In this document: one piece after another, positions 1 through 64,000 of the stretch
How the letters are laid out: each line of letters starts with the position of its first letter
Numbering within the stretch: position 1 is the stretch's first letter
DNA from: Pseudomonadales bacterium
Lineage (GTDB): Bacteria; Pseudomonadota; Gammaproteobacteria; Pseudomonadales; Azotimanducaceae
Assembly: GCA_011525295.1 (NCBI GenBank)
Contig: WTGV01000059.1
Location: forward strand, 1-64,000
Direction: 5' to 3'
Length of the DNA stretch: 64,000 nucleotides
Notes under the pieces: generated by a model
The model's database searches: none
What the model saw: only the letters and a program-made list of their open reading frames with translations
Told to the model about the DNA's origin: nothing
Position numbers and translations under genes: made by a program

Positions 1-1
1 C

Positions 2-316
2 CTCCTCTTAAAAAAGAAAATTAAATTATGTCCACTAACTAGTGCACACTCCACTGAACGGCTTGAAGCTGATTTAAATACCGATTTAATTACAGCAAAA
101 AATAAATTTAAATCGAGCGAGGACGAAAAAGAACCGCTGCCTTCGCGGTATCAGCGACGCGGGGTGTCACCTCGACAGCTTTTGGCTGCGAAATTCGAAG
201 GGGATCTAGACGATGCCCTACATGAATCTGAGGCTGGAGAAGAGGAAGAACTAGAAAATGAAGGGATGGAAGATTCCGGTCATTTTCTCAACGAACCACA
301 GAATTTTGCATTATGA
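2..316 (+). CDS. C-terminal part of an unknown protein, cut by window start
   Basis: A reading frame is open from base 2 to the TGA at 314-316 (104 codons) without an internal stop, so this is probably the end of a gene that starts before the window. The visible part is hydrophilic: a Lys-rich beginning, a middle with SPRQLLAAKFEGDLDDAL, and a Glu/Asp-rich tail that ends in FAL. I recognise no family. Its stop overlaps the ATG of the next short frame (ATGA), which hints at translational coupling. The reading depends on frame openness only, so confidence is moderate. Confidence 0.45.
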   Translation, partial: LLLKKKIKLCPLTSAHSTERLEADLNTDLITAKNKFKSSEDEKEPLPSRYQRRGVSPRQLLAAKFEGDLDDALHESEAGEEEELENEGMEDSGHFLNEPQNFAL

Positions 317-495
317 AAATTGAATACCCAGAAGATTTAATGGTCCCACTATATGTGTTCTCGGTGACAATCCTGCCGGTACTTTTACTCCTTGTCAGTA
401 TTCTTGTTTATGGCGGATCGGCTTGCGAACCAGTAAGTGATAATACCAGTAGCGACGGGCAGTACAACCAAGAAGAAATCCTTAGCGACGGTTAA
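313..495 (+). CDS. possible small one-helix membrane protein
   Basis: Sixty codons that start in an ATGA overlap with the preceding frame. Residues about 10-33 form one hydrophobic segment (VPLYVFSVTILPVLLLLVSI) followed by a polar tail. The last 37 codons lie opposite the end of the minus-strand gene at 385-663, which is the better supported of the two, and no good ribosome site is visible. It may be real and coupled to the upstream gene, or a chance frame. Confidence 0.3.
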   Translation: MKIEYPEDLMVPLYVFSVTILPVLLLLVSILVYGGSACEPVSDNTSSDGQYNQEEILSDG

Positions 496-663
496 TGCGT
501 TATCGTCAATAGCTGGAATCCAAATACTAGCGACACACAATAAGCCCAAAAAGGTACCAACACCGAATACATATCCAGTTGCGATGTAGGTTACATACAC
601 CCGTACTTTGCTCTTGCGGACTTCTTTCTCCAGCTCTAAATCTTTGCGTTCGTCTTCAGTCAT
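385..663 (-). CDS. small two-helix inner-membrane protein, unknown
   Basis: Ninety-two residues: a charged N-terminus (MTEDERKDLELEKEVRKSK), hydrophobic segments at roughly 25-50 and 60-80, and a short basic/acidic tail. A GAGAGGGAGC ribosome site lies about 14 bases before the ATG. It is the third gene of an apparent minus-strand operon (1908-1540, 1484-705, 663-385) with gaps of about 55 and 41 bases. The family is not recognised. The arrangement of two membrane proteins around a secreted one suggests a common envelope role, which is inference. Confidence 0.6.
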   Translation of the reverse strand: MTEDERKDLELEKEVRKSKVRVYVTYIATGYVFGVGTFLGLLCVASIWIPAIDDNALTVAKDFFLVVLPVATGIITYWFASRSAINKNTDKE

Positions 664-704
664 GGTTCTTAAATTCAGCTCCCTCTCGACACGAATGATG
701 TATC

Positions 705-1484
705 TTAATCGTCGGTCGTTTCTTCGGCGCTATCTTCGTCCGAGTCAACTACGCTATGTTCGCACAGTTCTGTCGCCCATGCCCATTTACGCTCAAACAC
801 ATGGGAAATCGTGCCTTTCATATATGTCTCGCCATCTTTGTCCCGCGCAAGTTCTGAATCTAACTCATGGGGTAAGTCAACCTTCAAATTGAAATATTTA
901 TCGTCAAACTTCACGCGAACACGCATCTCAGAACTCTGAAGCATTCCCTCGAGAATCTGCTTTACTTTGGTACTATATATCAGTCTAGTACCTACCAAGG
1001 TTTCTTCTTCGGTAAACTCGATATGTTGCCTATCTACCTTTAAATCAAGAATCTTTAAGTCGTCCAACGGATCACTTTTTCTGATGAAACGTCCATCACG
1101 GGTAATAGTCTTAAAACGTTTAAAGTTGAAAGATAGCGTCGTGTTTCGCAGTTGCTGTTCTGTTAGATCAGTTGTAGGTACCACCACATTTATCAACGTA
1201 TAGCAAGGTATATCTTCCGTGGTTTGAACCCTAGCGATACTGAACAGTGTTGACTGTGAGAAGTCATAGGATGTTGACCCCTCTGGCCAGTTGATCCCAG
1301 CAATTTCTGGGGCTACGTAATATGTGAGCACACGAAAATACTCAGTATCATCAAATGGATCTAGTTGAGACAATCGAACCCATTTGAACGGCTCATCCTT
1401 ATCAATCGGCCGCACTTCAATATTTTCTTGGGCGACTAACGCTATCGTCAGAACAAGACAGACACAAAAAAGAGTGTTTCTCAC
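705..1484 (-). CDS. secreted protein of unknown function
   Basis: 259 residues from a GTG start. Residues 1-19 look like a signal peptide (hydrophobic CVCLVLTIALV, then AQ), so the product should be periplasmic or outer-membrane associated. The mature part is mixed alpha/beta in appearance with alternating hydrophobic strands, for example MRVRVKFDDKYFNLKVDL near residue 195, and ends in an acidic tail rich in Asp/Glu/Thr. No catalytic motif or lipobox is seen. It lies between two small membrane-protein genes on the same strand and is probably cotranscribed with them. Confidence 0.6.
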   Translation of the reverse strand: MRNTLFCVCLVLTIALVAQENIEVRPIDKDEPFKWVRLSQLDPFDDTEYFRVLTYYVAPEIAGINWPEGSTSYDFSQSTLFSIARVQTTEDIPCYTLINVVVPTTDLTEQQLRNTTLSFNFKRFKTITRDGRFIRKSDPLDDLKILDLKVDRQHIEFTEEETLVGTRLIYSTKVKQILEGMLQSSEMRVRVKFDDKYFNLKVDLPHELDSELARDKDGETYMKGTISHVFERKWAWATELCEHSVVDSDEDSAEETTDD

Positions 1485-1539
1485 CGTAGCATACCGGGTT
1501 TAAACTAGAAAATCCGCTATGTCAGCGGATGCTTGTATT

Positions 1540-1908
1540 TTATTCGTCCGCGCTGTCAAACGGATTTTGAGCCCAATCGGTTGATTTGGTTTTTGGTGCC
1601 AGTTCACGACCATAACGAGAGATTTGTGAATACGTGAAGTACAGGCCAATAACGATACATATGGTATTAACTAACGGATCGTCAAACCAGTGTTGATAAA
1701 TCTCCGCCTCAGTCATGAATTGAATATAGGGAAGCCACTCCGTAACTTGCTCTCGTCCCACGTTTTCATAAATCCATACGCCCCCAAAGTACGCTAAGAT
1801 TCGGAACCACCAATACGAACCGATACCCCAGATCGCTGTTGTAACGTAATGCTTGAGCTTCATTGCCTTTAGCGTGTCGAACAAGCTTAATTGTTCTTCC
1901 TTTGCCAT
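1540..1908 (-). CDS. small membrane protein, first gene of a three-gene operon
   Basis: The frame could start at 1941, but the ATG at 1908 is preceded by AGAGGTG at a good distance and gives MAKEEQLSLFDTLKAMKLKH, so I place the start there (122 residues). Two hydrophobic segments are visible, around 25-50 (aromatic rich, GSYWWFRILAYFGG) and 75-98 (LVNTICIVIGLYFTY). The C-terminus is soluble and ends in acidic residues. The family is not recognised. It is followed by the secreted 259-residue gene and the 92-residue membrane gene on the same strand. Confidence 0.6.
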   Translation of the reverse strand: MAKEEQLSLFDTLKAMKLKHYVTTAIWGIGSYWWFRILAYFGGVWIYENVGREQVTEWLPYIQFMTEAEIYQHWFDDPLVNTICIVIGLYFTYSQISRYGRELAPKTKSTDWAQNPFDSADE

Positions 1909-2200
1909 TACGCACCTCTTTTCGCATTCAGTTACCGGCACGCATAAGGTGCCGGGCCGTTTGCGAAAACTATTACTCTGTAATGGATTTTTCCTGCCGT
2001 TTCACCAAGCAGGCTATGTTATTGGACAGGTGACCCGACCAAGAGACAGAGTTCTAGTTATCGCCCGATTGATTATGCACAGGCAGGACAAAGAGAGAGT
2101 TTGAATACTACTAATCCAATGACGGCTGCGCGTATGTAATATTGTCAATGCACCGAAGCTTCGTGAAGCTAGCGTCAAAAGGAGGTGATGTGGAATAGAT

Positions 2201-2293
2201 GTGCTTAAGAAAACTCTAGATCAAATTCGACACGATCAGGAAAAAACGAGAAAAGCTCTGGAAGAATCGTTTAAAGTAAGCCTTCCAACATGA
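2201..2293 (+). CDS. possible 30-residue helical peptide
   Basis: A GTG-started frame of 30 codons, too short for usual gene finding. An unusually complete Shine-Dalgarno match, AAGGAGGTGAT, lies at 2179-2189, about 11 bases before the GTG. The product would be highly charged and helical (KKTLDQIRHDQEKTRKALEE). Its TGA is the first base triplet of a perfect 17-bp hairpin at 2291-2330. The strong ribosome site plus a hairpin at the stop argue for a real small gene, but there is no homology support. An ATG at 2188 gives only six residues. Confidence 0.35.
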   Translation: MLKKTLDQIRHDQEKTRKALEESFKVSLPT

Positions 2294-2330
2294 CTCTGCC
2301 CTAGACCAGATTTGGTCTAGGGCAGAGTCA
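2291..2330 (+). terminator. perfect 17-bp hairpin overlapping a stop codon
   Basis: TGACTCTGCCCTAGACC at 2291-2307 and its exact complement at 2314-2330 with a six-base loop AGATTT. The stem begins on the stop codon of the 30-residue frame. There is no T-run after it, so it is a terminator-like or mRNA-protecting hairpin rather than a classic intrinsic terminator. Confidence 0.5.
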
Positions 2331-2396
2331 GAATCCGGTACAGTTTCTGCGAAACGCTAGCTCAGATCTGTGCTAACTTTACGAACTTTTGGAATC

Positions 2397-2723
2397 TTAT
2401 TTTGAAATCCCCTGAGTCAGAGTTGCGGCCAAAGCTCCAACTGACGCAGATGCCAAAGTGAGTAACGCGGTATCAACTTCGGTACTTTCACATGCACCTG
2501 AAGTCCATAACAATACGTAAGCAACGACTGCAATCACTATAGTTAAAAAGAGAAACCATATGATTGCAAGATAGAATCTTGGATCTCTACTCGGATGAAG
2601 TATTCTTTTCCGTGGAGGTCTTTTCCTCAAGAATCCGGTTCCAAATATCATCCGCCTCGGACTTTCGTGCTGAAGGGAATCTGAAATACTCAACTTCGTG
2701 TCCCCATGCTTTTCTTCTGCCAT
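2397..2723 (-). CDS. small two-helix membrane protein, unknown
   Basis: 108 residues. The N-terminal 45 are polar and then very basic (FLRKRPPRKRILHPSRDPR), typical of a cytoplasmic stretch before a first membrane segment at about 50-73 (LAIIWFLFLTIVIAVVAYVLL); a second, weaker hydrophobic segment covers about 84-103 (ALLTLASASVGALAATL). Ribosome-site match is weak. No family is recognised. It is divergent from the broken channel gene that follows and stands alone on its strand. Confidence 0.5.
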   Translation of the reverse strand: MAEEKHGDTKLSISDSLQHESPRRMIFGTGFLRKRPPRKRILHPSRDPRFYLAIIWFLFLTIVIAVVAYVLLWTSGACESTEVDTALLTLASASVGALAATLTQGISK

Positions 2724-2799
2724 TAAATCAGACCAAGAGTTGTCCGGTGACTAGTTCAATTTTGTCAGAACAGCACTACCGAGGGCGACGAGCTCAACG

Positions 2800-3249
2800 A
2801 GGTTCTTACTTCTTACCGAAAATATATCCAGTGGTCAACATTACCAAGCTTAACGCTCCTAACGCAATCTCCATATTATCGGTATTAATCCACACCGCTA
2901 CGATACTGATCATTTTGGTCGCTCACATGGTTGAGATTCAAGTCTACATGTTGAGCTACAGCTTGCTGGGTCTCTTAGTTGATTCGGTTGTATTGCTGAT
3001 ACCAGTGGTGAGTGCGTACAAAATTGGTTCGACCTCACCTATTACTCGGCCGCAGTTTATACGACGCTCGGGTTCGGCGACCTAGTTCCGATCGGTCCGA
3101 TGCGAATTCTCACTGGAATTGAGTCGGTTGTAGGTTTAGCGTTGATCGCTTGGAGCGCATCGTATACCTTTTTACGGTACAGTGAACCGATGCAATCAAA
3201 CATTCAGCGGGCAGAGACGGAAACCTTACAACATTACGTAAACTTGTAA
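2800..3249 (+). pseudogene. broken two-helix potassium-channel gene (pore domain)
   Basis: The 3' part (frame open 2983-3246, stop TAA 3247-3249) encodes a clear potassium-channel pore: NWFDLTYYSAAVYTTLGFGD (selectivity filter TLGFGD) followed by the inner helix GLALIAWSASYTFL. The matching first helix with the HxxEI signature (HMVEIQVYMLSYSLLG) lies upstream in a different frame, open through 3085. The two reading frames cannot be joined without a one-base slip. The first part also seems to lack the loop that normally separates the outer helices, and no good start is present. I read it as a decayed ion-channel gene; a sequencing error or frameshifting is possible. Confidence 0.6.
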
Positions 3250-3276
3250 CACCGGGCGACTTCGTACCCGGTGTTA
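3247..3276 (+). terminator. 10-bp hairpin overlapping the channel stop codon
   Basis: TAACACCGGG at 3247-3256 pairs perfectly with CCCGGTGTTA at 3267-3276, loop of ten bases. The stem includes the TAA of the channel remnant. No T-run follows. It has the same placement as the hairpin at 2291. Confidence 0.45.
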
Positions 3277-3355
3277 CGTTAGAGCCGTTGCAGCGGCCCT
3301 AGATATGTGCTGGCAAATCCAGCGAGTTAGCAACGCCACTTTAGAGGATGTTAAA

Positions 3356-3607
3356 ATGCGCGAAAACTTCACAGATTTAAAACAAATATTCACACAACTG
3401 ATTCAACAAATACAAGGTGTATCCGAGTATCGATCAATTAAAGATTATCCTCCCGCTTCTCCAGTTCAACAAGACGCATCGGATCAAGCGATGAATTCCA
3501 TTGAGCGCGGAATGTGGCAATATTGGGAACAAGCGGCGCGAACGCGCTCATTGTCCCAAGCAGAACGTTCTTGCTTAGAAACGCTCCGTAATCGGTTTAG
3601 TAACTAA
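3356..3607 (+). CDS. small soluble protein, unknown
   Basis: The frame extends back to 3305, but the ATG at 3356 has GAGG eight to nine bases upstream and gives an 83-residue product (MRENFTDLKQIFTQLIQQIQ). It is hydrophilic and largely helical, with a Trp/Tyr-containing centre (GMWQYWEQAARTRSLSQAER) and no signal or membrane segment. The family is not recognised. It stands between the channel remnant and a convergent minus-strand pair. Confidence 0.5.
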   Translation: MRENFTDLKQIFTQLIQQIQGVSEYRSIKDYPPASPVQQDASDQAMNSIERGMWQYWEQAARTRSLSQAERSCLETLRNRFSN

Positions 3608-3647
3608 TTACTTCCTTTTCGGTTTTTCTGATCCGATTTAGCCGGTT

Positions 3648-4085
3648 CTAAGAAACCGACACTAACCACTTTCTGGGTTTATCCGGTTCTACCTCCCCAG
3701 TTGCGATCTTTGCGACTCGTACCACCTGCTGGATATCATCGAGTGGTTCTGGTTTGGGTTTTGATTTTTTGTCGGCGATGCAATACCCATACTCATTCAC
3801 CACTTTTTCAATCTTTTTGATTAATTCGGCGGTGAGTGCTTGACCGCTAAACTCGTCTAACTCAGGGGTCAAAGACATGAATGTGGGAAATTTTGATCCA
3901 GCAAGATGAGTACCCATTCCAATTTTTCTACCGTTATTGGTAAGTACATCACATCGTCCGTTTTCGCCGTGATCTATAAAGACACGCACTCTCTTGGTAG
4001 AACGAAATGCAACGTAAGCAATGACAGCAGTAGCTGAAGTTGCAATAGCAGTTAGCGTAGATGTTATGACACTAACAGTTAGCAT
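3648..4085 (-). CDS. membrane-anchored small protein with KIATG motif
   Basis: 145 residues with one N-terminal hydrophobic anchor (residues about 2-27, SVITSTLTAIATSATAVIAY) and a cytoplasmic-looking soluble part. Near the C-terminus it carries VVRVAKIATGEVEP, which resembles VMKMATGLAEEE in the 57-residue product encoded directly upstream. GAGGGAGA precedes the ATG. It is probably the second gene of a two-gene unit (4280-4107, 4085-3648; gap 21 bases). The family is not recognised; the shared motif suggests the two products are related or bind the same partner, which is inference. Confidence 0.6.
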   Translation of the reverse strand: MLTVSVITSTLTAIATSATAVIAYVAFRSTKRVRVFIDHGENGRCDVLTNNGRKIGMGTHLAGSKFPTFMSLTPELDEFSGQALTAELIKKIEKVVNEYGYCIADKKSKPKPEPLDDIQQVVRVAKIATGEVEPDKPRKWLVSVS

Positions 4086-4106
4086 TGTCTCCCTCGGTTC
4101 TGTGGT

Positions 4107-4280
4107 TTACTCGTCCTTTTCCTTAGGCTTCTCTTTCGGCGTGTCTTCCACGTACTCTTCTTCGGCGAGACCAGTTGCCATCTTCATGACATGAATTGCG
4201 TTAGCCACTTCACAGGCTGGACGTTTCTCTCCCTTCGGTCCGATTACGTAGGATTCCTCGGGCACTTCTTCTTTCTTCAC
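4107..4280 (-). CDS. 57-residue acidic/basic protein with KMATG motif, GTG start
   Basis: A GTG-started frame with GGAG about ten bases upstream encodes 57 residues: VKKEEVPEESYVIGPKGEKR at the start, then CEVANAIHVMKMATGLAEEE, then a Lys/Glu-rich tail ending in EKDE. Composition and the continuous hydrophilic pattern look like a real protein. It precedes the 145-residue membrane-anchored gene by 21 bases and shares an xxK(I/M)ATGxxE motif with it. The family is not recognised. An 11-bp inverted repeat at 4322-4350 sits in its upstream region. Confidence 0.55.
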   Translation of the reverse strand: MKKEEVPEESYVIGPKGEKRPACEVANAIHVMKMATGLAEEEYVEDTPKEKPKEKDE

Positions 4281-4321
4281 AGTAATTAAACTCCGTTTAG
4301 GTGGATAAAATTATATGTGAA

Positions 4322-4350
4322 TTATTTACAACTATCAAGGTTGTAAATAA
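4322..4350. promoter_or_regulatory. perfect 11-bp inverted repeat upstream of two divergent units
   Basis: TTATTTACAAC at 4322-4332 and GTTGTAAATAA at 4340-4350, seven bases apart. It is AT-rich and lies 42 bases upstream of the GTG of the minus-strand gene and just before the truncated methyltransferase. A dimeric repressor operator is the simplest reading; a terminator is less likely because nothing transcribes into it on the plus strand nearby. Confidence 0.35.
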
Positions 4351-4364
4351 GAAGAGAATGTTAA

Positions 4365-5723
4365 ACTAGATCACTACTCGGAAATCCGCCTTTCAGTGGC
4401 GCGAAATTTCAATCAAAATTACAACGAGCCCAAGTTCGGCGCGTCGCTGAACTTGGCGGGAGCGGAGGTACGCTAGACTTTGTGAGTGCCTGGTTTATAA
4501 AAGGAGGCGAATATATTAAATCAGGTAAAGCTCGTATTGGATTCGTAGCCACAAATTCTATTACACAAGGTGAACAAGTCGCTCAACTCTGGCCGATACT
4601 GTTCAATCGGTGTGGACTCGAACTGGCGTTTGCACACCGTACATTTGCATGGGGATCAGATGTTCGGGGTAAAGCTCATGTACATGTGGTGATAATCGGG
4701 CTGGACCGAGGGGACAACGCGAGAACTAAAGCTCGCTTATTTAGCTATACCGACCTCGATAGAGACCCTGAAGAGAGCGCGCATTCATCCCTATCACCGT
4801 ACCTTATAGACGCGAGCAATCTAGTAGATCGGCACCTGACCGTCGAAGAGGAGAATGTTCCTTTGAATCACATGCGACAACTGTCATTTGGTACCCAACC
4901 ACTCGAAAACGGAAATCTCACTTTTAATTCTAAAGAAAGAGAACTGTTTGTTAGAAGGGAACCTCTCTCCGCACCGTATTTTCGACCTTTCATTGGTGCA
5001 AAAGAGCTTCTAAGAAACCAAAAGCGTTGGATTCTCCACACCGAGGACATTGCTCCCGTTCAACTCCAAAAAATGCCGCTCGTGCGCGAAAGATTGAAAG
5101 CGGTAAAGACCTTTCGGGGTAATAGCTCACGACAAACTACCAAAAAACTTGCGGACTTTCCTACTCGGTACGGAGTTACAGAAGTACCGACAGAGCCTTT
5201 CCTCACGATACCTAGGGTAAGTTCAGAGAGACGAGAATATGTTCCAATAGGCTGGCTCAAACCGCCGGCGATTCCCAGCGAAGCTACGCTGATTCTTCGA
5301 GGTGCGACGCTGAGAGAGTTTGGAATTCTAACATCGGCAATGCATATGGCTTGGCTTCGACAAATCGGAGGTAGATTAGAGAGTCGGTATCGTTACTCTT
5401 TAGGACTAGTCTACAACACTTTTCCGATCCCGCCCGGATTTGCTAGTGGCCAAGGGGATTTTTCGAGTATCGAAGAATTAGCTCAAGAGGTTCTTGATGC
5501 ACGTGCCGTTCATACTGACGCGACACTTACTGATTTGTATGATCCTATTGTCATGCCGACAAATCTACGAAAAGCACATCATGCACTAGACCGCGCAGTT
5601 GATCGCCTTTACCGTTCGAAGCGATTCGACTCGGAACGAGAGCGATTGGAGTATCTCTTCAAACTTTATGAAGAAATGCTAAGACCCCTAGGCAAGAATA
5701 GTAAAACGAAACCACGAAAATAG
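4365..5723 (+). pseudogene. C-terminal half of an MmeI/YeeA-like adenine DNA methyltransferase
   Basis: The frame is open from 4365 (after TAA at 4362-4364). It starts a few residues before LLGNPPFSGAKF, which holds the NPPF catalytic motif (motif IV) of N6-adenine methyltransferases, and continues as LDFVSAWFIKGGEYI, FVATNSITQGEQV, FAHRTFAW, FRPFIGAKELL, PRVSSERREYVPIG, GILTSAMHMAWLR and SRYRYSLGLVYNTFP. These follow in order the second half of the large class I DNA methyltransferases related to MmeI. Those proteins are usually about 900 residues; here the SAM-binding motif I half is absent. A GTG at 4482 could start a 413-residue product, but without motif I it should be inactive. It looks like a relic of a larger restriction or defence gene. 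Confidence 0.75.
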
Positions 5724-5724
5724 C

Positions 5725-5949
5725 ACTTGTGGTCATACAGATCCAAAAGTTCCTAGACATGACCAAATTGATCTGAGAAACGATTCATATCAAGTTCGAT
5801 TTAACAAGGATTTGACTGTGCTTCTTCCGAACACAGAGTACAGCTTCAGTCATTCGTTCGGCAATGAGGTAACGAGATTCTTACTCAGACGTGGATTCGG
5901 TCCCTTTCCTATCGAGACTCACACCGTTTCATGCCTTATTTGCTTCTAG
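5725..5949 (+). other. open frame after the methyltransferase, possible gene remnant
   Basis: Shifted one base from the preceding gene, a 74-codon stretch is free of stops and reads like protein (for example RNDSYQVRFNKDLTVLLPN and GNEVTRFLLRRGFGPFP). It has no convincing start and no recognised family. It may be the remnant of a gene that once followed the methyltransferase. Bases 5950-6049 show nothing else. Confidence 0.2.
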
Positions 5950-6049
5950 ACCGTTACTAACAATTCGTAAATTCTTGAATTAGTGATTTTTGTCCTTATT
6001 TATTGTAAATGAGATCCAATAGACTAGAGAATTATCTGGAGATAAAAGC

Positions 6050-6544
6050 TTGGGATACAGGATTGGAATGGCTGTGACAAAGTTTAATTACGACGACCCC
6101 ACATATCTATTGGCTCGAAAACAAGCGTTTGAACGTTCCAAAGGGGTTTGCCAACATTGCGGCTTATTTCTCGCGGTCGAAGCGCATCATTGGGCTGTCG
6201 ACTATCCGCGACCCGAGAAAACAAAGGCTGATGATTTGGTAGCTCTTTGCCAGAGTTGCCACGGCAACGCCACCACAAAACGTAGGTTTATACGTTCAGG
6301 AGGCGTGGCGTGGCAGTACGACGAAATAACAAACAATAGCATAAAGGAGTATTTTCAATGCAATCCTTCAAAATTGAAATCGACGGAATCTCTCCACTCA
6401 TCATGCACAACGGGTCGGGAATCGACCCACTTCTCCCTCAAAACCTCGAGGCGAAAGAAATCACCAGCAAGAGAGGTTCAAATCGAACTGCTGCAGACGA
6501 GGCTCGCCTCAAACAATTGGAGACGGCGAAATCACTCTGGCTAA
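6050..6544 (+). CDS. HNH endonuclease-like protein
   Basis: Residues 20-85 show an HNH nuclease pattern: RSKGVCQHCG (CxxC), VEAHHWAVDYP (the HH of the core), DDLVALCQSCHG (second CxxCH). The start is TTG at 6050 with GGAGA upstream, or ATG at 6068. The final 62 codons overlap the next gene (6358 on) in another frame and look like low-complexity Ser/Arg-rich shadow sequence, so the normal stop may have been lost. Small HNH proteins of this kind are common in phages and mobile elements, cutting or nicking DNA. Product length 158-164 residues. Confidence 0.6.
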   Translation: MGYRIGMAVTKFNYDDPTYLLARKQAFERSKGVCQHCGLFLAVEAHHWAVDYPRPEKTKADDLVALCQSCHGNATTKRRFIRSGGVAWQYDEITNNSIKEYFQCNPSKLKSTESLHSSCTTGRESTHFSLKTSRRKKSPAREVQIELLQTRLASNNWRRRNHSG

Positions 6545-6966
6545 ACGAAAGAGGTCGTCCGACAATTCCAACGTCTGCTCTTAGGGCGTGTATCGAAGGA
6601 GGAGCGAAAAAACTCAAACAAGGTCCAATGGTGCGCGAGGGGCTCATTGTCCTAGAATCTACGTTTTTTTATGACGAGGAAAAATATGGTACGACTTTGG
6701 AGGATCTACAAACGAAGTGTCAGTTTACTGTTCCCGTAGTAGTGCAGCGATCTCGAATACTGCGAACGCGCGCAAAGTTTGATGAACCATGGTATTGCGA
6801 GTTTTTTGTGGAAACAGACGAGGAATTGGTGTCACTCGAATACTTAGAGATTTGGTTGGACATTGCGGGGCGCAGACTTGGATTAGGCGATTGGCGACCT
6901 CAAAAAAGCGGAATGTATGGACGATTCGAAACTCGTACGATTGATGTAGTAAAAAACGACTCCTGA
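6358..6966 (+). CDS. phage-type protein of unknown function
   Basis: 202 residues beginning MQSFKIEIDGISPLIMHNGS, with an excellent AAAGGAG site eight to nine bases before the ATG. It contains GSNRTAADEARLKQLE, RPTIPTSALRACIEGGAKKL, KQGPMVREGLIV, VPVVVQRSRILRTRAKFDEP and a C-terminal GRRLGLGDWRPQKSGMYGRF. I recall this pattern from uncharacterised phage and prophage proteins, but I cannot assign a named family or an activity. Its place next to an HNH gene and directly before a G-rich repeat supports a prophage remnant. No membrane segments. Confidence 0.65.
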   Translation: MQSFKIEIDGISPLIMHNGSGIDPLLPQNLEAKEITSKRGSNRTAADEARLKQLETAKSLWLNERGRPTIPTSALRACIEGGAKKLKQGPMVREGLIVLESTFFYDEEKYGTTLEDLQTKCQFTVPVVVQRSRILRTRAKFDEPWYCEFFVETDEELVSLEYLEIWLDIAGRRLGLGDWRPQKSGMYGRFETRTIDVVKNDS

Positions 6967-7019
6967 TCGTCTATATCATGGGGGGACACAGTGCTTGAAG
7001 CGTTGCGACAAAGAGTTCC

Positions 7020-7210
7020 CCGTTTTGGATAAGTGTGGTAATGCATGGTGGAGTAAGGTTAAATATGGTTGTGCGACCGCGATGCAACGCGAGGAATGGA
7101 CGACGAGGTTGGGCGAAGTTAACACCGCATGGCGAGGCGATGCTAGGCGGGGCTGTGTCTGGTTAGGCATGGTTAGGTACGGCGAGGTAATGCATGGCAA
7201 GGATTTTTCG
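7020..7210 (+). repeat. G-rich degenerate repeat (GGCAATGC/AGGTATGG-like units)
   Basis: Short imperfect units such as ATGCATGG, GGTTAGGCATGG, GGCGAGGC and GGTTAGGTACGGCGAGG recur with strong G over C bias on the plus strand. Both strands translate into low-complexity frames (Trp/Arg/Gly rich one way, Pro/His/Ser rich the other), so I do not call a gene here. I have seen similar G-skewed runs beside phage genes; a role in recombination or packaging would be a guess. Confidence 0.45.
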
Positions 7211-8013
7211 GTGTGAAGAGGTCGAGCAACGTACCACTGAATATTGAACGTCCATCCGTCATTGAGGAAAACTTATGAGGAAAATTAGGGGGCAAATTGC
7301 CCCCTAGTTTGCTCTTTGTTCTATACTCTATACTGTACATGCAACGGTTTTTCTGTTAATGAGAACCTTTCATAAATCGTATTCGGTTGTCATGGTGTCA
7401 CGGTGCGCGGCCCGAGTATTTAATTTTGGACAGGTAAGAAAAGATATGAACCAGAGAATCGCGCCTTTACATCACGACACTCGAATGCGATCGCGACGGA
7501 GATGTTGACTCCAACAGTGGCGAGATTGCAGGGTGATGCACATGAGAAGTTGTATTAATTGATTTATCGAGAAAAAATTTGAGCACGGTCTTTACGAGTG
7601 TAGCCACGGGGTTGGACCGATGCGTGTGGAGTCGGTCGTCTTGGGACAAATCGTTGAAGTCGAGTTCATTGGCCGTCAGAGAATACTACGGCAATCTCTT
7701 AGGTGAGAAATTGAACTAATTCGAGACAGGGACATTACGCATGCTCGTTTTGTGCGTTTGCCAGAGTTACTTGAAGCGTATGCAAAAAAACGACTCTCAA
7801 GGATTATTAGAAAATTTAACGCGATCTCTCTTAAAAAATTTTCGAATACAGTGTACGCTCTCTGACTTCGATGCTTGCCGAGTCCCGTGCTTTCAAGAAA
7901 AAAGACCTTAGTCAGTACGCTCTTTATACTGTCGATTTGTCACTGAACAAATCAACGGCACGATAAGTGCTTGTTTGTGCACAATATCGCACTCCCGCAC
8001 AAGTTAAAAACCA
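7211..8013. other. intergenic stretch, no supported gene
   Basis: About 800 bases between the phage-like remnant and the first giant gene. It holds the hairpin at 7286 and several short frames with no good ribosome site; one stop-free stretch near 7715-7860 reads RDRDITHARFVRLPELLEAY and could be a decayed fragment. No RNA gene is recognised. Confidence 0.3.
7286..7320 (+). terminator. GC-rich hairpin, likely intrinsic terminator
   Basis: TAGGGGGCAA at 7286-7295 and TTGCCCCCTA at 7297-7306 form a palindrome with a tight centre (seven GC-rich pairs around AAATT), followed by a T-rich stretch (GTTTGCTCTTTGTT). It could end transcription coming from the phage-like genes. Confidence 0.5.
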
Positions 8014-11000
8014 ATGCTGACATCAGCTACTAACATTTTCAATGTTGCCAAGGCAGAAGTACGAACAGCGAGACGACGAGCTCGGTTCTGGACGATCGTG
8101 TTTTTCCTCTCTCTTTTCTCAATCGTGGGATACCTGATTTCGTGCTCCTTTCTTGGTTATGCAGCTTTAACTTCACCTTCCTTTGGGACCGGGGTACCTA
8201 AATATTTACTCGGCAACATTGATCCAACATTCTTTCTCTTCTTTCAGTTTGCGGTACTCTTCTTGGCTTTCGATGCCGGGCATCTGCACAACAGAAATCG
8301 CATTGCTGAAGTGCTGGATTCTAAATCCATCACGAATTTCGAATATCTAGCGGGTCGAGTGTTTGGAATCGCTGGATTGTTGTGGATCGTCGCAGCTGCG
8401 AACATTTGCGTGATGCAACTACTGGGTCTGATTTCTACGACAACAAATATTGGTATAGCAGATACGATCGAGTGGTACTCGTTATTCAATCTCCTACTAA
8501 TTGACGGTCCTGCTACTCTCTTGATTTGGTGTTCCGTTGTCGTGTTCCTGTCATGCATCTTGCGCTTTCGTTTGCTTGTTACGGGTGTTGCGAGTGCTTT
8601 AATTTTTGGTTGGTTTTTGTTTGTTCTAAACACGCCATACTCACTACTCGAAATCGTCTCTCCGTCGTCAAACGACTCACTGTTTGTTTCCGATCTGTTT
8701 CCACAATTAGCATCGTTGCCTGTGATCGCAATTCGTGTCGCGACCATTCTGGCGGCAATTGCACTCATTGCCATGGGTGCGTTGATTTGGCGTCGTCAAA
8801 ATAGTGTTAGTCAACTCAAGTGGTTCCACCCACTAGGAACTTGTCTGTGTGCTGGAATCCTACTCTACGCTTGGGGTTCGTCCAGTGTCCTAAGCGATCA
8901 CAACGCCGCCGGAAGTTGGCAAGATGTCCACGAAAACCACGAGTGGGATGATCGCATCGATCTCGAAGCGATCACGGGAAATGTGAAAATCGATCCCAAA
9001 AAGCACCTGGTCGCAGATCTTACGATAAGTTTCAACGTGAAAGTACAAACATCAATCCCACTTGCGTTTACACTCAATCGGTCAATGCATATTGAAGAAC
9101 TGTTCCTCAATGGTATGGAACCCAATTACACATTCGATGACGGACTTCTCACAATTTCTACGGCGACACCGCTCGATAAGGATGCCACTCATACCTTAGA
9201 CATAGTTACTTACGGTATTCCAGACGAACGATTTGCGTATTTTGATAGTCCACTCGACTACTTGAGAACCTCGGGCGTGTCTAACCACACCGTTTCATTA
9301 CTTGGAGAAAAGGGTTCTATCTACTCGCCCAAATATGTTGCTTTGATGCCTGGAGTGTATTGGTATCCAAAACCTGGTCCAGTGCGTGGTGACTATCGTT
9401 CCTCCCAAAACGGAATCGACTATTTTCATTTGGATCTATCTGTCGAGCTCGCGCCCAAGAGCTGGCAGTTAGTAGGTACAGATGTCGTTCAAGTATCAGA
9501 CCAAACAAATTCCTACCACGTGAACCCAGCTAGCCCAGTTCATGAAATCGCTCTTTTCGCATCAGAATTTGAGAGTGCTTCCGCCGAAGTTGAAGGCATC
9601 GAATTCAAGATGTATCTTCACAAGCAACATGCTAAAAATCTTCAACTATGGGACGAATTTGTCGAGAAGTTTGAAGACTTAGTTAAGTGGCGATTACAAG
9701 ATTTTTCTGATCACGGATTAACCCTTCCGTTTCGAACTCTTACTTTGGTCGAGGTACCTAGACAACTGAGGACTGTTGGAGGCGGTTGGCGCATGAATTC
9801 GCTACAGACACTACCGGGCATGGTGCTCATGAAAGAGCACGGATTTCCATCCGCGCGAATGGATCTTGCGCTCGAACGACTAACCAATCGTGAACACGAT
9901 GAAGATTCAGTTGACGAAGAGCAAATGAAACTACTGTTTGAGTACTTTTGGTATGGTATGGGAACTGACAATCCTTGGATGGGGCTACCCGAACGATATT
10001 GGTCGCACAGAGTCTCAGCGCGCGGCAAACATGCGAGCGTATTAGATCAAATTATGCTCTCTCTGATTGCAACGCTACAAAGACGAGAGCACGAATTTTT
10101 CTCCATCTATTCCACTCTTCACTTTGCTGACTTAACCTCGCTCAGCCTTTTTGAGGGAACGGTAGGACTTGAAGATGGATTGGAGAATGATCGTGTACCA
10201 AGTACTATCGGAACCGCAAGAAGGCTGAAAGAATACTATGCGACTCGCGTATCGGTTTGGAACAACGTCGAAGATACCAGTTTCACAGATCTACCATCTG
10301 CAAAGGGTAGTCAGCATGACTTTGAACTTCTTCTCTTGAAATGTGATCGAATTGCGAACGCACTAATGTCTGTTAACGGAGAGGAAAAGGTCTTTGCGTG
10401 GTTGGTTGATATGTTGACACAACATGCAGGTCAAACTTATACGCTCGAAAATCTCATTTCATCGGCTGAAACACATGAGGTTATGGTTGATCCATTTCTC
10501 ACTAAGTGGTTGCAGACCAATTCCCTACCAGCTTTTGAAGCATCCAACTATACGACCGCCCGCATTGCCGACGACGCTCAAGGGAATCCGCGGTATCTGA
10601 CGAGTGTGTCAGTAAGAAATACTCAAAGGGTAGCTGGATTTGTGCGACTGCAATTCCCGACAGAGCAATCGTGGGATTGGCCACACCCCTATCTCACAGA
10701 AAGCAAAGGGGTTCGTATCGACGGCGGATCCGCTAAGCGAGTGAACTTGCTGACTTCTTACGAAATTAGAAATGTTTACGTCGACCCGGGACTGTCTCTG
10801 CATCGAGGATTGATTCAGCTCACTCAGGGTTCGGAAACATCGGAGGTGCCAACGAACATGGAACCGGCTGACTTTGCAGAAGCGAGCTCCTGGATGCCAA
10901 TTAAAGAAGTAGGCATTATTGTCGACGACCTTGATACAGGGTTCTCGGTGGAGCAACAGTCCGTTCGAACCGCTCGTCCTCCTCGCGCGGGTCCAATCGC

Positions 11001-11469
11001 ATGGTTTAGGATCCCTCGACTCGACGGTGAACTAGACCGGGGCATTCCAGTCAGAGGTGATTACCTTTTTGAGTACCGCGCACCTGCAGGTGAATGGAAT
11101 CGAATTGCTGAATCCCAAGCATACGGAAAATTTCGCAGAACTGCTGTCTTCAATTACGTACGACAGACGAACCGAACAGCGACATTTACTACTGAACTCC
11201 CTGATTCCACGGCATGGCAATTAGACTACCATGTCCCAGTTTCTCTCAATAGAGACGGGCATAAGGGGCTCAAATACCAAATGGAAATTTCCGATCAAAC
11301 TAGTTCGCAGGATGTGGACTTCGATGTCTACAACTTGGAAATAGGATGGAACTCAGTTGGAGAGTACGATTTAGATGCAGGAGAGGTCAATGTTAATCTA
11401 GTAGGCACTTCGCAACGAGAACCGTTGTGGGCGGACGCAATACGATGGTCTAAGGTTGAGAAGGATTAG
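8014..11469 (+). CDS. giant ABC-2 permease / M1-like / golvesin-like fusion protein (paralogue A)
   Basis: 1151 residues. Residues 1-290 hold an N-terminal helix at about 26-50 and five or six more membrane segments, in the style of ABC-2 type permeases. Residues about 300-900 are extracytoplasmic: a beta-rich part (PDERFAYFDSPLDYL), then VEVPRQLRTVGGGWRMNS and LPGMVLMKEHGFPSAR, which correspond to the region around the GAMEN motif of M1 aminopeptidases. No HExxH zinc site is visible. The last 110 residues (YDLDAGEVNVNL ... WADAIRWS) resemble a golvesin/Xly carbohydrate-binding-like domain. No ATPase gene is nearby. A paralogue with the same layout lies at 16024-19569 on the other strand. Function unknown; envelope transport or surface display is inference. 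No clear ribosome site precedes the ATG. Confidence 0.7.
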   Translation: MLTSATNIFNVAKAEVRTARRRARFWTIVFFLSLFSIVGYLISCSFLGYAALTSPSFGTGVPKYLLGNIDPTFFLFFQFAVLFLAFDAGHLHNRNRIAEVLDSKSITNFEYLAGRVFGIAGLLWIVAAANICVMQLLGLISTTTNIGIADTIEWYSLFNLLLIDGPATLLIWCSVVVFLSCILRFRLLVTGVASALIFGWFLFVLNTPYSLLEIVSPSSNDSLFVSDLFPQLASLPVIAIRVATILAAIALIAMGALIWRRQNSVSQLKWFHPLGTCLCAGILLYAWGSSSVLSDHNAAGSWQDVHENHEWDDRIDLEAITGNVKIDPKKHLVADLTISFNVKVQTSIPLAFTLNRSMHIEELFLNGMEPNYTFDDGLLTISTATPLDKDATHTLDIVTYGIPDERFAYFDSPLDYLRTSGVSNHTVSLLGEKGSIYSPKYVALMPGVYWYPKPGPVRGDYRSSQNGIDYFHLDLSVELAPKSWQLVGTDVVQVSDQTNSYHVNPASPVHEIALFASEFESASAEVEGIEFKMYLHKQHAKNLQLWDEFVEKFEDLVKWRLQDFSDHGLTLPFRTLTLVEVPRQLRTVGGGWRMNSLQTLPGMVLMKEHGFPSARMDLALERLTNREHDEDSVDEEQMKLLFEYFWYGMGTDNPWMGLPERYWSHRVSARGKHASVLDQIMLSLIATLQRREHEFFSIYSTLHFADLTSLSLFEGTVGLEDGLENDRVPSTIGTARRLKEYYATRVSVWNNVEDTSFTDLPSAKGSQHDFELLLLKCDRIANALMSVNGEEKVFAWLVDMLTQHAGQTYTLENLISSAETHEVMVDPFLTKWLQTNSLPAFEASNYTTARIADDAQGNPRYLTSVSVRNTQRVAGFVRLQFPTEQSWDWPHPYLTESKGVRIDGGSAKRVNLLTSYEIRNVYVDPGLSLHRGLIQLTQGSETSEVPTNMEPADFAEASSWMPIKEVGIIVDDLDTGFSVEQQSVRTARPPRAGPIAWFRIPRLDGELDRGIPVRGDYLFEYRAPAGEWNRIAESQAYGKFRRTAVFNYVRQTNRTATFTTELPDSTAWQLDYHVPVSLNRDGHKGLKYQMEISDQTSSQDVDFDVYNLEIGWNSVGEYDLDAGEVNVNLVGTSQREPLWADAIRWSKVEKD

Positions 11470-11841
11470 CCCGTTGAGAAAGTAGATGAAATGCCAGCAC
11501 GAAGTACTTCCACCATTCCTGCGTTAGATACTCTTGGGTAACATCCATTTCCTAAGCCTATTCGAGCTGACTGGAAATGACGCAAACAATTCTTGACGCT
11601 GACGTAACTCGGTGCGGCGTGTTGTTCAACGTTGTAGAGAACCGAGATCTTTCGTGCTCCGATACTTCCTCCGCGTAACTAATATGGATGATTCAGGTGT
11701 GCCACGTAAACCATCTCAAAAATCGGACGTGATTGATTCTGTATGAATTGCCAAGTTAATAAAATTATATGATCTTAAGTTCAGGAATAGGTTAGCCTGA
11801 AACGCTCTTGACTATGCGACTAATTTCTATTTAATGCAAGT
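11470..11841. other. intergenic stretch before the methyltransferase
   Basis: 372 bases. AT-rich toward its right end (TTAATAAAATTATATGATC near 11756-11774), where a promoter for the methyltransferase could lie, but I cannot fix a -35/-10 pair. A 20-codon ATG frame near 11680 has no support. Nothing else is seen. Confidence 0.3.
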
Positions 11842-13602
11842 ATGGTAGAAAACCTACAAACGAGTCCAAATCCTGTATCTCGGTATAGCGTAGTTGCCAG
11901 GAAAAAAGCCCACGGAGCGATTTATACACCCAGAGTGCTAGCGGACTTTGTTGCTAAACAAATCGTCGACGCAAGCGAAACACCAACACAGGATAGACCG
12001 CTTCGTATATTGGATCCCGCAGTTGGACAGGGTGAATTACTCCTGAGCCTTCTCAACAATCTGAACGGTAAATCAAACACGAAGATTGAACTACATGGGT
12101 TCGAAACAAACTCATCGGAAATGGATCGAGCAGCAGATAGGATAAGACGAGAATTTCCATCCGTTACACTGAATTTCGAATTAAAAAACTTCTTAGAAAT
12201 TGCTAGCAAACCAAGAATCGGAACCAGTTGTGAAAGTGGTGAATTGTTTGTTCAAGATGAACTTCCAACCTATGACTTGATCATTGCGAATCCCCCATAT
12301 GTCCGTACCCAAATTCTGGGATCGGACCAAGCACAAGAAATAGCGAGACAGTTTCAGTTATCCGGTCGCGTTGATTTATACCACGCCTTCATTCTTGGTA
12401 TTTCGAACGTATTGTCACGGACCGGCGTTGCAGGGATCATTGTTTCTAACCGTTTCATGACGACTAGGGCCGGAGCATCTGTGAGGAGAGCACTGTATGA
12501 ACGATACAAGCTGCGTGCCGTGTGGGATTTTGGGGATACAAAGCTTTTTAACGCCGCAGTTCTTCCAGCCGTTCTTGTACTACAAGGAAAGAGTGATTCC
12601 AATTCGACTGTTCCCACATTTCAATCTATATACGAAACCACTGAACCGGCGACATCAACAGCGGATGATGTAATAGCTGCACTTTCCCGCGACAACGGTG
12701 TTGTAAGAATTAATGATGGTCGCCGCTTTAAAGTTAAGCAAGGCACTTTAGATACGGGTAATTCTGCTGATGGTGTTTGGCGGGTCGCCACACAATCGGC
12801 AAACACTTGGCTCAAGACTGTAGACAAGCATACGTGGGCAACATTTCGCGATATAGGAAAAATACGTGTTGGCGTAAAGACTTGTGCTGACAAAATATTC
12901 ATTCGAAGCGATTGGGATGATTTGCCTGAATCAGCTCAGCCAGAACTCTTGAGACCAATCACCACGCATGATATAGCGAATCGGTTTAGTCCATTGACCG
13001 CTGATCAACCAAAGATGGTTGTTTACCCTCACAAAGTAGTTCAGGGCAAACGTCGATCTGTGAATCTCGAAAAATTCCCTCGTACCAAAGCGTATTTAGA
13101 GTCGCACCGATCAATTCTTGCGAACCGTCATTACTTAATTGAGGCGGGGCGAGAATGGTATGAAATTTGGGTACCGCAAGATCCACATAGCTGGGATCAA
13201 CCGAAGCTAGTGTTCCGTGATATCACTGAGAAACCTACCTTTTGGATGGATTTAAAAGGGACGGTTGTCAATGGAGACTGTTATTGGATGGTTAACCGCG
13301 ATCCCAAAGAATTGGATCTCTTGTGGTTAGCATTAGCTGTTGCGAACTCGACGTTTGCAGAAACCTTTTATGATCTCCGTTTTCACAATAAGCTATACTC
13401 TGGACGGCGACGATTTATGACTCAATACGTCGAAAATTTTCCAATTCCCTCTCCGCTCAGTTGTAAGAGCAAAGAAATAGTATCGACAACCAAGGAAGTT
13501 TACCGATTAGCTTGTGATTCTCAAAAAACCAAAGCCATACAGGAGAAACTTGACGCGATGGTGTGGGAAGTGTTTCTGGGAGAGAAACCACCTGTTTGTT
13601 AA
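11842..13602 (+). CDS. type II N6-adenine DNA methyltransferase
   Basis: 586 residues. Motif X/I region: GAIYTPRVLADFVAKQIVD then LRILDPAVGQGELLLSLL (SAM-binding DPAxGxGxLL). Motif IV: YDLIIANPPYVRTQI (catalytic NPPY). Further MTase pattern RVDLYHAFILGISNVL and GIIVSNRFMTTRAG. The C-terminal half (from about 330) resembles the TaqI/Eco57I-type target-recognition region, with VYPHKVVQGKR and FHNKLYSGRRRFMTQYVENF PIP. It should methylate adenine in a specific site and protect host DNA. The gene is tail-to-tail with the nuclease gene 13627-14709 (gap 24 bases), a usual type II layout. The gene appears intact. Confidence 0.85.
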   Translation: MVENLQTSPNPVSRYSVVARKKAHGAIYTPRVLADFVAKQIVDASETPTQDRPLRILDPAVGQGELLLSLLNNLNGKSNTKIELHGFETNSSEMDRAADRIRREFPSVTLNFELKNFLEIASKPRIGTSCESGELFVQDELPTYDLIIANPPYVRTQILGSDQAQEIARQFQLSGRVDLYHAFILGISNVLSRTGVAGIIVSNRFMTTRAGASVRRALYERYKLRAVWDFGDTKLFNAAVLPAVLVLQGKSDSNSTVPTFQSIYETTEPATSTADDVIAALSRDNGVVRINDGRRFKVKQGTLDTGNSADGVWRVATQSANTWLKTVDKHTWATFRDIGKIRVGVKTCADKIFIRSDWDDLPESAQPELLRPITTHDIANRFSPLTADQPKMVVYPHKVVQGKRRSVNLEKFPRTKAYLESHRSILANRHYLIEAGREWYEIWVPQDPHSWDQPKLVFRDITEKPTFWMDLKGTVVNGDCYWMVNRDPKELDLLWLALAVANSTFAETFYDLRFHNKLYSGRRRFMTQYVENFPIPSPLSCKSKEIVSTTKEVYRLACDSQKTKAIQEKLDAMVWEVFLGEKPPVC

Positions 13603-13626
13603 CTGATCTCTTTAATTCCCAAGTTT

Positions 13627-14709
13627 TCAATCAGTCTCGAAAAAACTGTCCGTTAGCTTTATCTGCAATTTCTTGTTAAGAACTCTACCCTGAAATTGCG
13701 GAAATCTAGTGAAGAACTTCTCGCCAGTTGTTAGGTACACTTTTCTAATCGAAACAACATTTCCATCAGTGTCTGCATAAAACAACGCGTAACGAACATC
13801 ACAATGCCGGACTTGATGGTGGCCTACGGTCAAAAGACCGACCGGGTCTTCACTGTCAGGTTTCACTAGACCGAGATCAATAGTTGGCGAAGTCTGAAGC
13901 TTTACTTCCATGATTTGGTGCTTTAAATCTGGGAAGCGTCCATCATCTTCAAATGTAGCGTACCCAAGAGTTTGGCACACCAAGCGATGCAACGATTCAC
14001 CACGCCTGCGGTCCTGATCATCCCCAACATCGGGAAAACTCGCTCCGACGAGACTCTTTAAATGATTGAACAATACATCTATGGGAAGTAATTCGGTAGC
14101 AATTGGATTTCTTAGTGGTGTTACAACAATAGATGTGTCAATACTCTGGATTCCTTGATTAAGAAGATAGATCGGAGAAGTATCTTTAGGTGAGATCAAC
14201 TCCGCTTCTTCAATGCGTGGTATTAACCGCGCTTGGTATTTCTGTGTTAAAGTGCCAGTCGTATCTAGGTGTACTAAGTCTTGTCCTGTCACCACTCGTA
14301 CGCCTGTTATCGTCCCAGAGCCGTCAATCCGAACAATCACGTAACGCCGTCCAATGACTATTTTCTCATTCCAGATTTGCAGATTGTTGGATTTTTGAAC
14401 GTAAGTATCAAAGTTTTGATTTGGAAAGCGTGGTTGAGTTTTTTTAAAGCTCTTCGGAACTGGGTAACCTAAAGCATCACAGATATATTCTTTGACTTTC
14501 TTGGACCGAGTGCGTAGAGGTAAGTTAGGGAGAGATATACCCGTGAGTGAATCATTGAGTAAATACTGCAGCGTCGAAGTAGGTATCCATATGTTTGACT
14601 TGGAAGGATCGATGCTGTCATAGATTGACAGACCACTTTGGCGAATTGCTTCGACTATCTTTCGGGGGTTCTCATCGGAAGTGTCCATTGTTTGCTCCGT
14701 AGCCTTCAA
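13627..14709 (-). CDS. type II restriction endonuclease (PD-(D/E)xK)
   Basis: 360 residues. The C-terminal half has a classical PD-(D/E)xK core: FEDDGRFPDLKHQIMEVKLQ, that is P-D ... E-V-K with the Asp ten residues before the Lys pair, followed by strands typical of the fold. The N-terminal half (IRQSGLSIYDSIDPSK, LPLRTRSKKVKEYICDALGYPVPKSF) is probably target recognition. Convergent with the adenine methyltransferase at 11842-13602, so I assign the pair as one restriction-modification system cutting foreign DNA. No controller-protein gene is evident. The recognition site cannot be deduced from sequence alone. Confidence 0.75.
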   Translation of the reverse strand: MKATEQTMDTSDENPRKIVEAIRQSGLSIYDSIDPSKSNIWIPTSTLQYLLNDSLTGISLPNLPLRTRSKKVKEYICDALGYPVPKSFKKTQPRFPNQNFDTYVQKSNNLQIWNEKIVIGRRYVIVRIDGSGTITGVRVVTGQDLVHLDTTGTLTQKYQARLIPRIEEAELISPKDTSPIYLLNQGIQSIDTSIVVTPLRNPIATELLPIDVLFNHLKSLVGASFPDVGDDQDRRRGESLHRLVCQTLGYATFEDDGRFPDLKHQIMEVKLQTSPTIDLGLVKPDSEDPVGLLTVGHHQVRHCDVRYALFYADTDGNVVSIRKVYLTTGEKFFTRFPQFQGRVLNKKLQIKLTDSFFETD

Positions 14710-15422
14710 TGTTCAAATTTTCGCACCAGGGAAGTTCTACACTCTATCAGAATCTCGTTGTCCAAATCCAAACTGGAATGTGAACATATTAGTAAACTCA
14801 CTCACTGTACCGAAGTTCGAAAACTGAATACCCACAGTCTGCACAGACATACTTAGTATCCTCCCTGTGGGCAATCTCCTTAGATCAGACACAGTTCCCA
14901 CCTGAGAATACTGGCGACCATCTTCTGGTGTCATGCAGAGTACTGAATTCTAAGGTCTATTCGATATTGATTCATCGCTGTGCACAACATTAATCAATGC
15001 TATTACTACTAAATGTCGCAAGTGAAATCACAGGTAACGTTGATCCTATTCGTTGGACAATCCGATTAAACAACTACCGTTTCGGTCGTAAAGTCCCAAT
15101 TCCAAAACTGGAGGCGCGTCGTCATACTGAACATCAGTAATCGCGCAGAGCAATAGCGTCCTTGACTTCTCGGCTGCGATGGACGGCGTTCTGTTTTACC
15201 TGATTGATTAAACTTGCTTCAAACAACACGGTATTCATTCATTGCGCTTCTTATGTGATTACAAGTTCGCAGTGCTCTTAGCGTGTTCATAATTGAGAAT
15301 ATAGGCGTGATGGTCGACGAAAAGAAGTCCAGGGTAGCTGTATAGACTTCGGCCAGATTTGGTGTTAGTGATCTGGATACGTCTTACACGTTCAAAACAC
15401 TGCTTCTGTGGATTACAGATAC
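14710..15422. other. intergenic stretch upstream of the nuclease gene
   Basis: About 710 bases. On the minus strand, GGGAGG stands before a 37-codon ATG frame ending at 14737 (MSVQTVGIQFSNFG...), which might be a leader peptide for the nuclease; an overlapping frame contains YVCADCGYSVF, a zinc-ribbon-like scrap. Neither is convincing. A 68-codon frame at 15259-15465 overlaps the next gene and has no support. Confidence 0.25.
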
Positions 15423-15911
15423 CTACAACGTCAATGTGTATGTACGCCAAAACTGAATGACACATCCTAACGCGTCTAAGAAATCAACTTCATTGTTATC
15501 ACTAGTAGTAATCTTCAGTCGACTTACGTTCCAGTCTTTTCTATCAAAATCGAGCGGACAGAAATCTCCTTTATAAAGTTCCGCTGAAAGAATACTGGGA
15601 GGATGTCTAGTTATTTGGGCATGCTTAGATTCGATGCATATGTCCTGCATATATGCTAGCTCCGGACAGACTGTTTTTACATGATCTTGCAATTCACGCA
15701 GGTTCCTGAATTTGTGCTTTTTATCTGATTGTACGTGTAGGTGATCACACATATGCCAAGCATTGATCGCACATTGTCTGGCGATCTGCTTATTTAGAGG
15801 GTCTGTGTTGAGCTGTTCCCAACCCTCCTCAAGGGATTGAAGTAAAGTTGTAGAATCAAGACCAAAATTTCGCGTTTGTGTTTTGTTCATGATGTATTTC
15901 AAATAAAACAT
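15423..15911 (-). CDS. small soluble protein of an uncharacterised family
   Basis: 162 residues (155 if it starts at the ATG at 15890; neither start has a good ribosome site). Helical N-terminus with RQCAINAWHMCDHLHVQSDK, then VCPELAYMQDICIESKHAQI, and a C-terminal part GDFCPLDFDRKDWNVSRLKI ... VDFLDALGCVIQFW. I recall proteins of this layout as uncharacterised, all-helical, possibly HEPN-like, often in accessory regions, but there is no clear RxxxxH catalytic motif, so I assign no activity. It stands between the restriction pair and paralogue B, on the same strand as both neighbours. Confidence 0.55.
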   Translation of the reverse strand: MFYLKYIMNKTQTRNFGLDSTTLLQSLEEGWEQLNTDPLNKQIARQCAINAWHMCDHLHVQSDKKHKFRNLRELQDHVKTVCPELAYMQDICIESKHAQITRHPPSILSAELYKGDFCPLDFDRKDWNVSRLKITTSDNNEVDFLDALGCVIQFWRTYTLTL

Positions 15912-16023
15912 TTGGAGCTGTCAAAAAATAACTGGCAAATTCAGCCAAACAGAGTACGACAGCGGACATATGACATCGTTATGAGGACTAGGTAACGTAA
16001 GCGATCTCAAGGCGTTAAAACTG

Positions 16024-19000
16024 TCACTCTAAAGGTACCCATCGAATCGCATCCGCGTAAATAGTCTTCTTTTCAGACGAACCAGAAATCCAAACTTCCG
16101 TCCGCGTCGAATCGACATCAAATGTGCCGAGTACATGCCACCCATATTCTGCGTTTTGTGCATCGAATTCGATAGTCTCTTCCCGCTCTCCAATCACTAC
16201 TTTTATCCTGGTGTTTCCAGCTGGATATAGTTTAAACCAGTCAGCTGATAGTCCTTGGTATAGCAATACTAGTGTTTCTCGATCACTCGGAGCGAGTTCC
16301 TCAACCGGCTGGTGATATTCGAGTTGCCATCGCCCCTTCTTTGGTAAAGTAGCACTGTACTTTGCGTACGATGGTTTACCCTCGCGACCGTGGTGAATGA
16401 AGGCGTAAGTACTGCGGTATTTACCGTAAGCTCTTTGAGCCGACCGTCGTACCCACCGCTGTTTGGGTGGTGGTTCGCCGTCTTCAAACACGTACGCGGG
16501 CAGACCATTGTCCCATTCTTCGACTATCGAAGTGCCAAGTATCTCCCGCAAATATGAAACCCCTGGTAACAACGTGAATGGGGGATTTTCGTACACAATC
16601 TCAAAATTTTCATCGATATCATCAACTATCACTGCCTGACTCTCCGGTGGCGACCATTCGGTTTTGACAACATAAGGTTGTCGTGTTTCGGCAATCTTGT
16701 TCAAATCAATCACAGGTGGAATGTCAACGCGTATAGCATCCCGATTTAACGATAAATACGGTTCAACAAACATAACATCGACGGGCCATTGATACTCGCT
16801 CGATATGGACAATTTCACCGATTCATTACCGCGAACCAAAAATGCTTTGTACCAGTGTCTCGAATCCCAACGACGAGCACCGTGTCCTTGAGGGTGTGCG
16901 TTGGTGTACGACACGTCCACAAATCCGTCATATGGTTGGGCGTTGTGCACAACAACGGAAGCTTCAAATCGTTTCTGACCCGTCTCGGTGTCAGGAAGTC
17001 TTCTACTGCTAGGTTCGGCTACGATAAAGCCGGGTAGACCTTTCATGTTGAGCCAATCACCAAGAACGGCTTCTATGTCAAGATCGATATTGTTTGCTTG
17101 CTGAATCAAATCATCGTAGCTGTAAGACTCACCTTTCAATGTCTTCGAGAGTTGTCCAATAAGCCTCGCGGTCGCTCCTCTTCCAAGAATTTCCAAGATA
17201 ATCTGGCTCAAAGTCGTCGACTTAGCAGAAATGACTCGAAGACTCCTCAGAGGTGCTTGCTCGGTTGTGAGTTCGCCGAGTGAATATTGCTCTAGATCAT
17301 TCCACACGATTGAGCGAGTGTTGTATCGAAGCAACGCTAGTTCTTCGCGGCTCTTCGTAGCCTCATTTTTACCTACGTCGAATAGATCGAACACGCTTCT
17401 TTTTGCATTTTCTAAAGCCAATTCAAAGATAAAAAAACGGCCGGGATCTCTACGAATACGATCTCCTTCAAAGATACTGTAATCAAAGAGTAAGTGTTGT
17501 ACCAATTCCTCCATGACATGATCGAGTACTGTTGCACCTGTTTCTGTGGTTGAAGTCTGGTGTTTAACAAAGTTCCGAGCAAAGCCTATAGTGGGGTGCT
17601 CTCCAAACACGTTGCTGTTGAAATATTTGGACAAGTATGACCCCGGAACAGACACTCGTATTCGATAGTCTTCTGAAAAATCATCGCCACCCCAATTTCT
17701 TTCGAACCAGTATTCGGAGTTTGTTGACACTTTAGTGTTCGGCAGCGAAGATTCTCGCATCATGACCATGCCTGGAGGTCCCAGAGTAGTGTCCATCATC
17801 CATCCGCCACCGTAGACGCGTAAAGAAATCGGGACTTCCACGAGAGAGAACATGTCGTAGGGATACACAACTCTGGCTTTTTTATGCCAATTGAGCCAAC
17901 TCAAGATCCGCGTCTTCAAATTCCTCTCGATTACACTCAGGTCATGAAATGTACGGCGGTGATGCTTCGTAAAAAGTACTTCAAACTCAATGCCTTCGAC
18001 TTCAATGCTAGCGCGCTCAAAATCACTGCTCACTAAGGTAATTTCTGGAACTGGATTCCCAGGAGCAATTTGATAGGTGGATTGACGTGAATCGTTTGAC
18101 TTTTCAGCCACCCGATGACCGCCACCAGCCACCAACCAGTCTTGTGGAACTGATACTTTGAGGTCAACTGTAAACAAGTCCCGAGGTCTGACCTCCAATC
18201 TATCTTCGCCAGTGGCTGCACCGGAAGAGGGATACCACTTAATTCCCGATGTTAACACCACGAAATCCCGATGAAATATGTAATTTTCGGTTCCAAGTGC
18301 GAACAAGTTCCGAACATTCGCTCCAGCAATGTCTTTCGACTTCACCGCCGCGTCTAAATACGCAAAGCGCGCATCCGGGCGACCCTGAGCTGTCACTCTG
18401 ACTTCAACCGAGCCGTTGTCGTTTGCAGGAATCGGAACTTGTAAGATTCCTTTCTCGAATCTAGGGGGAGTTATTTCTTCTCCTCCAACCCATAGCTGAA
18501 GTTTACGATATCCTGGATTCAATGACAACACGACATAGTCATGCACGTTGTTCTCTGGTGGGATCAAGTCAACCGTGACGTCCAACAGCACCTTACGGCC
18601 TGGGAAAATGTCTACAGCTCCGCGTATATGGGTAACGTCAGGAAATGTGCTGAGATCCATTGCGTCATGCGTGCGAACCCAGTCTTGAACTTCCATTCGA
18701 CTTAGATGTTGGAATCCTAAGGTTCCACCTATTACGAAGCTACCGAGCACGAATGCACCAATACCGCCCAGGGTGTAGTGTCGCCGGTGCATTAAAGGAC
18801 GTCGCAAAAAACTCCCCGCCAAGACGATAAAACTACCAGCAAATAACATGAGGGAGAACCGATTGAGCAAGATTTCACCCGATACCAAGCGAGGTGCAAT
18901 TTCTGACGGAAAGAGTGAGGCACCTGAGCTGGTAACCAGAACACCGGTATAGTCAAGCGGCAATCGAAGAAACAACCAAAACACGATTATGACGCCCCCA

Positions 19001-19569
19001 AGAGCGAGCGCGATGACGACTATCCTCGATCGTATGATCGTTGAAAGAAATATGGTTAACGCGCCGAAGAACGCCAGATTCGGTACGAGATCCCAGATCA
19101 AAAACGAAGCTACGCTGTGCAATTCAATGAGATTTCCGTATCCGAGGTTATTCAGTTCAGCAATCCAACCGTACAGCACGACAAACGTAATGAACACTAC
19201 CATGGGTACTGCAATTAGTATTACTAATCCCAATAAACGCGCTAACAGCACGACGACGTTAGAGGCCGGAACGACAGCTAAAACTTCGTCGATCTTATTT
19301 CGTATATCTCTCCCTCGCAGGTCATACGCCAGCAAAATCATTGCGATGCAATAGAGTGCGATGAAATATGGTCCCAGCGTCGCAGCTATGTAAGTTGGAG
19401 CCATCATCCCAACACTCGCGGATTCTGCCGCTCTTAGGATGTATTGCAGTTCAACCAATACATAAAAGGAAGCACTAACTAAGAACGCCACGAGCAGAAT
19501 CAACTTCGTGCGTTGCAGTTTGAGAGACTGCTTCACTTCAGTCAGTGCGAACACCAAGAACATATACAT
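16024..19569 (-). CDS. giant ABC-2 permease / M1-like / golvesin-like fusion protein (paralogue B)
   Basis: 1181 residues with the same layout as the product of 8014-11469. Residues 1-295: membrane domain with a first helix at about 22-45 and further segments, including AYDLRGRDIRNKIDEVLAVV, which matches AFDAGHLHNRNRIAEVLDSK in paralogue A. Residues about 310-900: extracytoplasmic part with GRPDARFAYLDAAV, VEVPISLRVYGGGWMMDTTL and PPGMVMMRESSLP. As in A, no HExxH is present, so peptidase activity is unlikely. The C-terminus ends IYADAIRWVPLE, golvesin-like. No ATPase gene adjoins. Whether A and B form a heterodimer or replaced one another is open. Start could also be the ATG at 19563. Confidence 0.7.
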   Translation of the reverse strand: MYMFLVFALTEVKQSLKLQRTKLILLVAFLVSASFYVLVELQYILRAAESASVGMMAPTYIAATLGPYFIALYCIAMILLAYDLRGRDIRNKIDEVLAVVPASNVVVLLARLLGLVILIAVPMVVFITFVVLYGWIAELNNLGYGNLIELHSVASFLIWDLVPNLAFFGALTIFLSTIIRSRIVVIALALGGVIIVFWLFLRLPLDYTGVLVTSSGASLFPSEIAPRLVSGEILLNRFSLMLFAGSFIVLAGSFLRRPLMHRRHYTLGGIGAFVLGSFVIGGTLGFQHLSRMEVQDWVRTHDAMDLSTFPDVTHIRGAVDIFPGRKVLLDVTVDLIPPENNVHDYVVLSLNPGYRKLQLWVGGEEITPPRFEKGILQVPIPANDNGSVEVRVTAQGRPDARFAYLDAAVKSKDIAGANVRNLFALGTENYIFHRDFVVLTSGIKWYPSSGAATGEDRLEVRPRDLFTVDLKVSVPQDWLVAGGGHRVAEKSNDSRQSTYQIAPGNPVPEITLVSSDFERASIEVEGIEFEVLFTKHHRRTFHDLSVIERNLKTRILSWLNWHKKARVVYPYDMFSLVEVPISLRVYGGGWMMDTTLGPPGMVMMRESSLPNTKVSTNSEYWFERNWGGDDFSEDYRIRVSVPGSYLSKYFNSNVFGEHPTIGFARNFVKHQTSTTETGATVLDHVMEELVQHLLFDYSIFEGDRIRRDPGRFFIFELALENAKRSVFDLFDVGKNEATKSREELALLRYNTRSIVWNDLEQYSLGELTTEQAPLRSLRVISAKSTTLSQIILEILGRGATARLIGQLSKTLKGESYSYDDLIQQANNIDLDIEAVLGDWLNMKGLPGFIVAEPSSRRLPDTETGQKRFEASVVVHNAQPYDGFVDVSYTNAHPQGHGARRWDSRHWYKAFLVRGNESVKLSISSEYQWPVDVMFVEPYLSLNRDAIRVDIPPVIDLNKIAETRQPYVVKTEWSPPESQAVIVDDIDENFEIVYENPPFTLLPGVSYLREILGTSIVEEWDNGLPAYVFEDGEPPPKQRWVRRSAQRAYGKYRSTYAFIHHGREGKPSYAKYSATLPKKGRWQLEYHQPVEELAPSDRETLVLLYQGLSADWFKLYPAGNTRIKVVIGEREETIEFDAQNAEYGWHVLGTFDVDSTRTEVWISGSSEKKTIYADAIRWVPLE

Positions 19570-19861
19570 TTAGATGCCTCTCAACATCGGATGGTCAATA
19601 CTTGCTGATTTTTGGGGTTTCATACCTGACTATGTGAGCTACAAAATCACTCTGGTTCCCTAGATTTCCTCTTTATGGAGTAGTACACCTATGCTACCTA
19701 CGTTCTATGTGTCTGCTTTAGTACTCAGAGACCGAGGCTTCACTGACCTATTCGGCCGAAGAAAAACTCAAACCTAATTAGTGGCCTGCATCTACATCAC
19801 CACACACACCAGATGAAAGTTTTTTGCTCTAAGTGTATGCGACAGCTGTTTAGGTGATGAA

Positions 19862-20455
19862 CTATCTGTCTCTAGCATGGGCAGGCGCAGGTTCATCAGT
19901 CAATGGCGTGTTTACCTCCCTCATCAATCGCCGAGTTCGCCGAAGAAGCCCGTAGCACAAAACAGGTAATGCGAGACAACCCACAACAACAATCACCAAA
20001 ACCAGATGAGTAACCTGAATTGAGCCCGTCAATAGAAGAATAACCGCACCACCAAGTACGATGGCTGCTATTATTGAGAGCACTATAGCACTAGCTTTAG
20101 CCCATTCTCGGGGCGAGTAAAGTTCCCGAAAGAACCGCTCAGTGTAGTAGAGAGGGTTTTGTGCTTCCTCGATTTTTACATCTAGTTCTCTTACCATTCG
20201 ACGATATCGTCGAAGAAGCCAATAGAGCAAAACACTCGTTACGAAACCACTCAACAAAACTATCCAAACCGGAATGGGAGCTGGAATTAAGTCCGCGAAA
20301 TGAAAAATAACTATACCAACAACTAGCATGAGTGCTAATATTGAGATAACTATTGCGAAAGATATAGCCCAGAATCCAGGCGAGTAAAATTCCCGAAAAT
20401 TTCGTTCACAATAGTGGAGAGGGTGGTGTTTTTCCTTCTGTTTTACATCATTCAT
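19862..20455 (-). CDS. four-helix membrane protein with internal duplication
   Basis: 197 residues from the ATG at 20455, which has GAGGGG six bases upstream (a GTG at 20467 would add MRGQ). It consists of two similar halves of about 90 residues: HPLHYCERNFREFYSPGFWA ... YWLLRRYRRMVRELD and NPLYYTERFFRELYSPREWA ... YGLLRRTRRLMREVN, each with two membrane segments. It is therefore a fused duplicate of a two-helix unit. The next gene (20818-21387) carries the same ending motif. Function unknown. Confidence 0.65.
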   Translation of the reverse strand: MNDVKQKEKHHPLHYCERNFREFYSPGFWAISFAIVISILALMLVVGIVIFHFADLIPAPIPVWIVLLSGFVTSVLLYWLLRRYRRMVRELDVKIEEAQNPLYYTERFFRELYSPREWAKASAIVLSIIAAIVLGGAVILLLTGSIQVTHLVLVIVVVGCLALPVLCYGLLRRTRRLMREVNTPLTDEPAPAHARDR

Positions 20456-20467
20456 TTGTCCCCTCAC

Positions 20468-20817
20468 CTGTTCAAGTCATGGTACACATTCTGCGGTTCT
20501 CGAAGGAAAGTATCGCGTTAGTCGCCAGTGTGGACCGGTTCTTTAACCCGTTTCGTTCCTCGTTGAACGAAGAAACTCGAACCAATATTTCCAGCCATCG
20601 TCAATAATTTCGGCGACGATTTGCGACCTCGTGTTTGAAATCATCCTATTGCTCGCTATTTGAGATTTTTCCGCGTTCTATGTCCGATCATCACTGGGGG
20701 AAAGTACCAGACGACTCAGGCTTCAAAATACTTCGGTATCTTAGACTCTCCGATACTGAAGTCATAGTCGGTATTGAAAGCTCCTGTTAATGTTTCTTCA
20801 TCTGTCTTGATGATGAA
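20468..20817. other. intergenic stretch between two related membrane genes
   Basis: 350 bases. A short hairpin TTCGTTC/GAACGAA is visible near 20557-20577, without a T-run. No gene or RNA is recognised. Confidence 0.3.
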
Positions 20818-21387
20818 CTAGCTGTCTTCAACCGGAGTAAGTGCGTGCTCTTCGGCTAGTTGGGTGGTCATTTTTCTGACCATAAGGCGGGTACGCTGAA
20901 CGAGCCAGTAAAAAGAGCAAACGCTCAACACAAACCAACCCGAGAAAACCATCCAAACGATAGGGGAAATCCGAATTGCACCGTTAAAGTGTGCGATGAG
21001 AGCTGCCGCGAAGACTATAAAAAACAAGAAAAAAGGACCGGATGCGAACCAATAAGAAACTCGGTACACTCTCTTTTCCTGAGCAGACAGGAACTTTAAT
21101 GGTTCCTCTGCTTTACTGCTGAAGAACGAATCAACCCCTTTTTGACGTACTTTAATAGATATGTACGTAAGGATCACGATGGAAAGACAGTTTACTAGAA
21201 AGAGGACCACACCCCATAGTTCCACCTTAAACCCAAAAAACACAACACTTACACCCATAATCACTGCGGAACAGATGGGTAGGAGTGTAATAATCGGTAG
21301 GTATTTCAGGAATAACTTGTACAGATTGTGATCTAAAGAACTAATCGCTAGCCAAGCGCGACCTTCCGCTTCTGACCTTGATTTCAT
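20818..21387 (-). CDS. four-helix membrane protein related to the 19862 gene
   Basis: 189 residues with membrane segments at roughly 28-55, 57-78, 115-137 and 141-163. The second half ends in FYWLVQRTRLMVRKMTTQLA, which parallels YGLLRRTRRLMREVNTPLT at the end of the 19862-20455 product; both then run into a short acidic/Ala tail. The first half is more divergent. This supports descent from one two-helix module by duplication and tandem copying. The function is not known; no transport motif is visible. Confidence 0.6.
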   Translation of the reverse strand: MKSRSEAEGRAWLAISSLDHNLYKLFLKYLPIITLLPICSAVIMGVSVVFFGFKVELWGVVLFLVNCLSIVILTYISIKVRQKGVDSFFSSKAEEPLKFLSAQEKRVYRVSYWFASGPFFLFFIVFAAALIAHFNGAIRISPIVWMVFSGWFVLSVCSFYWLVQRTRLMVRKMTTQLAEEHALTPVEDS

Positions 21388-21764
21388 GAACTTCTTCTCG
21401 TAGCTCCCTTTTTCCGCGTGGTTGGAGAATAGTATACCTCTCCTTCAGCATTCCACCCTAGCGTCTAGTGCGTAATAGTCAGCCATAAGGGAGACTAATC
21501 ATGATCAGCTCAGAATCTGTCTACTAAAGAACCTCATAAATGTCCAACCACCAGACCAACCACACAGACGAGGGTAGTGTTTTGCCAAAGGCTGAAGCTG
21601 GTGTCACTGCAAACAAGGTGCAGGTACATGGGCAGGACTCAACAGCAGAGACGAATATGAGACTTGACTACCACGATTACACGGACTACGCTGGATTGCG
21701 AGGGCATCAGAGAGAGCAAGCTTGGCGAACCGATCGCATCGAAAATTTGACGCGTGAGATAGGT
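21388..21764. other. intergenic stretch next to tRNA-Thr
   Basis: 377 bases. A plus-strand frame beginning at 21540 runs on into the antisense of the tRNA and is rejected. I looked for a second copy of the tRNA 3' end in the accessory DNA to the left and saw none. Confidence 0.35.
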
Positions 21765-21841
21765 TGGTGCCGGAACGCAGATTCGAACTGCGGACCTACT
21801 GATTACGAATCAGTTGCTCTGCCTAACTGAGCTATTCCGGC
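21765..21841 (-). tRNA. tRNA-Thr (anticodon CGU)
   Basis: On the minus strand the sequence folds as a full cloverleaf: acceptor GCCGGAA/TTCCGGC, D arm GCTC...GAGC, anticodon stem ACTGA/TCAGT with loop TTCGTAA (anticodon CGT at positions 34-36), T arm CGCAG-TTCGAAT-CTGCG. The CCA end is encoded (21765-21767). 77 bases. It reads ACG codons. The 3' end points toward the accessory region, which makes it a plausible old integration site. Confidence 0.95.
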
Positions 21842-21996
21842 AGTGTGTCACCGCAAATTTTAATTTGCTGCTTCTACTATTGTGAGGCGATGTAACCGAT
21901 GACCGGGTATTATTCGTCTAAATACACACTGAGGACTTATCGCAGATATGGACTTTTAGTCTGCGACTCAAGAACACACATAAACTTCAAAAGAAG

Positions 21997-22842
21997 ATGA
22001 CCAATTTATATATCTATACGCTCGCTGGTTTGATTGGTTTAGTCATTGGGAGCTTCCTCAATGTAGTAATCTCTCGTCTTCCTGTCATCGTGAGTACCGG
22101 GAACACTGACGAACAGGACGACGACGAAACTCGTGATCTCAGGTTCAATCTATGGATGCCTCGGTCTCGGTGCGAGTCATGTTTGACTCCGATTCGCTAC
22201 CGCGACCTCATACCTGTGCTGAGTTGGGTACTACTAAAGGGCAGGTGTCGTAATTGTTCGGAACAAATTTCGTGGCGATACCCCATAGTAGAGACATTAG
22301 GATGTTTGTTCGCGATCTTGCTAGTCGGACACTTCGACACTAAGGTGGCGATTGGGTGTGCTGCAATTTGCGTAGCACTCTTGATCGCACTCAGTGCTAT
22401 CGACATAGAACACGGCATACTACCCGACGAGTTAAACTACGTTTTACTATGGAGTGGCTTACTCACCAGTATTTGTTTCCAGCACTCGAACGTGTTTCCG
22501 TCTCCTGGCGAGGCGATCATCGGTTCAGTCGTAGGATACCTGAGTTTTTGGTTAATCAATTTCTTGTTCCGAATAGTTCGCGATAAAGATGGTTTAGGAC
22601 AGGGAGACTTCAAACTACTAGCTGCAATCGGTGCTTGGGTAGGCTGGCATTTGTTGTCCATTGTTGTTCTCATAGCTCTCGTGATCGGTTTTGTTTACGG
22701 AATAGTTCGAATATTGCAGAAGCGTTACTCCAAAGACGAAGGCATCCCATTTGGCCCCTCTTTGTGCATGGGATGTGTTTGTGTTGTGATATACCGCCAG
22801 GAGTTTTTCAATTTGGTGTTCCTGAGTTCTTTGCCGGGCTAA
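21997..22842 (+). CDS. pilD: prepilin peptidase / N-methyltransferase
   Basis: 281 residues, polytopic inner-membrane aspartic protease that cleaves type IV prepilin (and type II secretion pseudopilin) leaders and methylates the new N-terminus. N-terminal segment LIGLVIGSFLNVVISRLP is typical. The cytoplasmic zinc-binding part has two CxxC pairs (CESC, CRNC) followed by SWRYPIVE. Catalytic aspartates lie in SAIDIEHGILPDELN and GLGQGDFKLLAAIGAWVGW. Eight membrane segments are plausible. The usual partners pilB and pilC are not next to it here; it stands alone between tRNA-Thr and a lipoprotein gene. Confidence 0.9.
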   Translation: MTNLYIYTLAGLIGLVIGSFLNVVISRLPVIVSTGNTDEQDDDETRDLRFNLWMPRSRCESCLTPIRYRDLIPVLSWVLLKGRCRNCSEQISWRYPIVETLGCLFAILLVGHFDTKVAIGCAAICVALLIALSAIDIEHGILPDELNYVLLWSGLLTSICFQHSNVFPSPGEAIIGSVVGYLSFWLINFLFRIVRDKDGLGQGDFKLLAAIGAWVGWHLLSIVVLIALVIGFVYGIVRILQKRYSKDEGIPFGPSLCMGCVCVVIYRQEFFNLVFLSSLPG

Positions 22843-23047
22843 ACACTGTTTCGTTTCATAAAAGGCTACGCAACCCCTCAAATGAAGCACCAACTTGGTG
22901 AATCGAATTCTTAAATTTCCGCTCCTACTTTCTCTTCTAAACTCTAAAATGCTTAGCACATTTTCTAGTGGGTACAAAACACTCGCGTCAACGACAGGAC
23001 GATCGACTGGTAACCAACAATTTCCACAGGGAATAGGACATTTTTTG

Positions 23048-23638
23048 ATGAACGTGAGAGCTCTAATTAAGAAACGAGGAACCATCGTTGATTTTTGGTC
23101 TACTTTTAGCTTAGTGTTTATCGGCATGTCGACACTGATGTTGACTGGATGCGCTTCAGTGTTCAGCGTGTCAGAATACCCCGTTCGCCTTGACAGCGTC
23201 CCATCGGATATGGAGATCGTAGTTACTGATCGCAGTGGCAACATCGAATATCGCGGACAGACACCCGCAATCGTAGACTTAGATGCTCGTGGAGGCTACT
23301 TCGTACGAGAGACATTCACCGTAGAGCTCTATGACGCTGGTAAAGTTGTAGGTCGAACACAAATCAAAGGGGGAATCGATCTTTGGTACTTCGTAAACTT
23401 CATAAGTAGGCCTTGGACAACATTAGTAGGGTTCTTTGTAATCGATCCAATTACCGGTGCGATGTGGTCTCTTGATAAGAGCGTAACCGTTTTTCGGGAT
23501 GTCAAAACTACAGGCACAATCAGTTCTGCTCAACCGCAAATCGACGATGTTGAAGACTCTTCTGAGTCCAATCAAGATGACTTGGTCGCGCAAAAATCCG
23601 ATGTGGATTCAACACCAATAAGTGAAGAGACTAAGTAA
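23048..23638 (+). CDS. lipoprotein, unknown function
   Basis: The frame is open from 22895, but the ATG at 23048 (AGGA ten bases upstream) gives a normal lipoprotein signal: MNVRALIKKRG, a hydrophobic stretch, then STLMLTGC with the lipobox LTGC at about residues 33-36. The mature part (about 160 residues) begins ASVFSVSEYPVRLDSVPSDM, contains GGYFVRETFTVELYDAGK and a hydrophobic stretch GGIDLWYFVNFISRPWTTLV, and ends in a Ser/Asp/Glu-rich tail. This resembles small envelope lipoproteins with a PEGA-like surface, but I do not assign a family. Confidence 0.6.
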   Translation: MNVRALIKKRGTIVDFWSTFSLVFIGMSTLMLTGCASVFSVSEYPVRLDSVPSDMEIVVTDRSGNIEYRGQTPAIVDLDARGGYFVRETFTVELYDAGKVVGRTQIKGGIDLWYFVNFISRPWTTLVGFFVIDPITGAMWSLDKSVTVFRDVKTTGTISSAQPQIDDVEDSSESNQDDLVAQKSDVDSTPISEETK

Positions 23639-23726
23639 CCCAAATACTCGCTAGAACGACTATGCTATTAGTCTTTGGAAGTGTTACCGGAAGAAATTTT
23701 CGAGTTCTCAAGCGTGCAGAACTTAG

Positions 23727-23921
23727 ATGAGATCGCGTTTAGTTCAATGTCCAACGTGTAAAACGTCTAGTGAATGGGCACCGGATAATCCCTACCGGCC
23801 GTTTTGCTCTGAACGTTGCAAATTAATAGATTTAAACGAATGGATTGAGGAGCGACGTTCTATTCCGGGAGATCCAGTTGAAGTTCCACCGCAACACCCA
23901 ATCGACTCCGAAGAGCAATAA
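23727..23921 (+). CDS. yacG: DNA gyrase inhibitor / zinc-binding protein YacG
   Basis: 64 residues. The zinc site is complete: CPTC near residue 8 and FCSERC near residue 27, with the characteristic [16 protein letters not shown] and a following acidic/Pro tail. YacG binds GyrB and blocks DNA binding by gyrase in E. coli. Gene lies convergent with secA (gap about 21 bases), near a prepilin peptidase, a common gammaproteobacterial neighbourhood (the pilD-coaE-yacG group, here without coaE). Confidence 0.9.
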
Positions 23922-23942
23922 GGAACAACCTAACTGGGTCCG

Positions 23943-26714
23943 CTAACCGACTCCGGTTCGCGTTTCAGCTACTCGTCCGTGACACTGTTTGTACTTCTTC
24001 CCCGAACCGCAAGGACAAGGATCGTTTCTACCTACTTTAGGTTGCTCGCGGACGAAAGGCTTCTGTGCGTCTGGTCGCGGCTTACCTTTCGATTCTCCAT
24101 CGAAATCGCTCGCATGTTGAAACTGCATTCGTTTCATCTCTTCACGACGACGTTGTAATTCTTCCTCGCGCCTGGCTTGTTCTTGACCCACATCCATGCG
24201 ACTCAAAATTCGAACGGTCGAATGCTGAATGTTCGCGAGCAAGGCTTGAAACATGTGAAACGCTTCCCTTTTGTATTCCTGCTTCGGTTGCTTCTGCGCG
24301 TAAGCGCGCAAGTGGATACCCTGACGCAAGTGATCCATCGTACGTAAGTGCTCTTTCCACTTTTGGTCTAAGATTGACAACGTAATCTGTTTCTCTACTA
24401 GGTTCGCGTCAATACCCCGTTCCACCCAGCCAGTTCGCTTCTCTTCATACTTGGTAACAAAGTCTTGAAGAATTCTCTCCTGAATCTGCTCGGTGTTGTC
24501 CACCTCTTCTTTCGCTATCCACTCTTGTACTGGTTGTGGATTACCAAATTCGGTTCGCAAGGTGTTTTCTAATCCAGTTAAATCCCACTCATCGGGTACA
24601 GAATTAGGTGGGATGTGGTCACTCACCGTGTCTTCTATGACTTCCGCTCGCATCTGCTCAATGGTCGCGGAGATCTCTTCAAACTCCATCAATTCGTTCC
24701 TTTGCGCGTAGATGACCTGTCGTTGATCATTCGCGACATCGTCGAACTCCAAAAGATTCTTCCGAATGTCAAAGTGTTGACTCTCGACTCGACGTTGCGC
24801 ACGTTCGATCGCGTTGTTAACCATCTTGTGTTGAATGGCCTCGCCGCGCTCTAACCCTAATGACTGAATCATGTTGTTCCATCGGTCGGAGGCGAAACGC
24901 TTCATCAGATCATCTTCCATCGATAGATAAAAGCGTGAGCTACCAGGATCCCCTTGACGACCTGAGCGACCTCTCAATTGATTGTCGATTCGTCGAGACT
25001 CGTGGCGTTCGGTACCGATAATGTGCAAGCCACCAGAGGCAACAACTTGGTCGTGTCTTGGTTGCCATTCCGTCATGATCTGCTGAACTTCGGTTTCGTC
25101 GGGTTCATCTCCGAGTTTGGCTATCTCGGCCATGAAACTTCCCCCTAAAACGATGTCAGTTCCGCGACCTGCCATATTTGTAGCAATAGTGACCTTGCCA
25201 GGCTTCCCGGCCTGCGCAACGATTTCCGCCTCTCGTTCGTGTTGTTTCGCATTGAGTACGTTGTGTTCGATCTTGCGTTTGCGTAGTTCCTTTGACAACC
25301 TTTCGGAGGAGTCGATCGAGGTCGTGCCGACTAAAACTGGGCGGTGCTGTTCGGTACATTCGTTGATATCTTCTACGATCGCGTCGTATTTTTCGTCCAT
25401 TGACAAGTAAATTAGGTCATTGCGGTCTTCACGAATCATCGGCATGTGCGTGGGTAGTACAACGACTTCGAGACCATATATCTGGTTAAATTCGAACGCT
25501 TCTGTATCCGCCGTACCGGTCATGCCGGCTAAAGTTGAATAGAGTCGAAAGTAATTCTGAAAAGTCGTTGAAGCTAATACCTGGGTCTCGTGGCGAATAG
25601 GCACGCCTTCTTTTGCTTCGACTGCTTGGTGAATTCCTTCAGACCAACGCCGCCCGGGCATCGCGCGCCCAGTGTGTTCATCTATGATGATGACTTCGCG
25701 GTCTTTCACCATGTACTCTACGTCGCGCTTAAAGAGAAAGTGTGCTTTTAGCGCGACGTTCACGTGATGCAATAGCTGTAGATTTGCGGACGAATATAGG
25801 CTGTCGTTTTCGTCGAGCAAACCTGCCTTTTTCAAAAATTCTTCAACACGGTTATGACCTCGCTCCGTCATTTCGACCGTACGATTCTTCGGTTCTATGA
25901 AGAAGTCACCTGTATCTTCCGGCTGTTCTCCTCCCAACACGGCGGGCAGATTACTCTCAACGTACTCTTGTTGTTCAAGTCGCGGTGCGATCTTGTTGAT
26001 GTGCTTATACAGTTCGGTGTTGTCGTCAGCCGGACCGGATATGATCAGAGGTGTTCTAGCCTCGTCGATCAAGATTGAATCTACTTCATCAACGATCGCG
26101 TAGTTTAATCCACGTTGAAAACGATCCTGCGATCGAAACGCCATGTTGTCGCGCAGGTAATCAAAGCCGAACTCGTTGTTCGTACCGTAGGTGATGTCTT
26201 GCAAATACGCGATTCGTTTTGCTTCTTGGTCTTGACGAGACTGAATGACACCCACGGACATGCCCAGAGCTTGATACACCGGACCCATCCACTCTGCGTC
26301 GCGGCGCGCTAGGTAGTCGTTTACGGTAACGATATGAACTCCCTGACCAGACAGCGCATTCAGAAACGCGGCGAGTGTTGCTACTTGGGTCTTCCCCTCG
26401 CCCGTACGCATTTCCGCAATCTTGCCCTCGTGCAGCGCGATCCCGCCGAGAAGTTGAACATCGTAATGTCGAGTGTCATTCTTTCGGTCAGCCGCTTCGC
26501 GTACCAAGGCAAACGCTTCAGGCAATAACTGTTCTAAGGTTTCACCATCCGCATATCGTTGCTTGAACTCAGCAGTTTTTGACTGCATCTGTTCATCGGT
26601 CAAGTCTGAAACTCGCTCAGTCCATGCATTTATCTGCTTAACTAGGCCTTGCATTCGCTTCAATTCGCGCGAATTTCGACTTCCGAAAACAGATTGAAAG
26701 GTTTTGGTCAGCAT
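23943..26714 (-). CDS. secA: preprotein translocase ATPase SecA
   Basis: 923 residues, full length. The ATPase that drives unfolded proteins through SecYEG. Walker A in [16 protein letters not shown] (about 100-115), DEAD-like [21 protein letters not shown]2 with [18 protein letters not shown] and [20 protein letters not shown]. The C-terminal zinc/SecB-binding tail is present: [19 protein letters not shown]. It stands alone on the minus strand, convergent with yacG and divergent from dciA. In many gammaproteobacteria secA follows ftsZ-lpxC; here a 1448-residue surface gene and dciA separate it from ftsZ and lpxC is missing. Confidence 0.97.
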
Positions 26715-26831
26715 AAATAAACTGTTACGTATATATGAACAGATTTTATGCCTTTCAACACTTCATCCCCACCACGCGTACCACTCCAAACTACCCTGGG
26801 ACTTAAGGCTTTCATGTTTTAAAATCCAAAT

Positions 26832-27161
26832 ATGAACTATTACCGATTGAAAGACTCGTTAGTAGCACCGGACAAACGCTTCTCTAAACTGTCACGCATC
26901 ATTAAAAAACTTGATGCTCATCAAGCGACTATTCGAGTAGTACGATTTCTACTGCCAGAAGAGGAAGCTAGTCACTGTACCGGAGCGAGGGTTCAAGGGA
27001 ACACGGTGTTCGTGTCGTTTGACTCCAATGCGTGGGCTACTCGTGCTCGATTCCGAACACCCATGCTTTTGGAACAAATGCAAGAGCTCGCACAATTCTC
27101 ACATGTTGAAAAAATCGTTGTCAATACTAACCGAGAAGTTTCATCTAGCGAATCGTCGTAG
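26832..27161 (+). CDS. dciA: DUF721 (DciA-like) replication helicase-loading protein
   Basis: 109 residues, matching the DUF721/DciA pattern: a helical N-terminus, LPEEEASHCTGARVQGNTVFV, then SNAWATRARFRTPMLLEQMQ (the conserved WA...LR...LL block). DciA proteins are proposed to act with DnaB helicase in bacteria that lack DnaC. It is divergent from secA, with 117 bases between starts. Slightly short compared with some family members. Assignment rests on pattern recognition of the WA-R-LL segment. Confidence 0.75.
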   Translation: MNYYRLKDSLVAPDKRFSKLSRIIKKLDAHQATIRVVRFLLPEEEASHCTGARVQGNTVFVSFDSNAWATRARFRTPMLLEQMQELAQFSHVEKIVVNTNREVSSSESS

Positions 27162-27415
27162 GCCGAGAAAACACTTCTCTCGGACGTCGAGGAACAGTAA
27201 ATAGAGATCGCGGCTTGAACTTGCGTTGAGACAACGAACGAGGCACCAAACAATAGAATAAGACTTTAGAAGCCATTGGTTTCCGGACTATTCAATACTG
27301 AGTACCGTTTTGGATTGCCGTGTTCGAACTAACAGTAGCGTTAACGGTCACAAGTGGAAACTCAGAGTGATTGTCCAGTCCTAGAGAATCGAAGAAACTA
27401 CAGGAAGCCTTATAC

Positions 27416-30400
27416 ATGAGAGAGAAATTCGTGTCGCTTATGGAATCTGGAACAAACACCGTCAGGTGTCTTACTTCAGTAATACTTGCCATGGTTTTCT
27501 TATTTTTTGACAGTGCCTATGGGCAAGCATTCAGCTGTGCCACATGGGGAGATGAAAAGACACAATTGATTCAACTAGAAGTAGGTGAGTCCAAGACCTT
27601 CCAGCTCCCTACCGCAAGTGTCGATCCTAATGGTGCTTCATGCGTTGATGATGTCGATGACATTCAGTATGAAGTTAGACGTTCAACCACACCAGTATTG
27701 CCGGAAGGCTTTACTTTCGACGAGGAAGACGTAACCGTTAGCGGATGTTCGACAGAAGTTCTTTCTGGGCACAAATTCTCCTTAGTCGCAACTGGTCCCG
27801 ATGCCTGTAGTTGCACGCCCGCAACTTTGGAAGTTGTATTTCGCATCAAGGACGACGATGATGACGAAACCGATCCCATGTGTTCTACTACTGGTACACC
27901 TCCAGTTGAGGACTCCGAAGAGCTCGATCAAACTCCACCACCAAAGCCGTTTTACGGTTGGAGCCAAGTACATCTAGGAGGTCGTTGGACGCAGCCAGTA
28001 GGGCCGGATGAAACAGAGCAAGGTGCAGCACTGACCTATGGTGCTAAGTGTACGGGTAAGTACGATCTCGCAGAAAATTACATCGGGAGCTGTCCGGCAT
28101 TCTTAAGTTTCATCAGTCAGTCCAAGTATGAAAACGGAATCGTATATTTCACCGAATCGATCAGTGACGACCGCGACAATATCGGAATCTACAGAATTCG
28201 AATAACTGCACACAAAGAAGATGTCGCAGCGACCTCTCAAACTACTGTCGTACTAGAAGTTGTCGACGATCATCCAGCGCCAGACAGTCCAGTGATCACG
28301 ACGCCTGCGTTGAAGACCCTACACCTAGTGTGGGAGGTCGACGAAGATGAACGTGAATACATCACTGGCTTCGACTTAGAGTTTCGTAAAGTTCGCGGTG
28401 GTGGTAGATCCGAGCTCTACGAGTTAGCAAACACAGTCACGAGTTTGACCATCGGTTCTCTGGAGACGGATACTCAGTACCAAGCAAGACTCCGCATTCG
28501 CGGGGGTCAGTGGTCTGATTGGGCTCAAGCTTACACCTTAGGCAACAATGCGCCCACGTTTGAGGAAACTGAATACACATTCAAGTTGACCGAAAACGTT
28601 TCTGGTCGCAACGGGCGAATCAGATTAGGGGAAGTGGAGGCTACCGATCCTAATCCACAAGACACCGTTACCTATTCGCTCGATTCCGCTGATACCGATA
28701 GATTTACCATAGGAGCTAGTTCCGGAATTTTGTATTACATTGGTGATGGTGAAGATCACGAGGCGACACCCACGATCAATGTTAAAGTTACTGCAACTGG
28801 AGGTACCGGCGCACGCAAACTCGAATCGTCTGTGATGGTTACGGTTGAAGTCACAAACGTCTCCGAGCCGTTGGCTTTCGCGGAAGATGCAAAAGCTGTA
28901 GTCGATGATCTTACGTTGGGCGACTATGTTGAGATTCAACTACCGCTAGCCATTGGCGGAGACGGACCAGTATCGTACTCTGTCGATCCTGATTTACCCG
29001 ATGCTTTGGAAATCGTACGACGGACAGGGAAACTTAAGGGAACCGCAACGGTTACGACTAAACGTACCACCTATACTTACACTGCTACCGACATCGAAGG
29101 AGAGACTGATTCACTTACATTTTCTTTTCGAGTGTTTGGAAAAGCACCCAAAGCTCCCACCAACCTCGCGGTTCAACGCGCACACGCCGATCGTATTACC
29201 ATTACTTGGGAGAATCCGTCAACGCCTTTTGTTCCTGTTGTCCAGCACGAGATCGAATATCGCGTGAAGGGAACATCGCGTTGGAAGCGGACGCGTATCG
29301 ATGCACCAGCTACCAGTTACACTATCACTGGTCTGACGCGAAATACCACCTATCAAATTCGGGTGAAAAACGTGGCAGAATCGGGACATGTTGGTTTTTC
29401 TAGTATTCTCGAGGCGGAAACTAGACCCTATGCGACTCCTAGCGCGCCTCGCAATGTTTCCTTGGTGGAGGCCAGCACCGATACTCTTTCGATCGAATGG
29501 GATAAACCAGCAGATAACGGTGGTCGCAGAGTGGTAGTCTATGATGTGCGCTATCGCGAGAACGGTACTGACACCTGGATCGAAGAAGAAACTAGAACGA
29601 CATCCTTCACGATTACCGGGCTCGAACAAGGAACTGAATATCTCATTGGTGTACGCGCGGTCAACGTTGCAGGGACCGGACCGTGGTCAGACGATCTTGC
29701 CGCTAGTACGATCCAAAATTCGCGTCCAATATTTGCCATGGGAATATCAATACCGAACCAGTCTTATAAAGTGGGCGAAGCAATTTCCACCTTAGAACTG
29801 CCTCTTGGATCTGAGGGCGATGGCTATTTAGTCTATTCTCTTTCTCCAATGCCTCCACCAGGTGTTCGGTTTAACCCCAACATTCGAACTCTCAGCGGAA
29901 CACCTACGGCAACTCAAACTACTACAACCTACACGTACACTGTTGTGGATTCCGATGAATTTACCGAGGACGATGAGTCAGTTTTGACGTTTGAGATTAC
30001 CGTTGCCGCAAATACACCTCTCGCTCCGGCCTTGATGATTGAAGAAATTGGGTATGAGTCCGCACAGATCTCCTGGTCCATGCCGGATGCTCGAGGTTCG
30101 AACATCACTTCGTACGACATAGAACTTCGAGAGTCTGGACAGCAAGGCAGTATCACTCAGCAAGATGCCACGAGCACAGGCTATACTGCAACAAATTTGC
30201 TTCCTCAAACTAGGTATGAGGTTCGCATTCGAGCGATCAATGACGTCGGACCCAGCGATTGGTCAATGTGGATGGAATTCACGACTACCAAGGTTCCTGT
30301 CGAAATCCGTTCTCGACCGCTAATCCATGCCCTAGGTGTAGCGGGAACAATTCTCGGTGAAGGCGCGGTAGAGAGAATAGGCAACCGCGCAAACCTTTTA

Positions 30401-31762
30401 GATGCGACACATCGGCAAACCGACGAAGGATATAAACCACCATATTACTTTAACGACAGTGATTTCTCTTTAGACCCGAATTTCAATGGAGTGTCGCCGA
30501 CTTCTCGACTTCAAAGAGAGAGTCGACAGACCGTGCGTTCTCACGCGCGACTGTTATCGATACTCCCTCGATCAGCAAATTTCATACTCAACAACTCGAA
30601 CGGATCCACTGATGCTGAAAACGGCTTCGACTGGGCTGCGTGGGCTAGTTTTGATACGACACAGCGCGATGCCAATCCCATGGAAGTTGTAGAAAATGAG
30701 GAAATCGTCTCTTCGTTGGAAGCTCAAACAACGAGTATTTGGTTAGGTGCCGAATTCGGTGTGGCAGAAGATGTTCGTTTGGGCATTGCGGTATCGCACG
30801 CTACGGGCGATGTGGACATAGACCGTTTGCAAAACGGTACGATCAGCAACACCGAACGAGACAACGTGGAGTTCTCTCTAACCAGTCTAAATCCGTATGT
30901 AGTAAGCAAGCTGCATGAACAACTGAGAGTATGGGGGACACTTGGTCGCGGGACCGGTTCTACCACGCTCACAGATCGTTGGGGTGAAATTGACGACCTT
31001 GGACTCACCGCAACTGTGCTCGCGGCTGGAGTTCACTTCAATTTTGATGACAACGGGGAGAATGGTTTTGCTCTCAAAGGAGACCTGTTTCAATCCGACA
31101 TTGATACAGACGATACTGAGGACTTTGAGGGTTCACTGTCGAATTCTGTTCGCAGACTTAGAGTTGGAGTACAAGGACGACGATATTATTCGACCGTAGA
31201 CATCGACTTGGTTCTCACTGGCGAGTTTCTTGGGCGTTTTGAAGACGGAGGAGTCGCCGATGGTACAAATTTAGACCTTGGTGGACAAGTCGATATTTTC
31301 TTTACCGACAATTGGTCTGCCAGCGGTCAGCTGCGAATCGTTCGATCGATGGAAACCGACGCGTACCAATCTCTCGGAATTCAATTCGACGTTCGTCGGG
31401 AAAGCGCTTCTGACGGATCGGGCCTGAGTTTTCAGTTCACACCGGCTTGGGGCAATTCCTCACTACAAGAGAATAGCTTAGATCTAAAACTACCTCTGAA
31501 CAATTCGTTTGAGAGCCCTATTGCGGGATTTCGAAGTGAAATCGAGATTGCATACGGAATCGCCTCGGATCGTCGAGGTCTCATAGAACCTTACGGTACT
31601 ATCTCACGCTTCGACCTAGGAAACCAATTGAAACTAGGAGTTCGAATCACCGAGACAAACGTGGGCTTAGGTCGTTTCTTACTTGACGTCTCTTCGTTCA
31701 CATCAAAAGAGGATAGAAGAACCAATTCCGGATTGGTCATCGTTAGTCGTATTACTTTCTGA
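27416..31762 (+). CDS. very large FnIII/cadherin-like surface protein with C-terminal barrel
   Basis: 1448 residues from ATG 27416 (AGGAAG eight bases upstream; the frame opens at 27371). Signal peptide 1-36 (cleavage AYG/QA). A Cys-containing region to about 150, an FnIII-like unit near 270-370 (LHLVWEVDED), a cadherin-like unit near 380-480 (NNAPTFEETEYTFKLTENVS), Ig-like putative He_PIG units near 490-570 and 770-860 (GKLKGTATVTTKRTTYTYTA; RTLSGTPTATQTTTTYTYTV), and three more FnIII units (ITITWENP, LSIEWDKP, AQISWSMP). The last 400 residues alternate as an outer-membrane barrel ending VIVSRITF, an autotransporter-like pattern. Probably displayed at the cell surface for adhesion. It sits between secA/dciA and ftsZ, an unusual insertion. 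Confidence 0.75.
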   Translation: MREKFVSLMESGTNTVRCLTSVILAMVFLFFDSAYGQAFSCATWGDEKTQLIQLEVGESKTFQLPTASVDPNGASCVDDVDDIQYEVRRSTTPVLPEGFTFDEEDVTVSGCSTEVLSGHKFSLVATGPDACSCTPATLEVVFRIKDDDDDETDPMCSTTGTPPVEDSEELDQTPPPKPFYGWSQVHLGGRWTQPVGPDETEQGAALTYGAKCTGKYDLAENYIGSCPAFLSFISQSKYENGIVYFTESISDDRDNIGIYRIRITAHKEDVAATSQTTVVLEVVDDHPAPDSPVITTPALKTLHLVWEVDEDEREYITGFDLEFRKVRGGGRSELYELANTVTSLTIGSLETDTQYQARLRIRGGQWSDWAQAYTLGNNAPTFEETEYTFKLTENVSGRNGRIRLGEVEATDPNPQDTVTYSLDSADTDRFTIGASSGILYYIGDGEDHEATPTINVKVTATGGTGARKLESSVMVTVEVTNVSEPLAFAEDAKAVVDDLTLGDYVEIQLPLAIGGDGPVSYSVDPDLPDALEIVRRTGKLKGTATVTTKRTTYTYTATDIEGETDSLTFSFRVFGKAPKAPTNLAVQRAHADRITITWENPSTPFVPVVQHEIEYRVKGTSRWKRTRIDAPATSYTITGLTRNTTYQIRVKNVAESGHVGFSSILEAETRPYATPSAPRNVSLVEASTDTLSIEWDKPADNGGRRVVVYDVRYRENGTDTWIEEETRTTSFTITGLEQGTEYLIGVRAVNVAGTGPWSDDLAASTIQNSRPIFAMGISIPNQSYKVGEAISTLELPLGSEGDGYLVYSLSPMPPPGVRFNPNIRTLSGTPTATQTTTTYTYTVVDSDEFTEDDESVLTFEITVAANTPLAPALMIEEIGYESAQISWSMPDARGSNITSYDIELRESGQQGSITQQDATSTGYTATNLLPQTRYEVRIRAINDVGPSDWSMWMEFTTTKVPVEIRSRPLIHALGVAGTILGEGAVERIGNRANLLDATHRQTDEGYKPPYYFNDSDFSLDPNFNGVSPTSRLQRESRQTVRSHARLLSILPRSANFILNNSNGSTDAENGFDWAAWASFDTTQRDANPMEVVENEEIVSSLEAQTTSIWLGAEFGVAEDVRLGIAVSHATGDVDIDRLQNGTISNTERDNVEFSLTSLNPYVVSKLHEQLRVWGTLGRGTGSTTLTDRWGEIDDLGLTATVLAAGVHFNFDDNGENGFALKGDLFQSDIDTDDTEDFEGSLSNSVRRLRVGVQGRRYYSTVDIDLVLTGEFLGRFEDGGVADGTNLDLGGQVDIFFTDNWSASGQLRIVRSMETDAYQSLGIQFDVRRESASDGSGLSFQFTPAWGNSSLQENSLDLKLPLNNSFESPIAGFRSEIEIAYGIASDRRGLIEPYGTISRFDLGNQLKLGVRITETNVGLGRFLLDVSSFTSKEDRRTNSGLVIVSRITF

Positions 31763-31780
31763 ACGCAAAGAGTTTTGACA

Positions 31781-31808
31781 AAAAAAGGGTTCGATTGAAC
31801 CCTTTTTT
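31781..31808. terminator. bidirectional intrinsic terminator
   Basis: AAAAAAGGGTTC (31781-31792), loop GATT, GAACCCTTTTTT (31797-31808): a perfect 12-bp stem with A-tract on one side and T-tract on the other, serving both the long surface gene and the convergent ftsZ operon. Confidence 0.9.
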
Positions 31809-31811
31809 AAT

Positions 31812-31831
31812 GTCCCTAACACTCTAGGGAC
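31812..31831 (-). terminator. secondary hairpin after ftsZ
   Basis: GTCCCTA (31812-31818) and TAGGGAC (31825-31831) with loop ACACTC, between ftsZ and the bidirectional terminator. It may reinforce termination of the ftsZ transcript. Confidence 0.45.
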
Positions 31832-31854
31832 GTATCCAATCAAAAAAAAGTAAC

Positions 31855-33171
31855 TCAATCCGCCTGATCTCGAAACAACGCCGGAATGTCGCTGGTGTTG
31901 AGTCTGCGTCCCGCTGGACGAGAAATCGTTCGCGAACCGCCGCTAATTACTCGATCCCCCTCCTGCTCTTCCGGAACATTCTGACTCGGTTTGACATGCT
32001 CTTCTATTCGAGGCTCAGGACGATAAACCTTAGGACGCTCGCGCGTTGTATGACTGTCGCGCTGATGAGTATCTACTTCCAGTGTCGAAGGACTATTTAC
32101 ACCACGGTCAACTCCAGTTAGCAGTACGGTAATCTCTAACTGTTCGCCCATGGTTGGGTCATCAACGATTCCTGGAAAAACGCCACCAGAACCTCCGGAC
32201 GCGATCATGATCTCATTGAAGATGCGCATGATGTGTCGTGCTTCATCAAAGCTCAAATCGTTCGCACGCACGTTGTACAGCACGCTACGTGCTCCACTAA
32301 GGTCCGTGTCCTCCATGAGCGGGCTATTCAAAGCCGCGCGCACTGCGTTCTCAGCCCGATTTTGACCCGTCGCGATCCCCTTACCGATTAAAGTTACTCC
32401 GTCGCCGTTGGACGCCAACACGGATTCAACATCTTTGTAATCCAAATTCCATAGCCCTGCCGTGTTGATGACGTCGGCTACGCCTTTTACCGATTCAGCG
32501 AGAAAGTCGTTCATCTCGTTGAACGCATCTGAAAAACCCATTGAACCGTCAACTACCTTGCATAACTTATCGTTCGGGATTACTACCACCGAGTCGGCGA
32601 TACCATGTATATCCCGAAGACAGATTTCTGCGTTGCGTTTGCGAACTATCTGCTCTTCCATCAATGGTAAAGTAACGATCGCAACCGTTAGTATGTCTTT
32701 TTCTTTAGCGACTTCAGAAATCACCGGCGCGGCGCCAGAACCGGTACCTCCGCCTAAACACGCAATAATGAACACCAAGTTTGCATCATCCAGAGCATCT
32801 TCGATTTCCGTGATTGACTCCTTCGCGGCTGCCTCGCCGGTACTCGGATTCATCCCAGCGCCAAGCCCTCGGCGACGAGGAGTACCTAACTGTAATTTAC
32901 GAATCGAATCTGGTAACGAACGCAAATCTTGTATATCGGTGTTCGCGGCAATGAATTCGACGCCACATAAGCCAGAATCAGCCATGTAACTCAAGACGTT
33001 ACCGCCACCTCCTCCTACCCCAATGACTTTTACCACCGCGGGCGCGGACAGGTCCTCGTCATCTTCTATGGCAGGCTCAAATTTAAACCGCTCCGAACTG
33101 GGCGGCGATTGATTCTCGTCAGGTATCGAAAACTTGAAATTTTCGTGTCCAGTATCTGTGTGTTCCATCAC
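31855..33171 (-). CDS. ftsZ: cell-division GTPase FtsZ
   Basis: 438 residues. Tubulin-like GTPase that forms the Z-ring. Nucleotide-binding start VIGVGGGGGNVLSYM, tubulin signature ACLGGGTGSGAAPVI, T7-loop region with NTAGLWNLDYKDVESVL. A variable linker from about 360 precedes the conserved C-terminal peptide DIPALFRDQAD for FtsA/ZipA binding. Last gene of the dcw operon, 12 bases after ftsA. lpxC, which usually follows, is absent; a terminator comes instead. Confidence 0.97.
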   Translation of the reverse strand: MMEHTDTGHENFKFSIPDENQSPPSSERFKFEPAIEDDEDLSAPAVVKVIGVGGGGGNVLSYMADSGLCGVEFIAANTDIQDLRSLPDSIRKLQLGTPRRRGLGAGMNPSTGEAAAKESITEIEDALDDANLVFIIACLGGGTGSGAAPVISEVAKEKDILTVAIVTLPLMEEQIVRKRNAEICLRDIHGIADSVVVIPNDKLCKVVDGSMGFSDAFNEMNDFLAESVKGVADVINTAGLWNLDYKDVESVLASNGDGVTLIGKGIATGQNRAENAVRAALNSPLMEDTDLSGARSVLYNVRANDLSFDEARHIMRIFNEIMIASGGSGGVFPGIVDDPTMGEQLEITVLLTGVDRGVNSPSTLEVDTHQRDSHTTRERPKVYRPEPRIEEHVKPSQNVPEEQEGDRVISGGSRTISRPAGRRLNTSDIPALFRDQAD

Positions 33172-33183
33172 TTAGACCTCAAC

Positions 33184-34446
33184 TTAAATTTGTTTGTATG
33201 TTTTGTGCAGCCATGTTCGAATGGCTCGCCACGAGAACTTGAACCCATTTCGAGATTCCCTGGGTTCATACATCCATCCACGCTTCCGAGAACTAGCATA
33301 TACCAGTAAACCGGTACATGTCGAATACGCAGAGTTGTCATATAGGTCGTTCAATCCTTGAAGATTTTTTGGTTTGCCGCTGGACACCGGGAGGTGAAAG
33401 ATCTCCTCCGCGAGTTCAGCAGCCCCTTCCATGGTTGCTGCTCCACCGGTAAGTATAACACCGGATCCAAGTTTTTCCTTAGAAATTTTTGCGTCTTGCA
33501 ACTTGTTATGAACTAAATTGTACAGTTCTCGGTACCTAGACTCTACTACTGAAGCAAGCATTTGACGAGGTATCTCTGTCTCCGGCCGATCCGCAAGACC
33601 CGGTACGCGTATCGATTCTGTTTCGTCGGTCAGTTCTTGCAATGCACACGCATACTTGATCTTAACTTGTTCCGCATGTTGCGCCGGGGTCCGAAACGTC
33701 ATCGCAATATCGCGTGTTACCGAGTCCCCAGCGATTGGAATTATTTCAGTGTGCCTTAGAGATCCATCGGTGTAGACGGCTACATCCGTCGTTCCTCCAC
33801 CGATATCCAGTAGCACAACCCCAAGTTCTTTTTCTTCGTCTGTGAGCACCGACGTCGCGGCCGCGATCGGTTCAACGACAATGTCCTGAATGTCCAGGCC
33901 GCACATACCGACGCACTTAGCGATGTTGCTGAGCGCGTTCTTTGCACCAACTACGACATGAACGTTCGCGTCGAGTCGAGTCCCGGACATACCACTTGGT
34001 TCTCTAATTCCTTCTTGCCAATCGATCGCATACTCTTGTGGGATCACATGAATGATTTTTTCGTCGTTACTTAGAGGAATTGCGATGGCTGATTCCAATG
34101 CCAGATCCAGAATTGCTTTAGTTACCTCGCCCTCTCGAATGGCAGCATTTCCTTGAGAATTTACGCACTTAATGTGTTCTCCACCAATAGCTACGTACGC
34201 AGAGTTCATCTTCTCACCCGCCATCGATTCGGCTTCTTGAATCGCCTCTTTAACCGCGTCTACAGTGGCTTCGATGTTTACGACCATGCCGTGTCGAACA
34301 CCACTAGAAGGTCTGGTACCAATGCCGGTGATTTCTACAGACCCATCGGCACGAGTTCTACCCATGCAGGCAGAAACTTTTGTTGTGCCGAGATCTAAGC
34401 CAGCTAATAGTTTTCCTTGATCGGTGTTTTTTGTCTTACTATTCAT
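33184..34446 (-). CDS. ftsA: cell-division protein FtsA
   Basis: 420 residues. Actin-like ATPase that tethers FtsZ to the membrane and recruits later division proteins. Phosphate 1 motif LLAGLDLGTTKVSACMGR, phosphate 2 VVLLDIGGGTTDVAVYTDGS, adenosine GVILTGGAATMEGAAELA. The C-terminal amphipathic membrane-targeting helix is present (AIRTWLHKTYKQI). It starts three bases after ftsQ and lies 12 bases before ftsZ, in one operon. Confidence 0.96.
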   Translation of the reverse strand: MNSKTKNTDQGKLLAGLDLGTTKVSACMGRTRADGSVEITGIGTRPSSGVRHGMVVNIEATVDAVKEAIQEAESMAGEKMNSAYVAIGGEHIKCVNSQGNAAIREGEVTKAILDLALESAIAIPLSNDEKIIHVIPQEYAIDWQEGIREPSGMSGTRLDANVHVVVGAKNALSNIAKCVGMCGLDIQDIVVEPIAAATSVLTDEEKELGVVLLDIGGGTTDVAVYTDGSLRHTEIIPIAGDSVTRDIAMTFRTPAQHAEQVKIKYACALQELTDETESIRVPGLADRPETEIPRQMLASVVESRYRELYNLVHNKLQDAKISKEKLGSGVILTGGAATMEGAAELAEEIFHLPVSSGKPKNLQGLNDLYDNSAYSTCTGLLVYASSRKRGWMYEPRESRNGFKFSWRAIRTWLHKTYKQI

Positions 34447-34449
34447 AAC

Positions 34450-35187
34450 TCATTCTCTTTGCAATGTTTCAACTGCAATGTCGGAATCACTAGGTGAGTC
34501 TTTTTCGCGTGGTTCGGTACGTACTGCTACGCCGTGGTTATACCTCGCGTCTGCAACAATAATCGTGTTTTCATTCGACGTATCTAATTCTCGATGTATT
34601 CGTAAAAATCTGCCGGCTCTCGCGACTAAATCCCTATCCCCTAACAAAACAGTGTGTCCTGTATCCAAAGTGATGTGCCACCCTTTGTCTGTCAGTTCAA
34701 ACAGTGATACCCACTCTCCAGCAAGGGCAAATTTAGCACGCACTTTTTTTAGGATTTCGACATCGGTTGAATTTTGTTCTTTCGGGTAGCCTTGCACGGT
34801 GGGTAAGTAACTAGGTGGTTCCCGCATAGTTTGGATTAGTTCACCGTGTTCAGTTAATGCAGTATCTGCATCGACGCGAGCCATAATGTTCTTCACCTCC
34901 ACGTTGACATTGATCCTGTTATCAAGTGACCTTGCGATCGACACATCTCGGATCCAAGGAAGTTTCAGTAAAGACTCCGTAAGACCAAACGAAGACACCC
35001 ATCGACCGGACTTCTTTACCTCACTACTGACGGTTTCAGCGACCGCGAGTTTTTCGTTGTCGGTTAACTGTCCGTGAACGACGATGCTTGGTTCATAGTC
35101 ATACATGAAGTGATATCCGTAGATCGCACTAGCGGTCAAAGTGATACCGATGAATAGCCCAAGCAAGAATCGAATCAGAGTCTTCAT
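34450..35187 (-). CDS. ftsQ: cell-division protein FtsQ
   Basis: 245 residues. A single N-terminal membrane segment (about 5-23, FLLGLFIGITLTASAIYGYH), then a POTRA-like part and the beta domain: LPWIRDVSIARSLDNRINVNV, WHITLDTGHTVLLGDRDLVARAGRFLRI, YNHGVAVRT. It links FtsBL and FtsA/FtsW in the divisome. ATGA overlap with murC upstream. Sequence conservation of the family is low, so the call also leans on position before ftsA. Confidence 0.93.
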   Translation of the reverse strand: MKTLIRFLLGLFIGITLTASAIYGYHFMYDYEPSIVVHGQLTDNEKLAVAETVSSEVKKSGRWVSSFGLTESLLKLPWIRDVSIARSLDNRINVNVEVKNIMARVDADTALTEHGELIQTMREPPSYLPTVQGYPKEQNSTDVEILKKVRAKFALAGEWVSLFELTDKGWHITLDTGHTVLLGDRDLVARAGRFLRIHRELDTSNENTIIVADARYNHGVAVRTEPREKDSPSDSDIAVETLQRE

Positions 35188-36608
35188 TGTGCTAAGTGCC
35201 TCAATTGTGTGGACACTTGATCTACACTACCCGCGCCTTGAACGATGAGCACATCGTCGTCTTGAACTGTTTCCAATACGTAGTCGAGCGCTTCTTGCGT
35301 AGTCGCGGCAAACCGAGTTGGTACTTCGCCTCTGTGCGCCAACGCGGCCGAAAGATCACTCGCATGTGCTCCGACAATCGGTTCTTCACTCGCCGCATAC
35401 GTATCCACCACGACGAGATGGTCGACGCGTCCCAAAATCTCTACGAAGTCGTGGAACAAGTCTCTCGTTCTCGTAAATCGGTGCGGCTGGAAGACCATGA
35501 AAATACGCCTTTCGGGGAACAACTCGCGCGCGGTTGAAACCATATGAACAAGTTCTGTGGGATGGTGTCCGTAATCGTCGAGAAGCGCAATTTTGCAACC
35601 TCGCACATTAAGCGTTTCGGAGTCAAATCGACGATGTATACCTTCGTAGTTCCTCAAACCATCGACGATGTATTGATCTGGTACGCCCTCGTCAGATGCG
35701 ATCGCGACTGCTCCTAGAGCATTGCGGACGTTTTCGGTACCTGGCAGACAAGTTTCAACATCCAGCGATTCCTTACCGTCAGGCCGTATGACCCTAAATT
35801 TACACCGGGTGTTCTCATACTGTATTTCCAATGCGCGGTAGTCTGCATCCTTATTCAAACCGTAGGTTATTACCGGACGGGCGAGCTCATTGAGAATTTG
35901 TTGAACTCCGTAATCGTCGGAACATACTACCGCTAGTCCATAAAACGGCAATCGGTGGACGAATTCCTGAAAACTCTGCAGAAGGCGGTTGTAATCGTGA
36001 TCGTATGTGGACAAATGATCGCGGTCGATGTTGCAAACCACCGCTACCAATGGATTAAGGTAGAGAAAGGAGGCATCACTTTCGTCTGCCTCTGCTATGA
36101 GATATCGGCTCCCGCCCAACTTCGCGTGTCGCCCCTCACTGCGCAACAAACCACCAATCACATAAGTTGGGTCCCAGCCAGCCTCATTGAATATGCTGAC
36201 GATGAGGCTCGTTGTAGTAGTCTTTCCATGACTTCCGGCCACCGCAATACCGTACCTTGCTCTCAGCAACTCACCAAGCATTTCTGCTCGAGATACAACT
36301 GGAATTCGGGCATTTCGAGCAGCTTGTAACTCGGCATTGTTTGCCGGAATCGCAGTCGAAACGACTATTGCGTCGACACTTTCTATAAATTCCGCATTGT
36401 GTCCTTCACGTACCGTTATACCTAAACCCTGAAGCCGCTCAGTTGCGTGATTCGCGACCAGATCAGACCCAGTAATCTTATAACCCTGGTTATGCATCAC
36501 TTCGGCAATACCGCACATCCCCGCACCACCGATACCGACAAAGTGCACGTTGCGGACGCGACGCATCAAGGGCATTCCTTCAAACGTGTGTTCAGGTGTT
36601 CCTTTCAT
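35184..36608 (-). CDS. murC: UDP-MurNAc--L-alanine ligase MurC
   Basis: 474 residues from the ATG at 36608 (MKGTPEHTFEGMP), which starts one base after the ftsW stop; longer starts would run into ftsW. Motifs: HFVGIGGAGMCGIAEVMHNQG (N-terminal nucleotide fold), AVAGSHGKTTTTSLI (ATP), EADESDASFL, LLDDYGHHPTEL (catalytic). It adds L-Ala to UDP-MurNAc, the first step of stem-peptide assembly. In E. coli murG lies between ftsW and murC; here it does not. Confidence 0.96.
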   Translation of the reverse strand: MKGTPEHTFEGMPLMRRVRNVHFVGIGGAGMCGIAEVMHNQGYKITGSDLVANHATERLQGLGITVREGHNAEFIESVDAIVVSTAIPANNAELQAARNARIPVVSRAEMLGELLRARYGIAVAGSHGKTTTTSLIVSIFNEAGWDPTYVIGGLLRSEGRHAKLGGSRYLIAEADESDASFLYLNPLVAVVCNIDRDHLSTYDHDYNRLLQSFQEFVHRLPFYGLAVVCSDDYGVQQILNELARPVITYGLNKDADYRALEIQYENTRCKFRVIRPDGKESLDVETCLPGTENVRNALGAVAIASDEGVPDQYIVDGLRNYEGIHRRFDSETLNVRGCKIALLDDYGHHPTELVHMVSTARELFPERRIFMVFQPHRFTRTRDLFHDFVEILGRVDHLVVVDTYAASEEPIVGAHASDLSAALAHRGEVPTRFAATTQEALDYVLETVQDDDVLIVQGAGSVDQVSTQLRHLAQ

Positions 36609-36609
36609 C

Positions 36610-37719
36610 TTATGCAAGGTTATCTCGTCGTAATTCGGGATGTAATGTTTCAGCGCGAGCTCGACACACCAACGCCACGAGCGCGACACACACTAGTAGA
36701 CTGTTCCCGCCGAAACTTATAAAAGGTAGCGTTAGCCCCTTTGTAGGTAACGCGCCCATGGTAACGCCAACGTTTATTAGAGTTTGAAAACCCAGCATTA
36801 ACCCAGCACCGAACGCAATGTAACCTGCGAAATATCGGTCTTGTTCAAGTGCTTGTTTGCCAATTTGCCAGCAGCGACACACCAACGCAACCAACAACAG
36901 CAAGAGCAACGCGCCTCCCAAAAAACCAGTTTCTTCAACAATGACCGAAAAAATAAAGTCATTGTGGGACTCCGGGAGGTAGAGGAGTTTTTGAACACTA
37001 TCCCCTAAACCTACACCGGTCAATTCTCCGCGGCCGAATCCGATGAGAGATTGAGCAAGTTGATAACCTTCTCCTGAGGAGTGTGTCCACGTGTCAAGAA
37101 ACGCAGTGATTCGATCCCAACGATGGTAGAAGACATAAGCTAATCCGCCAGCACCAAATATTGCGAGTAGGATCAAATCTCGAAATCGTGCGCCCGCTAC
37201 GTACAACATACCGACGGTTACACCACCGATTAGTACCGCCGAACCGAAATCAGGTTGCAGTATGAATAGGACGAGTAAGATCCCAACCCAAAATACGGGT
37301 CTGAGTGTCGCCGCGGTTGAAACCCTAATTCCTGAGTACGTATTCGCTAGATGTCCAGCAACATATACGGGGACCAAAAATCTCGCCACTTCGGTGACTT
37401 GTACCGTCATCAGTCCTAAATCAATCCATCGACGACCGCCACCAGCCACAACTCCGATCCAAGGAATCAACACTAACACCGAGATCACTAGCGTTCCTAA
37501 GAACAGTATCTTGTGAAACTTATGAAACAAGGCTAGTGGAATGTGCAGCAGTGTAAAAAACAACGCGACGGCCAACAGGATATAGATAGCATGTCGTACG
37601 ACGTAGGGATTGAGCACTTCATCAGCACGATAGATCGTAGCACTGACGATGGCAACTAAGCCCAGAGCAACTAGCAGAAATGTCGCGCATGCAACAAATG
37701 GATCAAGTCGATTGATCAT
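36610..37719 (-). CDS. ftsW: peptidoglycan glycosyltransferase FtsW
   Basis: 369 residues from the ATG at 37719 (ATGA overlap with murD). SEDS-family membrane protein with about ten helices that polymerises lipid II at the septum with FtsI. Characteristic RWIDLGLMTVQVTEVARF (the RWI..G...QPSE-like stretch, here QVTE), FILQPDFGSAVLIGG, GYQLAQSLIGFGRGELTGVG, LPESHNDFIFSVIVEETGFLG and FISFGGNSL. The Pro of the usual QPSE is replaced. Confidence 0.95.
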   Translation of the reverse strand: MINRLDPFVACATFLLVALGLVAIVSATIYRADEVLNPYVVRHAIYILLAVALFFTLLHIPLALFHKFHKILFLGTLVISVLVLIPWIGVVAGGGRRWIDLGLMTVQVTEVARFLVPVYVAGHLANTYSGIRVSTAATLRPVFWVGILLVLFILQPDFGSAVLIGGVTVGMLYVAGARFRDLILLAIFGAGGLAYVFYHRWDRITAFLDTWTHSSGEGYQLAQSLIGFGRGELTGVGLGDSVQKLLYLPESHNDFIFSVIVEETGFLGGALLLLLLVALVCRCWQIGKQALEQDRYFAGYIAFGAGLMLGFQTLINVGVTMGALPTKGLTLPFISFGGNSLLVCVALVALVCRARAETLHPELRRDNLA

Positions 37720-39020
37720 CCGAATAGCTCCGAAACACACTTCGCGAAGGTGGTTCCTCTGTGTGCAAAGTCGGTGAACATGTCAAAACTGGCACATGCT
37801 GGTGCTAACAACACCTTATCACCTGACTGGCTCACTTTGAGTGCGATCGATACAGCATCATCCATAGAAGACACAAACTCGTATTCAGTACGGTGAATAC
37901 AGGACGCGATGCTCTGTGCATCATTACCGAACAGTATTGTGTGCGCGACATATTCGTCGATACACTGTCCCAACTTCACGAAATCAGCTGCTTTCCCATC
38001 GCCTCCACAAATGAGGATGAGTTTGGATCCATCTTCATACTGTTCTTGAATCGAAGCGATTGCAGCGCAGACATTTGTCGCTTTGGAATCGTTAATAAAT
38101 TCAACTCCGTCAAAGATACCTAGACTTTGTGCTCGATGGGGTAAGCCCTTGAACGCGCGAGCGACACGAACGACATCTTCGATATTGGCTCCGAGTTGCA
38201 TGGAAATTGCTGCAGCAGTGAGTAGGTTTTGTAGGTAGTGCGATCCTGACAATGTGATTTCACTTTGTTGGAGTAACTCGCCCCCAACTATTATTCCTTC
38301 TTCGTGGACTGCCCAATTAGGATCTCTGTTTAACTCAATACCCGGGAGGACTTTGTTGGGAATGGTTTCTGGTCGAAGATGGTCATAGACAGCAAATTCG
38401 GCTTCATGATAGATTCGCTGTTTTGCGGCTCGATAGTCTTCCATTGATCCATGGTGATCTAAATGGTCTTCACTAATATTGAGAATCGTTGCCACCGTAA
38501 ATGGCCCGTTCTGCAACCTCTCCAATTGAAAACTTGACAACTCCAGAACATATCCCTTAGCTTTGGACTTCAACATGTCCAGTACTGGAGTCCCGATATT
38601 CCCACAGGCAACAAAACCTCGATCCTGCAGCATGTCACTCACTAGACTAACCGTGGTACTCTTCCCATTGGTACCAGTGATCCCGACTACGGGTACCCTG
38701 ACCTGTTCCATGAACAAGTCGATGTCTCCTACTACTGGAATTCGTTCTATCTGTGCCCATTTGAGCATGCTGTTCGACAGCGGAATGCCAGGACTTGCAA
38801 TGACGCGACGAGCGCTTTCTAACGCGCGTTTATACCCTCTTGGTGAAATGACATCGACGTCAGGATAGTCCATACGCACGTTGTTTAGAAATGGTATAGC
38901 GAGTGCGTCTCGTCCCAATCGAGAATCAAATACTGAGAGCGGACACTGAGTGTGTAGATGGCGTACGACTGAATACCCAGTCGCACCTAAGCCCAATACG
39001 ATATCGCGTTCTTGTTTCAT
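37716..39020 (-). CDS. murD: UDP-MurNAc-L-Ala--D-glutamate ligase MurD
   Basis: 434 residues. ATP-binding [21 protein letters not shown], metal/substrate [10 protein letters not shown] and [22 protein letters not shown]-terminal [17 protein letters not shown] and [20 protein letters not shown]. It adds D-Glu to UDP-MurNAc-L-Ala in the cytoplasm. Overlaps mraY upstream and ftsW downstream by ATGA, so translation of the three is probably coupled. Confidence 0.96.
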
Positions 39021-40093
39021 CGTAATTTCAACATCGACAATCCAATTAGAACGAGAACGAAGCTAATGATCCAAAAGCGGATAATGACCCGAGACTCTGG
39101 CCAACCCTTGAGTTCAAAATGATGATGGAGCGGTGCCATCTGAAATACCCTTTTACCGGTAAGCTTGAAACTGGCTACTTGTACGATGACGGACGCCGTC
39201 TCAAGCACAAAAATTCCGCTCATAATTAACAGTACGATCTCGTGTCGAACGAGAACTCCGATTACCCCTAACGCAGCGCCTATTGCAAGAGCACCGACAT
39301 CTCCCATGAACACTTGGGCCGGATAGGCATTGAACCACAAAAATCCTAACCCAGCGCCAGCGATAATTCCACACAGGACTGCGAGCTCACCCGATCCGGG
39401 GATGTTTGGAATAAATAGATACGCGGACAGTTCTTCGTGACCCACCAGGTATGCGACAAAACCTAGTGCCGCCGCTATCATCACTGCGGGCATGATCGCT
39501 AGTCCGTCCAATCCGTCCGCTAAATTGACTGCATTACTCATACCAACAATCATCAAATAGGTAAGAACGACGAATCCTACGCCTAAGGGAATGATGACAT
39601 CTTTGAATAGAGGAACTATGAGTTCTGTTTCTGCAGGTAGGGTAGCCAGAACAAAAAGTGTGATCGCGATACCTAGACCAAGCACAGACTGCAAAAGAAA
39701 TTTCATTCCAGCAGAGATACCACGTTGTTGTCGAAACTTTCGATAATCATCGAGAAATCCGATTAGCGAAAAACCGACTAATGCAAACAGCACAATCCAC
39801 ACCCGATGGCTTGTCAGGTCACACCACATCAAAGCCGCAATCACGATTGCTAACACGATCATGATTCCACCCATGGTTGGGGTTCCTGCTTTCGTATGAT
39901 GGGAAGTAGGTCCGTCGGGGCGAATCGACTCACTGATATTGCGTTGGGAAAACTGTCGGATCACGATGGGTCCAAACAGTAGAGTTAACGCGAGCCCAGT
40001 CATTGCACCGATCATAGCGCGAAACGTAATGTAGTGAAATACATTGAACGCGCCGCTATGTTCGGCTAATTTTTCAGTCAGCCACAGTAACAC
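39017..40093 (-). CDS. mraY: phospho-MurNAc-pentapeptide transferase MraY
   Basis: 358 residues from the GTG at 40093, chosen because GGAG lies six bases upstream and the product then starts [20 protein letters not shown] in register with other MraY N-termini; an ATG at 40105 is also possible and overlaps murE by 32 bases. Signature motifs [43 protein letters not shown] and [20 protein letters not shown] are intact. It transfers phospho-MurNAc-pentapeptide to undecaprenyl phosphate, making lipid I. It follows murE with no murF between. Confidence 0.96.
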
Positions 40094-41522
40094 AATGTGC
40101 TCCATCGAGAATTTTTTCTACTACCGAGCGATCGTCACCTAGGATTCTTTCTCCTTGAATCTCTTGTGAACTTTCTTGCCCCTTTCCAGCGACCAACACC
40201 ACGTCTTTTGGCGAAGCAGCTTCAATAGCGAGCTCGATTGCTGTATGGCGATCTAGTTCAACCACTACTGAGTCAGGTTCGGCGATGCCTTGCATAATGT
40301 CGTACACTATCGAATCCGGTGATTCGTTACGGGGATTGTCTGACGTGAGATAGATCTCGTCAGCTAGGATCTCCGCGATGCGACCCATTTCAGGTCGTTT
40401 TCCGGCATCACGGTCGCCACCGCAACCAAATACGCAAAACACGCGTCCTTGCGCGTGTGCTCGCGCCGCGACAAGTGCGTGTCGTAAGGCGTCTGGCGTG
40501 TGGGCATAGTCTATGACTACCGTGAGTTGACCGTGCTTTTTGATGAATTCCATGCGACCGGGTACCGGTGGTAATGTATGCATCCGTTTTACTACGTCGG
40601 CAAATTCTTGACCATTACAAAGACTAGTGAGCAAAATCGCGGCCGCATTTGATACATACATACTCCCGTAGTAAGGCAAGAAAAAGTCCTCATGGCCCCA
40701 AGGACTGAGCCAACGGCCACACAATCCCCTGGAAGTGTGCCGCACTCCAGACCAGCTCAAATCCGCACTCGAACTCGCTCCGTAAGTCAAACACTTAATG
40801 TTCCGTTGCTGAAACTTTTCGATGATGACGCGACCAAAATCGTCATCATGATTGACAATTCCATAGTTCAATTCAGATTGTTCGAAGAGTTTCATCTTTG
40901 CGTCTGCATAGTTGCGCATACTCTTGTGGTAATCAAGGTGGTCACGGGTTAAATTGGTAAATACCGCACCATCAAATTCCACAAGATTGACTCGACCTTG
41001 CGCTAGCGCATGAGAACTAACTTCCATCGCGACTCGATCAAAATTTCGTTCTAGCACCTGACTCAAACTTTGTTGAAGTGCCACAGAGCCTATGGTTGTG
41101 AGTGGGGTTTCTTCCAACGTACTCGGTGGCCCCCAACCTAATGTACCCATGAATACCGTGCTTTCGAGTAAATTTGCGATTCCGAAAGCTACCGAGGTTT
41201 TTCCATTCGTTCCAGTCACGCCGATGACGTTTAACCCTCTCGAAGGAAATCCATAAAAACGCGCCGCAAATTCCGCTTGACGTTGGGCTATGTCGTACTC
41301 TTTGATCCAAGGTATTCGAAAATCAGATGGTTGGTCTTGTTCGGCACATATCGCGACTGCACCAGCATTCACGGCATCTTGGATAAAAGAGTGACCATCG
41401 AATTCCGCACCTCGATAGGCAATAAAAAGGTCACCAGGACTTACCTCTCGAGAATCGTTTGATATTCCTGAAATTTCAATTACGGGTACGTCTTTGCGAC
41501 CCAAGATTTCACTAAGTAACAT
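40074..41522 (-). CDS. murE: UDP-MurNAc-tripeptide ligase MurE (meso-diaminopimelate type)
   Basis: 482 residues from the ATG at 41522, five bases after the ftsI stop; the longer frame opens inside ftsI. ATP site [16 protein letters not shown], carbamylated-Lys and Asp/His block [22 protein letters not shown], and [14 protein letters not shown], whose DNPR motif indicates meso-diaminopimelate as substrate. This implies a DAP-type gram-negative wall. In most gammaproteobacteria murF follows; here mraY does, with the stop inside the mraY leader. Confidence 0.95.
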
Positions 41523-41527
41523 CGTTG

Positions 41528-43186
41528 TTATTGCTCTCGTGCTAGATAGTTCGGCGGCACCAACTGTAATGCATGTGCTGTGATCCGCGAAAAAATGGGT
41601 GCTGCGACTCCGCCACCGGAGACGACTTCCCCCTTCGGTTCGTTCACTACTACGACAGTTACGAATCTTGGAGCTTCGACAGGCGTGATGCCAACGAACC
41701 ATGCAATGTGTAAGTTTTCGTCGTACTGTCCATCTTTGACTTTTCGCACTGTACCAGTCTTTCCAGCCACCGAAAACCCTTCTATCGCAGCTTTAGGTGC
41801 CGTGCCTGGTATGGAAGTCACCGCTTGCAGCATGTCCATCAAGCTACGCACGTGATCGGGATCGAGAACTTGCTCATCTCGTGGAACTCTGCGCGTAGGA
41901 GTCTTCACAATCGTAACCGCCCGACGCTTGCCACCGGTTGCGAACGTCAAGTAAGCCTTCGCCAGTTGTAGGGGGGACACTGTCATACCGTAACCAAATG
42001 CAAAAGTGGCTCGACCAATCTCGCGTTCGAGTTCCTCAACGCGCAATATTCCGGGAGTCTCGTTCGGCAAGCCAGAAAACGGGACCTCGTTGAATCCGAC
42101 TCTTGTCAATACGTCGTAGATTGCTTCGTGTTCTAACTCCAAAGCCACTTTCGCGATTCCTACTTGGCTAGACTTTACGATTACCATCTTCAAGGATAAC
42201 GTCCCATAGTCACGGGGATCTTCAATCAGCTTGTCACCAACATGGAAAAAACCTGGTGATGTTGAGACCTGAGACTCGGAGTCGAATTGTCCGCTTTCCA
42301 TTGCCGCTATCGCAGAAAATGGTTTTACTGTGGAACCGGGTTCATAGGCATCTTTGATCACTCGATTTCTCATCCGTGCGGGAACTCGGTCGCGCAAGTC
42401 GTTAGGATTGAACGTTGGATAATTGGCCATGGCCAAAATCTCGCCAGAACTGACTTCAACCACTACCGCAGACGCAGAGAGAGCGTCGTGTTCTTCAACA
42501 GCAGTTCGCAAATGTCTATAGGCTAAATACTGTAGACCCAAATCCACCGTTGTGGTTACATCTTCTCCGAACTCTGGCGGATCTGCAAGTTCAATGTCAC
42601 GCAATCGTCGTCCATCGCGACCACGCAAGATTCTTCGTTTACCGGGTTCTCCTCGAAGTTGTATTTCGTGTGCCGCTTCCAAACCTTCGATACCAGTTCC
42701 ATCCGCGTTCGCAAAGCCTACAACGTGTGATGCGACTTCCGCTGTTGGGTAGTAGCGCCGATATTCAGTCTTCAGTCGAACACCCTTGACTTTCAATGCT
42801 TGCACCGCGTCCGCGATATCTCGAGAAGCCCGCCGTTTGAGGTACACAAATCTAGTGTTTCGACCGTTGAACAACACTGATCGTAAATGCTCTTCAGAAA
42901 CTGCCAAGGCTTCTGCTAACCCCGGAATGTCTTCCTCTAAGATTGTGTCGAATCCTGGATCTGTCCAAAAGGAATAAACAGGAATACTCAAGGCTAAGGG
43001 TTGTCCTGTTCGATCGTAGATAATTCCGCGATTGGTTGGCACGTCAATGGTACGCTCGGCGATCGCACTACCACGGGCTTGGAGGAAATCTCGATCAAAG
43101 TATGCAAGCGAAGACATACGGAAGAGGAGGATCAGTACTACGACGCTCAAGCCGATGAACAACAGGCGATATCTGAACTCACTCAT
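41528..43186 (-). CDS. ftsI: septal transpeptidase FtsI (PBP3)
   Basis: 552 residues. One N-terminal anchor (about 5-22), PBP dimerisation part with TNRGIIYDRTGQPLALSIPV, and the transpeptidase domain: EPGSTVKPFSA (catalytic Ser in STVK), KSSQVGIAKVALE (the SxN motif is SSQ here), SVAGKTGTVRKVKDG (KTG). It crosslinks septal peptidoglycan together with FtsW. ATGA overlap with ftsL. The C-terminus ends at LVPPNYLAREQ. Confidence 0.95.
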   Translation of the reverse strand: MSEFRYRLLFIGLSVVVLILLFRMSSLAYFDRDFLQARGSAIAERTIDVPTNRGIIYDRTGQPLALSIPVYSFWTDPGFDTILEEDIPGLAEALAVSEEHLRSVLFNGRNTRFVYLKRRASRDIADAVQALKVKGVRLKTEYRRYYPTAEVASHVVGFANADGTGIEGLEAAHEIQLRGEPGKRRILRGRDGRRLRDIELADPPEFGEDVTTTVDLGLQYLAYRHLRTAVEEHDALSASAVVVEVSSGEILAMANYPTFNPNDLRDRVPARMRNRVIKDAYEPGSTVKPFSAIAAMESGQFDSESQVSTSPGFFHVGDKLIEDPRDYGTLSLKMVIVKSSQVGIAKVALELEHEAIYDVLTRVGFNEVPFSGLPNETPGILRVEELEREIGRATFAFGYGMTVSPLQLAKAYLTFATGGKRRAVTIVKTPTRRVPRDEQVLDPDHVRSLMDMLQAVTSIPGTAPKAAIEGFSVAGKTGTVRKVKDGQYDENLHIAWFVGITPVEAPRFVTVVVVNEPKGEVVSGGGVAAPIFSRITAHALQLVPPNYLAREQ

Positions 43187-43506
43187 TCCGACGTCTCCGA
43201 ACTTGTGATCTCTACCTTGTCTGGGAATTGCATATAAAGCTCGTTCACTGCAATGTCAACGACACGCTCATAGGATCGCTCGCTTCCGCGTTCAATTTTC
43301 AAACGTTCTAAATCTTCTAATGCATCGTCTTGTTGAACCCGAAGTTCAAGAATTTGATCGTATAGACTCAAGCGTTCGTCGATTTGATAGATGATGAGAA
43401 ATCCCATCACAATAATGCCACCGAGAACACAAACCCATGCGGCCCACCAAAACCAAGCGGGAGCTTGGTGCTTTTTCTCCGCACGTACGGTTGAACTATT
43501 GGACAC
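43183..43506 (-). CDS. ftsL: cell-division protein FtsL
   Basis: 107 residues: short cytoplasmic tail, one membrane helix at about 19-41 (FWWAAWVCVLGGIIVMGFLI), then a coiled-coil with leucine-zipper spacing (LSLYDQILELRVQQDDALED) and a short periplasmic end. Overlaps rsmH by 11 bases and ftsI by four. Called from size, topology and position between rsmH and ftsI; sequence alone would be weaker. Confidence 0.9.
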   Translation of the reverse strand: MSNSSTVRAEKKHQAPAWFWWAAWVCVLGGIIVMGFLIIYQIDERLSLYDQILELRVQQDDALEDLERLKIERGSERSYERVVDIAVNELYMQFPDKVEITSSETSE

Positions 43507-44410
43507 GCTCGACTACCTGTAGCATTGCCGAACGAGCGCGAGGGTTTCTCTCAGTCTCTTGCCTCTTTGGAGCTAGACCTCTCTCAACAATTTTCATAGG
43601 GCCTTTATTGGGACCGCGAATAGGCATACGGGCGGGAATCGAAGAATCCACCCATTGTGAAAACTGCCGTCGTACCGTTCGATGTTCTAAAGAATGAAAA
43701 GTGATTACCGCGATTCGTCCCGCGTGACCGATGAGTTCAAACGCATTTCTGAGTCCCTGCCGCAGCTGAGTTAGTTCGTCGTTGACGTGAATGCGTATGG
43801 CTTGAAATGTGCGAGTGGCAACGTGTTTGTTCACTTCTTGAGTCTTACAAACTCGATCAATTAATTCGACTAGTTCTTGAGTTTCGCTCAGCGGTCGCGC
43901 GCGAACAATTGCATTCGCAATTAACCGAGCGTTTCGTTCATCGCCAAATTTTCTTAGAACGGTAGCGATCGATTGAACAGAAGCGGTATTCAACCACTCC
44001 GAAGCAGGCTTTCCATCAGTTGGATCCATGCGCATATCAAGAGGTCCGTTCTTCTGAAAGCTAAACCCTCGACGCCCGTTTTCTAGTTGATCAGAAGAAA
44101 CCCCCACGTCGAACAGAATACCGTCAAACTGTTCAAAGCCATTGCGGCGACTAACGTCCGCGATTTGATCGAACGATGCTTGAACGACCTCAACTCTTGA
44201 ATCTTCAGCTGCTAACTGTTTTCCACGTTCTATCGCATCTGGGTCGCGGTCAATGGCAAGTAATCTTGCACTTTCGCTGATGTTTTCAAGTATCGCGCGC
44301 GTATGTCCCCCGCCGCCGAATGTAGCGTCGAGGTAATTTCCGTTGGGACGGACGACCAGCATTGATAGTACTTCACGTACTAATACTGGTACGTGTATGG
44401 TCGCAACCAT
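43496..44410 (-). CDS. rsmH: 16S rRNA m4C1402 methyltransferase RsmH (MraW)
   Basis: 304 residues. SAM-binding GNYLDATFGGGGHTRAILEN, catalytic/conserved FDGILFDVGVSSDQLENGRRGFSF, GPLDMRMDPT, and the C-terminal RIAVITFHSLEHRTVRRQF. Methylates N4 of C1402 in the ribosomal P site, the partner of RsmI, which is also in this window. First gene of the dcw operon here; mraZ, normally upstream, is absent. Confidence 0.96.
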   Translation of the reverse strand: MVATIHVPVLVREVLSMLVVRPNGNYLDATFGGGGHTRAILENISESARLLAIDRDPDAIERGKQLAAEDSRVEVVQASFDQIADVSRRNGFEQFDGILFDVGVSSDQLENGRRGFSFQKNGPLDMRMDPTDGKPASEWLNTASVQSIATVLRKFGDERNARLIANAIVRARPLSETQELVELIDRVCKTQEVNKHVATRTFQAIRIHVNDELTQLRQGLRNAFELIGHAGRIAVITFHSLEHRTVRRQFSQWVDSSIPARMPIRGPNKGPMKIVERGLAPKRQETERNPRARSAMLQVVERVQ

Positions 44411-44942
44411 GAGCTGCTCAAATCAACTAGCGGGACGTGTTAATCTGATAGCTCTGCGTGAAATCCACTCGCTGCCTCCATTCAATTGAGAGATCACGTA
44501 TATTGAAAGGCTCCTGCATGTTCGTCCTTCCTAGACCAAACGCACAGAATCTACGTTGTTATCTATATTTTACAATAAGGAAGTCAAAAACTCCCACTTC
44601 GGCGAGGAGACAAGAAATATTTTGGTTTCCCCTGTGCTACGCGCTCTGACCGGAGAGTGAAATTTGGACAGTGATTATCGAATAGCTCGTTGAAGTTCAA
44701 TAGCGGCAACGAAGACTTTCATTCTTCGTTTATCAGCTGTGCGATGAAATTTCACGTTCTACATGGATGCCGAACATGTGCTTGGTATGTTCCGCCGCAG
44801 ATAGGTGCACCGATGATCAAGACTTGACTTTGAACTGAATTTCGATCTAAGCTTAGATCTTGTAGCGGATACAGATGGATTAAAACCGTTGCTTGAGTCG
44901 TGCAACACCTACAGTCAATTACATCTTGTATGGGTCAATCAG
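44411..44942. other. intergenic stretch upstream of the dcw operon
   Basis: About 530 bases that must hold the promoter for the rsmH-ftsZ operon. I see no mraZ and no other gene. A perfect 16-bp palindrome lies at 44844-44859. No -35/-10 pair can be fixed with confidence. Confidence 0.4.
44844..44859. promoter_or_regulatory. 16-bp perfect palindrome GATCTAAGCTTAGATC
   Basis: A single fully symmetric site about 430 bases upstream of the rsmH start and 85 bases beyond the stop of the next gene. It could be a binding site for a dimeric regulator or a chance palindrome. Confidence 0.2.
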
Positions 44943-45866
44943 TTAATTTTCTTCTGCTGCTTCGTTTTCGTAGCCGTTCTGCACCATGAACAGCAAGTAC
45001 GCAAGGAGCTCATGGTCCGGAGACTCTACCTCAACATCTTCTGGAACCTCTAATCCTAGCTCGCTGGTCGCGTTGTTCAAGATGTTTTGGTAGGGTTTGA
45101 CCGAATCACCATACGCTCCAATAGCGTTCAACAATAGCGTTGCCAATTCATTGGACGTGTCCTGACGATCCAATCGGTTGACTAGAGCCGCGAGACCGTC
45201 GTCACTTCGGTATCTACCCAAGCTATCAATAGCGAGTGCGGTTGCAAACGGATTGACATTGGGATTGAAAAGGATTTGAACGCGAAAATCGTTCGCTTCT
45301 TCCGTTTCGATTCGCGCAACGCTAAGCAACGACAGTAACAATTCTGGGTGGTTCGGATTGTGCGCCTGCCAAAGAATTTCAACGATATCGGGGTCACCTT
45401 TAAAAAATGTTGCAAGAATCGCCGGTATCGTCAACCACGCCCACTCCGATTTCCATACAGTCTTCGAATTTCTGATCTCAACGAATTTTGTGTTCTTCGA
45501 CCCTATCCAAGGACTTGAATTTTCGCGGTATGCTTCGTCCCATCGATTAATTAAGTACTCTTTCATTTCAGGAAGTGATCCAATGTCTCGCGCAACTCGT
45601 TGTGTCGACCGACGATCTTCTAAGTGTAGATCAGCATACGCAGCTATCCAAGCCATCGCGCCGATCGTTGCGTTTACAACGTTGGCATCACTATTACTCA
45701 ATCCCTGTTGTATCGCCTCGAAAATTCGTTCATCGGTCCACGTAGGATCCTCTACACCCTTGTGTCCAATCCAGTCCAACAGTTCAATGTCTTCGGCATT
45801 AGATGGGGCACTATCAGAATCTCCAAGTATCGTGAATATCAGGAGTATCGCGCAAAGATTCTTCAT
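44943..45866 (-). CDS. secreted helical-repeat protein, unknown
   Basis: 307 residues from the ATG at 45866 (MKNLCAILLIFTILGDSDSA), which gives a signal peptide; the longer frame to 45890 adds eight residues before it. The mature part is helical with repeat-like units of hydrophobic pairs (NATIGAMAWIAAYADL, ATALAIDSLGRY, LATLLLNAIGAYGDSV), reminiscent of HEAT-type repeats. The C-terminus is acidic (ENEAAEEN). The product is probably periplasmic. No catalytic motif seen. Alone on its strand between the dcw operon and the receptor gene. Confidence 0.55.
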   Translation of the reverse strand: MKNLCAILLIFTILGDSDSAPSNAEDIELLDWIGHKGVEDPTWTDERIFEAIQQGLSNSDANVVNATIGAMAWIAAYADLHLEDRRSTQRVARDIGSLPEMKEYLINRWDEAYRENSSPWIGSKNTKFVEIRNSKTVWKSEWAWLTIPAILATFFKGDPDIVEILWQAHNPNHPELLLSLLSVARIETEEANDFRVQILFNPNVNPFATALAIDSLGRYRSDDGLAALVNRLDRQDTSNELATLLLNAIGAYGDSVKPYQNILNNATSELGLEVPEDVEVESPDHELLAYLLFMVQNGYENEAAEEN

Positions 45867-46490
45867 TGTAATACGCGCAGTTCGAGTCACTTTTCGTATT
45901 TTCCAGTCCCAAGCACTATTAATTCTCTATCTTTGAATTCCGTCGACCTTGAATTGAAATGAAAACACCGAACCTGCCGATAATCGTATCTAAAACTAAT
46001 TTTATTAGCCAGTCCTAACTAAACGTCTACTGCTCGATTCCACCTGCCACTTCTTCTGGTACGCGATGGTTTCTGTTGGTTGTACCCATATTGCTCTTCT
46101 TCGTTGTATTCGTATCGTTGAAAGAACTTGCAGAGGTCTTTCATGATCGTTGACTGACATAAATCGCGAAGACTCTTGAGTCGTATTCCATGATGTAATG
46201 TCGTGAAAATTGGGCTTGCTATAACTATTCAGTTGAGTTCACACATGTGGATTCAGCTGGCTAGCGCAAGAGTTAACAATGAACAAAATTTAACTACCAT
46301 CAAAGGAGTCGGTCTTCCCACTACCGCCCAATCTTGTACTCGCGTTTCTTGAATGTGTCCTGGACGAAATCTTGAAATTTGCATTGAACGCAGACCAAAA
46401 AAAACGCCCGAAACGGGCGTTTTTTTTCGATTGTAAAATCTACTGAATTTTGAGGAGTTAGACCTCCCGAGCAAAACTCAGTTTCACCAA
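45867..46490. other. intergenic stretch with a terminator
   Basis: About 620 bases. It holds the terminator at 46397-46427. On the minus strand a 41-codon ATG frame at 46019-46144 (MKDLCKFFQRYEYNEEEQYG...) is basic and hydrophilic but has no ribosome site, so I do not call it a gene. Nothing else is recognised. Confidence 0.3.
46397..46427. terminator. strong intrinsic terminator after the TonB receptor gene
   Basis: AAAAAAAACGCCCG (46397-46410), loop AAA, CGGGCGTTTTTTTT (46414-46427): a perfect stem with A-tract and T-tract, able to work in both directions. It ends the minus-strand receptor transcript. Confidence 0.93.
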
Positions 46491-49400
46491 TTAGTAGAAC
46501 GAAGGCGTGTAGCTGAAACTCATCGATAAGACTCGGCCACGAGCGTCCCAACGGCTTGCGTCGTAGGGCTTTCTGTCGCGAATCGTCAGCGGCGCAGACC
46601 TGTTGAACAAGTTTTGGCTGCTGAAGCGCAAACTAAACTCTGGACTGAATCTATAGGCGAATGAAGCATCAACCGTCGCTAGCGAGCCAACATCCATCGA
46701 GAGATAGCCACTACGATAGACGCCATTACCCCATTGAAACTGAGCGCATTGTCCCACGTCGTTGATGACTTGTAAATAGTGGCAGTAGTGCGAGCGATCA
46801 TTCAAATAACCTGGAGTGTATCGAACGGACATGTTCGCATTCATGCGGCCTCTATCCCAAAATACTTGGAGGCTCCCTGAGTACTTGTCTGGATCTCGCA
46901 TCGTACCCAACGCTGAAAAGATAAGCCCCTTCAATGGTTGTCGCTGGCGTTCCAAGTATGTGTTGTAAGACAATCGAGTTTCGATCATCCCGATGGACTC
47001 GAACTGCATGCGATAAGAGACATTCGCCGTAAGGGTCTTCGTGCTATTTTCGTACGCGTTGAAGTAATCGTAATTGATGAACTCCAAAACACCTTCGTTG
47101 TTTCGCGTCGCCAACTCGTCATAGCACAATGCCGTAGGTTCATCTCGATAGGTAATTCCACGTTCAACCTTGTCTCGGTGCGAACGGTCCGCATAAGTTA
47201 GATTCAGGTTGAAGTTCTGGAGGAACTGTGGATCCCATCTCATGCGAATCGACCAGTTTTGCGACACCTCAGACTTCAAATTGGGATTTGCCCAAGAATA
47301 CCTGTATGGTGTACGCTCGTAAAAGGTCTCTTCAAAGTCCTTCGGGTTGTTGGATGGATCGCCGGGAAGTCTGCCATGACATGGATCAACAACATCGTAT
47401 ACGAACCATTCACTACTCTCGTATGAGTCATACAGTTGAGAAGTCAACGGCGGCTCTACATTCTTCGTGTAGTTCAAGGTTACCGTGATATCCCTCATCG
47501 GTTCATAGTACAAACCCAGCGCTGGCGCGTTGTCGTATTGTTCAAACTTAATGAACTCAGCTTCGCTACGGTCAATGCCGTACTCGTAAGCGTATCCCAA
47601 ATCTGCTTCCCAAGCGAGTGTGCTTGGATTCCAAACCCAAACTTGTACTCGTTCGTATTGGAAATCAAATCCATCAACAACACCCCAGTTGAAGTTACCA
47701 GTTCGATTATTCTTAATAGTTACCTGCAATTCCTTGCCCCACAACTTCGCTTCTTCATGGCTGAATACTGGGAGCCATACCTCCATACCGAAGCTGTTGC
47801 TGCGAGAAACAGGTTCCGTGAAACCGTTCCAAACCGCGTTGTAATCAAATTCATAAGCTGTCAGTCCAGCGAGATACTGATAGCGGTTCGTATATCGAAT
47901 CGCCTGTTGCGTATATCGCAACGAATAGCTGATTCGCTCGCCGTTCAGCTCGAACCAGAATCCACTCGCCAGCAATGTGATGTTAGTTACGCGATTGGTC
48001 CCGATACGTCGAGAAGTATTGCCCAGAAAATCGCTAAAGGGATCTCCTCCTACAGTACCATTCCCAAACAAGTTGAACGCGACGTCAGGATCCGGACTAG
48101 AGAGCCGTCGATAGAACTCATCGGTTCCAGGAGCGTAACGCTCACGACGAGTAGTGCTCTGGAAACGAAGACTTGCGTTCGAAGATCGTCCCTCGGAAAC
48201 CGAAAACTCCAACTTATTTTCGCCAGCCCATTTCCATTTCACGCCAACTGTTACGTTCTTGTTAACACCTTCGGCCTTGGTGAAAGGTATGGGCAAGACG
48301 CCAGTATCTTGCTCGTTTCCAGGTACATAAGTTACATGCATCGGACGACCGAATGGGTTGTAGGCGTTGGTTGCCGGCACCACCATGCGCATCGAAAGGG
48401 AATAAATACTCCAGAACTGTTGGTAAGAATTATCTGTTGAATAACGCGAATTCATAAAGATTTCAACGTTATCGTTGAGATCGTAGTAAACGTTCATCAC
48501 GGCACCGTCTCGACTCGAATGCGCACCATTTACAGGCTCAATCCGGTTGTAAGGGGTGATGTTTTCTCTACCATAGTTGAAATCTTCCGGGGTAGCATTC
48601 AAACCTGTGTGATCCAAGGGCAGTTGCGCAATGAAATTACGCTTTTCCCAGTCGATGGTGAAACTACCGTTGATGTACCAATCCGAGTAATACGGGCCGG
48701 GGTAACGAGAGCTACCATTCCACTCCCTCACGATTCCAGGTTGCGCATAGGCGTAATTCCGATAATCGTACTCAGGTCCGAACAGATGGCGAAAATCAAG
48801 CGTGTTGTGTCCTGTCTTCGCGTTGATGATCGGTTCGCGCTCGGATGTCTCCAATGAAACCGTGGTTCGAAACTTCGCCCAGTTGAAACCAAACGTCATA
48901 CCAGTCGTATAGTCGTCTGCGCCGGTGAAACTATTGTCTTGCTTCATATTCAAAGAAACACCGCGATAGTTTTTCTTTGTAATGAAATTCACCACGCCAC
49001 CGAGAGCATCTGCTCCATACACGGCCGAACCACCGTCAAGCTGAATTTCAACCGCGGCAATTGCTTCCAACGGAATTCCCAGAATATTGACGATATCTCG
49101 TTCGGAACCGCCAAACCCAGCAATGCGACGACCATCCAATAACACCAACGTGTTACCAGATCCCATGCCGTGCAAATTCACCGTAGACAGGTTGAAGTTA
49201 TAGTAAAGTCCGCCTGAATCTCCTCCGAGTTCATCACCAGTGGCCCATGAAGTTGAAGTCTGGGGAGTCGTTGAGTTGAATTGTTCAGGAATTCTGCGGA
49301 AAAAGTCGGATAGATCCGATACGCCCATTTCTTCGATGTCTGCAGCGGTGTATCGAACAATCAGTGCGGTCGGGTCTGAAATGGGCATGTAGGTACCGGT

Positions 49401-49679
49401 TGAGATCACCTCTTCCATTTCCTCGTCCGCATAAAGGCTCTCCGACTCGGCGGCTTCCTCGTCTTCCGCGGCAACTTCTTCTAAGGCTTCTTCAGAATTC
49501 GATTCTGAATCCTCTTCATCTTCGTCTTCTTCGACGACTTTCTTTGAGTCTTCAGAATTCTCAGCTTCCTGAGCCACCAAAGACCCTGTTGCAAAAACCA
49601 ACCCGAAAATTGCTACCCACATGGGTAGAAGATCGGATAGGAATCCTTTCTTGTTCACATTTGAACTTCTGTTTTGCAT
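46491..49679 (-). CDS. TonB-dependent outer-membrane receptor with acidic N-terminal linker
   Basis: 1062 residues. Signal peptide (about 1-37, cleavage near LVAQ/EAEN), then an unusual acidic low-complexity stretch (about 40-85, mostly Glu/Asp/Ser/Ala), then a TonB-box-like MEEVISTGTYMP and the plug domain (LHGMGSGNTLVLLDGRRIAG; VEIQLDGGSAVYGADALGGV; VNFITKKNY). The rest is a 22-strand barrel rich in aromatic residues that ends LSMSFSYTPSFY. Transports some large substrate with TonB energy; the substrate cannot be told. GGGAGGG precedes the ATG. A truncated relative of its N-terminus is encoded at 50480-50935. Confidence 0.93.
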   Translation of the reverse strand: MQNRSSNVNKKGFLSDLLPMWVAIFGLVFATGSLVAQEAENSEDSKKVVEEDEDEEDSESNSEEALEEVAAEDEEAAESESLYADEEMEEVISTGTYMPISDPTALIVRYTAADIEEMGVSDLSDFFRRIPEQFNSTTPQTSTSWATGDELGGDSGGLYYNFNLSTVNLHGMGSGNTLVLLDGRRIAGFGGSERDIVNILGIPLEAIAAVEIQLDGGSAVYGADALGGVVNFITKKNYRGVSLNMKQDNSFTGADDYTTGMTFGFNWAKFRTTVSLETSEREPIINAKTGHNTLDFRHLFGPEYDYRNYAYAQPGIVREWNGSSRYPGPYYSDWYINGSFTIDWEKRNFIAQLPLDHTGLNATPEDFNYGRENITPYNRIEPVNGAHSSRDGAVMNVYYDLNDNVEIFMNSRYSTDNSYQQFWSIYSLSMRMVVPATNAYNPFGRPMHVTYVPGNEQDTGVLPIPFTKAEGVNKNVTVGVKWKWAGENKLEFSVSEGRSSNASLRFQSTTRRERYAPGTDEFYRRLSSPDPDVAFNLFGNGTVGGDPFSDFLGNTSRRIGTNRVTNITLLASGFWFELNGERISYSLRYTQQAIRYTNRYQYLAGLTAYEFDYNAVWNGFTEPVSRSNSFGMEVWLPVFSHEEAKLWGKELQVTIKNNRTGNFNWGVVDGFDFQYERVQVWVWNPSTLAWEADLGYAYEYGIDRSEAEFIKFEQYDNAPALGLYYEPMRDITVTLNYTKNVEPPLTSQLYDSYESSEWFVYDVVDPCHGRLPGDPSNNPKDFEETFYERTPYRYSWANPNLKSEVSQNWSIRMRWDPQFLQNFNLNLTYADRSHRDKVERGITYRDEPTALCYDELATRNNEGVLEFINYDYFNAYENSTKTLTANVSYRMQFESIGMIETRLSYNTYLERQRQPLKGLIFSALGTMRDPDKYSGSLQVFWDRGRMNANMSVRYTPGYLNDRSHYCHYLQVINDVGQCAQFQWGNGVYRSGYLSMDVGSLATVDASFAYRFSPEFSLRFSSQNLFNRSAPLTIRDRKPYDASRWDARGRVLSMSFSYTPSFY

Positions 49680-50102
49680 CTTAGAATCCCTCCCAAAAAG
49701 GTTAGATACTCAACACTTGTTACTTCCTGACTTCAATTTCACAAACCCGTCAATCTGACATGTTGCTATGGTCAAGAATAACCGAAAGCATTGAACCAGT
49801 CTAGAATTATCGGTTGCGATATTCCGAACCTGATTCAAAACTGTTTCGTGTGTACCACAAAGGTACTACGATAATGTGTCACAATATGAATAAATTATAA
49901 ACAGAAAATGAAGAAAAAATGAAACTTATCAATTTTTTTTCAAGATCCGATTATCTACCTCAAAGTGACGCAATCACCAGCTTGCTTAATAGACATTTTA
50001 CACATCTAGAATGGAGCGGTGACCGAGTGTTTGAATTGACTAATAGTACTGTGTTACTAACTCAACATTTAATAACGTAGTTCTTTGATTCGAGGAGAAG
50101 AA
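49680..50102. other. leader region of the receptor gene
   Basis: About 420 bases between rnpB (3' end) and the receptor start, both on the minus strand. AT-rich in the middle (runs near 49890-49940), which probably holds the receptor promoter. No RNA or gene is recognised in it. Confidence 0.35.
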
Positions 50103-50438
50103 GAGACGGCCGATAAGCCGGGTTCTGTCTAAGAACGATCATTCATCTCGAGCACGACTAGGCGTACTACTTGCGACCTACCCAGATCGGACACGGACCG
50201 CGTCTTTCGATCTCTATTTGGTCTTGCTCCAAGTGGGGTTGACCATGCCAACGCTGTTACCAGCGATTGCGGTGCGCTCTTACCACACCTTTTCACCCTT
50301 ACCGAATGTTCGGCGGTTTATTTTCTGTGGCACTTGCCGTAAGTTCACACTTCCCAGGAGTTACCTGGCACTCTGTCCTGCGGAGCCCGGACTTTCCTCC
50401 GATGACTCTGCGTCATCAGCGATCGTTTAGCCGTCTCT
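50103..50438 (-). ncRNA. rnpB: RNase P RNA (type A)
   Basis: The catalytic RNA that trims tRNA 5' ends. On the minus strand it reads from GAGACGGCTAAACGATCGC to ACAGAACCCGGCTTATCGG. Conserved elements: GGAGGAAAGTCCGGGCTCC near the 5' end, CAGAGTGCCAGGTAACTCC, and the 3' ACAGAACCCGGCTTATC; 5' GAGACGGC pairs with 3' GCCGTCTC. About 336 bases. It starts 41 bases after the stop of the small receptor-like gene on the same strand; TAATAT about ten bases before the 5' end could be its -10. Confidence 0.95.
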
Positions 50439-50479
50439 TGATCAATATATTAAGTATGGAAAGTGTTGCGACGCTCTAT

Positions 50480-50935
50480 CTACCAGCGCAAATATTCAAG
50501 CCGATAATAAAAATCTCGTACTGCATCTCCGGTGAGTCGAATCACGTTCGAGGTAGGATCGCCATTTGGCAGATGACTTCCGGTTTCAGGATTCTTTTTC
50601 TTGGCCTTTTCTTTAGCAACTTCAGGATCGGCTTCTTCCTTTCCTGTCTTCACAGCCTTTTTGTCTTTTGTAGTGTCGGCCTCTTCGTTAGTTGAAGCAG
50701 TCGACGCCGATTCATCATCTTTTTCTGAACTGTCCGATGTGGCATTCTCTTCGTCATTGGATTTGTCAGTGGTCACCGCCTCTTTTTCTACTGCTTCTTC
50801 CGCGGTCTCTACATTCTCTGCGTTCTGAGCCGCTACGGAACCAATCACAAAGATGAACCCAAAAAACACTAACCAGAAAGCGAACTTGTTGAAAAGGCTT
50901 TTTTGTTCAATCACTGTTGCTCTACCATGTGCCAT
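50480..50935 (-). CDS. mini-protein resembling the N-terminus of the TonB receptor
   Basis: 151 residues. It repeats in order the start of the receptor encoded at 46491-49679: a signal peptide with the same pattern (FGFIFVIGSVAAQNAEN against FGLVFATGSLVAQEAEN), a low-complexity charged linker (here Lys/Glu/Ser/Thr, about 40-115), and a plug-like beginning (TGSHLPNGDPTSNVIRLTGD against TGTYMPISDPTALIVRYTAA). It then ends after 20 more residues, without plug or barrel. It may be a decayed receptor copy or a small periplasmic protein that still engages TonB; neither is proven. Confidence 0.6.
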   Translation of the reverse strand: MAHGRATVIEQKSLFNKFAFWLVFFGFIFVIGSVAAQNAENVETAEEAVEKEAVTTDKSNDEENATSDSSEKDDESASTASTNEEADTTKDKKAVKTGKEEADPEVAKEKAKKKNPETGSHLPNGDPTSNVIRLTGDAVRDFYYRLEYLRW

Positions 50936-51145
50936 ACAAACACTCCTCCACTAGCTTCAATAACGATTGCTTAAACCAGAATTATATCCCAATTTTCGAT
51001 CACGTTGTACAATTTGCTACTCAACCAAATCACGTATTTTCGACCAGTAATTTCTAAGGTAAGACTCTCAAACCGAGATGAGCAGGCGGTCGAACGAACT
51101 GAATGATGATCTTCGTTTTACGAACGTGTTCAAATTCAATCAGAC

Positions 51146-52012
51146 TTAGCGAAGGGTTGGTTCGTCTGCAAGACCGGTAATGCGCGAATAGGCTTCCTCC
51201 CGTGTTAATTCCGTGAGTTGGGCCAATATGTTTGCCACTTGCGTCGGTTTGAGATAGGGTTGTAACACCCGAGAGAGTCTCTCTTCAGACCACACCAACT
51301 GAGATCGGGGACTGCAATCGATCACCAGCACCAGTTCGCCCTTGATGCTTGATCTCGTCAAGAATTCTTGGTGCAACTCTCGCAGCGTCGTGTAGAAATA
51401 TTCCTCGAATCGTTTCGTCATCTCGCGACCAAGGAACACTTTACGCTCCCCCATGTCTAAATCTAACATATCCTTGAGTGTAGTCACGACGCGGCGCGGG
51501 GACTCAAACAAGACCGTAGGAGCGTCCGCACCATTTAGTCGCGTTAACTGTTCGGTACGTTTTCTTCCACGTCTCGCCAAAAATCCACAAAAACGATATT
51601 CATGCAGAGGGATGGGACAAACGGAAGCGAGCGTCATCACTGCACTAGGACCGGGTACTGGCACCGTTGGAATTCCAGCGGCGAAGGTTTCACGAACTAA
51701 TTGAAATCCAGGGTCAGAGACTAAGGGCGTCCCAGCATCGGATACAATCACTACGTCTTGAGCTGAATTGAGAGTGGCCAAAATTTGTGCCGTCGCACGA
51801 CCTTCACATGCGTCGTTCAACACGATATAGTGTTTGTCCTGTTCAGCAATCCTCAAAGTACGCAGCAGCGTCTTTGTTCGTACGACGTTCTCGCATCCGA
51901 TGACTGATACCGTTGAAAGAATACGCTTCGCTCTGACAGTTATATCTTCAAGATTTCCAATCGGCGTCGCAACTACGTACAAACAACCTTCTGTATCTTT
52001 CTGCTGTTTCAT
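51146..52012 (-). CDS. rsmI: 16S rRNA 2'-O-methyltransferase RsmI, divergent
   Basis: 288 residues. SAM-dependent enzyme that methylates the 2'-O of C1402, the partner of RsmH. Clear family motifs CLYVVATPIGNLEDITVRA, VVIVSDAGTPLVSDPGF, VPVPGPSAVMTLAS and IKGELVLVIDC. Two conserved blocks are changed: AEDTRHT of typical members reads CENVVRTK, and the HDHNE-like segment reads LNDACEGRA. These lie near the active site, so activity may differ. Divergent from lpoA with start codons seven bases apart or overlapping, the common gammaproteobacterial arrangement. Confidence 0.9.
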   Translation of the reverse strand: MKQQKDTEGCLYVVATPIGNLEDITVRAKRILSTVSVIGCENVVRTKTLLRTLRIAEQDKHYIVLNDACEGRATAQILATLNSAQDVVIVSDAGTPLVSDPGFQLVRETFAAGIPTVPVPGPSAVMTLASVCPIPLHEYRFCGFLARRGRKRTEQLTRLNGADAPTVLFESPRRVVTTLKDMLDLDMGERKVFLGREMTKRFEEYFYTTLRELHQEFLTRSSIKGELVLVIDCSPRSQLVWSEERLSRVLQPYLKPTQVANILAQLTELTREEAYSRITGLADEPTLR

Positions 52013-52016
52013 CCTG

Positions 52017-53801
52017 TTGTCCTTCGTTCTCTTGTTGATGAGCTGGGGATGTCAGAGTAAGACTGCACCAAGAGTTCCTCACGAGGGGTACGACGTTCAA
52101 GTTGGTAATAACGGAATTGACACTCTCGGATCCGCACCTGCATCTCCCGTTACCGCGGAGTTTATTCGCCGCTTAGATCTCGCACATCAACCATACTTCC
52201 ATAGGTGGGCACAGTCTATTCGCAACCAGTTTCTCGATTGGCCTCCAAAACAACAAGGGAACCGTGATCCAGACACTTCGAATTATGTACAAGCACTATC
52301 AGAGTTAGTTCTCGAAGCACTCGATGCTCCCTTGAGTGCTTTAAAGGGAATCAGTAATCTCAAAACGCAAAACTTCGACCAAAACCGTGCAAAGATAATC
52401 GCACAGTCCTATATACATAGATGGCTCGACGATTGTGAAAGGGCACTGAGTGTATTAGTCAGCTACGAGCCACAGTCAGAGAACGACAGTTTAGTTTGGG
52501 TAGAACGTGTTTGGTCAGTGCTCGATAGTCCCTGTGCGTACCAAAGTTTAGCCGCTAGGACATTGAACAATGTTTCAGTTCAAGGTTGGTGGGACTTGGC
52601 GAAAGTCGCAGTAACTAGTAACTCTCAAGTTGAGCGAACATCGAAGTTTCGTCGATGGAAGCAACAGTACCCGCAACACCTCGCCGCACGCTTTTCTCCA
52701 AAACACTTTCGAACCGAAGACAGAGGCCCTCAAAAAATTGCACTCTTGTTACCACAGTCCGGCCCCCTCTCCAGTGCCGCGACCGCAATAAAGAACGGTT
52801 TTATGAGCGCGCACCTACACGCCGTCTCTCGCAACGATTTGTTCATCGAAGTCTACGATACGACGACTACAGAAATCACGACACTGATTGAACAGGTAGT
52901 CGACGAAGGAGTCGATGTGATTGTTGGTCCATTGGAAAAGGAGAATGTAAGGCGTGTCCTAGAACGAGACACTACTCAAATTCCGATCATTGCGCTTAAT
53001 CAGCCTACAAGCAGCTCTCGGTTTGTGCCCCAACGTAATCTTGTGAGATTGGCGCAAGTGGTCGAAGACGATGCTATTGCTATAGCAAAACAAGTAAATT
53101 CTCAAAATTTCGGACGTGTACTTCTAGTACTAGGTCAAGACTATTGGTGTGTGCGCGCCGCAATTAGTTTCAGGAACACGATTAATGATGAAATATCAAT
53201 CGCGGCCGAAACGAAACTTTCCAATCTCAGAGATTCGACCGAGGGTGTTGCGAACTTACTCAGGGTAACTCAGAGTAACTCGAGACAAGCAGAATTAGCA
53301 ACAATCACACGTAGAACAATCGAATTTACCGCGCGCCGCAGGCATGACGTTGACGCAATTATCGCATTTGTCGATCAGGATGAATTCGCGGCACTTAGCG
53401 CAGCGCTTCATTATCACTTTGCCGGTGACGTTCCGATCATACTTGCCGAACCGACGTTTCGTGATTTAGCCCGGACCGGCAGTTATGCTGATGGAACAAT
53501 TTTCACATCGACGCCCGCGCAGTTATTTTCAGTTCCCATAACAACTCAAATACGGGAGTCATTTGCAGACGCAAGTGTGCTTTATCCGTTGTATGTATTT
53601 GGAATCGACGCATATCGAACCACGATGCACATTGACGAGGTGCTCAGGGGAGGATCCATATTTGGGTACACCGGCTACTTGCGACCAGACGAACAAAGGA
53701 ATATGGTCCGAGAGCCTGTTTGGGGAATGGTCCAGGGCCGTGCACTAGAACCTCGAAAACACATAATACAGTCTGACGATGATCGACGAAAGCTTTTTTA
53801 A
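52017..53801 (+). CDS. lpoA: LpoA-like lipoprotein activator of PBP1A
   Basis: 594 residues if it starts at the TTG at 52017, giving a short lipoprotein signal MSFVLLLMSWGC; an ATG lies only four residues before the lipobox Cys and longer frames run back into rsmI. N-terminal helical (TPR-like) half, then a periplasmic-binding-protein-like half starting KIALLLPQSGPLSSAATAIKNG, with VDVIVGPLEKENVRRVLE and IIALNQPT. LpoA is an outer-membrane lipoprotein that stimulates PBP1A. Position beside rsmI and two genes from dolP supports the name. yraN and diaA, usually next, are missing. Confidence 0.85.
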   Translation: MSFVLLLMSWGCQSKTAPRVPHEGYDVQVGNNGIDTLGSAPASPVTAEFIRRLDLAHQPYFHRWAQSIRNQFLDWPPKQQGNRDPDTSNYVQALSELVLEALDAPLSALKGISNLKTQNFDQNRAKIIAQSYIHRWLDDCERALSVLVSYEPQSENDSLVWVERVWSVLDSPCAYQSLAARTLNNVSVQGWWDLAKVAVTSNSQVERTSKFRRWKQQYPQHLAARFSPKHFRTEDRGPQKIALLLPQSGPLSSAATAIKNGFMSAHLHAVSRNDLFIEVYDTTTTEITTLIEQVVDEGVDVIVGPLEKENVRRVLERDTTQIPIIALNQPTSSSRFVPQRNLVRLAQVVEDDAIAIAKQVNSQNFGRVLLVLGQDYWCVRAAISFRNTINDEISIAAETKLSNLRDSTEGVANLLRVTQSNSRQAELATITRRTIEFTARRRHDVDAIIAFVDQDEFAALSAALHYHFAGDVPIILAEPTFRDLARTGSYADGTIFTSTPAQLFSVPITTQIRESFADASVLYPLYVFGIDAYRTTMHIDEVLRGGSIFGYTGYLRPDEQRNMVREPVWGMVQGRALEPRKHIIQSDDDRRKLF

Positions 53802-53813
53802 TTCACTAGACAA

Positions 53814-54380
53814 ATGACACAGACTCGATTGACATCGAAATTTAATCTTTGGATATTGTTGGGCGTAACTTACCTGACTTTGACGGCGTGCACTTCTTCG
53901 ATGACGACACCGGATGTACGAACACCAGGTACGATAGTCGACGATGTTCTCATCCAACAACGTGCCGCAAAACTACTCAAAGAGGAATTGCACCACGAGA
54001 AGGACGAACGAATTCGAATCTCCGTGTTCAACGGCATCGTCTTACTCACTGGCCAAATCACAACCGAAGAACGAAAACAACGCGCTACAGAAGTCGTCGA
54101 AAACATAGAACAGGTTCGCGCTGTTCAAAACGAACTGACGACGGACGACTTTAGGGGAGTCGTGGAACGCGCGCGAGATTCATACTTGGCTAGCACCGTC
54201 CGCGCTAAACTTCTAACAGCTCAGGATGTCGATTTTGATAAGTTCGATGTTGTTATCGACCGCGGTAATGCCTACCTGTTAGGCTATGCGACCAAAGAGG
54301 AAACTGATCGCGCCACGGAAATCATTCGCAATGTTCGCGGCATAAAAGCCGTGATCAAAGTAATGGAGTATTCCGACTGA
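53814..54380 (+). CDS. dolP: BON-domain lipoprotein DolP (YraP)
   Basis: 188 residues. Lipoprotein signal with lipobox LTAC near residue 23-26. Two BON domains: ERIRISVFNGIVLLTGQITT ... and KFDVVIDRGNAYLLGYATKEE, each with the conserved G..LLTG/YLLG core. In E. coli DolP supports outer-membrane integrity. Starts 12 bases after lpoA, so likely the same operon. Confidence 0.9.
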   Translation: MTQTRLTSKFNLWILLGVTYLTLTACTSSMTTPDVRTPGTIVDDVLIQQRAAKLLKEELHHEKDERIRISVFNGIVLLTGQITTEERKQRATEVVENIEQVRAVQNELTTDDFRGVVERARDSYLASTVRAKLLTAQDVDFDKFDVVIDRGNAYLLGYATKEETDRATEIIRNVRGIKAVIKVMEYSD

Positions 54381-54435
54381 AAATTTCTTCGTCGACGCTT
54401 GAGACCAAGAGACTTCGTCTCCGAGAAGTTAGCAA

Positions 54436-54810
54436 CTACTCAACGACTTGAAACTTAGCCCGCGCCTGCGCGTGTACGTCTGAGAGATCAACCTTAGATA
54501 CATCCTCAGGTTCAAACATCATGCCTACTGAGCTTCCACGAGCGCATACACCCACGATCGCACCTACAGGTGCTGAAATACGGTGCGAGATTCCATCAAA
54601 ACACGTATCGAACGCTAGCGTCGACTTCGTTAGTGAATAGTTGCAGACTGCACTTGGAGCAACGTTAAGTACAAGACGATTGTCTCGAACAAATTCTTGC
54701 GGAACCTCGACGTTGGGTAGATCGCATTGCAACACAACGTGCGGAACGCAATCATTGTCGAGTAACCATCGGATCAAGGCGTCGACCAGATAGGAACGAA
54801 ATGACGTCAA
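54436..54810 (-). CDS. sspB: ClpXP adaptor SspB
   Basis: 124 residues. N-terminal RSYLVDALIRWLLDNDCVPH, then VVLQCDLPNVEVPQEFVRDN and LVLNVAPSAVCNYSLTKS, the substrate-binding fold of SspB that passes ssrA-tagged proteins to ClpXP. ATGA overlap with sspA. The typical long, disordered C-terminal tail with the ClpX-binding peptide is only short here (KFQVVE). Confidence 0.93.
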   Translation of the reverse strand: MTSFRSYLVDALIRWLLDNDCVPHVVLQCDLPNVEVPQEFVRDNRLVLNVAPSAVCNYSLTKSTLAFDTCFDGISHRISAPVGAIVGVCARGSSVGMMFEPEDVSKVDLSDVHAQARAKFQVVE

Positions 54811-55454
54811 GCTCTCCGCATCTCTTCTTCGACTTCACTGAGGCTAGTGCGGAAAGACTCCCGAGAGAATACATTGTTCATATAACGACGAAGATTCTTT
54901 GTTTGTTGTGGCGGAAGTGTTATGTCTAAGCTATCCAACCTCCAAAGGACGGGGGCGACACAGCAATCAACGATCGTAAATTCGTTGTTTAGAAAAAATT
55001 TCCGTTGATCTGAGAAATGATGGGCGAATGCAATAATGCTTTCGCGTAATTCGTTTCTCGCTTGCTCGCGTTTCCCAGAGCGAATCCCCTTTCCCGCAAT
55101 TATGTCGACGCGAAGCGCCCACTCTTGCTCTATTCGATGGATCATCAAACGCGCCTCAGCACGTGCGACTGGATAGATCGGTAACAGCGGCGGGTGTGGA
55201 TACCTCTCGTCCAAGTACTCCATAATCACAATACTGTGGTACAACTGAAGATCTCGATCCACTAATGCTGGAACTTCCCCCGTAGGGTTGGCCACGATGA
55301 GGTCTTCATCTAAATTCACGAGATCTACTGCAATTTCTTTCACTGCGATCCGTTTCTCTCGCAGTACCAGTCGCACTCGATGGCTGTATTGGTCTGAGCT
55401 GTTTGAAAACAAGACCATAGGCGTTCGACGCCCAGAAATGCTCATGCTAGGCAT
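54807..55454 (-). CDS. sspA: stringent starvation protein A (glutathione S-transferase fold)
   Basis: 215 residues. GST-like fold with MVLFSNSSDQYSHRVRLVLR, the LREK block and NPTGEVPALVDRDLQLYHSI, EYLDERYPHPPLLP. SspA binds RNA polymerase and affects stress genes; it has no GST activity. Starts two bases after the petC stop, so it is cotranscribed with petABC and sspB, the usual gammaproteobacterial order. Confidence 0.95.
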   Translation of the reverse strand: MPSMSISGRRTPMVLFSNSSDQYSHRVRLVLREKRIAVKEIAVDLVNLDEDLIVANPTGEVPALVDRDLQLYHSIVIMEYLDERYPHPPLLPIYPVARAEARLMIHRIEQEWALRVDIIAGKGIRSGKREQARNELRESIIAFAHHFSDQRKFFLNNEFTIVDCCVAPVLWRLDSLDITLPPQQTKNLRRYMNNVFSRESFRTSLSEVEEEMRRA

Positions 55455-55456
55455 CT

Positions 55457-56368
55457 TTAGTGCTCAGATGTATGCTCTTTGCGTAGGCGGGGTGGAGATT
55501 TGGGTACGTCTTTCCAGTATTCCCGTTTTAGAAAGTACGCGAAAATCGTCAGAATCACCAAAAAACCAATTACGTAGCCACCCATGGCTGTGCGAATTTC
55601 TCGCGAAGGATCTCCCATGTAGTGCAGAAAGTTGGCTAAATCGTACGCGGCTTGATCAAATTGTTCAACGTTATACAAACCCGAATCTGGTATTGTTGTA
55701 AGTTCGGGACAATTCGGTTCCCTTAGTTCCTTTGGCTTAAGTGGCTCAAACGTGGTTTCCCGATCGGTCCTAGTGAGGATACCTTCCAACTTTCTCTCTC
55801 TGAGTATCGATTCGAGTTCCAAGAGATCCACAGCTTCATATCCGAAACAGTCTTCTACCGCAAAACCTTGTAGAGGGAGGAGAGCATGAGGCATCCCAAC
55901 GTTGGGAAATACCTTGTTATTCACCCCGAAGGGACGCGTGTCGTCTATGTAAAACGCTTTTAGAAAATTGTAGACCCACTTCGGACTGCGTACGCGAGTC
56001 ACCATGGTCAAATCCGGCGGTGCTGCTCCAAACCAATGCTTCGCGTCTTCCTTTGACATTGAAGACCTCATGTAGCCGCCAATCGGTTGCCCGGTGAAAA
56101 TTACACTTTCCAACATTAGGTCTTTGGGAATGTCTCCCAAGTCTTTTGCCGTACGTTCGTAGCGACGATACTGCAATGAATGACACCCAAGGCAAAAATT
56201 CACGTACAAACCAAGCCCTCTTTGGAGCGAATCTTTGTCGCGGAGATTCGGTTTCATAGGTTCGAGCTCCCAGTCTGAATCGGATGCACCCCACAAACTC
56301 AAACCGAGCAATACAACCACAAGGCTGCCAAAATATTTCGACCGATTGACAAACTCGAAACGACTCAT
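55457..56368 (-). CDS. petC: cytochrome c1 (PetC)
   Basis: 303 residues from the ATG at 56368 (TGATG overlap with petB); a longer frame runs into petB. Signal peptide at the start, heme site CLGCH at residues 59-63, Met-ligand region IGGYMRSSMSKEDAKHW, LQFAVEDCFGYEAVD-type mid-section (LPLQGFAVEDCFGYE), FLHYMGDPSREIRTAMG and a C-terminal membrane anchor (GGYVIGFLVILTIFAYFLKR). Electron carrier of the bc1 complex. Confidence 0.95.
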   Translation of the reverse strand: MSRFEFVNRSKYFGSLVVVLLGLSLWGASDSDWELEPMKPNLRDKDSLQRGLGLYVNFCLGCHSLQYRRYERTAKDLGDIPKDLMLESVIFTGQPIGGYMRSSMSKEDAKHWFGAAPPDLTMVTRVRSPKWVYNFLKAFYIDDTRPFGVNNKVFPNVGMPHALLPLQGFAVEDCFGYEAVDLLELESILRERKLEGILTRTDRETTFEPLKPKELREPNCPELTTIPDSGLYNVEQFDQAAYDLANFLHYMGDPSREIRTAMGGYVIGFLVILTIFAYFLKREYWKDVPKSPPRLRKEHTSEH

Positions 56369-57636
56369 CAGTGTCCGCCCGTTACCCTTTCTGGTACCGG
56401 TTTCGTTTTCTCTCGCTGGGTATACCAAGGCATCAACAAAAAGTACGAGAAATACACCAAGGTCGCGATCTGCGCTGTTGCGGTACCGAAACCAGACGGG
56501 GGAATAGTACCGAGATAACCCAATACGATAAAGCTTATAACTAGCATTCCGAGCATGAATTTCGAAATTCTGCCTTTATAGCGAATTGACTTGACCGGAC
56601 TCTTATCGAGCCAAGGTAACGCTACCGGAATCAGGATCGCTCCGGCCATCACTACTAGACCCCAAAACTTTGCATCAAGCCCAAACAAGGGAAAAGTAAC
56701 TGCTCGTAACATCGCATAGAACGGCGTGTAGTACCAAACGGGAGCAATATGGTCTGGTGTAGCAATGGGGTTTGCAATCTCAAAGTTTGGTTTCTCAATG
56801 AAGTATCCGAACATTTCAGGCGCAAAGAACATTACGACGCAAAAGAGGATAAGGAACACCATTACAGCGAAAAAGTCATGAACTGTGTAATAAGGATGGA
56901 AAGGAATCCCATCTAATGGAACACCTTTTTCGTCCTTCTTGTCCTTAATTTCAATACCATCGGGATTATTTGATCCTACGTGATGTAGGGCAACCATGTG
57001 GACGAACACGAGTACAACTAATACTCCGGGCAAAGCAAACACATGGAGCGCGAAGAAACGGTTCAACGTAATTCCCGACAGCACAAAATCTCCTCGCACC
57101 CATTCGGCAAGGTCAGCACCCACTATCGGTACAGCACCGACAAGCGAGACGATGACTTGTGCTCCCCAGTAAGACATATTGCCCCATGGTAGTAAATACC
57201 CGAAAAAGCCTTCCGCCATGAGAACTAAGTAAATGCCCATACCAATCAGCCAAATGAGCTCTCGCGGTTTGCGATAGGATCCGTACGCGAAACCCCGAAA
57301 CATGTGAAGGTAAATAACGACAAAGAACGCTGAGGCACCCGTTGAGTGGGCATAGCGAATCAACCATCCCAAGTCAACTTCATGCATGGCATATTCAACG
57401 GAACCAAATGCACCTTCGGCTGTTGGTACATAATTCATCGTGAGAAACAAGCCAGTAACCAGTTGGATTATTAAGACGACAAATGCTAGGACGCCAAATA
57501 CGTACCAAACGTTAAAGTTTTTGGGTGCGTAATACTTGCTAGCGTGTTTCTCCATGGTGGGAGTCCATGGGAAACGCTCGTTGATCCAAGTCATCGAACG
57601 CGCGATAAAGCCGCGATTTTCCAATGACTCACTCAT
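56368..57636 (-). CDS. petB: cytochrome b of the bc1 complex (PetB)
   Basis: 422 residues from the ATG at 57636, inside an eight-base overlap with petA. Eight or more membrane helices; heme-ligand helices in LIRYAHSTGASAFFVVIYLH and RFFALHVFALPGVLVVLVFVH, Qo-site region PYYTVHDFFAV and TPDHIAPVWYYTPFYAMLRA. Proton-pumping quinol oxidising core. Fused length (no separate PetD) is standard for proteobacteria. Confidence 0.96.
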   Translation of the reverse strand: MSESLENRGFIARSMTWINERFPWTPTMEKHASKYYAPKNFNVWYVFGVLAFVVLIIQLVTGLFLTMNYVPTAEGAFGSVEYAMHEVDLGWLIRYAHSTGASAFFVVIYLHMFRGFAYGSYRKPRELIWLIGMGIYLVLMAEGFFGYLLPWGNMSYWGAQVIVSLVGAVPIVGADLAEWVRGDFVLSGITLNRFFALHVFALPGVLVVLVFVHMVALHHVGSNNPDGIEIKDKKDEKGVPLDGIPFHPYYTVHDFFAVMVFLILFCVVMFFAPEMFGYFIEKPNFEIANPIATPDHIAPVWYYTPFYAMLRAVTFPLFGLDAKFWGLVVMAGAILIPVALPWLDKSPVKSIRYKGRISKFMLGMLVISFIVLGYLGTIPPSGFGTATAQIATLVYFSYFLLMPWYTQREKTKPVPERVTGGH

Positions 57637-58234
57637 CAAATTCCTCAGTATCGACGCCGACATGAAGGATCGTATCGTTCTCAAACTGATGAACTGGAAC
57701 TTCTAGGTTAGTTGGTGCCGGTAAATTTTTCTCAACGCGACCTGCAAGGTCGAATTTGGAACCGTGGCAAGGGCAAAAGAAACCACCCTTCCAACGTGAG
57801 TCAAATTGTTCCGGTTTAGCTTCACCGTAGTATTTCGGGACGCATCCAAGGTGAGTACACTGACTTAGATACACACCTATTTCTGGGCGTCTCGAACGAG
57901 TTGAATTTTTCGCGTAGTTAGGTTGTACGCTACGTTTTGACATTGGATCGGCAAGTCGTCGGTTTTCAGCTTCGAGTCGTTCGATTGCTTCCGGTGTACG
58001 ATACACGACAACTATCCCTCTACCACGCCACTCGGGAGCTGGTTTTAAAATCTCGCCAGGTTTTAACTTCGTTATATCGACCTCAATTGGAGCGCCGAGT
58101 GCTTTGGCTTTCTCGCTCGGAGTCCATGAACGCGCAAATGGTACCGCTGCACCAGCAGCGCCAACTGTAGTCACCGCCGAAGTAGCAATCAGCAGGTATC
58201 TTCGAGTAACTGGACTAGAGTTCGTTTCGTCCAC
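57629..58234 (-). CDS. petA: Rieske iron-sulfur protein (PetA)
   Basis: 201 residues from a GTG with AAGGAGG ten bases upstream. N-terminal twin-arginine-like signal anchor (SPVTRRYLLIATSAVT). The 2Fe-2S cluster boxes are complete: CTHLGC and CPCHGS. First gene of petABC-sspAB on the minus strand. Confidence 0.96.
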   Translation of the reverse strand: MDETNSSPVTRRYLLIATSAVTTVGAAGAAVPFARSWTPSEKAKALGAPIEVDITKLKPGEILKPAPEWRGRGIVVVYRTPEAIERLEAENRRLADPMSKRSVQPNYAKNSTRSRRPEIGVYLSQCTHLGCVPKYYGEAKPEQFDSRWKGGFFCPCHGSKFDLAGRVEKNLPAPTNLEVPVHQFENDTILHVGVDTEEFDE

Positions 58235-58353
58235 GTGAGTAATTCCTCCTTACCTGCCTAGGATAGTTGCGTACATACCGTTTGATGGCATGCACTGGAC
58301 AACGACGTTTCGTTCGATCGTTCTAACGCCAAATTTGAGTGTACAGAAGCAAT

Positions 58354-58746
58354 TTACCGCTTGGAGTATTGCGGGCGTTTTCTAGCTTTTCGCAGCCCAA
58401 CTTTCTTTCGCTCAACTGCTCGGTCGTCGCGTGTGAGAAATCCGGCGGCGCGTAAATCTGCTTTGAAGTTTACGTTGAAATCTACGAGTGCACGCGCGAC
58501 CCCGTGCCGAATTGCTCCCGCTTGCCCAGAACTGCCGCCACCGCGCACGGTGATCTGCAAGTCAACGGACTGCAATGTTTTAGTAACTTCTAAGGGCTGT
58601 CGAATAATCATGCGAGCAGTTTCGCGACCAAAATATGAGTCCAATGGTGCTTTGTTTACGGATATTTCACCTTTGCCGGGAGATAGAAACACTCGAGCTG
58701 TGCTCGTTTTACGCCTCCCCGTACCATATCCAGAATTTAGTGCCAT
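58354..58746 (-). CDS. rpsI: 30S ribosomal protein S9
   Basis: 130 residues, complete: [20 protein letters not shown] at the start, [20 protein letters not shown] and the C-terminal [16 protein letters not shown] that reaches the P site. Second gene of the rplM-rpsI pair; 18 bases after rplM. Confidence 0.97.
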
Positions 58747-58764
58747 AACGTACTCTCTACAAAT

Positions 58765-59193
58765 TTATAGCGTCAACTCACGCGGTTGTTGTGCTGTGTG
58801 TGGGTGCTCGCTACCGCGGTACACTTTTAACTTACGGGCCACTTGTCGCCCCAAAGGATTGCGCGGCAACATACCCTTCACCGCTCGTTGAATGATCTGC
58901 TCCGGCCGTTTTTCCCGCATTTCCTCTAACGTCCTCGACTTAATTCCTCCGGGGTAGCCTGTATGGCGGTAATATATCTTGTCAGTTTCCTTTCGACCAG
59001 TCACTTGAACCTGTTCAGCATTAACGACGACAATGTAATCACCAGTGTCGACGTGTGGCGTATATTGGGGTTTGTGTTTCCCGCGCAAACGATGTGCTAG
59101 CGCAGCGGCTAGTCTGCCTAAGGTGTATTGTGACGCATCCACAATATACCAATCGTGGACGACATCTTGCGCCCGGGTGCTTACGGTTTTCAA
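58765..59193 (-). CDS. rplM: 50S ribosomal protein L13, TTG start
   Basis: 142 residues. Starts with TTG at 59193; alignment with other L13 N-termini ([20 protein letters not shown]) leaves no ATG option. Conserved [40 protein letters not shown] and [20 protein letters not shown]. No clear Shine-Dalgarno precedes the TTG, which is odd for a ribosomal protein. Heads the rplM-rpsI operon. Confidence 0.95.
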
Positions 59194-59516
59194 CTAAGAT
59201 CAGATATTGTCGTTGGGTTTGTGAGCGAGAATGATAGCGAATACCGACTTGTTATTCAATATTCTGCGACAAGTTTTTAGTGACTTTCTGGATTTCAGGG
59301 CTTAGTCGGGTGGTCTTTGAGTGTTCTGTAGCTTCGTTTGAATAAGCCTCTGTCAAGCCTTATTGAACAGCTTGGTTTCAACTCCCGTCACAATTTCAAT
59401 AATATTTTGAGTTGCCTCGCTCCAAATTGATCGTTCCCTCACAGTTTCAGGTGGAAGTGATCGAACCAAGGGAATGACCGTAGCGATACACTTTCAAATA
59501 CTTAATTCGGGAAAAC
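59194..59516. other. divergent promoter region of rplM and the DsbA-like gene
   Basis: 323 bases that must contain promoters for both directions. I see no further gene or structured RNA; no -35/-10 pair can be set with confidence. Confidence 0.35.
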
Positions 59517-60698
59517 ATGGCAAAAAAGAAGAAGCAAAAACAGGACCGGTCTGTAAAAATCGTACGTTGGAGTATCCTGGGTACGATAGGATTAATCATC
59601 ACCGCATTTGTGATATATGCCGTCCTCTACACCCTAGGTGTGTTTGACTCGTCTGAAAAATATTCAACGCTTGCTGATCGCGACGCACAAACGGATCACA
59701 TAGAAGTCGTCGAGTTCTTCTCGTACAAATGTATCCACTGCCAACGATTGGAAACTCGTTTACAGCAATTTGAAGCAAATCTTCCTGAAAACGTTAGCTT
59801 TTCACGAATTCACGTTGCTTTTAATTTGCAAGCGCAGAGATTGGCAAAGTTACACGTTGCGCTACAACTCAGCGATGCGCTAGATCAGAATCACGATCGA
59901 ATCTTCCAAGAAGCTGCAAAAAACAACAACACCTTCAATTCTCTGACCAGAATCAGTGACTTTCTGGACGGACACGGAATCACTAAAACACGATTTGAAA
60001 ATTTATACCAAGGTGATCGCGACGCACAAACGGATCACATAGAAGTCGTCGAGTTCTTCTCGTACAAATGTATCCACTGCCAACGATTGGAAACTCGTTT
60101 ACAGCAATTTGAAGCAAATCTTCCTGAAAACGTTAGCTTTTCACGAATTCACGTTGCTTTTAATTTGCAAGCGCAGAGATTGGCAAAGTTACACGTTGCG
60201 CTACAACTCAGCGATGCGCTAGATCAGAATCACGATCGAATCTTCCAAGAAGCTGCAAAAAACAACAACACCTTCAATTCTCTGACCAGAATCAGTGACT
60301 TTCTGGACGGACACGGAATCACTAAAACACGATTTGAAAATTTATACCAAGGTGATCGCGTGCGAAGATTGGTTGAACAAAATGATGATAAGTTACGACG
60401 TGCAAGTATTCTTGGAACCCCTTCGCTACTTGTAGCGAACAAATACGTCATCCATCCCAACGAACCGCCGATCATGATGCAGACATTGCATCAACTTATC
60501 AACGATATACGAGCCGGAAACCTACCGTTGCCCGAAGAAGAACCATCAAATGAAGACTTGGGACAACTAAACGAGGAAACTGTGGAAGAAGACGAAACGG
60601 AATCTATGACAAATGACGATGCTGCGGCTCCTGAACAATCTCCTACCGAGAACGAATCTTCGGGGAACACTTCTGAAGAAGGGGACTCACTCGAGTAA
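59517..60698 (+). CDS. membrane-anchored DsbA-like thiol-disulfide protein with exact internal duplication
   Basis: 393 residues. Lys-rich N-terminus, one membrane helix at about 18-43, then a thioredoxin-like half with VVEFFSYKCIHCQRLETRLQ (redox CIHC) and an alpha insert. That 113-residue block (59676-60014) is repeated at once (60015-60353); then one copy of the C-terminal thioredoxin half follows (LGTPSLLVANKYV, the cis-Pro loop) and an acidic tail of about 65 residues. Without the repeat the protein would be 280 residues, close to a tethered DsbA. The duplicated protein has two CIHC sites but one cis-Pro loop, so the first copy cannot fold as a complete domain. A real new variant or an assembly error. 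Confidence 0.85.
   Translation: MAKKKKQKQDRSVKIVRWSILGTIGLIITAFVIYAVLYTLGVFDSSEKYSTLADRDAQTDHIEVVEFFSYKCIHCQRLETRLQQFEANLPENVSFSRIHVAFNLQAQRLAKLHVALQLSDALDQNHDRIFQEAAKNNNTFNSLTRISDFLDGHGITKTRFENLYQGDRDAQTDHIEVVEFFSYKCIHCQRLETRLQQFEANLPENVSFSRIHVAFNLQAQRLAKLHVALQLSDALDQNHDRIFQEAAKNNNTFNSLTRISDFLDGHGITKTRFENLYQGDRVRRLVEQNDDKLRRASILGTPSLLVANKYVIHPNEPPIMMQTLHQLINDIRAGNLPLPEEEPSNEDLGQLNEETVEEDETESMTNDDAAAPEQSPTENESSGNTSEEGDSLE
59676..60353 (+). repeat. two tandem copies of a 339-bp unit
   Basis: Unit 1 59676-60014, unit 2 60015-60353; I find no difference between them by eye. 339 is divisible by three, so the reading frame stays open. Both junctions and the end share the short word TGATCGCG, which could have mediated the duplication. 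Confidence 0.9.
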
Positions 60699-61856
60699 TT
60701 CGATCCAATGCAATACCGGTACGTCTAACGCAGGTTCCAGAAAGAGCTGACACCCTACATTCGCTGTGACAACAACGTCGGGGGCAACATCAGTTAACGC
60801 TGATATTTTTTTATCTCGAAGTGCTCTTGCTTGCTTGGGCTGTAGAAGTGAATACGTTCCGGCTGAACCACAACACTGACTTGCATCTCGATAGGGTATC
60901 ACCTCGTAGCCCGTACGGGTGAGAATAGCTTCCACAATCCCACTAATTTGCTGTCCGTGTTGTAGTGTGCAGGGCGATTGAAACACTACACGCTCAGCTT
61001 TATGAGCTTTTTTGAATTCATACTGAACTAGATACTCACTAATGTCGCGGACGGCTCGGGCAAAACTACTCGCGTCTGCTACCTGTGGTAAATAGCGATC
61101 GTACTCCTTCAGAGTCACGCCGCAGCCACTAGCCGAAGACAAAATGACGTCGTCCGACCCAATCCGTATCTGGGAGACGTTCGCTGTCATCTCGCTCTGT
61201 GCAGCTTCCTTCTCTCCTAAGTGTAAATTCAAGGATCCACAGCAGCTTTCTTGGGACACGACCCGGAAACGAATTTCACGTGTTTCTAACAGCGTTGCTA
61301 AATGTGCGACTACTTCTGGGGTGAGTGCTTGCTGCACACATCCTTGTAAAAGAATTACTGTTCCTTCTTCCGTTCCCGTGATGGTGGTCGCTACCTGGAG
61401 TTTGCGAGATAACGCCTCTCGAACCGATTTAGACAAGATAAAAGGGCGAAACCAACGACCAACTCGATATAGTTGCTTAAATTTGGTAGGATTAGGGATT
61501 AGGTTTAACAGCACTCTCTGTAAGAATGATCGGTGGCTCGACTGGTTGGCTATGAGAAATCGTGCTTCTTCCGCAATTTTGCCATATCGCACACCTGACG
61601 GACACGCCGGCTCACACGCACGACACGTCAAGCATTTGCTCAAACTGTCTTCGAGCGCTTCATTGGTGTCGTCTCGCTCTAGCAAGCCCTTCACTAGGTA
61701 AATACGACCCCGAGGCCCTTGAAGTTCGTTCCCGGTCAATTGATACGTTGGACAAACGCTATTGCAGAATCCACAATGCACACACTTATTGATCTCCGCG
61801 ACGAGATCTTGGACGGCTTCTTCGTTCTTAAGTGTTGGAGCGATCATCGTGCGCAT
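60687..61856 (-). CDS. glcF: glycolate oxidase iron-sulfur subunit GlcF
   Basis: 389 residues. Two 4Fe-4S boxes: CVHCGFCNSVCPTY and CLTCRACEPACPSG, followed by two CCG domains (ESCCGSLNLHLGE, ASQCCGSAGTYSLLQP). Passes electrons from glycolate oxidation to the respiratory chain. Starts within the TAATG end of glcE; its stop overlaps the end of the DsbA-like gene by 12 bases (convergent). Confidence 0.95.
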   Translation of the reverse strand: MRTMIAPTLKNEEAVQDLVAEINKCVHCGFCNSVCPTYQLTGNELQGPRGRIYLVKGLLERDDTNEALEDSLSKCLTCRACEPACPSGVRYGKIAEEARFLIANQSSHRSFLQRVLLNLIPNPTKFKQLYRVGRWFRPFILSKSVREALSRKLQVATTITGTEEGTVILLQGCVQQALTPEVVAHLATLLETREIRFRVVSQESCCGSLNLHLGEKEAAQSEMTANVSQIRIGSDDVILSSASGCGVTLKEYDRYLPQVADASSFARAVRDISEYLVQYEFKKAHKAERVVFQSPCTLQHGQQISGIVEAILTRTGYEVIPYRDASQCCGSAGTYSLLQPKQARALRDKKISALTDVAPDVVVTANVGCQLFLEPALDVPVLHWIELLE

Positions 61857-62938
61857 TACAGTTCGACTCCTGGATTAAAAATCCTTTGTGGATCAAAGGC
61901 ATGTTTCAGTCTGTGCGCGTACTTACTGGATTGGGAAGTCTCATGTTTGACATTTCGGAAGCTACGGATTGCATAAGGTTTCGTCGAAATAGTCGGACGC
62001 GTTGAGTTCTGTGTCTTGCACCACAAAAGACTCCCATCCCACTCTACTAAGAACTCTTCAAGTTCCTGTGTATCCTCATCGTGAAACGACGAGTTTCGTG
62101 AAAGAGAAATTCGCCACAAGGCTTTATCGTCCGCAAAAAATGGAAGTGTATGATCGCGTAGTTTTTGCCAAAATTGCGGGTCGATTTCGGCATTCGACTC
62201 AAATGCCTTCATGTCTCGGTTAACTGCGGCGGCGACACCAGTGAAACGCAAATACAGCTTCCCGTCGAAGTAACAGGTCCCCGACAGCGACGAAGTCTTT
62301 CGTGTGTATTGCGAGATCAGTGATGTGCATTCTTGCGAATTTAGGGAAGTAGCGATTGATCGAGTTTGTTCCGGAATCGGAAGTAATTTAAGGCTGGCGC
62401 TCAGTAGGACGCCCAGAGTTCCCTGAGACCCACCGAGAAGACGAGCTACATCGAACCCAGCTACATTCTTAATCACTTTTCCGCCGAACCTTAGAAGTTC
62501 TCCGTATCCGTTGATCATTTCGACTCCTAAGAGGCTGTCGCGTACTGTACCGTACCATGGTCGACCTGGACCGCACCAACCACTTGCAATAGCCCCTCCA
62601 ACCGTACCCCTTCCATCAAACAGAGGTGGATCACACGCCCACATCTGCCCATGTTCAGCAGTAATGTCCCTAAGTTCAGTCAACTTCGTACCCGCGCGTA
62701 CTGTGATGACGAGTTCTTCAGGTCGATATTCAATCACGCCCTTGTGGTCGGATGTCGTTAAAAGTGGAACCGTTATATCCCCAGTGTACAAGAACGATTT
62801 GCTACCCTCACCCGTAATCCGCAACGGAAGTTTCTGTTCCAGTGCAGTATTGACCGCGTCTTGCAACGGCGAGGAGTCGTTCGCCACGGAGTTAAAAACG
62901 ACTAAGTTCGGGAAACGGCACTTGTCCTTTATGGACAT
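61856..62938 (-). CDS. glcE: glycolate oxidase FAD-binding subunit GlcE
   Basis: 360 residues from the ATG at 62938, which overlaps glcD by 47 bases; a GTG at 62887, four bases after the glcD stop, would give a start closer to other GlcE proteins (MANDSSPLQDAV). FAD_binding_4 pattern: LRITGEGSKSFL, TVRAGTKLTELRDITAEHGQ, GGAIASGWCGPGRPWYGTVR and GGKVIKNVAGFDVARLLGGSQGTLG. Shorter than GlcD, as usual. Confidence 0.93.
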   Translation of the reverse strand: MSIKDKCRFPNLVVFNSVANDSSPLQDAVNTALEQKLPLRITGEGSKSFLYTGDITVPLLTTSDHKGVIEYRPEELVITVRAGTKLTELRDITAEHGQMWACDPPLFDGRGTVGGAIASGWCGPGRPWYGTVRDSLLGVEMINGYGELLRFGGKVIKNVAGFDVARLLGGSQGTLGVLLSASLKLLPIPEQTRSIATSLNSQECTSLISQYTRKTSSLSGTCYFDGKLYLRFTGVAAAVNRDMKAFESNAEIDPQFWQKLRDHTLPFFADDKALWRISLSRNSSFHDEDTQELEEFLVEWDGSLLWCKTQNSTRPTISTKPYAIRSFRNVKHETSQSSKYAHRLKHAFDPQRIFNPGVEL

Positions 62939-64000
62939 GCATACCGCCCAACTCTGAGCATCGCGCTAAGGTTGGGATCGCTTTACCTGGGTTCATATTT
63001 CGGTTGACATCGAACACATTGCGAATGCGGTGAAACTGTTCAATTTCAGGAAGTGAAAATTGCGAACACATTTGATCAATTTTTTCCACACCAACACCGT
63101 GTTCACCTGTGATCGTACCGCCCACGCGAATGCAATGTTCAAGAATCTCCGCCCCAAATTGCTCGGCTCCCTCGCGTTGATTCTTGTCAGACGCATCGTA
63201 GAGAATCAGCGGGTGTAGATTTCCGTCGCCAGCATGGAAAACATTCATGACACCGAGGTTATAACGTTCAGACATACCGGTGATAGCCTTTAGTACTGGT
63301 CCAATCTGATATCGTGGAATTGAACCGTCCATGCAGTAGAAGTCTGATGCCATGCGCCCCGCGGCTGGAAACGCAACTTTGCGTCCTAACCAAAGTCGTT
63401 CACATTGCTCTGGATCCGTCGCAAGTTCGATGACCGAAGCGTCATATTGTTTCATAACTTCCGCGACTTTGTCAGTTGCGCTAGTTACTTCCTCCTCAGT
63501 CCCGTCCAGCTCACATAAGAGTACTGCTTTCGCATCTTTAGGATAACCGACTTCCGCAAACTCCTCCGCGGCACGAACTGCAAGTTCGTCCATCATCTCG
63601 AGACCACCGGGAATCACTCCCGCTGCAATGATGCCAGCAACACAATTACCTGCAATTTCTACATCATCAAACCCGCCCAGCAGAACATGCCTAACGGGAG
63701 GAATCGGTAGCAATTTAACTGTAATTTCTGTAACCACGCCGAGCATGCCTTCAGAACCCACAATCAGCGCTAAGAAGTCATAACCTTCCCAATCATAAGT
63801 TTTGCCGCCAAGCACTAATTCATCACCTTCGATTGTGAGAACTGTCAGTCCAACGACGTTGTGCAATGTCAGACCGTATTTGAGACAGTGCACACCGCCT
63901 GCATTTTCAGCGACATTTCCTCCTATGCTACACGCAATCTGCGAAGAAGGATCAGGCGCGTAAAACAATCCGTGTTCCTTAGCTACCTCCGATATGCTTA
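62892..64000 (-). CDS. glcD: glycolate oxidase subunit GlcD, 5' end outside the window
   Basis: About 369 codons visible; the frame stays open to the window edge, and the missing part should be the first 120-130 residues of the usual ~490-500. FAD-linked oxidase: HGLFYAPDPSSQIACSIGGN, AENAGGVHCLKYGLTLHNV, GSEGMLGVVTEITVKLLPIP, MNVFHAGDGNLHPLILYD, GTITGEHGVGVEKIDQM and NMNPGKAIPTL. First gene of the glcDEF set, which oxidises glycolate to glyoxylate. Confidence 0.95.
   Translation of the reverse strand, partial: SISEVAKEHGLFYAPDPSSQIACSIGGNVAENAGGVHCLKYGLTLHNVVGLTVLTIEGDELVLGGKTYDWEGYDFLALIVGSEGMLGVVTEITVKLLPIPPVRHVLLGGFDDVEIAGNCVAGIIAAGVIPGGLEMMDELAVRAAEEFAEVGYPKDAKAVLLCELDGTEEEVTSATDKVAEVMKQYDASVIELATDPEQCERLWLGRKVAFPAAGRMASDFYCMDGSIPRYQIGPVLKAITGMSERYNLGVMNVFHAGDGNLHPLILYDASDKNQREGAEQFGAEILEHCIRVGGTITGEHGVGVEKIDQMCSQFSLPEIEQFHRIRNVFDVNRNMNPGKAIPTLARCSELGGMHVHKGQVPFPELSRF

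Follow-up and report, generated by a model that had tools for sequence, protein, structure and literature searches.

An in-frame 339-bp tandem duplication, probably recent, within a dsbA-like gene of a Pseudomonadales bacterium

The dsbA-like gene and its internal duplication

The window analysed here, a 64,000-nucleotide stretch (positions 1 to 64,000 of contig WTGV01000059.1), contains on the forward strand a dsbA-like open reading frame (59517..60698, 393 aa, from the ORF list), whose product is, judged by its sequence, a member of the DsbA family anchored at its N terminus. It scores 49.3 bits against Pfam DSBA (PF01323), for which the curated cut-off is 25.6 bits. The frame encloses a perfect head-to-tail duplication (59675-60352) of a 339-bp unit, equal to 113 codons, with copies identical at 339 of 339 positions. 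Copy 1 (59675..60013, forward strand) begins at the third base of codon 53 and bears a CIHC motif at residues 72-75; copy 2 (60014..60352, same strand) bears CIHC at residues 185-188. Since 339 is a multiple of three (3 x 113), the product stays in frame and the ORF remains open.

The 8-bp sequence TGATCGCG is found on the forward strand at the left border (59675..59682), at the junction of copy 1 and copy 2 (60014..60021) and at the right border (60353..60360). Because of these three occurrences, the identical stretch is 347 bp and thus longer than the unit: the offset-339 match in our own scan runs from 59675 to 60021, and Tandem Repeats Finder reports a period of 339, 2.0 copies and 100% match at 59675-60360. 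The 8-bp overlap allows nine registers for the unit, of which the leftmost (59675-60013 plus 60014-60352) is used here. The sequence-only reading had described an exact in-frame 339-bp duplication in a DsbA-like gene, its copies bordered by TGATCGCG, and this description is borne out by both scans, the open frame and the DSBA match; its coordinates, 59676..60353, began one base late.

An exact direct-repeat scan of the 335,616-bp contig C48, which carries the gene (offsets 20-5000; minimum run 30 bases, or the offset itself where this was 20-30), returned the 339-bp duplication as its sole match, so it is not due to chance. No further or larger tandem array was found in the window by Tandem Repeats Finder at its default score and a longest period of 500. 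A known RNA element at the locus was ruled out by the lack of Rfam matches at the gathering score in 58000-62000, and comparison of the duplication junction with viral contigs gave 0 matches, as expected.

Across 16 loci examined, most of them including no more than some 1.5 kb of flanking sequence, a glcF-like gene is a neighbour in 14, rplM/rpsI-like genes in 6 and at least one of these in 15; the names petA, petB, rplM, rpsI, glcE and glcF were read off translations and are not a database result. DSBA is matched at four other places in the genome and DsbB at one. Two further DSBA-like genes lie on the same strand within about 3 kb of each other on contig C33 of G000 (56951-60120).

The named close relatives are metagenome-assembled genomes of the OMG group/Gammaproteobacteria. 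The gene has matches in 56 of the 58 genomes searched, the window's own included, and two more distant genomes lack one. Copy number was read at 29 loci, each the best match of its genome (17 of the same genus, 11 of the same family, one of the same order), the remaining matching genomes being known from search-table matches only. A tblastn search with the 113-residue unit found it once per locus in all 29 relatives and twice in the window; with single units throughout these loci, an old or shared duplication is unsupported.

Domain organization of the product

Alignment of 18 relatives reveals a common arrangement of N-terminal hydrophobic stretch, CxxC motif, helical insert and proline loop, followed in most by an acidic tail. 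The duplicated gene encodes two CIHC motifs and one GTP loop (residues 300-302, with the proline at 302), and this motif count confirms the initial description of two CIHC sites with a single cis-Pro half. That single C-terminal half, delimited from the ORF translation and the alignment with relatives, is encoded at 60361..60698 on the forward strand and comprises the cis-Pro loop and then the acidic tail.

The best DSBA stretch, residues 179-321, covers copy 2 and the C-terminal half. The product matches 46 distinct solved sequences, best of all DsbA chain 3hd5_A, over residues 173-314, and on this comparison copy 2 and the C-terminal half hold the CxxC motif, helical insert and cis-Pro loop within one domain. 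From copy 2 onwards the DSBA score is 41.3 bits; one single-copy relative scores 45.6 bits. Copy 1 alone lacks the second (cis-Pro) half: together with the anchor it reaches 22.2 bits for Thioredoxin, below the cut-off of 23.5, and has no DSBA match at E 0.001. The NCBIfam cut-offs for classical DsbA equivalogs are missed by the product (NF047695, 105.3 of 290 bits; NF008198, 73 of 279 bits), as they are by three of three single-copy relatives.

These matches suggest that the full Dsb domain is probably formed by copy 2 and the single C-terminal half, with copy 1 as an orphan half-domain between the domain and the membrane anchor. The sequence is also compatible with the other register, in which copy 1 would pair with the C-terminal half and copy 2 would be an insert.

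Breakpoints, origin and age of the duplication

The 8 bp shared by the two ends of the unit are a microhomology that seems to have been present in the gene before it was duplicated. In the single-copy close relative G008, TGATCGCG occurs exactly at both places where the duplicated gene broke. At the left border, G013, G011, G007 and G002 depart from it by one or two bases; at the right border G007 is exact as well, and G013, G011 and G002 again depart by one or two bases. Exact 8-bp sequences at both sites are thus limited to one of the five close relatives. Because single-copy G008 is exact at both sites and four other relatives have near-matches, the 8-bp repeat is probably older than the duplication and was probably its substrate. 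Both breakpoint sites cover Asp-Arg codons. Of 18 same-genus genomes, 7 contain the pattern TGATCGCG-N(320-340)-TGATCGCG; its placement within the dsbA-like gene is confined to the genome of the window and G008.

Elsewhere on C48, beyond the gene, at least 8 bp are shared by 42 of 333,567 pairs of positions 339 apart, a chance of about 1 in 8,000; at random distances of 60-3000 on this contig the figure is 153 of 995,151. Read as a single copy, the gene offers eight pairs of direct repeats that are 8 or 9 bases long and separated by 60 bp or more. Two of these pairs are in frame, and the TGATCGCG pair is therefore one of several possible substrates.

We consider a real, ordinary and recent spontaneous tandem duplication within the dsbA-like gene to be the correct reading, with a probability of about 0.8. 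Most likely, a strand slip or switch during replication or repair, between two pre-existing 8-bp TGATCGCG sites 339 bp apart, would have led to the interval between them being copied twice. Such strand switching would be the simplest account, and the duplication should be unstable, as recombination between its identical copies would remove it. In lac amplification in Escherichia coli, all 40 sequenced amplicon junctions had microhomology (PMC3161906). For Salmonella, a cut-off of at least 11 bp was deduced for true duplications, candidates with 7 bp and 9 bp being negative by padlock probe (PMC3411829); the 8 bp of the present case fall under that cut-off, which is a caution against a mechanism mediated by TGATCGCG.

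The sequence-only reading had left a very recent event and an assembly error side by side, and the evidence favours the former. That the second copy arose in library preparation or assembly, as a chimeric molecule or as a minor variant of the population that entered the consensus, is unlikely, though the copies are perfectly identical, the assembly is a draft (68 contigs, 94.15% complete), the species is represented by one assembly and the 339-bp unit is longer than typical short reads. The ends of the unit share only 8 bp, so a real junction molecule would be needed; the same 8 bp occupy both sites in a single-copy relative; no other such repeat exists on 335,616 bp; and the duplication is in frame, as only one in three would be by chance. 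Assemblers use overlaps far longer than 8 bp, and an error of the assembler itself appears unlikely because 8 bp is too short as an assembly overlap.

Between the copies there are 0 differences in 339 sites (95% upper bound 0.9%). Compared with G013, the unit differs at 51 of 336 aligned sites and by a 3-base gap. At 34 unit positions, three of them gap columns, the lineage differs from all of G013, G008, G011 and G007, and 11 of the 34, gap columns included, are common to the outer relative G002. Because both copies carry all 34, the duplication is, by this comparison, recent and later than the lineage-specific changes, unless gene conversion equalised the copies, in which case it could be older than it looks.

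The lineage-specific changes are dense at 59820-59870 and at the same bases in copy 2, with 20 in the 113-bp bin from 59794. This cluster includes a 3-base stretch present in G002 and absent from G013, G008, G011 and G007. The cluster may have been imported as a tract, or it may preserve the ancestral state. Lesser clusters, with 11 and 14 changes per 113-bp bin, occur inside the glcF-like gene (61376-61601). A recombination tract was rejected as the cause of the duplication: because the cluster lies mid-unit and in both copies, and lesser clusters are found in the next gene, it is older than the duplication, whose breakpoints do not coincide with the ends of the cluster.

Consequences for the protein and comparison with known systems

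In the genus, the single-copy gene is under purifying selection, with dN/dS values of 0.03-0.12 for the unit and 0.10-0.20 for the rest of the fold (five comparisons, dS being saturated for G002). The duplication itself is probably neutral or mildly harmful. Partial loss of function may be tolerated because of the four further DSBA places and the DsbB match in the genome, and it is perhaps owing to the other DSBA-family genes that the duplication is tolerated.

It is very improbable that selection has kept the extra CIHC-bearing half as a second redox site or as a means of longer reach from the membrane. The frame and both CIHC sites are intact, the single-copy gene is constrained as described, and in-frame internal duplications can work, as the selected fliE revertants of Salmonella illustrate (PMC8546590). 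Against this, copy 1 lacks a separate cis-Pro half and, scored together with the anchor, stays below the Thioredoxin and DSBA thresholds; in E. coli DsbA, a cis-proline substitution abolishes turnover (PMC13269488). Moreover, the duplication occurs in 0 of 29 relatives, and the copies hold zero differences that could reveal selection. Slighter still is the probability that the repeat is a reversible switch, recombination between the copies toggling the population between one- and two-unit membrane-bound Dsb forms that differ in reach or activity.

The preferred reading of a spontaneous duplication makes this an ordinary kind of mutation, by which the protein gains an extra, incomplete half-domain. 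It offers a clean natural case of a gene apparently caught soon after internal duplication, with the likely starting state, 8-bp repeat included, surviving in a related species, and illustrates how short repeats in coding sequence may seed in-frame duplications. If confirmed by reads, it would also be a test of how well a Dsb domain tolerates a second copy of its first half. Within open-licence PMC articles, we found no paper joining DsbA, tandem duplication, in-frame and thioredoxin, a result that extends to that collection and makes no claim about print as a whole.

The order of CxxC motif, helical insert and cis-Pro half, here at residues 173-314, is shared with DsbA oxidoreductases (PF01323, 3hd5_A), whereas the present protein also has an N-terminal anchor, an acidic tail and, ahead of this domain, an additional first half. 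The E. coli lac junctions (PMC3161906) and the Salmonella rearrangements (PMC3411829) are likewise direct duplications whose junction is a short sequence found at both unit ends; in contrast to these, the unit here is very small, in frame and within one gene, and was found in an environmental genome rather than a selected culture. The in-frame internal duplications of fliE in motile Salmonella revertants (PMC8546590) also lie within coding sequence and keep the frame, but they were selected and restored length, whereas the product described here is longer than those of its relatives.
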